From Prochlorococcus sp. AG-418-C09 (lineage in GTDB: Bacteria > Cyanobacteriota > Cyanobacteriia > PCC-6307 > Cyanobiaceae), in assembly GCA_003214355.1 (NCBI GenBank), contig QCLS01000002.1, positions 62,001 through 126,000 on the forward strand: a stretch of DNA of 64,000 bases. Direction: 5' to 3'. The position numbers and the translations under genes are program-made. Each line of letters begins with the position of its first letter. The stretch's first letter is position 1. Below are positions 1 to 64,000 of this stretch, piece by piece. The notes below the pieces were generated by a model. It did no database searches, was not told the origin of the DNA, and saw only the letters and a list, made by a program, of their open reading frames with translations.

Positions 1-26
1 AATAAATTGAACAACTCATTTTCATA

Positions 27-1418
27 ATGAATAATAATAAATATGAGTTAATTGAAAGAATAAATTCTTTAAAGGAAAAAGTTGCTTCTGGGAATACGAC
101 CAGCTATGAATGGCGAATTGAGCAAATAAAAAGAATTGATCTGTTACTGGAAGAAAATAAATCAAGAATTATAAACGCTCTTTTTAGCGATCTTGGCAAA
201 TCAAAGGTTGAAGCCTTATCTGAAATACTTCTGGTTAAAGAAGAAATTAATTTATTCAGAAGGGAATTACAAAAATGGATGAAGCCAAGATTAATTAATA
301 CACCTATTTATCTTTTCCCTTCTTCCTCAAGCATAATTTATGAACCTCTTGGATGTGTACTAATTCTAGGTCCCTACAATTATCCTCTTTTATACATATT
401 GAAACCTTTAGTAAATATTTTTGCAGCTGGTAATACGGCAATTATAAAACCTTCTGAAAAATGTATCCAAACTTCGAAGTTAATCAAAGATTTAACAAAA
501 AAATACTTTGAGAGTGACACACTTATTACTGTTGAAGGGGGATATGAAGAGGCTGTAACGCTTGCAAATCAAGACTTTGATCACATCTTCTTTACTGGTA
601 GCAGCAAAACTGGTAAATCAATTATGAAATCCGCCGCTAAAAACTTAACGCCAGTTACTCTTGAACTAAGTGGAACTAACCCAGTAATTGTTTTCAAAAA
701 TACAAATTTAAAAATTACTGCTAAGCGATTAGTTTGGGGCAAGTTCTTAAACTCTGGACAATCATGTATGGCACCTAATCACATTTTTGTAGATGAAAGT
801 ATAAAAGACGACCTTATTAGAGAAATAAAAAATTCAATAATAGAATTTTATGGTAAAGATCCTCTCAAATCAAAAGATTTATCAAAGCTAGAAGAAAAGA
901 ATTTCATAAGAAGTCTATCAATTCTCAAGAAAGCTAAAAATAAAGATCAGATTATTTATGGCGGAGATTTTAATGAAAAACAATTTAAAATTTCCCCAAC
1001 TATTTTGGAAATTGAAAAAGGGAAAGACTCCCTAATTAAAGAAGAGTTATTTAGTTCAATCTTGCCCATTCTAGTATTTAATGATGTGGAATCTATTTTG
1101 AAATTAATTCAAAAATCCCCTAAACCTCTAGCAATTTATATATTTGGAGGTAATAAAATCTTACATAAAAGGATTTCCGAAATGACAAGTTCAGGGTCAA
1201 TTTGTATAAACGATGTAATTATTCCTGTAATTACATCTAATTTGCCATTTGGAGGGGTAGGAAAAAGTGGTATTGGTAAATTCCATGGAGAAGAAGGATT
1301 TAAGAATTTCTCCAATCAAAAATCAATAACTCGCAGAGGGACTTTTCTTGATGTAGTACTTAGATATCCTCCATATGCAAGGATAACTAATATTATGAAT
1401 TTTATTTTTAAGATTTAA
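27..1418 (+). CDS. Aldehyde dehydrogenase family protein
   Basis: 463-aa ORF with ALDH motifs (EPLGCVLILGPYNYPL, FTGSSKTGKSI, VTLELSGTNPVIV, NSGQSCMAPNH, PFGGVGKSGIG). Confidence 0.93.
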   Translation: MNNNKYELIERINSLKEKVASGNTTSYEWRIEQIKRIDLLLEENKSRIINALFSDLGKSKVEALSEILLVKEEINLFRRELQKWMKPRLINTPIYLFPSSSSIIYEPLGCVLILGPYNYPLLYILKPLVNIFAAGNTAIIKPSEKCIQTSKLIKDLTKKYFESDTLITVEGGYEEAVTLANQDFDHIFFTGSSKTGKSIMKSAAKNLTPVTLELSGTNPVIVFKNTNLKITAKRLVWGKFLNSGQSCMAPNHIFVDESIKDDLIREIKNSIIEFYGKDPLKSKDLSKLEEKNFIRSLSILKKAKNKDQIIYGGDFNEKQFKISPTILEIEKGKDSLIKEELFSSILPILVFNDVESILKLIQKSPKPLAIYIFGGNKILHKRISEMTSSGSICINDVIIPVITSNLPFGGVGKSGIGKFHGEEGFKNFSNQKSITRRGTFLDVVLRYPPYARITNIMNFIFKI

Positions 1419-1481
1419 TTCATTAATTTGATTTTTCTAGTGCAGGGTTTTAACAAATAAATAGTATCTTCTAAAGCCTTT

Positions 1482-2189
1482 ATGAGACTTAAAAACATAA
1501 TAATCTTATTTTTTATATGCTTCTCGGATTTCCGGCTTGTAGGAGCCCAGCTTATAACCTCCGAAATCAAGGAGTCAAATGGAAATCTGGATTTAATTAC
1601 TAATGATATGAATAGAGTTAAAGTTCATATAGTAAAAGAGGGAGACACTCTCTCAAGTATCTCAGAACTTTATTCAATAGATAAACAATTTATCATAGAA
1701 GCTAATAATCTAGAAAATGAAAATTATATATACATTGGCCAGAATCTAAAAATTACAGATCATAATGAAACCGTAATTCAGCAAAATTTTCACGAAGTGA
1801 AGAAAGGTGATAGTTTGACTGAAATTTCAATAATATATGGCATATCTATTAAAGACCTAATAGAAATTAATAACCTAGATAATCCAAACTCACTTAAGGT
1901 TGGTTCAAAACTAATTTTAAACAAAAATTATTCCGAAATAAATGAGATAGAAATATTAAACGATTTAGAAAGTCTTATCTATGGTCCACTTCAAATTAAT
2001 CCAGATTCATTAATAATCAAAAAAAATAAACGATTATTAAATGCTATTCATTCAAATGGAAAAGAACTTATAATCGCTCTTCAATGCGAAAATAATCAAA
2101 TTGATGTAAGAAAGAAAGGTCAAAAGTGGCAAGGTTGGGAAGAAGCAGAGAAGGATTTCGAAATACGGCTATTAAAAGATTACTGTTAA
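1482..2189 (+). CDS. Secreted/envelope protein with two LysM domains
   Basis: Hydrophobic N-terminus then two LysM repeats (HIVKEGDTLSSISELYSIDKQFIIEANNL; HEVKKGDSLTEISIIYGISIKDLIEINNL). Confidence 0.85.
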   Translation: MRLKNIIILFFICFSDFRLVGAQLITSEIKESNGNLDLITNDMNRVKVHIVKEGDTLSSISELYSIDKQFIIEANNLENENYIYIGQNLKITDHNETVIQQNFHEVKKGDSLTEISIIYGISIKDLIEINNLDNPNSLKVGSKLILNKNYSEINEIEILNDLESLIYGPLQINPDSLIIKKNKRLLNAIHSNGKELIIALQCENNQIDVRKKGQKWQGWEEAEKDFEIRLLKDYC

Positions 2190-2275
2190 AGAATTTTTTT
2201 AATTAACATCTGTGAATAATACTGCTGTAAATATACTTTTATGAGTTATTGTCTTACTAGATAAAGATTAATCTA

Positions 2276-2485
2276 ATGACAATTTCTAGAGGAGACCTAG
2301 TTCGTATTAAAAGGCCAGAATCCTATTGGTACAATGAGATTGGTAAAGTTGCATCAGTTGATACCTCAGGTATTAAATACAACTGTGTTGTTAGATTTGA
2401 GAAAGTAAACTATAACGGTATCAGTGGTACTGATGGGGGGCAAAATACAAATAATTTTGCAGAAAGCGAATTAGAATTAGCATAA
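2276..2485 (+). CDS. psaE: Photosystem I reaction center subunit IV (PsaE)
   Basis: 69 aa; [27 protein letters not shown]...[12 protein letters not shown]-like PsaE pattern ending NNFAESEL. Confidence 0.96.
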
Positions 2486-2489
2486 AGAT

Positions 2490-3374
2490 TTGCCAGAACT
2501 TCCTGAAGTTGAGACAGTAAGAAAAGGGTTAGAAAAAAAACTTAATTTTTTTGTCATCAAGCGAATAGATATTCTTAGATCGTCAACTGTATCTTTTCCA
2601 AAAGAACAAGAGAACTTCATAGACGGTTTATTAAACTCATTAGTTTTTAAATGGCACAGAAGAGGTAAATATTTAATAGCTGAATTAAAAAAGTCTAATA
2701 AAAAAAATCATTATTCTTTAGAAAATGAGCGATTCACTCAAAATAATGGTTATTTAGTTGTACACCTTAGAATGACAGGATACTTTAATTGGTTTGAGAA
2801 ACCTAATCCTCCATGTAAACATACCAGAATAAGATTTTTCGATCAAAACGATAATGAACTCAGGTTTATTGATATGAGAAGTTTTGGAAAAGTTTGGTGG
2901 ATAAATAACAAACTAGTCCCTGGGAAAATCATTAAAGGACTAGGTTCTTTAGGCCCCGAACCTTTTTCTAAGGAGTTTAATTTCAATTACTTAAAAGAAC
3001 AATTCTCAAAAAGAAAAAAGTCTATAAAATCAGTTTTGCTTGATCAAACAATTATTGCTGGTATTGGAAATATTTATGCTGATGAAAGTCTTTATGAAGC
3101 TGGAATATCTCCTTTCCGACAAGCAAAAAAAATTAAGAATGAAGAATTGATTAAATTAAGAAGCTCGGTAATTGAAGTCTTAAAAAAAAGTATTGGATCT
3201 GGCGGAACTACCTTTAGTGATTTCAGAGATATTGAAGGTTCAAATGGAAATTATTCAATGCAAGCGAATGTCTACAGAAGAACAGGAGAAAAATGTCATA
3301 GATGTTCTAATTTGATAGAAAGAAATAAAATAGCTGGAAGGAGTACTCATTGGTGTCGTAATTGCCAAAAATAA
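2490..3374 (+). CDS. mutM: Formamidopyrimidine-DNA glycosylase (TTG start)
   Basis: [15 protein letters not shown]-terminus and C-terminal zinc finger [25 protein letters not shown]. Confidence 0.96.
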
Positions 3375-3375
3375 A

Positions 3376-3403
3376 AAGGGATTAGCATTAATACTAATCC
3401 CTT
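3376..3403. terminator. Bidirectional intrinsic terminator between mutM and the convergent rRNA operon
   Basis: AAGGGATTAG-cattaata-CTAATCCCTT, perfect 10-bp inverted repeat followed by AAAATTTTTT. Confidence 0.85.
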
Positions 3404-3413
3404 AAAATTTTTT

Positions 3414-3531
3414 ACCTGGCATTGAGCTATTTTCTCAAGGGGCTACCCCCTAAATATTTTCGCCGCTTATGCGTTTCACAACCGAGTTCGAGATGGATCG
3501 GAGTGGTTCCACATCGCCATGAACACCAGGA
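3414..3531 (-). rRNA. rrf: 5S ribosomal RNA
   Basis: Reverse complement begins TCCTGGTGTTCATGGCGATGTGGAACCACTCCGATCCATCTCGAACTCGG...; position downstream of 23S. Confidence 0.92.
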
Positions 3532-3591
3532 TAGTAGAACCTTGAGAACTGCATAGAAATAAATTATAAAGTCAATAAAAAGAGTTTATTA

Positions 3592-6466
<2,875 letters not shown>

Positions 6467-6731
6467 ATAACTTCAAAAAATTGAAGCATCAGCTCAATAG
6501 AATTGTTATTAATGCATTTGCACCAATAATAAATCTGCATCATTTAGATGCTTATTGTCTTTAAAAAATAATCTATGCAGTTGTCAAGGTTCTCTGAAAA
6601 CAAAGAATTAAAGAAATTCTATGAGTCCAGCATCTTATTAATTAAGGTAATAGGAGGCTAGATACGTTCAGATAAATTAAGGGGCACACAACCATAAAAT
6701 TTCCTACTTTATTGAAAGAGGTGGTATTCAG

Positions 6732-6804
6732 TGGAGGTAAGCGGACTCGAACCGCTGACATCCTGCTTGCAAAGCAGGCGCTCTACCAACTGAGCTATAC
6801 CCCC
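6732..6804 (-). tRNA. tRNA-Ala (anticodon TGC)
   Basis: Cloverleaf on minus strand, anticodon loop CTTGCAA (CCTGCTTGCAAAGCAGG), in the 16S-23S spacer. Confidence 0.95.
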
Positions 6805-6816
6805 AACATAGAGATA

Positions 6817-6890
<74 letters not shown>

Positions 6891-7012
6891 AGGAAAAGTA
6901 ATGGGTGTGACCTAGAAAACTTAGAAACTGAAATCTTCAAAATATAGAAGACCTGAGATACCGATCGACCTAAGGTGACAAAATTATAAATTAAACATTT
7001 TGTTGTCTCCCT

Positions 7013-8503
<1,491 letters not shown>

Positions 8504-9123
8504 AAATCCTTTTGTAATTAATTAAAATTACTCAATTTGATTTGCTTATCCCAAATATGTAAATTGATTCACAAAATTTAGTATTAGCTTCCTTAAAAGT
8601 AAATCTAAGGAATTAAGAGTGCACAAAAAGTTTTTTTGTGACTTTCCAGGATCTCAGATCCGTTGGTCATCAAAACTTTATTGAGAAAAATCCCAAGTTA
8701 GGAATTGATAACATTTTTATATTCTTGACGGGACCTCACACCTTTATTGAAATTACATCCATTCAGAAATTAAAAAAATTAATTTCGTTATGGACACAAT
8801 AAAAGCGTCAGTTCCTAAGTTTAAATTTTCTAGGTGCAAAGTTTGACTTAAAAATAAATCAAACTATTTTGAGGGAGAATCCCTCTGCTGGTTAAAGATT
8901 ATGATTTAATCAAGATCTTCAAACTACTCATAAAATTTATCAAAGATATTCATCTAGATAAATTTTGAGCGGTGCAAAAAAAATATTTGTGCCCAGAAGA
9001 AAATTTTAGACCATCAATATATGATTGTGCAACCATTAATACATATTTTTTTTATTAATTTCTTTTTGCTTTCAATTCTCAGTTCACGAAGTAGGCTGTA
9101 AATAGAGGGAATTTACATAAAAA

Positions 9124-10563
9124 ATGGCCGAAAGATTTAGTCAAAAAAATTTAAGAGTCCGTCCTAGTTCAGATGAAGACAAAATTGTAACAAATGCAAA
9201 AGAACATTTTGAAAAGACTTTAGTCGAGATTTCAGGTGAAATTGTTGGAAGTGTAGCAGCATTAGAACATCCTACAAAAAACAAAAAACTAAATTACGGC
9301 GAAATATTTTTAAGGGATAATGTTCCTGTGATGATTTACCTTTTAACACAGAAAAGATATGAAATAGTTAGAAAGTTTCTGAGTGTTTGCTTAGATTTAC
9401 AAAGCACAAGCTATCAGACCAGAGGAGTATTTCCAACAAGTTTTGTTGAAGAAAAAGGTGAATTAATAGGAGATTATGGTCAAAGATCCATTGGGAGAAT
9501 AACTTCTGCAGACGCAAGTCTCTGGTGGCCAATCTTATGTTGGCTTTATGTAAAAAAGAGTGGAGATAAATCTTTTGGCAAAAGTCAAGGAGTTCAAAGA
9601 GCTATTCAGCTTCTACTTGATCTTGTGTTACATCCAACTTTAGAGGGTACCCCTGTTTTATTTGTTCCAGATTGTGCATTTATGATCGACAGACCCATGG
9701 ATGTCTGGGGGGCACCTTTGGAAGTTGAAGTTTTACTCCATGGTTGTTTGAAGAGTTGTATAAAATTAATGGAATTAAGCCGCGAAGATCACGTGAGCAG
9801 ACTACTAGATCAAAGATTAATCCTCACAAGGCAATGGGTAGAAGATTTAAGAAACTTCCTTTTGAAGCACTATTGGGTAACAAGTAAAACCATGCAAATT
9901 TTGAGAAGAAGACCCACAGAACAATATGGCGATGATCAGCACTACAATGAATTCAATGTTCAGCCCCAAGTAGTGCCTTCATGGCTTCAAGACTGGCTTG
10001 AGAATAGAGGTGGATATTTAATTGGGAACATAAGAACAGGGAGACCTGATTTTAGATTTTATAGTTTAGGTAATTCGCTAGCTTGCATGTTTAGTGTTTT
10101 ACCCGCAGCGGAACAAAGGGCCTTATTCAGATTAGTTTTGCATAATAGGCAACATTTAATGGCACAAATGCCAATGAGGATTTGTCACCCACATATGGAT
10201 GTGGAAGAATGGCAAAACAAAACTGGATCGGATCCAAAAAATTGGCCATGGAGTTATCACAATGGAGGTCACTGGCCAAGCCTTCTTTGGTTTTTTGCAT
10301 CATCAGTCCTATTACATCAAAAAAGATATCCATCTGAAGACGTCATATTAATGGAGGAAATGCGATCATTAATTGAAGAATCTTACTGGTGCCAGTTAAA
10401 TCAACTCCCTAAACAAGAATGGGCAGAGTATTTTGACGGTCCAACAGGGACTTGGGTGGGGCAACAATCCAGAACGTATCAAACATGGACAATTGTAGGT
10501 TTTTTACTTATGAATTATTTCTTAAGAGAAGGGGCTGATGATATTGATATGTTGAATATTTAA
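9124..10563 (+). CDS. Neutral/alkaline invertase (glycoside hydrolase family 100)
   Basis: 479 aa; FLRDNVPVMIYLL, GQRSIGRITSADASLWWPILCW, IDRPMDVWGAPLEVEVLL, WPWSYHNGGHWPSLLW. Confidence 0.9.
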   Translation: MAERFSQKNLRVRPSSDEDKIVTNAKEHFEKTLVEISGEIVGSVAALEHPTKNKKLNYGEIFLRDNVPVMIYLLTQKRYEIVRKFLSVCLDLQSTSYQTRGVFPTSFVEEKGELIGDYGQRSIGRITSADASLWWPILCWLYVKKSGDKSFGKSQGVQRAIQLLLDLVLHPTLEGTPVLFVPDCAFMIDRPMDVWGAPLEVEVLLHGCLKSCIKLMELSREDHVSRLLDQRLILTRQWVEDLRNFLLKHYWVTSKTMQILRRRPTEQYGDDQHYNEFNVQPQVVPSWLQDWLENRGGYLIGNIRTGRPDFRFYSLGNSLACMFSVLPAAEQRALFRLVLHNRQHLMAQMPMRICHPHMDVEEWQNKTGSDPKNWPWSYHNGGHWPSLLWFFASSVLLHQKRYPSEDVILMEEMRSLIEESYWCQLNQLPKQEWAEYFDGPTGTWVGQQSRTYQTWTIVGFLLMNYFLREGADDIDMLNI

Positions 10564-10564
10564 A

Positions 10565-11047
10565 TTAAAAGAGTCCTAAGGTCAATGATTTATCAATAGG
10601 TAAACAAGCACCTATACCTAAGTATATTGTTAGAAAAGTCCCAAATAAAAATACTGACATTGCTATTGGTCTTCTGAAAGGGTTGGAAAACTTATTAACA
10701 TTTTCAATAAAAGGTAATATCATAAGGCCTAAAGGAATTAAAGTCTGAAGGGCTATACCAAGTAATTTGTTTGGTACAACTCTTAGAATTTGGAACACTG
10801 GGTAAAGGTACCACTCAGGTAATATTTCGAGGGGAGTTGCAAAAGGATTAGCTTTGTCACCTAGCATTGCAGGGTCTAGAACAGCAAGACCTACCACGCA
10901 TGCAATCGTTCCTAAAATTACTACTGGAAATATATAAAGCAGATCATTTGGCCAAGCAGGTTCTCCATAATAATTATGACCCATACCTTTTGCTAATTTT
11001 GCTCTCAGCTTAGGATCTGACAAGTCTGGCTTTTTGAGTGTAGACAT
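10565..11047 (-). CDS. petD: Cytochrome b6-f complex subunit IV
   Basis: [46 protein letters not shown]. Confidence 0.98.
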
Positions 11048-11078
11048 AATCTTTTAAAGTTAATTTTATTTTAATGGG

Positions 11079-11735
11079 TTATAAGGGTCCTGAAATGCCT
11101 TGTTTACGAATCATAAGAAAATGCATCAACATAAATACAGCTAGAGACCATGGAAGAACAAAAGTATGGAGGCTATAAAATCTGGTTAAAGTTGATTGAC
11201 CGACGCTTTCACCTCCTCTTAGAAGTTCAACCATGAAATCGCCAATTACTGGAATTGCGGCAGGAACTCCAGAGACAATCTTAACTGCCCAGTAACCTAC
11301 CTGATCCCAAGGCAGTGAATATCCAGTAACACCAAAAGCTACGGTTATTACTGCCATTACAACTCCTGTTACCCAAGTAAGTTCTCTTGGCCTCTTAAAG
11401 CCTCCTGTTAAATAAACCCTAAAAACGTGAAGTATTAGCATTAACACCATCATAGAAGCGCTCCATCTATGAACTGACCTAATCAACCATCCAAAACTCA
11501 CATCAGTCATCAGGTAACTTACTGAACTATAAGCTTGCGTTACGGTTGGCTTATAGTAAAAAGTCATTGCAAAACCTGTTGCAAATTGAATTAGGAAGCA
11601 TACTAAAGTTATGCCTCCTAAGCAATAAAATATATTGACATGGGGGGGAACGTACTTTGAAGTTACGTCGTCAGTTATGTCCTGAATTTCAAGTCTTTCT
11701 TGAAACCAGTCGTAAACTGATGAAGAATTCGCCAT
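11079..11735 (-). CDS. petB: Cytochrome b6
   Basis: [44 protein letters not shown]...; the track ORF (to 11777) probably over-extends the N-terminus. Confidence 0.97.
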
Positions 11736-11786
11736 CCTTAAAAAAAAAAGCTTTGATACTAGGAGCTTACTTAACAAATCACTAAT

Positions 11787-13103
11787 TTGGTGTTAACACT
11801 TAACCCAATGCCTTCAACTTTTAACAAAATTTTATTATTTAAAAAATTGATCATGGGCTTCATGATCATAATTTTAACGACTACGAATCTTATTATTACC
11901 GACGTTCAGGCACTAAGTGATAGCAAGCAAATAGTGCTTGATGCCTGGACTCTTGTTAACGAGGGCTTTTATGATCCTGAAAAGTTTAATGAGATTGGGT
12001 GGAAGAAAATAAGGCAAAAAACACTACAAAAACAAATTGAATCAACTGAGGAGGCTTATTTAGCAATTGAAGACATGTTAAAGCCTTTAGATGATCCTTA
12101 TACAAGATTATTAAGGCCTAAAGATTATGAATTATTAAAATCTAGTAATCTTGGTAGTGAAATAAATGGAGTAGGTATTCAATTAGGGACAGACGAAACT
12201 ACTGGTGCAATAAAAGTTATATCAACTTTAGGCGGCTCTCCTGCCGAAGAAGCAGGGATTTTATCAGGTGATCTTATTGAGGCAGTGAATGGACAATTGA
12301 CATCAGAATTAGGCCTGGCCAATACAGCTTCAAAATTAAGAGGAGAAAAGGGGACTAAAGTACTAGTAATGATATCCTCAGATGGAGTAACTAAAGAAAT
12401 TGACTTAGAAAGAAGATCTGTAGACCTTAGACCGGTAAGGACAAAAAGGTTAAGAGAAGAAGCTCATACAATTGGTTATTTAAGAATCACACAATTTAGT
12501 GAGAGTGTTCCCAAAAGAATAGAAGAAGCTCTAGTTGAACTTCAGGAGAAAGAGGTTGAAGCAATTATTCTTGATCTGAGGAATAATTCTGGAGGATTAG
12601 TTAGCTCGGGCATTGCTGTAGCAGATTCATTTCTTGATGAGAGTCTCATTGTTGAGACTCAGAATAGAAACGGGATTAAGGATTCTATAGTCTCTCAAAC
12701 GGCTTCTTTATTTGAAGGACCAATGGTTACCTTGGTTAACAAAGGTACAGCCAGCGCTAGCGAAATACTTGCGGGTGCTTTGCAAGACAATGAAAGATCA
12801 GTATTAATAGGGAAGCAAACTTATGGTAAGGGTGTAATTCAGTCCTTAAAAAGCCTTAATGAAACAAGTGGAATAGCAATTACGGTAGCAAGCTATCTAA
12901 CGCCGAATGGGAACAATATTCAAGATAGAGGAATCACACCTGATGTTATTTTAGATTTACCTGAAGCTCAAGATTTCGGCAATTCTGAAGACACCTGGTT
13001 AAAAAATGCAGAAATTTATCTAACATCTATCTTGGATATCGATGAAGAATCAAATAATAAATTGAACTTAGATTTAGAGATAATTACAACTGATGTTGAC
13101 TGA
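11787..13103 (+). CDS. ctpA: Carboxyl-terminal processing protease (S41, PDZ-containing)
   Basis: PDZ region plus [35 protein letters not shown] catalytic motifs; signal-like N-terminus. Confidence 0.93.
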
Positions 13104-13117
13104 CTGATATGGATTAA

Positions 13118-14374
13118 ATGAATAAAAAAATAATCTTCCATGACCCAATTCACAAGGCAATTGTTTTAAACAAAAGCAAAGACGAAGAATTGATGATTCT
13201 TGAGTTAATTGAAACCTTTGCATTTCAGCGCCTCAGAAGAATTAAACAACTAGGTACAGCTTCATTAGTTTTTCATGGAGCAGAAGCCAGTAGATTTACT
13301 CATTCTTTAGGAGTTTTTAATGTCGCACGAAAGATTTATAACAAACTTGCTGATGAAAGAACTAATTTTAAAGACTATAAATTTGTCCTATATGGCGCAG
13401 CTTTGTTACACGATCTTGGGCATGGGCCATTTAGTCATACTAGTGAGGAAATTTTTTTACATAGGCATGAATCATGGTCCAAAAGACTTATCCAAGAATA
13501 TTCTCCTATTCAATCAATCCTGAGAAAGTATGGGGAAAATACCGTAGAACAAATCGCAGACTTATTCACTTCCAAAACCCTATTCACAAATCCAATCAAA
13601 ACACTAATAAGTAGCGAAATTGATTGTGATAGATTGGACTACTTATTACGTGATAGCTATAATACTGGAACGAAATATGGATTAGTTGATTTAGAACGAA
13701 TCATTTCTGCTCTAACCTTTGGACCTGACTCAAGCATAGCTATAAAGCCCAAAGGTGTAATGGCAATAGAGCATTTTTTAGTTCTGAGAAATATTATGTA
13801 TAGAACAATTTATAATCATAGAATTAATGAGATATGCACTTGGATCTTAGAGAAAATCATAAGTACAATTAGAAGTAAATTTAATAAGAAAATCTGGATA
13901 GATAAATATTTATATAAATGGATTCATACTCCAGAAAAACTAGATTTTGAAGAGTTCTTAGCTATTGATGATATATCACTTGGCTATCACCTAAACGTAT
14001 GGAAAGAACAAGCTCCAGAACCTATATCCACACTATGTAGAATGTTTCTCAATAGAAAACTTCTAAAAGCTTCAGATATAAGTACTCTTGACAATATAAA
14101 GAAACTTGAACTTTTGGCTTTTGCCAAAAAGAAATGTGATGAAAACAGCTTTGATTCCAATTTATTTTGTGGACTAAAAGAAAAAAAATTCAAAGGATTT
14201 GAGTCCAATAATTCCTTAAAAGTTTGGAACGGCAATTTATTTATTAATTTAGAAGATTCTTCAATTTTAATAAAAGCACTTATGAATTCTCAAAGAAGCT
14301 CTCTCATCATATATCCCGAAGTAATAAGAACACAGATTAAAGAAAAAATATCACTTTTGAAAACACTGAAATAA
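13118..14374 (+). CDS. HD-superfamily phosphohydrolase (dGTPase-like)
   Basis: RFTHSLGVFNVARKI, LLHDLGHGPFSHTSE, SSEIDCDRLDYLLRDSYNTG. Confidence 0.9.
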   Translation: MNKKIIFHDPIHKAIVLNKSKDEELMILELIETFAFQRLRRIKQLGTASLVFHGAEASRFTHSLGVFNVARKIYNKLADERTNFKDYKFVLYGAALLHDLGHGPFSHTSEEIFLHRHESWSKRLIQEYSPIQSILRKYGENTVEQIADLFTSKTLFTNPIKTLISSEIDCDRLDYLLRDSYNTGTKYGLVDLERIISALTFGPDSSIAIKPKGVMAIEHFLVLRNIMYRTIYNHRINEICTWILEKIISTIRSKFNKKIWIDKYLYKWIHTPEKLDFEEFLAIDDISLGYHLNVWKEQAPEPISTLCRMFLNRKLLKASDISTLDNIKKLELLAFAKKKCDENSFDSNLFCGLKEKKFKGFESNNSLKVWNGNLFINLEDSSILIKALMNSQRSSLIIYPEVIRTQIKEKISLLKTLK

Positions 14375-15027
14375 TGAAAATAGTTTTTGAAAATGAAAAT
14401 ACTGAAACCATTGATACAACTTTTTTCAGGTCTTTTGAAGAATGCAAAAGTACAATCATAAATAAACCTTCATCTTTAATACCCTTACGTGCATATCTAT
14501 TTACCTTCGAGATAATTCTCAGCTGCTCAAAACTAAAAGAACTTAAAACTATATTTAATTCAAGAAATATAAATTTGATAGCTATTTATACACATTCAAG
14601 AGAAACATCCATATGCGCTAACGCTTTAAAAATAAAGGCCTATTATGAACTACCGTCAAACAAATATAACCATATAAACTTTAAGCAAACAAAAAGCAAT
14701 ACTGACTATTATCACAAAGGGACAATAAGATCTGGTAATAAAATATCTTCAAACGGAAATCTTTTTATTATTGGAGATGTAAACCCAGGAGCTCAAATAT
14801 CAGCTAAAAAAAACATTTACGTATGGGGTAAATTGTGTGGTATTGCAATTGCAGGAAAAGACGGTGATGATAAATCCACAATCTCGTCACTTTACTTAAA
14901 CCCTTTGCAATTAAGGATAAATACCTCTTTGGCGATTGGTCCAAAAGAAAAACCTAATGATTTTTATCCGGAAATCGCACTTTTAGAAGGGGGAGAAATT
15001 GTTATCAAACCTCTACTAATTAAATGA
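14374..15027 (+). CDS. minC: Septum site-determining protein MinC
   Basis: C-terminal MinC beta-helix (GTIRSGNKISSNGNLFIIGDVNPGAQISAKKNIYVWGKLCGIAIAG) directly upstream of minD. Confidence 0.92.
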   Translation: MKIVFENENTETIDTTFFRSFEECKSTIINKPSSLIPLRAYLFTFEIILSCSKLKELKTIFNSRNINLIAIYTHSRETSICANALKIKAYYELPSNKYNHINFKQTKSNTDYYHKGTIRSGNKISSNGNLFIIGDVNPGAQISAKKNIYVWGKLCGIAIAGKDGDDKSTISSLYLNPLQLRINTSLAIGPKEKPNDFYPEIALLEGGEIVIKPLLIK

Positions 15028-15147
15028 AAAATAATTCAATAATTTGAAATAAATTATTCGAGTATTAATAATTTAAGAATTCCTTAATTTTTTGCATTTG
15101 TCTAGTTTAAAAACTCACTTATTATCTGTAAATATCGAGTTTTTTTT

Positions 15148-15963
15148 GTGGCGAATAAAAGTCGCACTATTTTAATTTGTTCTGGTAAGGGTGGAGTTGG
15201 GAAAACAACTCTAACTGCTAACCTCGGAATCGCCCTTGCTCATAGTGGAGCTACCACTGCAGTACTTGATGCTGACTTTGGTTTAAGGAATCTTGATCTT
15301 CTTCTAGGTCTTGAAAATCGTATTATCTATACAGCCCAAGATGTTCTTGACAATAATTGTCGTCTCGAACAAGCCTTAGTACGGCATAAACAAGAGCCAA
15401 ATTTGGCTTTATTGCCAGCAGGCGACCCAAGGATGCTGGACTGGATGAAACCAGAAGACATGAAAAGAATTAGTGATTTACTAAGTGAAAAATTTGATTA
15501 TGTCCTAATAGATTGCCCTGCTGGAGTCGAAGATGGCTTCAAAAATGCACTTGCTGGTTGCAAAGAAGCTATTGTCGTAACTAATCCAGAATTATCTGCT
15601 GTTAGAGATGCAGATAGAGTTGTGGGTATATTGAACACATGCGACGTAGAACCTATCCAACTTGTCATAAACAGAGTAAGACCTAATATGATGGCCAATC
15701 AAGAAATGCTCTCAATTGAAGATGTCACTGGTATACTCTCATTACCATTGCTAGGAATAGTTTTGGAAGATGAGCAGGTTATTATTAGTACTAATAGAGG
15801 GGAGCCATTAACATTATCTGGAAAGAAATCTCCGGCTTCTAAATGCTATATCAATGTTTCTCAAAGACTTTCTGGTGAGGATGTTCCTGTTATTGACCCT
15901 AATAAAGAAGGGAAAAATTTTAGAGATAAATTCATGAGATTAATGCAAACAAAGATTTTCTAA
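15148..15963 (+). CDS. minD: Septum site-determining ATPase MinD
   Basis: [22 protein letters not shown] deviant Walker [21 protein letters not shown]. Confidence 0.97.
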
Positions 15964-15967
15964 AAAA

Positions 15968-16276
15968 ATGACACTAAGAGATCTTATTAACAAACTTCTA
16001 GGCAGACAACCTGCTAGTGCAAACACTGCAAGAGAAAGATTACAGCTTGTTTTAGCCCATGATAGGGTTGACATGAGTACTCTAACTACTGATCTTCTCG
16101 ACAAAATGAGGAGAGAAATATTAGACGTTGTAGCAAAATATGTAGAAATCGATTTCGAAGAAGTCGCAGTGAGTTTAGAGACAGAGGATAGAATGACTGC
16201 TTTGGTTGCCAATCTTCCAATCAAAAGAACTCTAAGCGGAGAAATAAAGTTTAAGGATTCCGAAAATAAAAAATAA
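15968..16276 (+). CDS. minE: Cell division topological specificity factor MinE
   Basis: [42 protein letters not shown]. Confidence 0.96.
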
Positions 16277-16342
16277 TTAAATTTATTAGGAATTTAAAGA
16301 AAGCTTTTATAAGATCCTTTATTTATGTAAAATAGTCCATAC

Positions 16343-16414
16343 GCCGGCTTAGCTCAGTGGTAGAGCAGCGCTTTTGTAAAGCGAAGGCCATCAGTTCAAA
16401 TCTGTTAGCCGGCA
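16343..16414 (+). tRNA. tRNA-Thr (anticodon TGT)
   Basis: GCCGGCTTAGCTCAGTGGTAGAGCAGCGCTTTTGTAAAGCGAAGGCCATCAGTTCAAATCTGTTAGCCGGCA. Confidence 0.96.
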
Positions 16415-16427
16415 TATTCATTTTTTA

Positions 16428-16592
16428 TTAGTGATTATTTGAATCAACAGAAAATATTATTAAGAAAATAGCAACAAAAACAAATGGAAAGAATTTAAAC
16501 TCAAAAATGCTAGTTAATAATGTTGTTGAGTATTTTAAAATCCAGAAAGATGAAAATTGGATTAGAAAAACGAAGAAAATCAATAATCCCAT
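16428..16592 (-). CDS. Small hydrophobic membrane peptide, 54 aa (hypothetical)
   Basis: ATG...TAA frame translating MGLLIFFVFLIQFSSFWILKYSTTLLTSIFEFKFFPFVFVAIFLIIFSVDSNNH; two hydrophobic segments; absent from the ORF track because of length. Confidence 0.4.
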   Translation of the reverse strand: MGLLIFFVFLIQFSSFWILKYSTTLLTSIFEFKFFPFVFVAIFLIIFSVDSNNH

Positions 16593-17174
16593 TTAAATAG
16601 AATCCCCAATTGGTATTTGACCCTTTCTAATCAATCTCCACCTTCCTTTCTCAACCCAAGCAACTATTGTGCTTGCCTTACCACTGCATATTTCCCAAGG
16701 TACAGGTCCTAAGATATCAACCTCTGGTAAATCTTTTGAAACTGAATTTGCATTAAACGATGTAGACAAGCCTGAAATATTTGCACTAGAGGTAGCTAAT
16801 GGCCCAATTTCATTAATCAACCCTTGAGCTGATGATGAATTAGGGATTCTAATTCCTAAAGTATTATCTTTAGCAATAAAATTTAATTTTTTATTATTAG
16901 CTTTTGGTATAACCAGAGTTAAAGCTCCTGGCCAATATTTCCTACCAATTTCTATTACGTCTTCTACTGCTACTTCATTTACATAATGAAGAATCTGAGA
17001 CAATTTAGCGCCCATTAGGATTAAGGCTTTATTTTTATCTCTGTGCTTAGTTTGATAAATAATTTCAGAGAATTTTGGCAAGCAACCTATTGCTGGTAAT
17101 GTGTCAGTTTGAAAAATTATTGGCAAACCCATATTTAATTTTTCTATAGCTTCTTCTTTACTTAAAGCCTTCAT
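16593..17174 (-). CDS. Sua5/YciO/YrdC family, threonylcarbamoyl-AMP synthase
   Basis: LPIIFQTDTLPAIGC, KHRDKNKALILM, LTLVIPKA, GIRIPNS, PLATSSANISG. Confidence 0.9.
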   Translation of the reverse strand: MKALSKEEAIEKLNMGLPIIFQTDTLPAIGCLPKFSEIIYQTKHRDKNKALILMGAKLSQILHYVNEVAVEDVIEIGRKYWPGALTLVIPKANNKKLNFIAKDNTLGIRIPNSSSAQGLINEIGPLATSSANISGLSTSFNANSVSKDLPEVDILGPVPWEICSGKASTIVAWVEKGRWRLIRKGQIPIGDSI

Positions 17175-17202
17175 TGAGAATGCAAAACTATAAACGTATA
17201 TT

Positions 17203-18072
17203 CTAGTTATATCTTCCTATTGTAAATCTTCCAATTCCCGATAAATCATTAATTACTTTTACTGAATTAAAACCGTAATTATTAAAAAGGCTTTTTACCT
17301 TTTCCCCCTGATCAAAATGATTTTCTATTATTACCCAACCATTCTCCTTGATGAAATTAGGAGCACCCTTTATTATATTCCTGATATGCTTTAAACCATC
17401 GCTGCCTCCATATAAGGCCAGTTTTGGCTCATAGTTTTTCACTTCAATGGATAAGTTTTCATAAACTTCTTTGGGGATATAAGGTGGATTAGAAACAATA
17501 AAATCAAATTTACCTGAAAATCCATTAAAAGCACCCCACCAATCTCCTAGATAAAAAGAAAGGTTTGAACAATCAGAAAGATTTAAAAAATTATGTCTTG
17601 CAATAGCTAAAGCTTTATTATCGCAATCCGTAGCAAAACCAACCCAGCTAGGATTTGAAAGAGCCAGAGCTATTGCTATAGCTCCTGACCCTGTCCCCAA
17701 ATCTGCAAAATATATACTTTCTTGGGGAAATGGGAATAAATTATTAACAATATCCACTATTATTTCAGTCTCAACCCTGGGAATCAAAACATCAGAATTT
17801 ACTTTAATTTTTAATTCCCTCCAATATGTTGACTCACATATCTGTTGAATAGGTCTAGAGGTAGTAATATGCTCAATCCAGCTGTTAGTAATATTATTGA
17901 AACTTACTTTTAATTTAACTTCCTGATGGGGATTAATCTTTAAAGCAATAAGATCTCTTTTTGATAATCCACCTAAAATATCAAGCAACAAAAAAAGAGA
18001 TTCTTCATCGCAACCAAAGTCGACTTGTTTTTTAAGCCATATGAGTAGTTCCTGAACGGAAACTGTAAACAT
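17203..18072 (-). CDS. prmC: Peptide chain release factor N5-glutamine methyltransferase
   Basis: VLIPRVETE, ADLGTGSGAIAIALA, FDFIVSNPPYIP. Confidence 0.93.
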   Translation of the reverse strand: MFTVSVQELLIWLKKQVDFGCDEESLFLLLDILGGLSKRDLIALKINPHQEVKLKVSFNNITNSWIEHITTSRPIQQICESTYWRELKIKVNSDVLIPRVETEIIVDIVNNLFPFPQESIYFADLGTGSGAIAIALALSNPSWVGFATDCDNKALAIARHNFLNLSDCSNLSFYLGDWWGAFNGFSGKFDFIVSNPPYIPKEVYENLSIEVKNYEPKLALYGGSDGLKHIRNIIKGAPNFIKENGWVIIENHFDQGEKVKSLFNNYGFNSVKVINDLSGIGRFTIGRYN

Positions 18073-18080
18073 TAACGAAA

Positions 18081-18233
18081 TTAACGCTTTGGTCCAAGCT
18101 TACCTTTACTAGAATCTGAGAAGAAGCTAGATTTTTCTCCATCACTTGTTGAGATAAATAGACCTATTAAAAAAATTGTGGGAACCCCGACAAAGAGAAG
18201 ACTAGCAACGAAGCCAAAATTAGTTGTTTCCAT
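18081..18233 (-). CDS. psbM: Photosystem II protein PsbM
   Basis: 50-aa frame METTNFGFVASLLFVGVPTIFLIGLFISTSDGEKSSFFSDSSKGKLGPKR; not in the ORF track. Confidence 0.93.
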   Translation of the reverse strand: METTNFGFVASLLFVGVPTIFLIGLFISTSDGEKSSFFSDSSKGKLGPKR

Positions 18234-18330
18234 TTAAAAATTTCATTAATTTATTCACTATAGACAGTTAAATGGAAGTCCAGTGGAAAAATCAATAAAG
18301 TAAGTCAACTCATTAACAGTCTTAAACAAT

Positions 18331-18693
18331 TCACTTAGATAATTTTTTATTTTTGGAAGATTCAATTAAATCTTTTAAGTTAGAAGGCGGAGATTGTGGT
18401 TTAGTCAAAACAACTGTAGATGACTTAACCAGAGTTTGGCAGGCCAATCTCCAATTATCTGGTCTTGATTTTAATTTCTGACGCTCTACTTCCGTCAAAG
18501 GACTTAATGAATTAGCTGAACCTCCTTCAATTGAAACGAAGCAAGTACTACATTGACCTGCACCTCCGCAATTGCCGAGCATGCCTTTAATTCCATACAA
18601 TTGTAATTTCTCACGAATTACAACGTCCCTGAGATTTTCACCAGGTCGGCATTGGATCTCAATCCCTTCACGAATAAATCTGATTGTTGTCAT
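18331..18693 (-). CDS. 2Fe-2S ferredoxin
   Basis: MTTIRFIREGIEIQCRPGENLRD...CGGAGQCSTCFVSIEGG...C cluster-binding pattern; track ORF start (18756) likely over-extended. Confidence 0.88.
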   Translation of the reverse strand: MTTIRFIREGIEIQCRPGENLRDVVIREKLQLYGIKGMLGNCGGAGQCSTCFVSIEGGSANSLSPLTEVERQKLKSRPDNWRLACQTLVKSSTVVLTKPQSPPSNLKDLIESSKNKKLSK

Positions 18694-18914
18694 TTTTTGT
18701 AATTTTTCTTCTATTTTGGCGCCTAACTTTGAGAATTGTGACCAAAATATTAACAAATTTCTTGCTTAAAATCGTTCATAAACACTGGTACCATTATGTT
18801 TTGAGTGATTTTATAGGAAAAATTAATAAATTACAAAATCCACTGAACTTGTAAAAAAACCCTTACTATCATGATGTTTAGCTGTTTATACAGCATCGTT
18901 ACAAGATTTGATCG

Positions 18915-20438
18915 ATGGGATTGCCTTGGTATCGAGTGCACACTGTAGTAATTAACGACCCAGGTCGATTACTAGCTGTGCATCTCATGCATACAGCATT
19001 ATTAGCCGGCTGGGCCGGCTCAATGGCCCTTTACGAATTGGCCATTTTTGACCCTTCAGACCCTGTACTTAATCCAATGTGGAGACAGGGAATGTACGTT
19101 ATGCCTTTTATGGCAAGATTGGGTATCACTAGTAGTTGGAACGGATGGGATATTACCGGTGCGACAGGAGTTGATCCTGGTTTTTGGAGCTTTGAAGGTG
19201 TAGCTGCTGCTCACATTGTTTTCAGTGGACTGCTGATGTTAGCTTCAATCTGGCATTGGACCTATTGGGACCTAGAGCTTTGGGAAGATTCTAGAACTGG
19301 GGAACCAGCATTAGATCTACCTAGGATTTTTGGAATCCATCTACTTCTTGCTGGACTTACCTGCTTCGGTTTTGGAGCATTCCACTGTGCAAATGTTGGA
19401 ATTTGGGTTTCTGATCCTTATGGCTTAACTGGACATGTAGAACCGGTGTCTCCCTCCTGGGGTGCAGAAGGATTTAATCCTTTCAATCCTGGAGGAATTG
19501 TTGCTAACCATATTGCAGCAGGTTTGATGGGCATTATTGGTGGTATTTTTCATATCACAAATAGGCCTGGAGAAAGGCTATACAAAGCTCTTAAATTAGG
19601 CAGCCTTGAGGGTGTACTAGCTAGTGCTCTTGCAGCTGTACTATTTATCTCCTTTGTAGTATCTGGAACTATGTGGTACGGATCAGCAACAACGCCTGTT
19701 GAATTATTTGGACCAACTAGGTACCAATGGGATTCAGGATATTTCAAAACAGAAATCAATAGAAGGGTTCAGGCTGCCATTGATGAAGGTGCAACTAAGG
19801 CTGAGGCTTATGCAGCTATTCCTGAGAAACTTGCTTTCTACGACTACGTTGGCAATAGCCCAGCAAAAGGAGGTTTGTTCCGTGTTGGAGCCTTGGTGAA
19901 TGGAGATGGCCTACCAACTGGTTGGCAAGGTCATGTTTCATTCCAAGATAAGGAAGGGAATGAGCTTGAAGTAAGAAGGATTCCAAACTTCTTTGAAAAC
20001 TTCCCAGTCATCCTTGAAGATCAAGAAGGTAATGTCAGAGCTGATATTCCCTTCAGAAGAGCTGAAGCAAAGTACTCTTTTGAACAAACCGGCATAACAG
20101 CTACTGTTTATGGTGGTGATTTGAATGGTCAAACCTTTACTGATCCTGCAGTCGTTAAGAGACTTGCTAGAAAAGCTCAGTTAGGAGAAGCCTTCAAATT
20201 TGACAGGGAAACATACAAGTCAGATGGTGTTTTCAGAAGTTCTCCAAGAGCTTGGTTTACTTATGCCCATTTATGCTTTGGTTTACTTTTCCTATTTGGA
20301 CACTGGTGGCACGCATCAAGAACTCTCTACAAAGGTTCCTTTGCAGGAATCGATGCAGAGATTGGGGATCAGGTCGAATTTGGTCTATTCAAAAAGCTTG
20401 GTGATGAATCTACAAGAAGAATCCCAGGTAGGGTTTAA
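18915..20438 (+). CDS. psbB: Photosystem II chlorophyll-binding protein CP47
   Basis: [60 protein letters not shown]. Confidence 0.99.
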
Positions 20439-20461
20439 TTTAACTTTATTATTATTTTCTT

Positions 20462-20560
20462 ATGGAAGCCTTTGCATACGTTTTAATCTTAACTCTTGCA
20501 GTTGTTACTCTATTTTTTGCAGTCGCATTTAGAGATCCGCCTAAATTTGACAGAAAATAG
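20462..20560 (+). CDS. psbT: Photosystem II protein PsbT
   Basis: 32-aa frame [32 protein letters not shown] immediately downstream of psbB; not in the ORF track. Confidence 0.96.
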
Positions 20561-20566
20561 ATTTAG

Positions 20567-20596
20567 AAAACCCCTTCCTTAAAAAGAAGGGGTTTT
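20567..20596 (+). terminator. Intrinsic terminator after psbBT
   Basis: AAAACCCCTTC-cttaaaaa-GAAGGGGTTTT stem-loop. Confidence 0.88.
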
Positions 20597-20649
20597 CATT
20601 ATGTCAAATTTTTACTACTATTAGAGTTGCAACACTCTAATAAAGCTAT

Positions 20650-21129
20650 ATGCAGTGTCCAGCCTGTCAAAATACTGATAGCAGAGTACTTGAATCAAGA
20701 TCTGCTGATGCAGGCAAAAGTGTTCGTAGAAGAAGAGAGTGTTTAAATTGTACTTTCAGATTTACAACTTATGAAAGGATAGAAAGTATGCCTTTATCAG
20801 TTATCAAAAAAGACGGCAGTAGAGAATTATTTAATAAAGATAAGTTAATTACAGGTATATCTAGAGCTTGCGAAAAAACAACTTTCTCCAGTGAGTCAAT
20901 AATAAATTTTGTTGATTCAATAGAATCTAAGATACTTCAAGATTCAAATAAAGATATTTGTTCATCTCAGATCGGAGAATTAATACTTGAGAATCTTAGA
21001 AAAGAAAATGAAGTTGCATACATAAGATTCGCATCAGTTTACAGAAAATTCAATGGAGTTAAGGATTTTATTGCTACTCTCCAGTCATTAAAAAACAGTT
21101 CCAAAAACGAATTAGCTTCAATTTTGTAA
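20650..21129 (+). CDS. nrdR: Transcriptional repressor NrdR
   Basis: [45 protein letters not shown]. Confidence 0.97.
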
Positions 21130-21238
21130 ATTTCAGCGTTTTAAAGTGTAGAATATTAAAGCAATTTTTAAAGTATTCTTAGTGTGCAGGCTAAGAGTGC
21201 TGCCTATCAAACTACCAAAGGTAGACTGCTACTAAACA

Positions 21239-22330
21239 ATGACAGAAAATTCTTCTCAAACCATAAAAGATCCAAAGGGTGATATTTCAGCTGAATCCTC
21301 ATTACCAAATAATCAGCCTGATGAATCCAAAGTTGTTGATTCTGCTTATGAAGAAAAAGATATTCCATCAGCGGATTCATCTTCTAGCAGAAAAAATAAC
21401 GACTTAGAAAATGCTGGTTTTACACAAGAAGAATTTGCATCACTGCTCGGGAAATATGATTACAACTTTAAGCCAGGGGATCTTGTAAAAGGTACGGTCT
21501 TCGCACTTGAGCCAAAAGGAGCAATGATAGACATAGGTGCTAAAACTGCTGCATTCATGCCAGTACAAGAGGTATCCATCAATAGAGTAGAGGGTCTCAG
21601 CGATGTATTACAGCCTTCAGAATCTCGAGAATTCTTCATAATGAGTGAAGAGAATGAAGATGGTCAATTAGCCTTATCCATCAGAAGGATCGAATATCAG
21701 AGAGCTTGGGAAAGAGTTAGACAATTACAGAAAGAAGATGCCACAATCTATTCAGAAGTTTTTGCTACAAATAGAGGGGGTGCACTTGTTCGAGTTGAAG
21801 GATTAAGGGGATTTATTCCTGGCTCACATATTAGTGCTCGAAAAATCAAAGAGGATCTTGAAGGTGAATACTTACCTCTAAAGTTTCTAGAAGTTGATGA
21901 GGAGAGAAACAGACTGGTTTTAAGTCATAGGAGAGCTTTAGTAGAGAAGAAGATGAACAGACTAGAAGTTGGAGAAGTAGTGATTGGATCAGTAAAAGGA
22001 ATAAAACCTTATGGTGCGTTTATAGACATCGGAGGGGTTAGTGGTCTTCTGCACATATCTGAAATCAGTCATGAACATATTGAGACACCTCATAATGTTT
22101 TAAATGTCAATGATCAAATGAAAGTAATGATTATTGACTTAGATTCAGAAAGAGGGCGAATATCATTATCTACTAAGGCTTTAGAGCCTGAACCAGGAGA
22201 TATGCTCACTGACCCTCAAAAAGTATTTAACAAAGCTGAAGAAATGGCCGCAAAATATAAACAAATGCTTTTTGAACAAACTGATGAGATAGTAGAACAA
22301 GTGACATCAGTTGCGACTACAGAAAATTAA
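21239..22330 (+). CDS. rpsA: 30S ribosomal protein S1
   Basis: Three S1 repeats (GDLVKGTVFALEPKGAMIDIGAKTAAFMP; VRVEGLRGFIPGSHIS; GEVVIGSVKGIKPYGAFIDIGGVSGLLHISEIS). Confidence 0.95.
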   Translation: MTENSSQTIKDPKGDISAESSLPNNQPDESKVVDSAYEEKDIPSADSSSSRKNNDLENAGFTQEEFASLLGKYDYNFKPGDLVKGTVFALEPKGAMIDIGAKTAAFMPVQEVSINRVEGLSDVLQPSESREFFIMSEENEDGQLALSIRRIEYQRAWERVRQLQKEDATIYSEVFATNRGGALVRVEGLRGFIPGSHISARKIKEDLEGEYLPLKFLEVDEERNRLVLSHRRALVEKKMNRLEVGEVVIGSVKGIKPYGAFIDIGGVSGLLHISEISHEHIETPHNVLNVNDQMKVMIIDLDSERGRISLSTKALEPEPGDMLTDPQKVFNKAEEMAAKYKQMLFEQTDEIVEQVTSVATTEN

Positions 22331-22518
22331 TTTAAACCAATTGATGCTTTAGTAAAGGTATTAATGAAATCTATAAACTAAAGAAATTTGTTCCCTCTAT
22401 CAAAAGACTTAATTTCTATAATTTAAAAACCTTTATAATATTTAAATATTGCATCAGAATCAGTAAAACTATTCTTAATATAAATTAGGATCTTTAATTA
22501 TCACATCTACAATATCTA

Positions 22519-23757
22519 ATGAATGAGTACGTTTTTACCTCAGAATCAGTAACTGAGGGTCATCCAGACAAAATATGTGATCAGATAAGTGATGCCATCT
22601 TGGATGCTTTGTTAATTCAAGATCCTAATAGCAGAGTGGCTTGTGAAACAGTTGTAAATACAGGTCTTTGCTTGTTGACAGGTGAAATAACTACTAAAGC
22701 AAAGGTTGATTATATCAAGATCGCAAGAAAAGTTATTCAAGAAATAGGTTATGAAGGGGCTAAGGCTGGTGGATTTGATGCAAGTAGTTGTTCCGTTTTA
22801 GTTGCCCTAGATGATCAGTCACCAGACATAGCTCAGGGAGTAGACGAAGCAAAAGATACAAGTGGGGGAGCAAAAGATGATCTTGGAGCAGGTGACCAAG
22901 GAATAATGTTTGGATATGCTTGTGATGAGACCCCTGAACTAATGCCACTACCAATTAGCTTAGCTCATAGATTAGCCAGGCAATTAGCCAAAGTTAGGCA
23001 TGAGAAGATACTAGAGTATCTTCTCCCCGACGGAAAAACACAAGTCAGTGTAAATTACAAAAATGGAGCACCCATATCAATTCATACCATTTTAATATCC
23101 ACCCAGCACAACGCAATTATCGATGGAATTACTAAAGAAGAAGAAATAATAAAAAGGATAAAAAAAGATCTTTGGGAAAAGGTAGTACTACCTTGCACAG
23201 CCGACTTAAAAATTAAGCCAATTAAAAATGAAACAAGGTTCCTAATTAATCCTACAGGGAAATTTGTTATTGGAGGTCCTCAAGGCGATGCAGGACTGAC
23301 AGGTAGAAAAATTATAGTCGATACCTATGGAGGCTATGCCAGGCATGGTGGAGGAGCCTTCTCAGGCAAAGATCCTACTAAAGTTGATCGATCGGCAGCA
23401 TATGCAGCCAGGTATGTTGCTAAATCGATAGTAAAAGCAAAATTAGCTAAAAAAGCAGAAGTTCAGTTAAGTTATGCAATTGGAATCGCCAATCCAATTT
23501 CAATTCTTGTTGAAACATTTGGAACGGAATCATTAGACCAGCAACATCTGATAGAAATCATTAAAAACAACTTTGATCTTAGACCTTCAGCAATTCTTGA
23601 AACATTTAATTTAAAAAACTTACCCAAAAAAATGGGTGGTAGTTTCTATAGAAAAATAGCATCTTATGGTCATTTCGGTAGAGAAGACTTATCACTCCCA
23701 TGGGAAGATGTCGATGAAAAAGCAAAACAATTAGCATCTATTGCAAAAAAATATTAA
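22519..23757 (+). CDS. metK: S-adenosylmethionine synthetase
   Basis: [56 protein letters not shown]. Confidence 0.98.
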
Positions 23758-23767
23758 TTATTATTGA

Positions 23768-25036
23768 ATGAAACCGAAATATTTTGGAGGTCTAGACTTT
23801 GGAACTAGCGGAGCAAGAATTTCAATTATAAATTGTCAAAAGAAATTAATTCATTCAGATGTGACTGCTTATAAATATGGATTTAAAGATCCAAAATCCT
23901 GGGTTATTTCATGCGCGAAATTGTTAAAAGATACTCCAGAATACATAAAGAAAGATTTATCAAAGATTTCAATTTCAGGAACATCAGGGACTTTACTTGC
24001 TTGTTCATTTCAAGGTAAAGAGTTAGGAAATTCAATTCCTTATAATCAAATATGTAAGGTTGACAAAGAAACTCTTCATACAATTTCAGAAAATATTAAT
24101 TCTCTTAAAAGTCCATATAGTGGATTATCTAAAGCCTTAGAGTTGATAAGTATTTATGGTGAAAATATTCTCTTAAGACATCAGTCTGATTGGATAACAG
24201 GGTGGTTATTAAATAATTGGGCATTTGGTGAAGAAGGAAATAATATAAAACTAGGATGGAATATTGCAAAAGGATGCTGGCCTAAATCTTATAACTCACT
24301 TTCCTGGAAGAAATCTCTACCATTCATAGTAAAAAGTGGAGAAATACTTGGAAAGGTAGATGAATCAATAGTAAATAAATTAGATTTAAGTAGAGAACTA
24401 TTAATTATTTCAGGCACAACTGACTCTAACGCTTCTTATATTGCAGCCGAGGTTGCTAAAGATGAGGGTCTAACTGTTCTTGGCTCTACAATAGTTCTAA
24501 AGAAATATACAAAAAAACCAGCATATATTACTGGAGTTACAAATCACAAATTAAACGGGGATTGGATAATTGGAGGCTCATCAAATGCAGGTTGCAAAAT
24601 TCTCTCTGAATTCTTTTCAGATTCAGATATTGAAGAATTAAGCAGGCAAATTAATCCAAGCAAAACAACTAATCTTAGTTATTTACCTTTAAATAGCAAT
24701 GGAGAGCGTTTCCCGATCAATGATCCCAAGCTGAAGCCAATCCTAACGCCAAGGCCAGTTAGCGATTCCCTCTATCTTCATGCTTTATTAGAAGGCCTTG
24801 CAAAAATCGAATTAAAAGGCTGGGAAAAATTAAAGGAATTAACGGGTACACTCCCAAGTAAGATAGTTACTATAGGAGGCGGTGCAAAGAATCCACAATG
24901 GAGATATATAAGACAAAAAATAATAAGAATACCAATAATTACGTCAAAAAAAACAACTTCTTACGGAACCGCCTTACTCGCACTTAATTCAAAATTAAAT
25001 AATCCCAGATCAGGATTCTTATCTGAATTTAGTTAA
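23768..25036 (+). CDS. FGGY-family carbohydrate kinase
   Basis: GGLDFGTSGARISIIN; SDWITGWLL; SGTTDSNASYIAAE; VTIGGGAKNPQWRYIR. Confidence 0.86.
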   Translation: MKPKYFGGLDFGTSGARISIINCQKKLIHSDVTAYKYGFKDPKSWVISCAKLLKDTPEYIKKDLSKISISGTSGTLLACSFQGKELGNSIPYNQICKVDKETLHTISENINSLKSPYSGLSKALELISIYGENILLRHQSDWITGWLLNNWAFGEEGNNIKLGWNIAKGCWPKSYNSLSWKKSLPFIVKSGEILGKVDESIVNKLDLSRELLIISGTTDSNASYIAAEVAKDEGLTVLGSTIVLKKYTKKPAYITGVTNHKLNGDWIIGGSSNAGCKILSEFFSDSDIEELSRQINPSKTTNLSYLPLNSNGERFPINDPKLKPILTPRPVSDSLYLHALLEGLAKIELKGWEKLKELTGTLPSKIVTIGGGAKNPQWRYIRQKIIRIPIITSKKTTSYGTALLALNSKLNNPRSGFLSEFS

Positions 25037-25102
25037 TTAACAACATGTATTTAATAAAAGGATTTCACAAACTGCGCATACTATTTTAAAGTAGTTAAAC
25101 GA

Positions 25103-25175
25103 GCCGGGATAGCTCAGTTGGTAGAGCAGGCGACTGAAAATCGCCGTGTCCCCAGTTCAAATCTGGGTCCTGGCA
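25103..25175 (+). tRNA. tRNA-Phe (anticodon GAA)
   Basis: GCCGGGATAGCTCAGTTGGTAGAGCAGGCGACTGAAAATCGCCGTGTCCCCAGTTCAAATCTGGGTCCTGGCA. Confidence 0.96.
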
Positions 25176-25185
25176 CCTTTAAACC
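25156..25185 (+). repeat. Direct repeat copy 1 (tRNA-Phe 3' end and start of terminator)
   Basis: TTCAAATCTGGGTCCTGGCACCTTTAAACC, identical 30 bp at 25298. Confidence 0.97.
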
Positions 25186-25204
25186 CTTTCTCAGATAGGG
25201 TTTT
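25181..25204 (+). terminator. Intrinsic terminator downstream of tRNA-Phe
   Basis: AAACCCtttctcagataGGGTTTT stem-loop. Confidence 0.7.
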
Positions 25205-25297
25205 AACGTTTTTAAGTGGTATGTAAGTTACACTCTTAATTTAAGTAAAAGATAGTTATAACAATTTTTCAGATGGTTAGTACCCAAAAAAGCCTTA

Positions 25298-25327
25298 TTC
25301 AAATCTGGGTCCTGGCACCTTTAAACC
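25298..25327 (+). repeat. Direct repeat copy 2 (isolated tRNA-Phe 3' end fragment)
   Basis: Same 30 bp as 25156-25185, offset 142 bp, followed by a second similar stem (AAACCTaatctacgaATAGGGTTT). Confidence 0.97.
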
Positions 25328-25437
25328 TAATCTACGAATAGGGTTTAATTATTTCCAGAACTTTAATCTAGTACATAATTAACACTGAGCTTCAAAGAAA
25401 AAGATCTGCTAATCTTATATGAAACTTTGACTAATAT

Positions 25438-26133
25438 TTGATAAAAACTATGAATAAATTTAGAAAAAAATTACGGATAAAATCTATTTATATAAAAGTA
25501 TTCTTAATCATCATTTTAATTGCAGCTTTTGCTGGAGTTGTTAGCTCATTATTGAATTACTATAAAGAACCAATAATCTTAATTGTAGAGAGGATGGGTA
25601 TTTGGGCACCTCTTGCGATTTTCACAATGAGAGGTGTAAGTATTATTTTCCCAGCAATGCCAAGTTCATTCTTTTCTTTAATAGCAGGAAATATATTGGG
25701 ATTTAAAAATGGTTATATTACTATAGTTTGTTCGGACTTTATTTTTTGCCAGGCCGCTTTTTTTATAGCCAGATTTTATGGCAGATCTATAGTGAAGAAA
25801 TTAGTAGGGATGAAAGCAATGAAAAGAATAGAAAATTTTAATCAGAACCAATTAGAAGAAAATTTCTTTTTAATGACAGGTCTTTTAATGACCGGATTAT
25901 TCGATTTCTTAAGTTATTCAATTGGCCTAGGTGGAACAAAATGGAAAATATTCTCCCCTGCTTTATTAATAAGCCTTTTAATATCGGACTCAATATTAGT
26001 GGCCGTAGGAGCAGAATTAGGGGGTGGAAATAAAATCTATTTAGGTTTGGCATTATTGGGAGCATTTGCACTAGCTGTTATTTCTGGTCTCACTAACAAA
26101 AAAATAAAACCTAAAAAGGATTCTCTTCCATGA
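25438..26133 (+). CDS. TVP38/TMEM64 (SNARE-associated/DedA-like) membrane protein
   Basis: WAPLAIFTMRGVSIIFPAMPSSFFSLIAGNILGFKNGYITIVCSDF...; several TM segments; start uncertain. Confidence 0.75.
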   Translation: MIKTMNKFRKKLRIKSIYIKVFLIIILIAAFAGVVSSLLNYYKEPIILIVERMGIWAPLAIFTMRGVSIIFPAMPSSFFSLIAGNILGFKNGYITIVCSDFIFCQAAFFIARFYGRSIVKKLVGMKAMKRIENFNQNQLEENFFLMTGLLMTGLFDFLSYSIGLGGTKWKIFSPALLISLLISDSILVAVGAELGGGNKIYLGLALLGAFALAVISGLTNKKIKPKKDSLP

Positions 26134-26238
26134 CTTAAATCTAAAGATTACGAAGATATGACGTTTTGCAAAAATTGTTTTTTAATGGGATCAATCTATG
26201 CAAAAATTAGAAATTATAATTTGATTTCAAAATAATAG

Positions 26239-26418
26239 ATGGCTTCTTTCAGACCAACTTCGCACAAAAGACCAGGAGAACAAATATCTACAACACCCTC
26301 TGGAATAAAAATCACCTCTGCTAAGAACCTAATGATTGACTCAATGGTAAGAATGATACAGAAAGCAACGAATCATTCAGTAGAAGAAAAACTTGAAGAA
26401 AAACTCAATAAAAATTAA
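26239..26418 (+). CDS. Small 59-aa hypothetical protein
   Basis: ATG...TAA frame MASFRPTSHKRPGEQISTTPSGIKITSAKNLMIDSMVRMIQKATNHSVEEKLEEKLNKN; overlaps the TTG start of the downstream ORF; absent from the ORF track. Confidence 0.55.
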   Translation: MASFRPTSHKRPGEQISTTPSGIKITSAKNLMIDSMVRMIQKATNHSVEEKLEEKLNKN

Positions 26419-26929
26419 AGAATTTATTAATAGGAGTATTGGTGAATGGAAATCTTCAAGGAGTACTCATACACTAGCTTTCAATGAATTTGAGAATACA
26501 AACAGTGATATATCAATCTCATTCATAGCAATTAATGATAAGCGAGTTGAAGATTTATTAGTAAAATTTGAATTTAATAATAAGCCAGCATTTGCAGTAA
26601 GCATTACTTGGCAATCAAGAAGCGATTGGACAGATGAAGTACAAGTCAAAAAAGATAGAACTATTATAGTTTTCTTACCAAAAGATGAGAACTCTGGAAT
26701 TCTGCTTAGAAATAAAGGGTATGTAGAATTAATTCATTCTCATTCTGATTATAGGATTGATAACAATTTTCTCACTATTAAAACTACTTATAATTCAACT
26801 ATGAGTGAGGAAAAATTATGGTTCTTGTCAAATAATGTTAGGACCAGACATTCGGTTATTAGAAGCAAAGACAATGATTCCATTATTCAAACTTCACATA
26901 CATCTGAAATAAGAAGATTATTTATTTAA
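26393..26929 (+). CDS. cpeS: CpeS/CpcS-type phycobiliprotein lyase-like protein
   Basis: [28 protein letters not shown]... and VRTRHSVI, lipocalin-like CpeS pattern; adjacent to phycoerythrin beta gene. Confidence 0.78.
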   Translation: [178 protein letters not shown]

Positions 26930-27449
26930 GAAGACCTATAATCTTTTGAAAATAGAACTCTGTTTCTTCTATTAATTGAGATAAATAACTAATTTCTTTC
27001 AATGAAGAATTGCTAATAGTCTTAATTTCTAAAATAGTTGAATCTCTTATTAGTTCTACGACCCTAATTGCATTAGATAAAGGGACTCCTAATGCAATAT
27101 ATGTACTTTTTAAGTCCTTCAAACAGCTTGCTTTAAGAATTGATTCATCTTTAGTAATTAAAAGATAAGAAACATATCGTAGGATTATTTCTCCATCTCT
27201 TAAACAAACAGACATTTTATTAGTAATATTTCCTGATTGCCCTGAATGAAGAGAATCGCTATTCTCACAGATCATAGCAGTTACAGCATCAGCAGCTATT
27301 GCATGAGAGTTTTGAGTAATTGAAACAATCGAATCCAATCTAGAATTGGCTGTATCTACAAACTCCCTAATATTTTCAATATCCTTTTCAAGAAATGTAG
27401 ATAGTTCATGTTGATTTTTTTGAACCTCATTATTGCTTAGATTTTGCAT
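26922..27449 (-). CDS. cpeB: Divergent phycoerythrin beta subunit (PE-III-like remnant)
   Basis: AADAVTAMICENSD, MSVCLRDGEIILRYVSYLLI, LKDLKSTYIALGVPLSNAIRVV match PE-beta; C-terminus diverged. Confidence 0.88.
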   Translation of the reverse strand: MQNLSNNEVQKNQHELSTFLEKDIENIREFVDTANSRLDSIVSITQNSHAIAADAVTAMICENSDSLHSGQSGNITNKMSVCLRDGEIILRYVSYLLITKDESILKASCLKDLKSTYIALGVPLSNAIRVVELIRDSTILEIKTISNSSLKEISYLSQLIEETEFYFQKIIGLLK

Positions 27450-27652
27450 CCCTTTCTCATTAAATTATTTTTTGTACCTTGGATTAAGGCCTTGTTAAGA
27501 ATAATTCAGAATAGAGTTATTTATAGTTAATTACAAAATAAAGCAACTCTTCTTAATGAAATAGAATGGATTTCTCAATTTTGATCTAGGCATCAATTTC
27601 AAAGTTAATTGTTCAATTATGCGTTAATATTAAAAAAACAAACTATAAATCT

Positions 27653-27865
27653 TTGGATAAACAAGACTTGCTATCAACTAAAAAGTTACTTTTAACTTAT
27701 AAAGAAAGATTAGAAGAAGAGATTATTAATAGAAGCAATAAGCTTAGAATTCCTAAAAAGTTCTACGAAAATACAATAAATAATAATAAAGATATTATTA
27801 GATTAAGAAAAGCATTAGCCAAAATTGATATTAATACTAACGCATCTAGAAATATAGAAGAATAA
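27653..27865 (+). CDS. Small conserved-looking hypothetical, 70 aa
   Basis: Charged 70-aa ORF immediately upstream of and co-oriented with the UvrD helicase. Confidence 0.55.
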   Translation: MDKQDLLSTKKLLLTYKERLEEEIINRSNKLRIPKKFYENTINNNKDIIRLRKALAKIDINTNASRNIEE

Positions 27866-27886
27866 AATCATTTTTGCTTATAAAAA

Positions 27887-30289
27887 GTGTCCCAATCTAA
27901 CAATTATTTATTTGAATCCTTAAACAAAGAACAACAAATAGCTGTCAGTCACTTTAACGGCCCACTTTTAGTTGTTGCCGGCGCAGGCAGTGGAAAGACA
28001 AAGGCTCTAACTCATAGAATAGCCAACCTTATAGAAAATAATAAAGTTAATCCATATAATATTTTAGCTGTAACTTTTACCAATAAGGCGGCAAGAGAAA
28101 TGCGTGAAAGATTAGAAATAATTCTTGCGAAAGCACTTTCAGATGATAGATTTGGACAACCCTGGTCAACTCTTTGCGAATTCGATCAGAATCAGTTAAG
28201 AGCTGAAATTTCTAGAGAAAAATTGAAGAATCTTTGGATAGGTACTTTCCATTCTCTCTTCTCAAGACTTTTAAGATTCGATATTGAAAAATATCAAGAT
28301 TTAGAGGGACTTAGTTGGAATAATAAATTTTCCATTTATGACGAGACAGATTCTCAAACCTTGATCAAAGAGATAATAACTCAAGAAATGAACTTAGATC
28401 CTAAGCAATATGTTCCCAAGAAAATAAAATGGGCAATTAGTAATGCTAAAAATCAATGTCTAACTTTCAAGCAGCTAGAAGAAAATTCAGAAAATAATAT
28501 GGATAGAATTATTGCTGATGCGTACAAAAGATATAAAACTGCTCTATCAAAAAATAATGCTTTAGACTTTGATGACCTTTTATTACTTCCTGTTCTACTC
28601 CTTAAGCAAAATGAGGAAGTAAGAAGTTACTGGCATAATAGATTTAAGCATATTCTTGTAGATGAATATCAAGATACTAATAGAACTCAATATGAGCTTA
28701 TAAAATTAATAACGACTGGGGAAACAGACTCAAATGAATTCTCCAATTGGCAGAATAGATCAATTTTTGTTGTAGGAGACGCCGACCAAAGTATTTATAG
28801 CTTTAGAGCTGCTGACTTCAGAATCTTAATTGGATTTAAAGATGATTTTAAAAATAATTTAAAAGATAACAACAATAGTATTGTCAAGTTAGAAGATAAT
28901 TATAGATCTACTTCCAATATTCTTAATGCCGCCAATTGTCTAATTCAAAATAATACCGAAAGGATTGAAAAAGTTCTAAGATCTACAAAGAATAATGGCG
29001 AGCTTTTAAAATTAATTAGTTGTGATGATGAAATTTCTGAAGCGGAGGCAATAACAAGTAAATTAAAAACATTAAACAATTTAAACATTGATCCTAAGTG
29101 GAAAAATTTTGCAATCTTATATAGAACTAGAGCTCAATCAAGGGTTATAGAAGAATCACTTGTAAGATGGAGAATCCCTTATACAATTTTCGGAGGATTA
29201 CGCTTCTATGATAGAAGAGAGATTAAAGATGCTATCGCCTATCTTAGAGTCCTAGTTAATACAGCAGATAATGTAAGCCTCCTAAGAATAATTAATGTCC
29301 CAAGAAGAGGTATTGGGAAAACCAGCATTCAAAAACTAAATGAGATATCTAATAGACTTAATATCCCTTTATGGGAAGTAATTAACGATAAAGAAAGTCT
29401 GGTGGCAACAATTGGAAGGACATCAAAAGGGATTGATCAATTTACTAAGTTAATGAATGAGCTAAGTTGTTTTTTAGTAAATTCAGGTCCAGCAAAACTT
29501 TTACAATTAATTCTAGAAAAAAGTGGATATCTTAATGAGTTAATCATGAGTGGGACAGATGAATCTGATGAGAGAAGAAATAATCTTCAAGAATTAATAA
29601 ATGCAGCGACACAGTATGAAGAAGAAAATGAAGATGCAAATACAGAAGGATTTCTTGCAAATGCTGCACTTACAACAGATAACGATACAAAGAAAAATAT
29701 ACCGAATTCTGTGACTTTAATGACATTGCATAATAGCAAAGGTCTCGAATTTCAGAATGTATTTATAACTGGTCTTGAGCAGGGTCTTTTCCCAAGTTAT
29801 AGATCGGTGGATAATCCTTCACTTCTTGAAGAGGAAAGGAGACTATTCTATGTAGGTTTAACAAGAGCTAAAGAAAGAATATTCATGTCTCAGGCTAGAG
29901 AGAGAAGATTATGGGGAGGTATGCGAGAGCCTACTATTCCTTCTATTTTTCTTTCAGAAATTCCTGAAGAATTAATTGATGGGGAACTACCTCAAAGTAG
30001 TGGAGCATACATCAGAAGAGACTTGCACCTGGGTCGCCTAACAAGGGTTGATAGAGGTGAATCCAATACAATTAATAATTCAAAGAATGCTGTGCGAAGA
30101 TTATATTCTGGACCTAGTAAAGGGGCAAAATGGGCTATTGGAGATAAACTAATCCATGCGAAGTTTGGGAAAGGAGAAATTATTCACATTTTTGGTAGAG
30201 ATGAAAAGATATCGATTGCAGTTAAATTTGGAGATAAAGGAAGTAAGATACTAGATCCACGCTTAGCTCCTATTAGATCAATAAATTAA
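27887..30289 (+). CDS. UvrD/PcrA-type superfamily I DNA helicase
   Basis: VVAGAGSGKTKALTHRIA, LVDEYQDTNRTQY, VVGDADQSIYSFRAAD, LMTLHNSKGLEFQNVF, GLTRAKE. Confidence 0.96.
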   Translation: MSQSNNYLFESLNKEQQIAVSHFNGPLLVVAGAGSGKTKALTHRIANLIENNKVNPYNILAVTFTNKAAREMRERLEIILAKALSDDRFGQPWSTLCEFDQNQLRAEISREKLKNLWIGTFHSLFSRLLRFDIEKYQDLEGLSWNNKFSIYDETDSQTLIKEIITQEMNLDPKQYVPKKIKWAISNAKNQCLTFKQLEENSENNMDRIIADAYKRYKTALSKNNALDFDDLLLLPVLLLKQNEEVRSYWHNRFKHILVDEYQDTNRTQYELIKLITTGETDSNEFSNWQNRSIFVVGDADQSIYSFRAADFRILIGFKDDFKNNLKDNNNSIVKLEDNYRSTSNILNAANCLIQNNTERIEKVLRSTKNNGELLKLISCDDEISEAEAITSKLKTLNNLNIDPKWKNFAILYRTRAQSRVIEESLVRWRIPYTIFGGLRFYDRREIKDAIAYLRVLVNTADNVSLLRIINVPRRGIGKTSIQKLNEISNRLNIPLWEVINDKESLVATIGRTSKGIDQFTKLMNELSCFLVNSGPAKLLQLILEKSGYLNELIMSGTDESDERRNNLQELINAATQYEEENEDANTEGFLANAALTTDNDTKKNIPNSVTLMTLHNSKGLEFQNVFITGLEQGLFPSYRSVDNPSLLEEERRLFYVGLTRAKERIFMSQARERRLWGGMREPTIPSIFLSEIPEELIDGELPQSSGAYIRRDLHLGRLTRVDRGESNTINNSKNAVRRLYSGPSKGAKWAIGDKLIHAKFGKGEIIHIFGRDEKISIAVKFGDKGSKILDPRLAPIRSIN

Positions 30290-30295
30290 ATTTAT

Positions 30296-31528
30296 ATGAC
30301 TTCATATAGTTCATACTTAGATAAGGAATTAGAGCAAATACCTTTTAATTTATTTCAAATCCTCTCTAATTATGCAGAATCTAATCATAAAATAAAGATA
30401 GCTTTTGTAGGTGGTTACATAAGAGATATTTTAATTAATAAAATGCATTCTACTGATAAATATTCTCCTATTGACTTAGATATTATAGTCGAGGGATCAG
30501 CAATAAATTTAGCAAAATACATTAAAAAAAATATCTCAAATGTTCGTTTATGTCTCATAAAGGAATTTGATATTTATAAAACAGTAGAAATTAATATCAA
30601 TGACTTTAAGATTGATATTGCTTCTGCAAGAACAGAAAGGTATCTATCTCCTGGATCAAATCCTAACGTTTATGACTCAACTATTATTGATGATTTAAGA
30701 AGAAGAGATTTCAGTATTAATGCTCTAGCATATGAGATCCCATCAAAGAAATTATATGACTTCTTTGATGGGATCCGTCACATTAAGCTTAAGGAGCTAC
30801 ATTTATTGCATCCAAATAGCATAAGTGACGATCCATCAAGAATATTAAGGGGTGCTAAATATTCTTCTAGACTTGATTTTAAGATGTCAAGATTATCGTT
30901 AATTCAGGCACAAGAAACAATCTTAAAATGGCCTTGGCAACCAAATATAAAAAATAATATTCCTCCAGGAATAGGGATAAGAATGAGGATGGAACTTACA
31001 GAAATTTTAAAATATGATGACATATCTAAAATCATTTCTGCATTAGATAATTGGGATCTTATCTCAATAATTAATAAAGATATAAAAGTAAATAATAAGT
31101 TTCTAAGGGGACTACATTGGATTAAGAAACTAGAGGGGAAAATTCTACTTTACTTAATAAAAGACGCTAGCTCCTTAGAAATATCATGTCAAAGACTATT
31201 AATAAATAGCAAAGATAAAAAGATATTGAATCAATATAGAAATACAAAAAAAATTCTAAACTCTAATGTAAACAAATTTCTAACTTTTTCACCTTCTTGT
31301 TGGACGGAATTTATTGAATCTAACAACCTCAACGAAGAAGCCGTGAAGTTAATAATTAGTGATTGCAGTGAGTTTTGGAAACCATTCTTTAAATGGCTAT
31401 TTAAATACAGATTTATCAAAAGCATTAAGAATGGAGAACAATTAAAAGAAGAAGGATGGATTCAAGGAGAGGCCATGGGAAATGAAATAAAAAGACTTCG
31501 ATATATGGAAATTGATAAGCATAAATGA
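30296..31528 (+). CDS. CCA tRNA nucleotidyltransferase / poly(A) polymerase family
   Basis: AFVGGYIRDILIN, IDLDIIVEG, RRRDFSINALAYEIPSKKLYDFFDGIRHIK, HPNSISDDPSRILRGAKYSSRL. Confidence 0.9.
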   Translation: MTSYSSYLDKELEQIPFNLFQILSNYAESNHKIKIAFVGGYIRDILINKMHSTDKYSPIDLDIIVEGSAINLAKYIKKNISNVRLCLIKEFDIYKTVEININDFKIDIASARTERYLSPGSNPNVYDSTIIDDLRRRDFSINALAYEIPSKKLYDFFDGIRHIKLKELHLLHPNSISDDPSRILRGAKYSSRLDFKMSRLSLIQAQETILKWPWQPNIKNNIPPGIGIRMRMELTEILKYDDISKIISALDNWDLISIINKDIKVNNKFLRGLHWIKKLEGKILLYLIKDASSLEISCQRLLINSKDKKILNQYRNTKKILNSNVNKFLTFSPSCWTEFIESNNLNEEAVKLIISDCSEFWKPFFKWLFKYRFIKSIKNGEQLKEEGWIQGEAMGNEIKRLRYMEIDKHK

Positions 31529-31540
31529 AATCAATAATTA

Positions 31541-33694
31541 CTAACTAATTACTTCACCGATCTTATACCATGAGGAACTTAGATATTTTGCATATTTAGC
31601 GTTACAACTGATTAACAAAGGTCCACAAGTCTGGGGGTCTATTAATAAATTAATTTCTTCTGTAAAGTTATCTGAATTAGTCAAAAGGATTGTTCTATGA
31701 TTTTTATTCTTAGACATAATTTCATCAAGTTTTATTTTGTTTGAATGATAAAGAGAACTTCTTACTCCCATTCTGATTAACTCAAATACGCCAGGATAAG
31801 CTCTAAGAGAATTCAACTTAAGAGCAACCTTTAAAGGGGATAAGTCTTTATTTATTCTTGATAAATTTGTAGTTTCTATCATTTCTAATAAATGTCCTAT
31901 TAGACCATATCCTGTTATGTCAGTTGCAGCATTTATGAACTTCACTTTAAACCTTTTTTGCAAATCATTAATCTCATCTATTAAAAATTGTTGACTCACA
32001 ATCATATTTTCAATAACGGAGCTATAACTTTTAAACAAATTAATATTTCTCATCTGGCCTGCAAAAAAAATGCCGACACCTAATGGTCTAGACATAAATA
32101 GTGAATCTCCTAACTGCATGCCAGATTTTTTCCAACTTCTAAAGTCGCCTTCCACCATACCCTGCACAACTAAAGAGAGGTCAATCCCAAGAGGGTAAGG
32201 TCTTGTTACAATATTTCTTGATTCAAATGTATGCCCTCCAATTATTTTTCCACCTAAGTCCTCTACCGTTGATTTCACACCCTGTAAAATATGAGAAAAA
32301 AGATAATTTTGATATTCTTTTTCTATTTTTGGGATGTTAACTATCATTTGAGCAGAAGAAACTTTAGCTCCACAAGCCCATAAATCAGAGCATGCATGTA
32401 AAGTTGTTATCCTTGCATTAAGCCAAGGATCAGATAACAAGGCAGGAAAGCCATCCACACTTTGTAAAAAAAGCTTTTCCTCATTTATAAATAATTCACT
32501 TGCATCTTCAGGACAATCAGCAAATTGTTCTAGATTTGATGATCTCAAAGAACTATTCAGAACTTGTTGCGAAATTTTTGCGGCACAACCTCTACAATCA
32601 TCTTTCGACTGAGATTCAGACATTACATTAGATTTCATTATCTCTAGTTTTAATTTATTTATAAAATTATTATCAATTTTTTTCTTAAGTATCGCAAAGA
32701 TATGGCTTGGTCCAAAAACCTTATTCCCATAGATTATAAAAGCCTTTGGAACTTGATCATTAAAACAATTTAAAATTTGCAAGCCATATTTTTGAGGAAA
32801 CCAATTATGTAATTTTCTTCCTTTAAATTCCTTATAAATATTCTTTGCAAGTATATTAACTACTTTTACTGCATATAACCCTGAAGAATTAAGTTTATTT
32901 GATTCTATAGAAGAACAATCTCCAACAGCAAATACTTCTTGAAAGTTACTCAAATTCAATTTGTGAGTTGTAATGATTCGGCCTTTTTTATCTAAATTCA
33001 AAATATTTCTTTTAATCCATAAAGGGGGTTGGTTTCCAGTACATAAAATAATTCTTTGAAATTTAAACCTAATTTCTTTAGCAATTTTTATATTAGAAAT
33101 CATCAAATAATGGATTAATTTTTTATTAATAGTATTACTATTACACACTAAAACTAGCTCTCTTTCTTTCCATCTTTTCCTTAATGCAAATGCTACTTCA
33201 ATCGCAGCAAGGCCACTACCCACTATTACGAAAGGGAGTGCACTTTGATTATTAAGCGAGTCTTCTGATTGTATTAAATCGTAAGCCTTAAAAAATGGTT
33301 TAATAGGAAAAGCGATGTTTTGTTTAAATAAGTCTATATATTCATCTGTAATTTTTGTTTCCCCACCATAATTTAAGATAATTCTAGAGTAAGAAATGCT
33401 TAATCTTTCATGAAAGAGAATTTTTCTTTTTCTAAAATCAATATCACGAACTTCATCTTTTATAAAAGCAATTTTTACTCTATTTGCTAAAGACAAAATA
33501 TCAATTAAATTATTTTCCAATTGAATTTCTCCAGCTATTAATGAAGGGAACATTGCTGAATAAACCAAATGAGAATCTCTAGATATAATTGAAATAGGAC
33601 ATTTAGGGATTAAATCGGGTCTCATTAGCCACTTTCGCATTAACAAAACATTGGAATGTCCTCCTCCAACAAGCACTAGATGATTAAAAGTCAT
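31541..33694 (-). CDS. Fusion protein: N-terminal NDH-2-like FAD/NAD oxidoreductase and C-terminal selenide, water dikinase (SelD)
   Basis: N-term LVLVGGGHSNVLLMRKW, FVIVGSGLAAIEVAFALR; C-term DDCRGCAAKI, GGHTFESRN, DITGYGLIGHLLEM, DPQTCGPLLIS. Confidence 0.88.
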   Translation of the reverse strand: MTFNHLVLVGGGHSNVLLMRKWLMRPDLIPKCPISIISRDSHLVYSAMFPSLIAGEIQLENNLIDILSLANRVKIAFIKDEVRDIDFRKRKILFHERLSISYSRIILNYGGETKITDEYIDLFKQNIAFPIKPFFKAYDLIQSEDSLNNQSALPFVIVGSGLAAIEVAFALRKRWKERELVLVCNSNTINKKLIHYLMISNIKIAKEIRFKFQRIILCTGNQPPLWIKRNILNLDKKGRIITTHKLNLSNFQEVFAVGDCSSIESNKLNSSGLYAVKVVNILAKNIYKEFKGRKLHNWFPQKYGLQILNCFNDQVPKAFIIYGNKVFGPSHIFAILKKKIDNNFINKLKLEIMKSNVMSESQSKDDCRGCAAKISQQVLNSSLRSSNLEQFADCPEDASELFINEEKLFLQSVDGFPALLSDPWLNARITTLHACSDLWACGAKVSSAQMIVNIPKIEKEYQNYLFSHILQGVKSTVEDLGGKIIGGHTFESRNIVTRPYPLGIDLSLVVQGMVEGDFRSWKKSGMQLGDSLFMSRPLGVGIFFAGQMRNINLFKSYSSVIENMIVSQQFLIDEINDLQKRFKVKFINAATDITGYGLIGHLLEMIETTNLSRINKDLSPLKVALKLNSLRAYPGVFELIRMGVRSSLYHSNKIKLDEIMSKNKNHRTILLTNSDNFTEEINLLIDPQTCGPLLISCNAKYAKYLSSSWYKIGEVIS

Positions 33695-33704
33695 TCGAAT
33701 TAAG

Positions 33705-34604
33705 ATGAATAAAGAACATTTATTACCTATTGAGAACTCAAGATTAGGTGTAATCGGTGGGAGTGGTTTCTATTCCATTCAATCGATTGATTGTTGTAAA
33801 GAAATAGAAATTAATACTCCCTATGGTAAACCCTCTGATTCAATAAAGATCTTTAAAGTTGGAAATCTCGAACTGGCTTTTATCGCTAGACATGGAAATA
33901 AACATCAATTCAATCCAACAGAAGTCCCATATAAAGCAAATATTTGGGCTTTAAGATCGATTGGAGTTAGATGGATACTTGCTCCATCTGCCGTAGGCTC
34001 ACTTCAAGAACAAATTAGACCCCTTGATATAGTTGTGCCTGATCAGTTTATAGATAGAACCAACAACAGACCAGCAAGTTTTTTTAGTCAAGGAATTGTT
34101 GCTCATGTAAATATGGGGGACCCTTTTTGTACTAACCTGTCAAGAATATTAAGTGATATTGGAGAAAAATATATTCCAAGCGGGAGACAACTTCACAAGA
34201 GTGGTACCTATCTTGCAATGGAGGGTCCCGCATTCTCAACGAGAGCTGAATCCAATCTTTATAGAAAATGGGGCTGCTCAATTATTGGAATGACAAACCA
34301 CACTGAAGCACGACTTGCTAAGGAAGCAGAGATAGCTTATTCATCTTTATCTATGGTTACGGACTATGATTGCTGGAATCAAACTCAGCAGGAAGTATCT
34401 GTGGAGATGGTACTTAATAACTTAAAAATCAATACTGAAGTTGCCAATAAAATAGTTTTCGAAACAGCTAAACAAATAGATATTTTAAGGCCAAAAAGTA
34501 ATTCTCACAAAGCACTTGAAGTAGGTTTAATGAGTCCTAAAGAGCAAGTACCTTTAGAAACACTTTCTAAAGTGAACATTTTTACTGATTCTTATTGGAC
34601 TTGA
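33705..34604 (+). CDS. mtnP: S-methyl-5'-thioadenosine phosphorylase
   Basis: LGVIGGSGFYSI, FIARHGNKHQFNPTEVPYKANIWALRSIGVRWI, YLAMEGPAFSTRAES, IGMTNHTEARLAKEAEI. Confidence 0.94.
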   Translation: MNKEHLLPIENSRLGVIGGSGFYSIQSIDCCKEIEINTPYGKPSDSIKIFKVGNLELAFIARHGNKHQFNPTEVPYKANIWALRSIGVRWILAPSAVGSLQEQIRPLDIVVPDQFIDRTNNRPASFFSQGIVAHVNMGDPFCTNLSRILSDIGEKYIPSGRQLHKSGTYLAMEGPAFSTRAESNLYRKWGCSIIGMTNHTEARLAKEAEIAYSSLSMVTDYDCWNQTQQEVSVEMVLNNLKINTEVANKIVFETAKQIDILRPKSNSHKALEVGLMSPKEQVPLETLSKVNIFTDSYWT

Positions 34605-34635
34605 TATTTAACGTCTTCAAAGATGATTCTTAACT

Positions 34636-34830
34636 TTATGCAGAACCAACGCCATTATATGACCCATAGAAGAATATTCCTAGGACAAAAATGACTGCTA
34701 TACCGCCAGCAGTTGCCACTAGCCAAAGAGGTAAAGTACCTTCTGTCCAGCGTCTTTCCCAAGCTACGGCTGGTCTTCCATCAGGAAGTCTATCTGGTAT
34801 TCTGCCATCGGGACCTTTTAATTTACTCAT
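34636..34830 (-). CDS. psbJ: Photosystem II protein PsbJ
   Basis: [64 protein letters not shown]. Confidence 0.97.
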
Positions 34831-34839
34831 AGTTTTTAA

Positions 34840-34959
34840 TTAGTTGAAAAAGTAACTGGAAAATAAAATTCCTAGAACAAACACTGATAACAAGCCTAAA
34901 TATAAACTTGTACGGTTAAGCTCTACGGGTACCTTATTAGGGTTTTCATTTACTTGCAT
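34840..34959 (-). CDS. psbL: Photosystem II protein PsbL
   Basis: 39-aa frame [39 protein letters not shown] between psbJ and psbF; not in the ORF track. Confidence 0.97.
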
Positions 34960-34968
34960 GATTGAAAA

Positions 34969-35115
34969 TTAACGTCTAATGAATTGCATTGCGGCTATTG
35001 CGCCTAGAAAAAAAACAGAGGGAATTGCAAGAGCATGAACTGCTAGCCAACGTACTGTGAATATTGGATAAACACGAACTTCAGCCGCTTGCATTGGTGC
35101 TTGTGAATTTGTCAT
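34969..35115 (-). CDS. psbF: Cytochrome b559 beta subunit
   Basis: 48-aa frame [48 protein letters not shown]; not in the ORF track. Confidence 0.98.
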
Positions 35116-35364
35116 TTATTGTGTCCTTAGATCTAATTGAGACTTTGCGTCATATCTCTCAGTTACTACAGGAGCTTTTGATTCAGAAGCTTGGAAATAG
35201 CTATCTGGGCGAGGTGTTCCAAAAGCATCATATGCTAACCCCGTATATACGAAAAGAAATCCTGCTATAAAGATAGCTGGTAATGTAACTGCATGAATAA
35301 TCCAGTATCTGATACTGGTGATTATTTCAAAGAAAGGGCGTTCGCCCGTAGAACCTGCGGCCAT
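35116..35364 (-). CDS. psbE: Cytochrome b559 alpha subunit
   Basis: [57 protein letters not shown]; track ORF has a 2-codon extension. Confidence 0.98.
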
Positions 35365-35491
35365 AATCACTAATATTTACCATATGATCTTACAAGGAAA
35401 AAACCTAAATTTGCGAAGATTCTTACAGCTTGGTTACAGACAGTTGCTATTTGAAACTAAAAATTAAGATTTTTACAAGAAAAAAACTAAT

Positions 35492-36508
35492 TTATCCATT
35501 CCATTTGAGAATATATCCTCTTTCACCAAGAATAAATCCCTTAGGCTGTTCTGAGAGGTCATTATTAAAAAAAAGAATCTTTATATAGTTAGTTGGTAAG
35601 CTTGAGGCAACAGGATCTAAGTACCAACTGTTGCCGCCATCATTACTTGCTATTAAAGTTCCATTTCCTCCTCCTGCCCAAATTACATCGTTAGAATCCC
35701 AACCCATATCAAGGTAATTATATCCATTAAGAATAGGAATAATTGGTTTAGACCAGTTCTCTAAGTCATTGTTATCCTGATTAAATCTAATTTCAGCTCC
35801 TCTGGATAACATCCATAGATTGCCATCAGGATTAAAACCTATACTTTGAACTCTTTTACTACTTGCCCGTTGATGGGCGACCCATGTATCACTATCCTTA
35901 TCTAGTGTAGAAAAGAAATTCCCAAGACTACTAACACTTACATAATCTCCTTCTTTCGTTCTTCTTAAATCCCTAACACCCCCTGAGCCAGAAGCATCTA
36001 CGACCTTGGCTTCCCATGATTCACCGCTATTAGACGTTTCATAGATTGCTCCAGCGGTCGTAGCCAATTCTGCTTTATTAGCATCTACAGTAGTAATTAG
36101 AAATGGCTGACCAGGCAGCTTGTTGCCCAAAGATAATCTAATCCAATTTTTACCTGCATCAACAGAGTGCATTACAAGGGATGGCTGGCCTATTAACCAA
36201 CCCTCATTGCCATTAAAATCAATATCTAATAATCTAAAATTTTCTTCACCAGAAATATCTAGTGATCTTTCTTCCCAGGTTTGTCCACCATCATTAGTTT
36301 CCATAATTAATCTGTTGGAACCTACAAGAAATCCTTTTTTATCATCTATAAAATCAATGTCGAGAGCATTTACTTGAGTATCAAACTGAATAGGTTGCCA
36401 GGGACTTTCATCTGTGACTTGTACTCCTGTTGTTGAACAACCACTCAAAACAAGGCACATTAAAACAGCTAAAAGTAAATTGGGAATGCTAGTAATAAGT
36501 TTTTTCAT
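35492..36508 (-). CDS. ycf48: Photosystem II assembly factor Ycf48 (HCF136-like)
   Basis: Lipoprotein-like signal (LVLSGCS), BNR-like repeats ([25 protein letters not shown]), upstream of psbEFLJ. Confidence 0.94.
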
Positions 36509-36517
36509 TTCTTTATC

Positions 36518-36946
36518 TTAGTGTAAAGAGTACAAAGAAAGAAAGCATGCAGCTGCAAATGCCAAGCCACCAAAAATTAGAATATTTTTTTGACCCGGAG
36601 GCAAGCTGTTAAATCCAAAGCCATAAGTTAAATTCTCCTCAAAGCCACTTGGTTTAGATCTTGGACCAATATCCTTATACAAATTCTTTCCAGCTCTACA
36701 GACAGGGCAAGCAAAAGTTTTACCATCAATCGCCATAAAAGGAGTATTTCTTGGTATATTTAACTTCTTTATGCCTTCGGACGGATCATAAATGTATCCA
36801 CAGCTTCTACATTCGAATCTATTTTGTTCTAAATTAGTTATGTCTTCGTCTTTTTGTTGTTCAGACTGAATAACTTGAAGTTCTTCTTTCACAGAGTCAT
36901 CAACTATGATGTTTTCCTCAGATGATGGTTGAATGTTTTCACTCAC
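36518..36946 (-). CDS. rubA: Membrane-anchored rubredoxin (RubA)
   Basis: FECRSCGYIYDPSEGIKK...FACPVCRAGKNLY plus C-terminal TM; conserved neighbour of ycf48. Confidence 0.95.
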   Translation of the reverse strand: MSENIQPSSEENIIVDDSVKEELQVIQSEQQKDEDITNLEQNRFECRSCGYIYDPSEGIKKLNIPRNTPFMAIDGKTFACPVCRAGKNLYKDIGPRSKPSGFEENLTYGFGFNSLPPGQKNILIFGGLAFAAACFLSLYSLH

Positions 36947-37010
36947 GATTTATTATTAATCTTTAAGAACTCTAAAAGATTTTATTTAATTCAGCGAATT
37001 TTTCCAAAAA

Positions 37011-37373
37011 ATGTTTTCACTTCCAGGTTATGAATATTTCTTAGGCTTTTTGATTATTGCCGCAGCTGTACCAATATTAGCTCTTATAACTAATTTTTTT
37101 GTTTCCCCTAAATCAAGAAAAGGTGAGAGAGAACTTACATATGAATCTGGAATGGAGCCTATTGGAGGAGCATGGATTCAATTTAATATCAGATATTACA
37201 TGTTCGCTTTAGTTTTCGTTATATTTGATGTAGAAACTGTATTCCTCTATCCTTGGGCAGTAGCATTTAACAAACTTGGATTGCTTGCTTTTGTGGAAGC
37301 ACTAATTTTTATTGCCATTCTTGTGATTGCACTAGCTTATGCTTGGAGAAAAGGAGCTTTAGAATGGAGTTAA
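37011..37373 (+). CDS. ndhC: NAD(P)H-quinone oxidoreductase subunit 3
   Basis: [41 protein letters not shown]. Confidence 0.97.
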
Positions 37374-37377
37374 GAAA

Positions 37378-38112
37378 TTGAGCGACTCATTATCACCCAA
37401 AGCGTTAAGGGAAATCAGACAAGGTACTTGCAATCCTTTAGAAGTGCCTCAGATAACTACTGACTTGAGTGAGAATATAATATTAACAAGTTTAGATGAC
37501 TTACATAATTGGGCCAGAATGAGTAGTTTATGGCCATTACTTTACGGGACGGCATGCTGTTTTATTGAATTTGCAGCATTGATTGGCTCAAGATTTGACT
37601 TTGATAGATTTGGCTTAGTACCAAGAAGTTCACCTAGACAAGCAGATTTATTGATTGTTGCAGGAACAGTAACCATGAAAATGGCTCCAGCTCTAGTTCG
37701 ACTCTATGAACAAATGCCAGAGCCTAAATACGTTATAGCAATGGGTGCATGCACCATTACAGGAGGTATGTTTAGCGCAGATTCAACCACCGCAGTTAGA
37801 GGGGTTGATAAACTAATACCAGTTGATCTTTACCTCCCTGGATGTCCTCCAAGACCCGAAGCTATTTTCGATGCCGTAATTAAATTAAGGAAAAAGGTTG
37901 GGAATGAGAGTATCCTTGAAAGAAGTAAGTCAAAGCAATCGCATCGATATTTTACTGTAAATCACAAAATGAACTTAGTTTTTTCTAAAAATAATGGTCA
38001 ATATTTGAATACCACAGATGAAAAGATGATTATGTCTTCGAACAAAGAAAACTTAGAAGAGATTGAAAATACACTTGATGAAAAATCTTCAGAAAATGAT
38101 AAAATCTTATAA
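37378..38112 (+). CDS. ndhK: NAD(P)H-quinone oxidoreductase subunit K
   Basis: [51 protein letters not shown]. Confidence 0.97.
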
Positions 38113-38642
38113 TGGATAATAATATTACTCCTTCCTCTAATGAAGAAATTATCCAGAAAACGGGGATTATAAGCCAAAAACTTATTTCTGAAGGGATCCA
38201 AAATGAATCTCTTGAGAATGATCACTTAGGTGTTGAAGTAATATCTGTAGAGCCAAGTTCTTTATATTCTGCAGTATCAAAGCTAAAATCACTTGGATTT
38301 AATTATTTACAGTGTCAGGGTGGTTATGATGAAGGCCCTGGTAAACGTTTAGTAAGTTTTTATCACTTTATTGAAGTAGGTGATTTGGATAAATTAGAAC
38401 AAATTAAAGAAATTAGAGTTAAAGTTTTTTTAGAAAGAGATTCAGACTTGTCTGTTCCTAGCCTCTACTCTCTTTTTAAAGGTAGTGATTGGCAAGAAAG
38501 AGAAACTTATGACATGTTTGGAATCAATTTTGCTAATCATCCTTGCCCTAAAAGATTATTAATGCCAGAAGACTGGAGGGGGTGGCCATTGAGAAAAGAT
38601 TATATTCAGCCTGATTTCTATGAGTTACAAGATGCTTACTGA
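38112..38642 (+). CDS. ndhJ: NAD(P)H-quinone oxidoreductase subunit J
   Basis: [50 protein letters not shown]. Confidence 0.96.
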
Positions 38643-40021
38643 TTAGATTTCTTTATTTTCCTGTAAATATACATTACTGCCCTGGAAAGTCTTCTTGGGT
38701 CATGGCGCAAGGTAGGTCTAATTTTCTTAGCGTAAAGTGGGGCCTGCAAAACATAATATCCTTCAGATATTAATTTATTCTTGTCACATAATACAGGTTC
38801 AGCTCCTCTAGATCTGTAATAGTCAACAAGAGGAGATTCTTCAAATTCGATTTGAGAAAGTATTGAATTAAATATTCTTTTATTAACTCCAAAAATTGAT
38901 AATTGCTTTTCAATAGATTTAACATGCTCATAGACGCCTAGGCCATCTGTTTCACCGGGTTGAGTCATCAAATTACTTATATAGATTTTAGGCGCATTAC
39001 TATTAATAAGTGCTTCAACAATATCTGGAATAAGCAAATTAGGTAGTAAAGATGTATATAAACTACCTGGTCCAAGAATAATTAAATCTGATTGTTTAAT
39101 CGCCTCAATTGCAGTAGGAAGAGCTGTAGGATTTTCCGGGACACATCCAATCCTAGCAATTGGTTTATCAGATTGACTTATTAGGCTTTCCCCAAATATC
39201 TTCTCACCATCCTCTAACTCTGCCCACAGCATAACATCGATACTTGTGGCAGGTATAACTTGACCTTGAACAGCTAAAACCTTACTTGAAGCCTGGACTG
39301 CTTTTTCCAAACTCCCAGTAATAGTGGTTAATGCTGACAAAAAGAGATTTCCAAAACTATGTCCCTCTAATCCACTTCCACCAGAAAATCTATACTGAAA
39401 TAATCTTGTTAAGGTTGGCTCCTCATTTGATAATGCCGCCAAACAATTTCTAATGTCTCCGGGCGGTTGCACACCCAATTGTTTTCGCAATATTCCACTA
39501 CTTCCTCCATCGTCCGACACTGTTACTATGGCACTTATATTACTGCTGTAGTTTTTTAAACCTTTCAAAAGTGTAGACAATCCAGTACCCCCACCGATAG
39601 CAACAATATTAGGCCCCTTACTTAATTTACTTTTTACTCTCAATGCGTCTACTAGAAAAGTATCTTTCTCAGGAGCTAATGCTCTTTTAATAGAGTTAAT
39701 ACTTCTGTTTTGTCCTATACCCAACAATAAAAGTCCAATAATTAAAATAAATGGACCTAATAATGGTGGGACGGTAGAAAAACTAGTCAATGTCCAATTG
39801 ACGAGATTAATAAGCCAAACAATGGGTCTTAATTCTGTCCATATAACTATGCCTATCATTGCCGTTAAAAAACCGATAGCAGAAGTCAGCATCCACCTTT
39901 TTATTAGCAAGCCCGGTAAAAGCCATCCTAGAATCCTAAAAAGTTTTTTTATAATACCGATATTAGATCTACGGATATTTGAAAAAGTTTTATTTAATCT
40001 AGTATTTCCTCTTCTTTTCAT
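38636..40021 (-). CDS. YvcK/CofD-like protein (gluconeogenesis factor family)
   Basis: [66 protein letters not shown]. Confidence 0.93.
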
Positions 40022-40161
40022 TAAAACCCTCTTGATTTATTTTTTAAATAAGCAAAAATCTATAATTAAATTATAAATCAATTTAATACATACTTTTTTT
40101 ATTTTTCAATATAGTCAATATGTAAATAGAAACAACTCAATTATCTATTAATTTAAGTACT

Positions 40162-40947
40162 TTGAAAAAATACTTCACCCCAGTTGAAACAAATAATCTC
40201 TCTATGACATGGGGGACGAATCATGTTCTGAATAAAATTAATTTATGCCTAAAAGATGGAGAGAGAATTGCAATAGTTGGGCCCTCTGGAACTGGTAAAT
40301 CTACAATCTTAAAAATACTTGCAGGATTGGTTCTACCATCCTCTGGTGAACTAAAACTATTTGGGATAAAACAAGATTATTTAAGGTTAGATCAAGTAGA
40401 TCCTCCTGATGTAAGATTAGTTTTTCAGAATCCTGCATTATTGGGGTCTTTGACAATTGAAGAAAACGTTGGTTTCCTTTTACGAAGAAACAGAAAAATT
40501 CCTCAGAAATTAGTTAAAGAGATAGTAAAAGAATGTTTAGAAGAGGTAGGTCTTTTTGATGTAGCTGAAAAGCTACCTAGCGAACTCAGTGGTGGGATGC
40601 AGAAAAGAGTAAGCTTCGCTAGAGCACTAATTAGCGAAGATACAGTTAAGGAACTAAATAAACCGTTATTGTTATTTGATGAGCCAACAGCTGGCCTAGA
40701 TCCAATCGCCTCTTCAAGAATTGAGGATCTGATAAACAAAACAAATGACAAAGTTAAGGGGTCATCTATTGTAGTTAGTCACGTTCTGAGTACTATAGAG
40801 AGGACCTCCAATAGGGTTTTAATGCTTTATGGAGGTAAATTTCGCTGGGAAGGTTCAATTACTGATTTCCAGACCACTAAAGATCCTTATGTTTTTCAGT
40901 TTAGAAACGGTAAACTTAAAGGACCTATGCAACCAAGAGAGGCGTAG
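40162..40947 (+). CDS. ABC transporter ATP-binding protein (Mla/MCE-type)
   Basis: IVGPSGTGKSTILKILAG, LSGGMQKRVSFARAL, LLFDEPTAGLDPI; next gene is MCE family. Confidence 0.9.
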   Translation: MKKYFTPVETNNLSMTWGTNHVLNKINLCLKDGERIAIVGPSGTGKSTILKILAGLVLPSSGELKLFGIKQDYLRLDQVDPPDVRLVFQNPALLGSLTIEENVGFLLRRNRKIPQKLVKEIVKECLEEVGLFDVAEKLPSELSGGMQKRVSFARALISEDTVKELNKPLLLFDEPTAGLDPIASSRIEDLINKTNDKVKGSSIVVSHVLSTIERTSNRVLMLYGGKFRWEGSITDFQTTKDPYVFQFRNGKLKGPMQPREA

Positions 40948-40952
40948 CGATT

Positions 40953-41798
40953 ATGCGTAGAAGTGTTCGCGATTCAATAGTAGGTTTTTCTCTTTTAGGG
41001 GGAATCTTGATTTTCTCATTCTTCACTTTCTGGATAAGAGGGGTTAGATTATCTTCAAAAAACTGGCATCTTTTCGCTTCGTTTAACAACGCAAGTGGAT
41101 TAGCAAAAAAATCACCAGTAACATATAGAGGAATAATTGTAGGATCTGTTGAAGATATCATCTTTACTAACGACTCCATAGAAGCAAAGATCGTTATAAA
41201 TGACTCAGATATTATTTTGCCAAAACCTGTATTTGCAAGAGTTACTACAAACTCCTTTTTAGGAGGAGATGTGGAAGTTGCATTAGAAGCTAACGAAATA
41301 TTGTTACCGGAGGACCTTGCCATACCAACCTCAGAAGAGTGTGAAAGTTCATTAATTGTTTGCGAAGGGGATACTATAAGTGGCAAACAACTATCAAGTC
41401 TATCCAATATCACTAATAGAATTAATCAAATTCTCAAAGAATCTAATCAAGAAAATTTAATTCAGAATATTGTTAACTCTATGGAGCAATTTGATAGAAC
41501 CCAGGAAAATCTTGATGAATTAGTTTATTTATCCAAACAAGAAATAATCAGAATAAAACCTTTGATTGAGGATCTAACTGTAGCCGCAAAACATTTAAAT
41601 GATATTTTAGCCGCAGTTAATGATGAAGATGCATTAGAGGATATTAAAGTAACTCTAGAAGCAGCTAGCTCAATTTCGGAAAAAATGGATGATATGACTG
41701 ATGACTTTCAAAGTTTAATGAAAGACAAAGAATTAACTCGTGCTATCAGAGATTTAACAGTTGGTCTTTCAAAATTCCTCAATGAAATATATCCATAA
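40953..41798 (+). CDS. MlaD/MCE-domain substrate-binding protein
   Basis: N-terminal TM, ASFNNASGLAKKSPVTYRGIIVGSVEDI MCE motif. Confidence 0.88.
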   Translation: MRRSVRDSIVGFSLLGGILIFSFFTFWIRGVRLSSKNWHLFASFNNASGLAKKSPVTYRGIIVGSVEDIIFTNDSIEAKIVINDSDIILPKPVFARVTTNSFLGGDVEVALEANEILLPEDLAIPTSEECESSLIVCEGDTISGKQLSSLSNITNRINQILKESNQENLIQNIVNSMEQFDRTQENLDELVYLSKQEIIRIKPLIEDLTVAAKHLNDILAAVNDEDALEDIKVTLEAASSISEKMDDMTDDFQSLMKDKELTRAIRDLTVGLSKFLNEIYP

Positions 41799-41805
41799 AT
41801 CATCA

Positions 41806-43971
41806 TCAGATTTCATTAATTGCATTAAGTGCCATAGAAGCTATCGCTTGATCAGTAGCTTTTGGTAATTGAACATATTTCCCTTGTGCTGCCTCTGCCA
41901 ATTCTTTCCCAAAACCGCTTGCTATAAACTTTCTTTCAGTATCAATAATTAAAAGCTTGATTCCAAGCATAGGATATTTTGAGGCAACACTAAGCACTTC
42001 ATCTTTAAGATTTATATCCTCAGTATTTTCATCCTCTGTTTGTCCTAATGAAATACTCAAAGGAACATTCCCTCGGCCATCTGTGATGGCAACAACAATT
42101 GCTTGGCCAATATCTCCTGTTGAAATTGCATTCTTAGCAACTTTAGCCGCCTGAGTTAAACCATGTGCTAAGGGGGATCCTCCTCCACAAGGCATAGTTT
42201 CTAATCTTCTCTTTGCTGCAGTAATAGATCTAGTTGGAGGCAAAAGAACCTCTGCATGATTCCCCCTGAAAGGGATTAAAGCTACTTCATCTCTATTTTC
42301 ATATGCCTCAGTCAAAAGCCTAATAACCGCTCCCTTGGCACTCTGCATTCGATTAAGAGCCATCGATCCACTAGCATCAACAAGAAATATAACTAATGCT
42401 CCAGCTTTTTTCTGGAGTAACTTAGATCTAAAATCATTTTCTTCAACAATAATATTTTTATTTGGATTCTTTAACCTTCTACTTTTTTGATAGGGTGCTG
42501 CAGCTCTTAAAGTAGCATCAACCGCAATTTTCTGTACTTTACCTTTTGGAATAACAGGTTTTACATATCTTCCTCTGCTCTGACTAAGAATTACAGATCT
42601 ACTGCCGCTATTACCAGATTTAGACTTTGCCGAAGAAAAAAGTAGCAAGTCAGGATCCACCATACATGCTTCTGGATCTAAGATAAATTCTTCAGGAACT
42701 TCAGGAGATTCTTGTTCCTCAGAATCATCCTCTTGGTCTTGGTCTTGGTCTTGGTCTTGGTCTTGGTCTTGTTGATTATCTGCAGGATCAGGCTGTGAAT
42801 CTTCTTGATTTGATTGAGGCGGAGGTGATTGATCTTCAGGGGGAGGTGGTTGAATCTCATCATCGTCTGGGGGCAACTGTTGAGCCCTTGGAAGAATAAC
42901 TAATCTTACTGCGACTTTTAAATCATCAGCATTGACGTTTTCATCGCCTCTCAATGCAGCATTAGCTTTAGCCACTTTGACTGCAAATAATTCAGATCGA
43001 TGACCCTCAATACCACCTCTTATCGCCTCTTTAACTAAATAATTTATTTGCTCAGAGGAAATCTTCACATCAGGCAACCACTGCCTTGCAAGGATTAACT
43101 GAGTTGATAAGTTTTCCGTTTCTTCGGCCCATTGTTGTGAAAACTTCATATTGTCTTCAGCATGATTTAAGACTGATTTCGTGATTTGAACACGTTGATT
43201 AGTATCAACAGATTGATCTGCGGACAGGACAATCGCAAATCTATCTAGAACATGATCTCGCAAAACCCCTTCCTCAGGATTATAAGTAGCTATTAAAAGG
43301 CTCTTAAAAGGATGAGACAGACTTAAACCTTCTCTTTCAACATTATTTTGTTCTTTACCATTAGCTTCAAGTATTAAATTAACAATTCCATCATCCAACA
43401 AATTAATATCATCAACGTATAAAACACCTCTATGAGCTTCGGCTAAAATACCTGGCTGAAAAACTTGCTCTCCCAAATTTAAAGAAGCTGCAACGTCGAT
43501 AGATCCGACAAGTCTATCCTCAGTAATCCCTACAGGGACTTGTACAAAAGGAGCCTGAATAACTTTTTTAGGTAAAGTTTCACTATTTTGAATGTCCAGA
43601 CCTAATAAATCAAGCAAAGTTTTCATAGTATTACTATCCCACTCTTCAGGTTTATAAGGATCTAGATTCCTACTTATACGCCTATAAGAATTTCTTTTAT
43701 CTCCCAATTTATTAGATATAGAATTATCATCTAATATTTCTATTGGGGGTATTAATGCATGTAATCCTCTCGCTAAAACAGACTTACCTGTGCCTCTTCC
43801 TCCAACAATTATTACACCACCTAAACTTGGGTCAACAGCAGAAAGTAATAAAGACAATTTCAAAAGATTATGGCCTGTAATTGCAGCCAATGGAAATGCT
43901 CTAAAAGAATCATTCTTTTGCATTACTTGTTTTATTTCTCTTTCAATTTGTAATTCTTGATCCAAATTCAC
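41806..43971 (-). CDS. chlD: Magnesium chelatase subunit D
   Basis: AAA+ ([34 protein letters not shown]), acidic/proline linker, VWA ([16 protein letters not shown]). Confidence 0.96.
42731..42766. repeat. Hexanucleotide tandem repeat (TCTTGG)6 in the chlD linker
   Basis: Six exact TCTTGG copies plus partial TCTT; encodes alternating Asp/Gln on the minus strand. Confidence 0.97.
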
Positions 43972-44017
43972 TTAAAATCTCTGTTATAGAATTTATCCAA
44001 AAAAGTGATCTTTTAGA

Positions 44018-44584
44018 GTGGAATTATCAAATCTTAATATCAAAAATGATCTATGTATATCATTGGGGGCGAATATCGATAGCAAATTTGGTAATCCTAT
44101 TGATACCTTAATTTTATGCAGAACAGCTTTAGAAGATAATATTAAATCCTGGATCAAGGAATTTCCAAATTATCAAAATGATGTTGCCTTTATTTCTAAA
44201 GATATTTTTCAATGGTCATCTCTTTACGAAACTGATCCATATGAAGTCTCAAGCAATCAGCCAAATTATATAAATACATTATTAGTCATAAATAGTGCTT
44301 TACTAGCTAAACCATCTACTGAGAAAGCAAAGGCACTTCTTAATAAATTAAAGCAATTAGAAGTAAATTTTGGGAGAAATAAAAAAGAAAAAGATCAAAG
44401 ATGGATTTCTAGATGCCTCGACTTGGATATTATCTGGTGGAATGATCTGTACATTAATGATAAAGAATTAACCTTGCCTCACCCTAGGTTTATGAAAAGG
44501 AATTTTGTAATAAGCCCTTTAGCGGAAGTCTTGTCCAGAAGACAAACTGTAAAGAAGTTAAACCATCCTAAATGGGTGGTTTAA
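44018..44584 (+). CDS. folK: 2-amino-4-hydroxy-6-hydroxymethyldihydropteridine pyrophosphokinase
   Basis: SLGANIDSKFGNP, QRWISRCLDLDIIWW, LPHPRFMKRNFVISPLAEV. Confidence 0.92.
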   Translation: MELSNLNIKNDLCISLGANIDSKFGNPIDTLILCRTALEDNIKSWIKEFPNYQNDVAFISKDIFQWSSLYETDPYEVSSNQPNYINTLLVINSALLAKPSTEKAKALLNKLKQLEVNFGRNKKEKDQRWISRCLDLDIIWWNDLYINDKELTLPHPRFMKRNFVISPLAEVLSRRQTVKKLNHPKWVV

Positions 44585-44640
44585 AAACTTTTTCAATATT
44601 TATAAATAACTGCTAGTGTATTTCTATAAATCAATAGAAA

Positions 44641-45201
44641 ATGCATAAAGATCAATTCAAAAAAGCCGTTTTCAAAGAAAAAATATCAGAACTCAAGTCT
44701 AAAAAATTTAGTTTTGAGATTAACAAAATTCAACTTCCAAATGGACATATAGGAGAGTACGGTTCAATCAAACATCCTGGCGCAGCATTGGCAGTTCCAA
44801 TTACCAATGACAGAAAGATAATTATTCTTAGGCAATATCGATTTGCTGTTTCAAGATATTTATTAGAATTCCCAGCCGGAACACTTGAACCAGGAGAAAG
44901 TCCATTAAATTCAATTAAAAGAGAAATTAAGGAAGAGGCAGGTTATGAAGCTAGAAATTGGGATAATTTAGGAATATTAGTTCCAGCTCCAGGATATGCG
45001 GATGAAGAAATTCATTTATTTCTAGCAAGGGGTTTAACTAAATTAGTTAAAGCTCCTAGTGGAGATCTTGATGAAGATATTGAGGTGATTATTCTTGAAC
45101 CTTCTGAATTAGATAAACTAATATCCAGTGGCACCGAAATTCTAGATGCAAAAACAATAACTGCATGGTTTAGGGCAAAACAGTTCTTGAAAATTCAATG
45201 A
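44641..45201 (+). CDS. NUDIX hydrolase (ADP-ribose pyrophosphatase-like)
   Basis: FPAGTLEPGESPLNSIKREIKEEAGYEA Nudix box. Confidence 0.93.
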   Translation: MHKDQFKKAVFKEKISELKSKKFSFEINKIQLPNGHIGEYGSIKHPGAALAVPITNDRKIIILRQYRFAVSRYLLEFPAGTLEPGESPLNSIKREIKEEAGYEARNWDNLGILVPAPGYADEEIHLFLARGLTKLVKAPSGDLDEDIEVIILEPSELDKLISSGTEILDAKTITAWFRAKQFLKIQ

Positions 45202-46628
45202 AAAGCCCTAGAGTCTTATTTTGGTATAGAAAAGATCTTAGAATTCAAGACAATAATGCCCTAATAAAGACCCTCTCAATTTCTAAAGCCATAACATCTT
45301 TATATATTTTTGATAGAAATTATCCGTTAGACTTTAACGCTAAATCAAGAGCATGGTTTCTTTCTAATAGCTTAAAGGAATTAAGTAAAACCTGGGAAGG
45401 TCTTGGAAGTAGATTAATTATTGATGAGGGCGAACCAATTAATTTAATTCCTGAAATAGCAAAAATAATAAATGCTAAATTTGTTGCATGGAATAAAGGC
45501 CTTGAACCTTATGAGATCAAAAGAGATCTCCAAATAAAAAACATTTTAAATGAACTCAATATTAATGTTATAGATTGCATGGATCACTTATTGGTTCATC
45601 CAAATTCAGTGTCTACAGGGGATGGAAACCCTTACAAAGTTTTTGGACCGTTTTATAAAAATCTAGAATCAAAACTAACTTATGCAGATGTACAAACAGA
45701 AGTCATAACTAAGATAAAGTTATTAGATCTAAAACAAGAAACACTTAAAAATACAAGGCTAGAACTATCTAATAAAAAATTAGAAAAGTTCATAAATGAA
45801 ATAAATTTCGCAGGTCAAAAAATGTGTCCTTGTAAACCTGGAGAAGCGGCTGCAAATAATTTATTAGAAAATTTCTTAAAATCACATAAAATAAACGATT
45901 ATGAGAATTCAAGAGATTTTCCTAGCCAAGATGGTACGTCCTACTTAAGTGGATCTTTGAGATTTGGGACAATTAGTATTAGAAAAATATGGAATAAAAG
46001 TACTAATTTAGAAATCGAAAATAAAAAACATTTTTTATCTATCAGAACCTGGCAAAAAGAACTATTTTGGAGAGAATTCTATCATCATTGTTTATTCCAC
46101 TTTCCAGAATTAGAGAGTGGTCCTTACAGGCAAAAATGGAAAGAATTTCCTTGGCAAAATAAACCAGAATGGTTTAATCGTTGGTCAAATGGCGATACTG
46201 GCATACCAATTATCGATGCAGCGATGCGTCAACTAAATCAGAGTGGTTGGATGCATAATAGGTGCCGTATGATAGTTGCTTCATTTTTGGTCAAAGATCT
46301 AATCTGCAATTGGCAAATGGGTGAAAAGAAATTCTTAGAATTGTTAGTTGATGGGGATTTAGCTGCCAATAATGGTGGTTGGCAGTGGAGCGCAAGCAGT
46401 GGAATGGACCCAAAACCTCTAAGGATATTTAATCCCTACACTCAAACTAAAAAATTTGATCCTCTTTGCGAATATATTAAGTTTTGGGTTCCAGAATTAT
46501 CAAAAATTCCAAACTCTCAAATCATAAATGGAGACATCACCAGCATTGAAAGTGTTTCATATCCTAAGCCATTAATTGATCATAATATTCAACAAAGATT
46601 TTTTAAATCTCTTTACGCTGAGATCTAA
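45198..46628 (+). CDS. phrB: Deoxyribodipyrimidine photolyase
   Basis: LFWYRKDLRIQDNNAL; DGDLAANNGGWQWSASSGMDPKPLRIFNP. Confidence 0.94.
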   Translation: MKSPRVLFWYRKDLRIQDNNALIKTLSISKAITSLYIFDRNYPLDFNAKSRAWFLSNSLKELSKTWEGLGSRLIIDEGEPINLIPEIAKIINAKFVAWNKGLEPYEIKRDLQIKNILNELNINVIDCMDHLLVHPNSVSTGDGNPYKVFGPFYKNLESKLTYADVQTEVITKIKLLDLKQETLKNTRLELSNKKLEKFINEINFAGQKMCPCKPGEAAANNLLENFLKSHKINDYENSRDFPSQDGTSYLSGSLRFGTISIRKIWNKSTNLEIENKKHFLSIRTWQKELFWREFYHHCLFHFPELESGPYRQKWKEFPWQNKPEWFNRWSNGDTGIPIIDAAMRQLNQSGWMHNRCRMIVASFLVKDLICNWQMGEKKFLELLVDGDLAANNGGWQWSASSGMDPKPLRIFNPYTQTKKFDPLCEYIKFWVPELSKIPNSQIINGDITSIESVSYPKPLIDHNIQQRFFKSLYAEI

Positions 46629-46701
46629 ATTAAATTGGAATTCTTGGGATCACTTTAAATTCATACTTGTAGTTATTATTTCTTTTACTTTTCTATGTTA
46701 T

Positions 46702-47292
46702 TTACTTGAACCAACTTGGCTCAGCGCCTAATTTCCATTTAATATTGCAACCTAATGAGGGTTGAATAGGAAAAGTATAAATTTCCTCTTTTCGCATTGC
46801 CTGAATAGCCATTAATAAATCTCTACTAGTAGGAGGAATATTATTAGAGGGTCTACTACTGTCTAACTGACCATGATAAAAAAGAGAAAAATCTTTATCA
46901 AAATTACAAAAGAGATAAAAATCAGGGGTACATGCGGCTCTTAGTTGCTTAGCAAAACTCTGATCTTCATCATAAAGATAAGGGAATTTCCATTTATTTC
47001 TTTTTGATTGATTTCTTAAATTTTCAGGAGAATCATCAGGATAAGTCTTTGCATCATTGCTTGAAACTGCAATTATTTGTACATAATCTTCAATTTCTTG
47101 AGAAAGTCTTGAAATCTCATTCTCAATATATTTAACAAAAGGGCAATGAGCGCAAATAAACATTATAAGCAAATCTCTTTCATCTAAAAATGAAATATTG
47201 AAAGGTTTAACCGTCTTGGTATTTACATTTAGCATCTGAAACTCGGGTAATTTAGTACCTAAAGGTATTGATATAGAATTGGTTCTTACCAT
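46702..47292 (-). CDS. AhpC/TSA-like thioredoxin-fold protein
   Basis: IFICAHCPFVKYIENEI-type thioredoxin motif (C-x2-C), DFYLFCNFDKDFSLFYHGQLD; track start at 47358 likely over-extended. Confidence 0.82.
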   Translation of the reverse strand: MVRTNSISIPLGTKLPEFQMLNVNTKTVKPFNISFLDERDLLIMFICAHCPFVKYIENEISRLSQEIEDYVQIIAVSSNDAKTYPDDSPENLRNQSKRNKWKFPYLYDEDQSFAKQLRAACTPDFYLFCNFDKDFSLFYHGQLDSSRPSNNIPPTSRDLLMAIQAMRKEEIYTFPIQPSLGCNIKWKLGAEPSWFK

Positions 47293-47399
47293 ATTTAAAT
47301 AAAAAACTAGATTTGATAATTGAGAATTATTGTATATTTTGGACATATATACAAACAAGGGTACTTTCTGTAGGAGAATTAAATAAACAACATAATAAG

Positions 47400-48182
47400 A
47401 TGTTACTTGATTTAAACGAGAAAAAAATTCTAGTCACAGGCATTGCTAACAATCGTTCAATAGCATGGGGAATTGCACAGCAATTATCTAAGGCAGGAGC
47501 CGAACTTGGCATAACATATCTTCCTGATGAAAAAGGTAGATTTGAATCCAAAGTAAGAGAACTAACAAAAGATTTAAATCCAACATTATTTTTGCCCTTG
47601 GATGTTCAAGATCCAAAACAAATGCAGGAAGTTTTCAGAGAAATTGAAACTAAATGGGGCAGGCTTGATGGATTAGTTCATTGTCTGGCTTTTGCTGGTC
47701 GGGATGAATTAATTGGAGATTACAGCGCGACTTCATCAGAAGGTTTTGATAGAGCGTTAAATATTAGTGCTTACTCTCTGGCACCTCTTTGCAAATTAGC
47801 TAAGCCTTTATTGAGTAATGGAGCAGGTATAGTTTCGCTTACTTATTTAGGTTCGGAGAGAGCCATTCCAAATTATAATGTCATGGGTGTGGCTAAAGCT
47901 GCATTAGAAGCTTCAGTAAGATATCTCTCAGCTGAGCTTGGTCCAGAAAAACAGATCAGAGTAAATGCTATAAGTGCTGGTCCAATAAGAACACTTGCAA
48001 GCTCAGCAATTGGTGGCATTTTAGATATGATTCACAATGTCGAAGAAAAAGCTCCCTTACGAAGAACTGTTACTCAAACAGAAGTTGGGAATACTGCATC
48101 TTTTCTTCTAAGTGATCTTGCAAGTGGAATCTCCGGTCAAACTATTTACGTTGATGCAGGTTATTGCATTAATGGGATGTAG
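47400..48182 (+). CDS. fabI: Enoyl-[acyl-carrier-protein] reductase (NADH)
   Basis: GIANNRSIAWGIAQQLSKAGAEL; SLTYLGSERAIPNYNVMGVAKAALEASVRYLS. Confidence 0.96.
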   Translation: MLLDLNEKKILVTGIANNRSIAWGIAQQLSKAGAELGITYLPDEKGRFESKVRELTKDLNPTLFLPLDVQDPKQMQEVFREIETKWGRLDGLVHCLAFAGRDELIGDYSATSSEGFDRALNISAYSLAPLCKLAKPLLSNGAGIVSLTYLGSERAIPNYNVMGVAKAALEASVRYLSAELGPEKQIRVNAISAGPIRTLASSAIGGILDMIHNVEEKAPLRRTVTQTEVGNTASFLLSDLASGISGQTIYVDAGYCINGM

Positions 48183-48206
48183 TAGCAAATTTCTATCTTA
48201 ATTAAA

Positions 48207-48812
48207 ATGTCATCATTAAGGAAAGCTGAAATTAAAAGAAAAACAAATGAGACAGAAATTAGTATTCTTCTAAATATTGACGGAAATGGTATTTCGGATA
48301 TCAACTCAGGCATTCCATTTCTCGACCATATGCTTCATCAGATTTCCAGCCATGGTCTATTTGATTTAAAAATACAGGCCATAGGTGATACTCACATAGA
48401 CGATCACCACACAAATGAAGATGTGGGCATTGCTTTAGGAAAAGCTTTTGCTAAGTCACTGGGAGAAAAAAAGGGAATTAATCGTTTTGGTCATTTTGTA
48501 GCACCACTTGACGAAGCTTTAATTCAAGTCTCTCTTGATTGTTCAGGACGTCCTCACTTGTCTTATAATTTACAACTCCAATCTCCAAGAATAGGAACTT
48601 ATGATACAGAACTTGTTAAGGAGTTCTATATTGCATTTGTAAATAATAGCGGAATTACATTACACATAAATCAGATACAAGGTGTAAACGCTCATCACAT
48701 TGTTGAAGCAAGCTTTAAGGCTTTCTCGCGTGCACTTAGAATGGCTACTGAGATTGATTCTAGGAGATCTAATTCAGTCCCTAGTAGTAAAGGTATGCTT
48801 GAAAGTAAATAA
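48207..48812 (+). CDS. hisB: Imidazoleglycerol-phosphate dehydratase
   Basis: [52 protein letters not shown]. Confidence 0.97.
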
Positions 48813-48894
48813 AAATTTTACTTCTTAGAAGGCAAAAGATCCACAAATAATCTAGTTTTTAGCCACAATAAACTAAACAAGAGATTTTACAATT

Positions 48895-50382
48895 GTGGCT
48901 AGTTTAGAAGAAATTCAAATTAAAGAAAAAAAAACATATAACAGAAGTGACTGGTCTAGTGCATATCAAAATGTTGAGAAAGAATTTGAAAATGAAGAAA
49001 TTAAGCTAGTTAGTGGAACCTCATTAAATGAATTAAATGGAACACTTTTGAGAAATGGTCCTGGAATATTAAAGAGAAAAGAGCAATGGGTTCATCATCC
49101 ATTTGATGGTGACGGAATGATTACAGGGATTAAATTCAAAGCGGGTAAAGCAACACTTACTAATAAATTTGTTAAAACAAAAGGATTTATAGAGGAAGAA
49201 GCTAAACAAAAATTCATCTATAGAGGGGTTTTTGGTACCCAAAAAACAGGTGGGGTCTTAAATAATGCATTTGATTTAAAATTCAAAAATATTGCAAATA
49301 CTCATATAGTTAGACTTGGTGACAAACTACTCGCCTTATGGGAAGCTGCAGGACCACATGCACTAGACCCAAATAATCTTGAAACAATAGGTTTATCAAA
49401 TCTAAATGGGGTTTTAAAAAAGGATGAGGCATTCAGTGCACATCCTAAGATAGACCTAAACTCTCAATCTTCTTCAGAAATACTAGTCACTTTTGGTGTT
49501 CAGACTGGGCCAAAAAGTACTATCAGGCTAATGGAATTTTCAAATTCAGGAGATAATAATGGAGAATTACTTTTTGATAGGAAAGACTTATTTGATGGCT
49601 TTGCATTCCTTCATGATTTTGCTATTACAACGAATTGGGCGATTTTCCTCCAAAATGCAATCGATTTCAATCCCATCCCTTTCATAATGGGACAAAAAGG
49701 GGCTGCTCAGTGCTTGAAATCTAATTCTAAGAAAATTGCAAAATTTATTCTAATTCCACGAGAAAGTGGGATATTTAGAGGTCAGTCACCAATAATAATA
49801 GATGCCCCTAAAGGATTCGTATTCCATCATGTAAATGCATTTGAAGAGGACAATAATATAATTTTAGATAGTATTTTTTATGATGATTTTCCCTCAGTAG
49901 GCCCGGATGAAGACTTCAGAGAAATCGATTTTGATAATTACCCTGACGGGAAATTAAAGAGGTCAATAATAAATATAAAAAACAGAACCAGTAAAATAAC
50001 AACAACAAGCAATCAATGTTGCGAATTTGCTACTGTAAACCCGAAGTTTCTAGGATTGAAATCAATATTTAGTTGGATGGCAACAACAGAACAAAAATTA
50101 GGCAATGCTCCACTTCAATCAATTAAAAAAATAAATTTAATTACGAATGAAGAAATATATTGGTCTGCTGCTCCAAGAGGATTTGTAAGTGAACCAATAA
50201 TGGTCCCAAAGAAAAATTCTTTAAATGAGGATGAAGGATTTTTATTTATAGTTGTATGGAATGGTAAAAGAAAAGGTAGTGACCTAGTCATATTAAATTC
50301 AGAAGATATGAAGGAACTAGCAGTTTACGAACTGCCCATAAATATTCCACATGGCCTGCATGGATCTTGGTTAGAAAATTAA
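48895..50382 (+). CDS. Carotenoid oxygenase / apocarotenoid cleavage dioxygenase family
   Basis: GTLLRNGPG, HHPFDGDGMITGI, AHPKID, FAFLHDFAIT, FVFHHVNAFEED, PHGLHGSWL. Confidence 0.92.
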   Translation: MASLEEIQIKEKKTYNRSDWSSAYQNVEKEFENEEIKLVSGTSLNELNGTLLRNGPGILKRKEQWVHHPFDGDGMITGIKFKAGKATLTNKFVKTKGFIEEEAKQKFIYRGVFGTQKTGGVLNNAFDLKFKNIANTHIVRLGDKLLALWEAAGPHALDPNNLETIGLSNLNGVLKKDEAFSAHPKIDLNSQSSSEILVTFGVQTGPKSTIRLMEFSNSGDNNGELLFDRKDLFDGFAFLHDFAITTNWAIFLQNAIDFNPIPFIMGQKGAAQCLKSNSKKIAKFILIPRESGIFRGQSPIIIDAPKGFVFHHVNAFEEDNNIILDSIFYDDFPSVGPDEDFREIDFDNYPDGKLKRSIINIKNRTSKITTTSNQCCEFATVNPKFLGLKSIFSWMATTEQKLGNAPLQSIKKINLITNEEIYWSAAPRGFVSEPIMVPKKNSLNEDEGFLFIVVWNGKRKGSDLVILNSEDMKELAVYELPINIPHGLHGSWLEN

Positions 50383-50969
50383 TAAAAAATACGACTTAAT
50401 TCAGGAATTATTTTTTCTAAAGCCCTAGCTCTGTGACTGTATAAATCTTTTTCTAACTCATTCATTTCCGCGAAAGTTAATCGCGTAGTTTTTTCTTCGA
50501 AAATGGGGTCATATCCAAATCCATTATTTCCCCTAGTTTCATTTAATATATTTCCGTAGCATATCCCCTCTGAATCAAGAATCAAATTCCCATTAGGTGC
50601 GCAGACTGAAACATTAGCAACAAAGAAGGCTTCGCGATTATTTTGGCCTTCAAGCTCTTTTAAAACTCTGTCGATCCTTTGTTTATCATTATCTGCATAT
50701 CTTGATGAATAAATGCCAGGACTACCATTCAGGGCATCAATACATAGACCGGAATCATCAGCAATTGCATAATTATTAGTTTGTTTTGCAACTTCAGAGG
50801 CCTTCTTTAAAGAATTCTCCTTAAAACTAATGCCATTTTCTATTACTTCTATTGATTCCGGCTGCAATATTAGTTGGCAATTAACATTTGACAATAATTT
50901 CTTATATTCATTTATTTTGCCTTGGTTCTTACTAGCTAAATATAAAATTTGTTTCATGATTTGGATCAA
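50379..50969 (-). CDS. rdgB: XTP/dITP diphosphatase (RdgB/HAM1 family)
   Basis: LASKNQGKINEYKKLL, IADDSGLCIDALNGSPGIYSSRYA, GFGYDPIF, SHRARAL. Confidence 0.95.
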   Translation of the reverse strand: MIQIMKQILYLASKNQGKINEYKKLLSNVNCQLILQPESIEVIENGISFKENSLKKASEVAKQTNNYAIADDSGLCIDALNGSPGIYSSRYADNDKQRIDRVLKELEGQNNREAFFVANVSVCAPNGNLILDSEGICYGNILNETRGNNGFGYDPIFEEKTTRLTFAEMNELEKDLYSHRARALEKIIPELSRIFY

Positions 50970-52417
50970 ATTCTTTTATTTATGAATTTTCTACTCCAAT
51001 CCAAAGTATCTTTTAAATATTCTTTAGAAAATGCCTCGCAATATATTCTAAGCAAAGGTTCTGTACCTGAAAATCTAAATAAAACCCAATAATTATCTCT
51101 CATCCTTACTTTTATACCATCCAATTCTGAAACATTGATTATTTTATAGCCATATATTGCTTCAGGCAAATTTCCCACAATAAAACTTTCTAGCATATTC
51201 CTATCTGAGAAATTAGATAATTTTATATCTATACGATCATAATAACTTGGTCCAAACCTTTTCTGAATCTCATCTAAAGAATCAGAGAAATACTTTGATT
51301 CTTCAGCTATAGCCTGCAGTAGCATCATAGCTGAATACAATGCGTCTCTTTCAGGTAGAAATTGACCAAACCCTATACCACCAGATTCTTCTCCTCCCAA
51401 AAGTACATTATCATTGATCATCTTCTTTGCTATGTGCTTAAACCCAACAGGTAACTCAATAACTCTTCTATTTTGATGCTCAGAGATCTTGTTGATAATA
51501 TCTGAACCACTTACTGTTTTTAATACTGGATAATCATTATTATCTTTTTTACCTAAATAATTTACTAAATAAGGCAACAACATCTGACTACTACAATATC
51601 TTCCTTTTTCGTCAATTAAAGCAATTCTATCTCCATCTCCATCAAAAATAATTCCAAGTGTTTTAATTTTATTTGAGGAGTTTTCCTTTAAGGTTTTTTG
51701 CAAATCATATATATAGTCTATCAAAGGTTCTGGTGGATTACCTCCAAAATATGGATCTTGGTTTTCTCTAATACCTTTAATCAAATTGGAAGATTTAGAA
51801 TTAAAAAGTGTATTTATACTTTTAGCTGTGGCACCATGCATAGCATCGATGAAAATACTCAAATTCATTGCTCTAAGATTAGAAGTAATGAATTCAATAT
51901 TGAATTTTGATTTGATTATTTCTAAGTGATATGCCTTAACATCAATTGATTTATATTTAGAACTTATTTCCTCTATATTTTTCGTTAATTTGATTCTATT
52001 TTGAACTTCTTTTGTAAAGTCTTCATCTACTGAGCATCCTCTAAAACTCTTGATTTTCAAACCTAACCAATTGTATGGATTATGGCTTGCTGTAATTATT
52101 AGTGCTCCAAGGAAATTATAATCCCTAACATAAAGGCTACATGCAGGAGTAGTGACATAAGTTTGTGATATCACAGGTTCTAAACCACATCCAAAAACAA
52201 CTGGTATTATTGACTTGGCAAAATCACTCGCCATAAATCGACGGTCATAACCTATTAAAATCTTTTTGCTTTTAACATATTCAAAGTACTGATAAAACAA
52301 TTCTTGACATGAAGCTGCAACTGCGATTTTCAAATTATAATGATTAAAATCATAACCAATTATTCCTCTCCAGCCATCAGTACCAAATTTAATGGTTTGA
52401 AAATCATCTTTATCCAA
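50966..52417 (-). CDS. Phosphoglucomutase/phosphomannomutase family
   Basis: FGTDGWRGIIG, ALIITASHNPYNWLGLK, FDGDGDRIAL, GGEESGGIGF, RFSGTEPLLRIYCE. Confidence 0.94.
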   Translation of the reverse strand: MDKDDFQTIKFGTDGWRGIIGYDFNHYNLKIAVAASCQELFYQYFEYVKSKKILIGYDRRFMASDFAKSIIPVVFGCGLEPVISQTYVTTPACSLYVRDYNFLGALIITASHNPYNWLGLKIKSFRGCSVDEDFTKEVQNRIKLTKNIEEISSKYKSIDVKAYHLEIIKSKFNIEFITSNLRAMNLSIFIDAMHGATAKSINTLFNSKSSNLIKGIRENQDPYFGGNPPEPLIDYIYDLQKTLKENSSNKIKTLGIIFDGDGDRIALIDEKGRYCSSQMLLPYLVNYLGKKDNNDYPVLKTVSGSDIINKISEHQNRRVIELPVGFKHIAKKMINDNVLLGGEESGGIGFGQFLPERDALYSAMMLLQAIAEESKYFSDSLDEIQKRFGPSYYDRIDIKLSNFSDRNMLESFIVGNLPEAIYGYKIINVSELDGIKVRMRDNYWVLFRFSGTEPLLRIYCEAFSKEYLKDTLDWSRKFINKRI

Positions 52418-52494
52418 AATTTGATGGCCCGTATTAACTACATATTTAATCTTAATTTATGTAGTCTCAATTTAAAACTAATCTTTCAAGGAAA

Positions 52495-53904
52495 TTGAAC
52501 AATAATCTTCTAAAAAGTTTTTTAAGATGCAAAAGAAAAGCTTGGCTGGACTTTCAAGGGGATAAATCTAAAAGCATTTGGGCTCCTCATACATCAATAC
52601 AATTAATTAATCAAAAAAGTAATTTTAATAAATACACCAATGGGAAAATATTTCTTGGCTTAAGTTCCTGTAAAGAGGGGAAAAAAGAGGTTGGAGGTTT
52701 ATTTTTAAAAATTAATCCAGGTGGGAACCATAGACTAGAAATCAATCCTCAACTATTAGTTAAAGTAAAAGGTAAAAGCATATGGGGAGAATATAAATAT
52801 ATTCCTGCTGTTTCAAAATTAGGAAGAAAAACAACAAATGAGCATCGTTTGGATTTAGCCTTTTGTGCTGTGCATTTTGAAGAATTTCAAGAATCTAGAA
52901 TAGATTATGGACTCGTAATTTCTAACTTTCAAAATAATCTTCAGATTGAGAGAGTCTTCTTGAATGAAAAATTAAAAAACAAATCAATCAAGATTTTTGA
53001 CGAATTACTAGATTCTCTCAATAAATCAATACCCAATATAACTAAGGACCGAAAAAAATGTTCAATATGTTCTTGGCAGAAATACTGCGATGAAGAAGCA
53101 AAATCAAAGGGATTACTTACTGATATAGATGGAATTGGTTTTAAGACTGAGGAGCATCTACAAAAAATAGGTATAAACAATGTGAGTGAATTAGCATTAT
53201 GTGATAAAGATGATTTGTGCAGAAAATTATCCATTTTTAGAGAAACAAGTCCAGAAAAAACCAATCAATTAATCAATCAATCAAAATCATATATCTCAGG
53301 AATACCTTCAAAATTAATTCCAGATAATAAATACTTATTAAATATATATGAAAAAATAAAATCAGGATTCTTTGTTTTTGATATTGAATCCAATCCAGAT
53401 GAAAATCATGATTTTCTATATGGATTCTTAACTATTAAGAATATTCGTGAGCCATTAGGAGAAGACTCTTATGAACCAATATTAGATTTAGATTCAAAAA
53501 ATAATAAACGAATTCTTCTTAAGCTTTTTGAGAAAATTAATTCTCAACCAGATTGGCCCATCTTTCACTATGGGGAAACTGAAAAAGTATCTGTAATTAA
53601 AATAGCTAAGAAATTAAAAATAAACTCTTTAGAATTAGAAAAAATACAATCAAGATTTATAGATATACATTTATTAATAAGGTTATCTTGGATATTACCT
53701 TTAAAAAACTATAGCCTAAAAACGGTTGCAAATTGGATTGGTTTCAATTGGAATCAGAAAGATGTTAGTGGCTCTAAAGCTTTACTTTGGTGGATACAGT
53801 ACCAAAATACATCTAATAAATCTTTTTTAGAGAAAATAATCAAATATAATAAAGATGATTGTTTGGCTACCTTATCAATAGTTAAATGGCTCCAAAATAA
53901 TTAA
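52495..53904 (+). CDS. RecB-like nuclease (Fe-S type) fused to RNase H-fold (DEDD) exonuclease, TM0106-like family (TTG start)
   Basis: LKSFLRCKRKAWL and CSICSWQKYC (C..C-x2-C-x5-C), HhH-like DGIGFKTEEHLQKIGINNVSEL, FVFDIES and YNKDD exonuclease motifs. Confidence 0.82.
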   Translation: MNNNLLKSFLRCKRKAWLDFQGDKSKSIWAPHTSIQLINQKSNFNKYTNGKIFLGLSSCKEGKKEVGGLFLKINPGGNHRLEINPQLLVKVKGKSIWGEYKYIPAVSKLGRKTTNEHRLDLAFCAVHFEEFQESRIDYGLVISNFQNNLQIERVFLNEKLKNKSIKIFDELLDSLNKSIPNITKDRKKCSICSWQKYCDEEAKSKGLLTDIDGIGFKTEEHLQKIGINNVSELALCDKDDLCRKLSIFRETSPEKTNQLINQSKSYISGIPSKLIPDNKYLLNIYEKIKSGFFVFDIESNPDENHDFLYGFLTIKNIREPLGEDSYEPILDLDSKNNKRILLKLFEKINSQPDWPIFHYGETEKVSVIKIAKKLKINSLELEKIQSRFIDIHLLIRLSWILPLKNYSLKTVANWIGFNWNQKDVSGSKALLWWIQYQNTSNKSFLEKIIKYNKDDCLATLSIVKWLQNN

Positions 53905-53913
53905 AAGAAAAAT

Positions 53914-54762
53914 TTATAAAAAAACCGACCCAATCGATTTATTGATATTTATCTTACCTAATTGCTCTGAAAAAAAACTATTTTTAATGAGGTATTTATT
54001 TCTTATCATTGCTAGTCCTTGATAATTATTATTTTTCGATTGATTAAAACTAGTAATAAATCCAGCAATTTCTTGTTTTGTCTCATCAAGAAAAATCTTA
54101 TTATCATTCAAATTCAAATCCTTAGAATTATTGATAGCGGACCAAACTCTTATTTCTTGTTTTAAGAACGATGCCTTATTTAATTTTGCCATGGTTTCTT
54201 GGCCAAGGTAACAGCCCTTATTAAAGTCAATAAGATCAGCAAGACCTAGTTCAAGAGGATTATTTTTTCCATTCAGTTCACTTTTGAAACTAGGAATAGC
54301 TTGATTAATTTTCCAGACTTGCAGATCATCAAGATTCAATAATTTTAAGTTATCCATACAATAATCCTTTTGATTAGGTTCAACTAAAAGTTTTGGTTTA
54401 AATTTCCTCCATTCATTGATATTATCTATTTCTTGAATTCTGTATGAATGAAACACATCCCCTACTTCTAAGTCATCTGAAGGGAAAATAAGGTCTAAAG
54501 AATATTTCCTGATCTCATTAATATCTCCTATCAGAACTAAAACAATTAGTTCGTAAAATTCATTAGTATTATTATAAACTTCTAATAATGCTCTTAAATT
54601 ACCTGTTGGAGTTAACCAGCAAGTTCTAATAATATCCTCACTATTTGAAAGAATGTTTGAGGTGGTTATTCCATTAAGGAATCTTCTTGAGTGATTACCT
54701 TTGAGGCAAAAACAATCGAATTCATCCAACCAATACGTGGCATTAACCTTGTCCATTTTCAA
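53914..54762 (-). CDS. YgfZ/GcvT-like folate-binding protein
   Basis: C-terminal [13 protein letters not shown] YgfZ signature; [10 protein letters not shown]. Confidence 0.9.
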
Positions 54763-55331
54763 ATAAAATCTTTGATTGTAAACAAGCTTTTTAAGTGAAT
54801 ATCATTATTTCTTAAATTTTCCTTACCTCCCTCCTCTCTATCAACTATGGTTAATACTTCTTTAACCAAGAAATTATTCTCACGTAACTTATTAATAGCT
54901 TTCAAAGATGAACCAGCAGTAGTGACTACATCTTCTAAAACTGTAACTGATGAATTTGTTTCTAAATCTGGACCTTCTAAACCAGATTTAGTTCCATACT
55001 CTTTTATTTCTTTTCTAATTATTAATGCATCAAGCATTAAACCTTTATTCGCTGCAGTCACAACAACTCCACTTACCAATGGGTCAGCACCCAAAGTTAA
55101 ACCAGCTACTGCTTTTGATTCTGAATCAATTATTTCTAGAAATAATTGACTTATTAATTTTAAGCCATAACCATTAAGTGAAACAGGCTTACAATTCATG
55201 TAATGAATACTTTTTTTCCCAGAGGCAAGCGTGAAATCACCTTTCTTATATGATCTCTCCTTCAAAAGTTTTAGCAATATAGCTCTACTTTCTTCAAAAG
55301 ACATGCTGGACTTATTCATGAAAATCGTCAA
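54759..55331 (-). CDS. pyrE: Orotate phosphoribosyltransferase
   Basis: [45 protein letters not shown]. Confidence 0.95.
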
Positions 55332-55455
55332 TTGTTATATTTTAAGATTAAAAGAAAAAAAACAAATCTCACAAAACCTCATTAAGTTGGTGCTTTTTGA
55401 AATATTATTTTTAGGTATTATATAAATATACAGTAGTAATATTATTACTGAAAAC

Positions 55456-55528
55456 GGGGGTGTAGCAATCTGGTGAATGCGGCGAACTCATAATTCGTTT
55501 TAGGCGAGTTCGATCCTCGCCACCCCCA
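55456..55528 (+). tRNA. tRNA-Met (anticodon CAT; probably elongator)
   Basis: GGGGGTGTAGCAATCTGGTGAATGCGGCGAACTCATAATTCGTTTTAGGCGAGTTCGATCCTCGCCACCCCCA. Confidence 0.92.
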
Positions 55529-55546
55529 TCACAAATTTGTTTCCGA

Positions 55547-56815
55547 ATGAGAATAACTGTTATTTTGATTCTTCTAATATTTCCTGCATTTTTTGCCGCA
55601 AGCGAATTATCAGTACTACTAATAAGGCCAAGTAAAGTCTTAAGATTCATTGAAGAAAAAAAGGAAGGAGCATATTCTATCCTTAAAATTCAGAAAAGAT
55701 TTAGATCATCTCTTATAGCTTCTCAATTCGGAGTGACAATTTCATTAATTGCTATTGGATGGTTAAGTAGTGGCTTGGCTAATCATCAATGGCAAGGAAA
55801 TACTTTTGAAAATAGATTATATGACTTAATCTTATTCTTAATAATTGTCACGATATCAACCTTAATATCAGGCCTAATACCAAAGGCACTTGTAATAAAT
55901 AATCCTGAATCAGCTGCTTTAAAATTAACAACGATTTTTGAAGCAGTTAGAAAAGGTATGAAGCCCATAGTTTATATATTTGAGCTATTTGCAAGTGCTT
56001 GTTTGAGATTATTTAAGTTAAATAATAAATGGGATTCATTAAATTCCGGATTATCTGCTGGTGAATTGGAAACTCTTATTGAAACCAATAGCGTTACTGG
56101 ACTAAAGCCGGACGAAAAGAACATCATAGAAGGAGTTTTTGCCTTAAAAGACACACAAGTAAAAGAAGTTATGATACCTCGCTCAGAAATGGTCACATTA
56201 TCAAAAAATATAACATTTGCTGAATTAATGAAGCAGGTTTATCAAACTAGGCATGCTCGATTCTTTGTTATTGGAGAATCACTAGATGAAGTTCTAGGTG
56301 TTCTAGATCTTCGTTACCTAGCAAAACCAATTTCCAAAGGTGAAATGGGGGCAAATACTATATTAGAGCCTTTTCTATTGCCAGTAACAAAAGTTTTAGA
56401 AACATGCTCTCTAGCAGAAATATTACCTTTAGTAAGAGATTACAATCCTTTTTTACTTGTAGTAGATGAACATGGAGGTACTGAAGGATTAATAACTGCA
56501 GCAGACTTAACTGGAGAAATAGTTGGAGATGAAATTCAAAATAATAAAATATATTCTGACATGAAACAATTAGACAACTCATCAAAGAAATGGTCTATGG
56601 CTGGTAAATCAGAGATAATAGAAATTAATAAGAAATTAGGTTGCTTTCTTCCTGAAGGAAGCGATTATCATACACTTGCAGGCTTTCTATTAGAAAAATT
56701 CCAAATGGTTCCAAAAATTGGAGATACTTTAAATTTCCAAAATATTAGATTTGAAATCATATCAATGTCAGGACCCAAAATTGATCGTGTAAAAATAATT
56801 CTCCCAATAAACTAA
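55547..56815 (+). CDS. CNNM/CorC-type transporter with CBS domains
   Basis: DUF21 TM region, VKEVMIPRSEMVTLS, VDEHGGTEGLITAADLTGEIVGDE. Confidence 0.92.
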   Translation: MRITVILILLIFPAFFAASELSVLLIRPSKVLRFIEEKKEGAYSILKIQKRFRSSLIASQFGVTISLIAIGWLSSGLANHQWQGNTFENRLYDLILFLIIVTISTLISGLIPKALVINNPESAALKLTTIFEAVRKGMKPIVYIFELFASACLRLFKLNNKWDSLNSGLSAGELETLIETNSVTGLKPDEKNIIEGVFALKDTQVKEVMIPRSEMVTLSKNITFAELMKQVYQTRHARFFVIGESLDEVLGVLDLRYLAKPISKGEMGANTILEPFLLPVTKVLETCSLAEILPLVRDYNPFLLVVDEHGGTEGLITAADLTGEIVGDEIQNNKIYSDMKQLDNSSKKWSMAGKSEIIEINKKLGCFLPEGSDYHTLAGFLLEKFQMVPKIGDTLNFQNIRFEIISMSGPKIDRVKIILPIN

Positions 56816-56870
56816 AATGAGTCCTTTGTGAAGGATAATGTTTATTAAATGAATAAAAGGATTATCAAAA

Positions 56871-57875
56871 ATGAAACCAGCCTCATACCCTGTTAAGGTT
56901 GGAGTCATAGGTATAGGAAATATGGGCTGGCATCATGCAAGGGTGCTCAGCTTATTAAAAGACGCAGATTTAGTTGGTGTAGCTGATCCTAATGAAAATA
57001 GAGGTAAGTTAGCAATAGAGCAATTTCAATGTAATTGGTACAGAGATTACCATGATCTGCTTCAAAAAGTGGACGCAATTTGTATTGCAGTTCCAACTCT
57101 ATTGCATCATAAAGTAGGGATAGATTGCCTGAGAGCAGGAGTTCATGTGCTGATTGAGAAGCCAATCGCAGCTAATGAAAAAGAGGCTGAATCACTAATT
57201 AGTGCTTCTAAAGATGGAAATTGTTTATTACAAGTCGGACATATTGAGAGATTTAATCCTGCCTTCAGAGAATTAAATAAAATAGTAAATAATGAAAAAA
57301 TTGTAGTAATTGAAGCCAGAAGACATAGTCCTAATGCTGATAGAGCTAATGATGTATCAGTAGTTATGGATTTAATGATTCATGATATAGATCTTGTTTT
57401 AGAACTTGTTAACTCAAAAATACAGAAATTAGCAGCTGTTGGAGGGAGAAACAGCGAAGGGTTAATAGATTATGTAAATGCAACTTTAGTTTTCAAAAAT
57501 AATGTTATTGCAAGCTTAACTGCAAGCAAAATGAGTCATAAAAAAATAAGAAGTTTAAGTGCTCACTGCCAAAATGGATTAGTTGAGACAGATTTCTTAA
57601 ATCACTCATTACAAATCCATCGAAAATCTAATGAATCATATACAGCTGAGCATGGTGAATTAGTATATAGAAATGACGGGTATGTTGAAGAGGTAAGCAC
57701 CACCTCGATTGAACCTCTCTATGCAGAATTAGAACATTTTCTTAAATGCGTTCAAGGTAAAGAAACTCCCGAGGTTGATGGGGAGCAAGCCTCAAGAGCA
57801 TTAAAAATTGCCGATTTTATTGAATATGCAGTAGAAAACTATGGTGATGCAATATCACTTGAAACACCTATCTAG
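56871..57875 (+). CDS. Gfo/Idh/MocA family oxidoreductase
   Basis: VGVIGIGNMGWHHARVL; VHVLIEKPIAANEKEA; QVGHIERFNPAF. Confidence 0.93.
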   Translation: MKPASYPVKVGVIGIGNMGWHHARVLSLLKDADLVGVADPNENRGKLAIEQFQCNWYRDYHDLLQKVDAICIAVPTLLHHKVGIDCLRAGVHVLIEKPIAANEKEAESLISASKDGNCLLQVGHIERFNPAFRELNKIVNNEKIVVIEARRHSPNADRANDVSVVMDLMIHDIDLVLELVNSKIQKLAAVGGRNSEGLIDYVNATLVFKNNVIASLTASKMSHKKIRSLSAHCQNGLVETDFLNHSLQIHRKSNESYTAEHGELVYRNDGYVEEVSTTSIEPLYAELEHFLKCVQGKETPEVDGEQASRALKIADFIEYAVENYGDAISLETPI

Positions 57876-57888
57876 TACAAAAAATAAC

Positions 57889-57910
57889 TATCCGATAGGA
57901 TATATTTTTT
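57889..57910 (+). terminator. Intrinsic terminator after the Gfo/Idh gene
   Basis: TATCC-GATA-GGATA followed by TATTTTTT; overlaps the psbK stop codon. Confidence 0.65.
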
Positions 57911-58049
57911 ACTTAAATCCAACTGCAGCTTGCCAGACAAACACGAGAAGGAAGAAAAATAGAGGAATTAGAGGGAGAACATCCACTGTTGGAGCAAAAG
58001 CCTTATATGCTTCTGGAAGCTCAGCGAATGTATTTAGAAGAATCAACAC
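57909..58049 (-). CDS. psbK: Photosystem II protein PsbK (GTG start)
   Basis: 46-aa frame [46 protein letters not shown]; not in the ORF track on this strand. Confidence 0.92.
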
Positions 58050-58082
58050 CTTATAGATGAATTAATTAATTACTATAAGACG

Positions 58083-59201
58083 TTACCACGTATGATGAGC
58101 AATAGAGGATCTTTTCCATGGAGCGAAATCTATTGTAAAACAATTATCTTTAATTGCTTTTGAAATAGCCTTTGTAAATCTTGTTAAATGGTAGATATTA
58201 TGCAAACTAATTAATGTTAAACCTAATAATTCATCATTTCTTATAAGGTGATGCAAATATGCTCGAGAATAATTTTTACATGTTTCACACTTACAAGTCT
58301 TATCTATTGGTGAAAAGTCATTTTTAAAACGAGAATTACGCAAATTCAGCCTTTCGTCATTAAACAAAGCAGTTCCATGTCTTCCTAATCTCGTCGGCAT
58401 TACGCAATCAAACAAATCAAATCCATTGGCAACAGCAAAAGATATTTCTTGCAAAGATCCAATTCCCATTAGATATTTAGGTTTATGTCTTGGCAGAAAG
58501 TTGGGTACTAATTTAATGACTTTATGAATTTCTTCTACTGTTTCACCAACACTAACCCCACCAATTGCGATTCCTGGTAAATCGAACGAACTTATAAACC
58601 TTGAACTAATTTCTCGTAATTTCGGATAACTTCCACCTTGAACAATCCCAAACAAAGCTTGATTAGAAGAAATTTTTGTTTTAATACATCTCTCAAACCA
58701 TTTATGAGTTCTTTCCATAGCATCTCTGATATCATTTTCACTTGCTATGTGTGAGGGACAATGATCAAATGCCATTATCACATCAGATCCTAAATCCATT
58801 TGTATCTCAATCACTTTTTCTGGAGAAAGAAAAATCTGACTTCCATCTCGAGGGTTTTTAAATTCAACTCCATCATCTGAGATATTATTTAATTTTGACA
58901 AACTAAATACCTGATATCCCCCAGAATCAGTAAGGATTGGGTCTTGCCAATTCATAAATTTGTGCAGGCCTCCTGATTCTCTAATAATATTTTCTCCTGG
59001 TTGCAAATGAAGATGAAAAGTATTAGACAAAATCATCGAAGATCCGGTTGATTTCAGTTGTTCACTAGTTAAACCTTTTACTGTCCCTAAGGTACCCACA
59101 GGCATGAATTTTGGGGTTTCTACAACTCCATGGGGAGTTTTGAAAATACCAGTTCTCGCCAAAGTACTTTTGCAATAAGAGTTGATTTCAAAATTAAACA
59201 C
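58083..59201 (-). CDS. tgt: tRNA-guanine (queuine) transglycosylase
   Basis: [59 protein letters not shown] zinc site. Confidence 0.96.
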
Positions 59202-59266
59202 AATATTTACAAAAGCTTTTTTCGAAGTTCCTACTAATCTAACGTATCATTGAAAAAGATTTACCT

Positions 59267-60040
59267 TTGATTATTATCAAAAACAATTTTCTTAGTAATT
59301 TTGCGGGTGCGTGGATTTTCTACACTATTTTTCCTAAGTTACCATTTATTAATCCTAAATTTAAAAATATTGCTCAATTTGCTCCTTTTTTAGGCCTAAT
59401 AATAGGTTCCCTGCAAAGCTTAATATATTTATTTCTAAAGAATAATTCATGGTCAAATCAGTCTTCTGTTTGCCTATGCCTTGTTTCAGGTTTTTTAATT
59501 ACTGGTGGGATACATACTGACGGATTAATGGATACTTTTGATGGTTTATATGCTGGCAAAAGAAAGATGCTTAACGCTATGAAAGATAGTAGAGTTGGAT
59601 CCTTTGGAGTTCAAGCATTTTTTATTGTAGCTTTAATTCAGTTTTCGGCTCTATCAAGAATAAATAACAATATTTTTTTAGTCTTACCAATATGTCTCTT
59701 TTGGAGTAGGTTTTCCAATTTAATCTATATAAATGAATATAAATATCTTAATAAAAAGACAAAATCAATATCTCATAAAAAACACTGGAGAGGAATCAAA
59801 AAAGAATCAACATTATCATTTTTAATGATTCCTTTAATAGTTATTATTTATTTAATATCTACCTCAACAAAAATTTATTTCTTAAAATATATGATTCTCT
59901 TAATAGTAGGGGGGTTCTTCTCAATAATAGTTCCAAAAATATTAGGAAATAAAGTTGGAGGATTTAATGGCGATACTTGCGGGGCAAGCATAGTATTAAC
60001 AGAAACAATTATCCTATTTACTTATTCAATTTTTCTATAG
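59267..60040 (+). CDS. cobS: Adenosylcobinamide-GDP ribazoletransferase (cobalamin synthase)
   Basis: TGGIHTDGLMDTFDGLYAGKRKMLNAMKDSRVGSFGV. Confidence 0.94.
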   Translation: MIIIKNNFLSNFAGAWIFYTIFPKLPFINPKFKNIAQFAPFLGLIIGSLQSLIYLFLKNNSWSNQSSVCLCLVSGFLITGGIHTDGLMDTFDGLYAGKRKMLNAMKDSRVGSFGVQAFFIVALIQFSALSRINNNIFLVLPICLFWSRFSNLIYINEYKYLNKKTKSISHKKHWRGIKKESTLSFLMIPLIVIIYLISTSTKIYFLKYMILLIVGGFFSIIVPKILGNKVGGFNGDTCGASIVLTETIILFTYSIFL

Positions 60041-61157
60041 GTAATTCTAAATAAAAGATATTTGTTTTTTGTAATTCTCTGATAAAAGAATTAATTTTAT
60101 TATTGCCATCTTGATCACATAAATATAATTCACCTCCAATCTGTCTTGCTAATTTTCTTGCCAAATAAAGTCCAACTCCCGAACCTTTTTTATTCTTCGA
60201 CGCAATGCCTCGTACTCCTTTCTCAAAGATCTTTCCCTGCTCTAATTTAGAAATCTTTTTACCATTATCAAATATTAAAAAACCTGAATCGATTATTACT
60301 AAGCCAACCTCTGCATTTTTCTCTGTATATTTAAACGCATTTTCTAATAGATTTGCAATTATTTCAGATATAACAATATATTTCAATGAAATATTTTCAA
60401 GGGTCCAATCAGGCCAATCATTGGTTTGAGTCCATATTCTCTTTTGTAGTTTTGCATTAGCTTTCCCCCTATCTAATATAGGTTCTAAAAGAGATTTAAT
60501 AGTAACTCTTTTTGATTTATCCAGATTTGGTGGTAGCAATAATCTTTCTTCGCTAAGTTCAATTGGGAAGTTTATATTGTTATTTATTTGTTCAAAAGAA
60601 TTAATATAATTATTTATCTGATTTTGCTCAGTTAACATTCTTTCAACAATTTCTCTAGCATCATCATCCTCACCAAATCGCTTGATTAATAATTTTGCAT
60701 AAGTAGTTAAAGCTGCCAGAGGATTTCTTAATTGATGAATAACTACACTTACTTGACTACGCAAATTATTAATTTCTTCATCTTTTCTTTGCCTTTCTAT
60801 TTCAATTGCAAAACTTTTAGCTAAAGAATTTGATAATGCCTTCAAACGAGAATCAAGTATTAATGGCCATTCTTCATTTTCAGAATCAGTTTCTACTCTT
60901 AAAACTCCAATTAAAAACTTCTTATCTTGTATCGGATACCATCTTCTGTTAGGAGAGGAAACCTTCAATTCGGGATCGTCATCTACTGGTAATAAAGATC
61001 TTTCAAGTTGCGGCCATTGACTTATTAACTCAAATCCAGCTTTTGAATCCTCTTTTGCAGAAGCAAAATAAACTATCAAATGCTTAATTCCCATAAAACA
61101 TCCAAAGCTTTCTAATTGCTTTAAGATTAAGTCTTGGAATTGAACAGAAAGCTTCAT
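60018..61157 (-). CDS. Soluble sensor histidine kinase (GAF-like N-terminus; Hik2/CSK-like candidate)
   Basis: H-box VVIHQLRNPLAAL, N-box EIIANLLENAFKYTEK, G-box GSGVGLYLARKLARQIGGEL; no TM segments. Confidence 0.85.
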   Translation of the reverse strand: MKLSVQFQDLILKQLESFGCFMGIKHLIVYFASAKEDSKAGFELISQWPQLERSLLPVDDDPELKVSSPNRRWYPIQDKKFLIGVLRVETDSENEEWPLILDSRLKALSNSLAKSFAIEIERQRKDEEINNLRSQVSVVIHQLRNPLAALTTYAKLLIKRFGEDDDAREIVERMLTEQNQINNYINSFEQINNNINFPIELSEERLLLPPNLDKSKRVTIKSLLEPILDRGKANAKLQKRIWTQTNDWPDWTLENISLKYIVISEIIANLLENAFKYTEKNAEVGLVIIDSGFLIFDNGKKISKLEQGKIFEKGVRGIASKNKKGSGVGLYLARKLARQIGGELYLCDQDGNNKINSFIRELQKTNIFYLELPIEKLNK

Positions 61158-61265
61158 AGTTGGATCTTTGAATCAATAAATTCAGAGAGAATTTGAAAAA
61201 AAACTTGTAAAATCTGAAAAAAGTATTAAGATTGTTATTGGAGTCTGACAAAGGTGATCCCTTTT

Positions 61266-61283
61266 TATGAACAAATGTTCATA
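61266..61283. promoter_or_regulatory. Perfect dyad TATGAACA-AA-TGTTCATA upstream of the 122-aa ORF
   Basis: 8-bp inverted repeat with 2-bp spacer in a 259-bp intergenic region, next to an AT-rich TTAATATGCT -10-like stretch. Confidence 0.55.
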
Positions 61284-61416
61284 ATTAATATGCTACATCA
61301 GAGGTTGATGGGTCCTCTATGTAACACAAAAATGATTTATTTTCTGATCATTCTAATTACCATAAGAGAATTCAGGCCAATCAAAGTTACATAAGAAATT
61401 ACTGGAGTCCAAATCA

Positions 61417-61785
61417 ATGTCAAAAAAAAGAAAGAGAATTAGTAGGCGAAGACTTGCCGGACAGAGAGTCATGGCTCATGTTCCTATTTATCATATCGAA
61501 ACTGGAAAGCATAAACCTGTTACTGCGGCAAGAAGATTCATAGCTGAGAACGGATTATCTGCACCATCAGTATTTAATGTAAGAAGAAATGAACATACAA
61601 CAGATAGATTCTTCTGGGGCGAAAAAGGTTTATTTAGCGCTCAATATGCCGAAGAAAATCATTTCTTATTTCCATCACTAAAGATAGTTGTTGAAGGAAT
61701 TGGGGAAGAAAAAATCTTTGAAGGGTTAGAACTATCAGCTGATGACTGGGAAGAAATAGAAGAATACGAGTATGCATTTGTTTAA
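61417..61785 (+). CDS. Conserved-looking hypothetical protein with basic N-terminus and acidic C-terminus (122 aa)
   Basis: MSKKRKRISRRRLAGQRVMAHVPIYHIETGKHKPVTAARRFIAENGL...SADDWEEIEEYEYAFV; well-formed ORF with leader. Confidence 0.7.
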   Translation: MSKKRKRISRRRLAGQRVMAHVPIYHIETGKHKPVTAARRFIAENGLSAPSVFNVRRNEHTTDRFFWGEKGLFSAQYAEENHFLFPSLKIVVEGIGEEKIFEGLELSADDWEEIEEYEYAFV

Positions 61786-62396
61786 AAAATATTCTTAATA
61801 TTTTGTCTGATTAAATCAACGAACTTATTGTCAATTTCATGAAATCCATCGAATTCATGAAGTCGACATTCAAAACTTGAATTTAAGTTAATTTTTTTTT
61901 GAATTTGACGTGAAGCGTCAATTGGAACAATATTATCTTTTAATCCATGACCAAGCAAAACAGGACCCTTAACTTTTGGATTCCAATCAGGATGAGCATA
62001 ACCGCTACATGAGACAACTAGTCCAAATTCTAGTTCGGAACTTATAGCAAGAGTCATCGCAGCTCCTTGAGAAAAGCCTAACAAAACTGTTTGATGAAGA
62101 GCTATGCTGTTCTTCGACAATTGATTTAGTGTACTTATTAATTTCTCCACCTCATTTGTCGCCTGTTGCCAATTCGCCGGAAATAAATCATACCATTGTC
62201 TTCCGATATTATCAGACCTTGTTATTGGGGCTCTGAGAGAAATAACTTGAAAGTCTAGAGGTAAGTCTTTTATTATTGCATCTCCAAGCGGTAAAAGATC
62301 ATGAAAATCTGCTCCCCAACCATGCAATAAAATAATTCTATAGTTAGCTGTTTGAGAGCCAATCGAAACATATTCGTGATGCTTAGTGAATTTCAT
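61782..62396 (-). CDS. Phospholipase/carboxylesterase family alpha/beta hydrolase
   Basis: ILLHGWGADFHDLLPL; VLLGFSQGAAMTLAIS; VLLGHGLKDNIVPID. Confidence 0.9.
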   Translation of the reverse strand: MKFTKHHEYVSIGSQTANYRIILLHGWGADFHDLLPLGDAIIKDLPLDFQVISLRAPITRSDNIGRQWYDLFPANWQQATNEVEKLISTLNQLSKNSIALHQTVLLGFSQGAAMTLAISSELEFGLVVSCSGYAHPDWNPKVKGPVLLGHGLKDNIVPIDASRQIQKKINLNSSFECRLHEFDGFHEIDNKFVDLIRQNIKNIF

Positions 62397-62428
62397 GTTT
62401 ATATTCTTAAGTAACTAAAAAATTTTTA

Positions 62429-63982
62429 ATGTCTCCTTTAGCCTTAATTAGTGTTTCAGATAAAACAAACATTATTCCATTAGCAAAATTTCTAGTTGAT
62501 AAATTATCCTATACGATCCTATCAAGTGGAGGAACAGCTAAATATTTAATTGATGCAGGAATTCCTGTTAAGCGAGTGTCCGATTTTACAGGTTTCCCTG
62601 AAATCCTTGAAGGTCGAGTCAAAACTCTGCATCCTAAAATCCATGGAGGGATACTTGCTAAAAGATCTAGCCACAAACACCTAAATGATATAGAAACAAA
62701 CAAAATTAAACTAATAGACATTGTAGTTGTAAATTTATATCCATTCCAGCAAAAGGTCTCAGAAAATTGTTCTTGGGAAGAGGGGATTGAAAATATTGAT
62801 ATAGGAGGACCTTCTATGATTCGATCTGCTGCAAAGAATCACAATGATGTTTCAATATTAGTTAATCATAAACAATATAATCAGTTCATTGAGATGCTTA
62901 GCGAGGGTAGTTTGAATAAAGCTTATAAAACAAAGTTGGCTTTAGAGGCTTTTCAGCATACTGCACTTTATGATGCAGCAATATCAAATTGGATAAGTAA
63001 AGAAAAAAATATAAGTCGGGGAATTCATTTTGATCCGTTTCCATTAATTAAAACATTGAGGTATGGAGAGAATCCCCACCAACAAGCTAAATGGTATGGG
63101 AGTAAGGTATTTGGCTGGAATGCTGCAAAGCAACTTCAAGGAAAGGATTTAAGCTATAACAATTTACTAGATTTAGAATCTGCTCTATCTACAGTTTTAG
63201 AATTTGGATATGAAAATTGCATGGGATCAAAAGAAATCCCTAATGCTGCAATAATTTTAAAACATAACAACCCATGTGGAGCTGCAATTGGTACTTCGAT
63301 TACTGATGCTTTTCAAAAAGCCTTGAAATGTGATTCATTAAGTGCTTTCGGTGGAATAGTAGCTTTCAATAAAGCTGTGGATTCTGACACTGCTAAGTTA
63401 CTTTGTAATATATTTCTCGAATGTGTTGTTGCGCCTTCTTTTCATAAAGATGCTTTAGAAATACTTGAGACAAAGAAGAATCTTAGACTTTTGAAGCTAA
63501 GTAAAGAATTAATAGATTCAAGTAATAAAGAACTATGCAAATCCATTATGGGGGGGGTTTTAGTACAAGATAATGATAATAAAGAGGACAACCCTGACCA
63601 ATGGGATATAGTCACAAGATCAAAACCCAATGAAGAAGAGATTAAGGATCTTAAATTTTCATGGAAAATATGCAAGCATGTAAAATCAAATGCAATTGTT
63701 ATTGCTAAAGGGGAAAAAACTCTAGGGATTGGTGCAGGCCAAATGAATAGAGTAGGTGCTGCAAAAATAGCTTTGGAAGCTGCAAAAGATTCTTGTAAGG
63801 GTGCGGTTTTAGCTAGTGATGGATTCTTTCCTTTTGCTGATACAATTGAACTTGCTAATAAATATGGAATTAAAGCTATAATCCAACCTGGAGGTAGTTT
63901 AAGAGATCAAGAATCTATTGATATGTGCGACCTGAAAGGTATATCAATGATGTTAACTAAAAAAAGGCACTTTCTACATTAA
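62429..63982 (+). CDS. purH: Bifunctional AICAR formyltransferase / IMP cyclohydrolase
   Basis: ALISVSDKTNIIPLAKFL; GRVKTLHPKIHGGILAKR; LRYGENPHQQAKWY; KHNNPCGAA. Confidence 0.97.
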   Translation: MSPLALISVSDKTNIIPLAKFLVDKLSYTILSSGGTAKYLIDAGIPVKRVSDFTGFPEILEGRVKTLHPKIHGGILAKRSSHKHLNDIETNKIKLIDIVVVNLYPFQQKVSENCSWEEGIENIDIGGPSMIRSAAKNHNDVSILVNHKQYNQFIEMLSEGSLNKAYKTKLALEAFQHTALYDAAISNWISKEKNISRGIHFDPFPLIKTLRYGENPHQQAKWYGSKVFGWNAAKQLQGKDLSYNNLLDLESALSTVLEFGYENCMGSKEIPNAAIILKHNNPCGAAIGTSITDAFQKALKCDSLSAFGGIVAFNKAVDSDTAKLLCNIFLECVVAPSFHKDALEILETKKNLRLLKLSKELIDSSNKELCKSIMGGVLVQDNDNKEDNPDQWDIVTRSKPNEEEIKDLKFSWKICKHVKSNAIVIAKGEKTLGIGAGQMNRVGAAKIALEAAKDSCKGAVLASDGFFPFADTIELANKYGIKAIIQPGGSLRDQESIDMCDLKGISMMLTKKRHFLH

Positions 63983-64000
63983 ACTAACTAGACTTTGGAT

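Follow-up and report, generated by a model that had tools for sequence, protein, structure and literature searches.

Gene-free relics of integrative elements have been described in Streptococcus salivarius, where the so-called microCIMEs, which are cis-mobilizable units of 130-220 bp that have kept their att sites, derive from conjugative or mobilizable elements (ICE/IME) (PMC7563491). The same work deals with CIMEs, that is, decayed elements that still bear cargo and lack recombination genes of their own, and describes a route of accretion for them (PMC7563491). In Prochlorococcus, the elements known as tycheposons, whose length ranges from 4 to 200 kb, insert at tRNA genes, of which seven have been published as targets, and carry variable cargo together with, in full elements, a tyrosine recombinase (PMC10872708).

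The unit of 142 bp that we describe here is located in a 64-kb window (the whole stretch of DNA that was analysed, to which all positions of the window's features refer), and it is, with high probability, what is left after the collapse of an integrative element that had inserted site-specifically in the 3' end of a tRNA-Phe gene. As far as the features given for microCIMEs allow a comparison, the two are alike in their length (142 bp from core to core in the window), in the absence of genes and in the presence of two att sites at the 3' end of the target gene; the likeness extends to a related genome (G110), in which a small unit stands in tandem with a larger one. They differ in the target, which is here the tRNA-Phe gene of a marine cyanobacterium, and in the fact that genes for conjugation, mobilization or a relaxase were not recognised in the part of the tRNA-Phe cargo that was scanned. 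The arm repeats found at the fusion point of the tRNA-Phe units (see below) are not among the microCIME features compared (PMC7563491). With the tycheposons, the tRNA-Phe units share the Prochlorococcus host, the insertion at a tRNA gene and the variable cargo. However, the window unit falls far short of the 4-200 kb reported for tycheposons (PMC10872708) and contains no tyrosine recombinase, and for these two reasons we have filed it as a tycheposon-like remnant rather than as a tycheposon proper. Most of the other tRNA-Phe units resemble CIMEs, in that their two cores enclose cargo but no recombinase. Overall, the tRNA-Phe site exhibits the marks of integrative elements, i.e., a flanking repeat of the tRNA 3' end, an empty site with one copy, variable cargo and, in some members, a probable integrase family. 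Since empty, occupied and collapsed states are found together, the locus represents a worked case of small-element turnover at one tRNA gene of an abundant ocean phototroph.

The tRNA-Phe gene and its duplicated 3' end

The intact target gene, a tRNA-Phe (GAA), lies at 25103-25177 on the forward strand according to ARAGORN, in agreement with Rfam, and is the sole tRNA-Phe match found across the 1.6-Mb genome. Two genes on the same strand mark the locus, and their order is kept in relatives: an FGGY-type carbohydrate kinase upstream (23768-25036) and a TVP38-like membrane protein downstream (25450-26133). The first-pass annotation had reported an exact 30-bp repeat, TTCAAATCTGGGTCCTGGCACCTTTAAACC, recurring after 142 bp, and this was confirmed at 25156-25185 and 25298-25327; none would be expected by chance, the 22-mer within the repeat having two matches in the 64 kb and none in 100 shuffles. 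The first 22 nt of each copy represent the attachment core, the left one (25156-25177) coinciding with the tRNA 3' end and the right one being located at 25298-25319. It had also been stated that the second copy is devoid of a tRNA body and is followed by a similar terminator stem, and that no ORF separates the two copies. Both statements hold: for the second copy, ARAGORN detected no tRNA body and Rfam no RNA family (the latter recognised here the tRNA only, plus one sub-threshold antisense match), the two copies remain alike beyond the repeat, with 82% identity over 51 nt reaching through the second hairpin, and no ORF of at least 60 aa was found between them. No comparable 3'-end duplication was seen at the other tRNA genes of the window.

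Two terminator-like structures belong to this arrangement. The first one, a hairpin (-8.2 kcal/mol) with a T run at 25178-25215, directly 3' of the tRNA, matches the left ends of other units and corresponds to the left end supplied by the element; the second one, at 25320-25356 (-5.9 kcal/mol), corresponds to the terminator that tRNA-Phe had on the chromosome before the insertion separated the two, the flank that follows it being homologous to that of G265. This genome is the nearest relative found (71% and 85% amino acid identity for the FGGY kinase and the TVP38-like protein, respectively) and has one core. The G265 DNA immediately after the tRNA aligns with the window DNA past the second core, with a score of 61 vs. 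24.8 for shuffles (sd 4.5; z 8.0), and its alignment with the window flank past the terminator gives a z of 7.3; the window spacer, on the other hand, has no match in the G265 DNA after the tRNA (z 0.3, and 0.05 past the terminator). The fact that the G265 flank matches the sequence past the second copy, and not the spacer, indicates that the 142 bp were inserted and brought with them the terminator now adjoining the tRNA. Thus, of the earlier suggestion that this might be an empty or collapsed integration site, the second half is supported and the first half is not, as the site is still occupied.

Empty and occupied sites in related genomes

The 22-nt core is present, with up to two mismatches, in 217 of the 266 genomes of the genus, and the named records containing the whole 30-mer all belong to Prochlorococcus. 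Counting from the table of core matches at the same threshold, 35 of the 217 core-bearing genomes, the window's included, harbor two or three copies. Sufficiently long contigs show metK, the FGGY kinase, tRNA-Phe, the insert and the second core in succession, followed by TVP38 or the usual neighbour. Overall, 33 core-to-core units were delimited in 32 contiguous loci (again with that of the window), with lengths of 140, 142, 146, 252 and 267 bp and, for the remainder, from 653 bp to 8,067 bp. Most of the units at the tRNA-Phe site are shorter than 4 kb and lack a recombinase, and their cargo is varied, including repeat proteins and small membrane or secreted proteins; in G215 the cargo genes look like those of a DNA methyltransferase and a helicase-type protein. 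The comparison across strains that the first-pass annotation had called for, looking for cargo and an integrase between the copies and for strains with one copy, yielded both kinds: cores are spaced from 140 bp to 8.07 kb apart, a probable tyrosine recombinase is present at several of the occupied sites, and many genomes are empty at this locus. An arrangement of 142 bp fixed in all strains, one of the two outcomes that the same annotation had regarded as adverse to its reading, was not found across the Prochlorococcus genomes compared, and for the other one, a conserved small RNA comprising the second copy, Rfam gave no match.

At the empty site of most of the one-copy genomes examined, a conserved gene of 139 aa follows the tRNA at a distance of about 100 bp, and TVP38 at about 630-650 bp. 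The 139-aa protein, encoded on the minus strand between the second core (or tRNA-Phe) and TVP38 (e.g., at 3913-4332 of locus L062), has no Pfam match, and its gene is missing from that place in the window as well as in G265, G006 and G109. A few loci possess additional element-like ends beyond the second core; in L067, L079, L073 and L096 these are element-type left ends, which implies that several units can stack in tandem at tRNA-Phe. One cargo protein, characterized by MKDFLLKIFNFLKDLYNKLIKFLKS and a variable number of KPVEEE-type repeats, is common to L062, L069, L074, L076, L095 and L096; the units encoding it are integrase-free and more alike than their flanks.

The units bear short direct repeats near both ends, as would be expected if a tyrosine recombinase bound there to arm-type sites, and these arms are presumably recombinase-binding sites. 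The sequence of the repeat is specific to a class: A, TGGAGTACA; B, GTATGGAAG or GTATGTAAG; C, GCAGTACA; D, GGAATGTTAG; E, GTATGGAAC; F, GGAATGGTAC. Among units of more than 450 bp, the longest word that the two terminal stretches of 200 nt have in common within a unit has a mean of 13.0 nt, vs. 9.4 nt across units and 8.0 nt in shuffles, and none of 5000 permutations reached the mean observed within units. These classes could make it possible to link integrase-free islands to their recombinases.

The spacer of the window can be read in the same terms. After the first terminator it contains a lone class-B arm repeat, GTGGTATGTAAG (25216-25227), then, 26 nt further on, the conserved right-end motif AGTTATAAC (25254-25262), and, after another 35 nt, the second core. 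The right ends of class-B units (L067, L073 and L094) are built in the same way, with GTATGGAAG, 25 nt, AGTTATAAC, 35 nt and the core. The closest match to the spacer among left ends is that of an 891-bp unit (L098, in G035; z 19.8), and the right-end matches are those of L073 (z 7.6), L067 (z 6.9) and L094 (z 4.6). Both GTATG[GT]AAG, searched for on both strands, and AGTTATAAC occur once in the 64-kb window, namely in the spacer. The doubled class-B arm (allowing one mismatch) was found at six places in four of the 266 genomes, exclusively in tRNA-Phe units, and was not found in the window's own genome. The window spacer consists, therefore, of one left end joined to one right end, with the remaining arm at the point of fusion.

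Probable collapse of the unit and alternative explanations

The sequence of events that we favor is the following. An element would have inserted site-specifically into the tRNA-Phe 3' end, leaving on the left a complete tRNA with a 3' end and a terminator supplied by the element, and on the right the second core followed by the original flank. This element would have carried direct arm repeats near each end, and a deletion between the left-arm and the right-arm repeat, possibly via recombination between them, would then have removed the cargo and fused the left end to the right end, with the two cores intact, i.e., a microCIME-like scar. Given the left end, one arm and the right end observed in the spacer, a deletion between arm repeats appears to be the simplest route. 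The scar is probably not mobile by itself, although a recombinase acting in trans could possibly still use it as a target or a substrate. Within the window's own species, no uncollapsed parent of the 142-bp unit is known, and a recombinase belonging to arm class B was not found in cis at the units examined.

Other short units at the same site bear on this point. G110 harbors a class-B unit of 140 bp, built like that of the window and placed in tandem with one of 1,058 bp; in G133 a class-A unit of 146 bp contains two arms followed by right-end-like sequence; and G063 possesses a class-D unit of 252 bp. It might be argued from the near-equal length and build of the two class-B units, and from the apparent spread of integrase-free units of about 1 kb between lineages, that the 142 bp are no deletion scar at all, having been inserted ready-made by a trans-supplied recombinase as a gene-free mini-element some 140 bp long and made up of a core, a single arm, the right-end motif and another core. 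We regard this as improbable: three arm classes include collapsed units, and in each class the fusion lies at the arm of that class, a pattern that a deletion predicts and that favors it over a single spreading mini-element; fusion at the arm accounts for the near-equal lengths; and the units of the window and of G110 are clearly different in sequence.

It is very unlikely that slippage or unequal exchange simply duplicated the 3' end of the tRNA and its terminator in tandem, without the involvement of a mobile element. The first-pass annotation had mentioned such an aberrant duplication as an alternative, and a short direct duplication adjoining its parent gene, with a similar hairpin in both copies, is indeed what it would leave; however, the spacer is composed of the ends of an element rather than of chromosomal DNA copied from nearby, since it is unlike the flank of G265 and matches the ends of inserted units, and the same site holds many kinds of cargo in relatives. 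Finally, it is barely credible that the second copy belongs to a small RNA with a tRNA-like end and a terminator of its own, even if T-arm and acceptor sequence and a terminator-like hairpin are retained there, given the silence of Rfam, the lack of a second copy in one-copy genomes including the nearest relative, and the identity of that hairpin as the displaced chromosomal terminator.

Integrase-free units, recombinases and other elements

Class-D units of about 0.8-1 kb have no recognisable recombinase. Those of G263 and G264 are 98% identical, vs. 66-67% for the FGGY flanks, and the unit of G115 is 96% identical to those of G039 and G120, vs. 72-79% for the flank; in the same pairs, the similarity drops to 43-52% in the first 100 nt past the second core. 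Units that are 96-98% identical between flanks of 66-79% suggest horizontal spread, and integrase-free units of about 1 kb appear, from these comparisons, to cross lineages with boundaries at the core. The data suggest, in other words, that integrase-less cassettes of this size are spreading among distant lineages. In this respect the tRNA-Phe units differ from CIMEs as described, because an apparent movement between distant genomes fits service in trans as well as accretion (PMC7563491). A recombinase acting in trans on the integrase-free units is presumably the natural reading, and it is also possible that they were carried inside a larger transferred element. More tentatively, and with more doubt than confidence, one might envisage tRNA-Phe as the host of a pool of integrase-free cassettes, from about 140 bp and gene-free to several kb, with interchangeable arm codes and moved between species by trans-supplied recombinases; the window unit would be the smallest form of such cassettes, and maybe still a substrate.

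As for the recombinase itself, the 5.3-kb unit of G182 encodes a serine resolvase (PF00239) and a protein of 513 aa that found no convincing support among Pfam, PHROG, NCBIfam or PDB profiles. The family of the latter occurs in 9 of the 266 genomes, and in five of them at least part of the gene is located at the tRNA-Phe site, i.e., in G182 and G034, in G137, where a contig break splits it, in G134, where it contains a stop codon, and in G215, where an N-terminal remnant is left. An alignment of seven sequences revealed invariant R305, K337, R413-H414-T415 and Y451; when its profile was compared with that of ordinary integrases, the boxes containing RHT and Y aligned, with a P of 0.0064 and a reported probability of just 5.9%. 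On the basis of these motifs and of one weak profile match, the protein is a probable divergent tyrosine recombinase. No relative of it was found in the window's genome, which encodes three ordinary proteins of the Phage_integrase family, and no recombinase lies within the 142 bp.

The viral contigs searched contained no match to the 22-mer core, to a second core pattern or to the doubled class-B arm, nor to the recombinase when queried with a single sequence or with the alignment, and the phage records had no recombinase match either. A class-D arm match in one viral contig (L173, from IMG/VR) was judged incidental, the contig being rich in repeats, with phage-like genes and no tRNA gene. This contig carries an array of the 23-bp repeat AAAAAGTCCGTAAAATCTTATGT at 1-450, and a repeat of 111 bp occurs at 3564 and again at the contig end.

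Two further loci were observed in the window's own genome. At a tRNA-Ser gene (L164, G000:C7:66000-79837), an apparently complete integrative element extends over about 8182-13745, with an ordinary integrase of 413 aa (8446-9687) adjoining the tRNA, a 26-bp arm repeat, TTCAGACACATGTAAAAACACATGTA, at 8377 and 13646, a serine-resolvase-like protein of 230 aa and, near 13733-13735, a second partial end in which CCACCCTCTCCGG of the tRNA-Ser end recurs; the general architecture thus occurs in this organism. In the other locus (L165, G000:C4:82500-102400; 10373-15340), the 3' end of a gene encoding an integrase of 430 aa (9122-10414) is repeated at 12675 (94% identity in 67 nt) and, with less similarity, at 15274, so that it looks as though the end of the integrase gene had itself served as an insertion site for further elements; a DnaB-type-helicase-like protein of 307 aa is encoded between the repeats.
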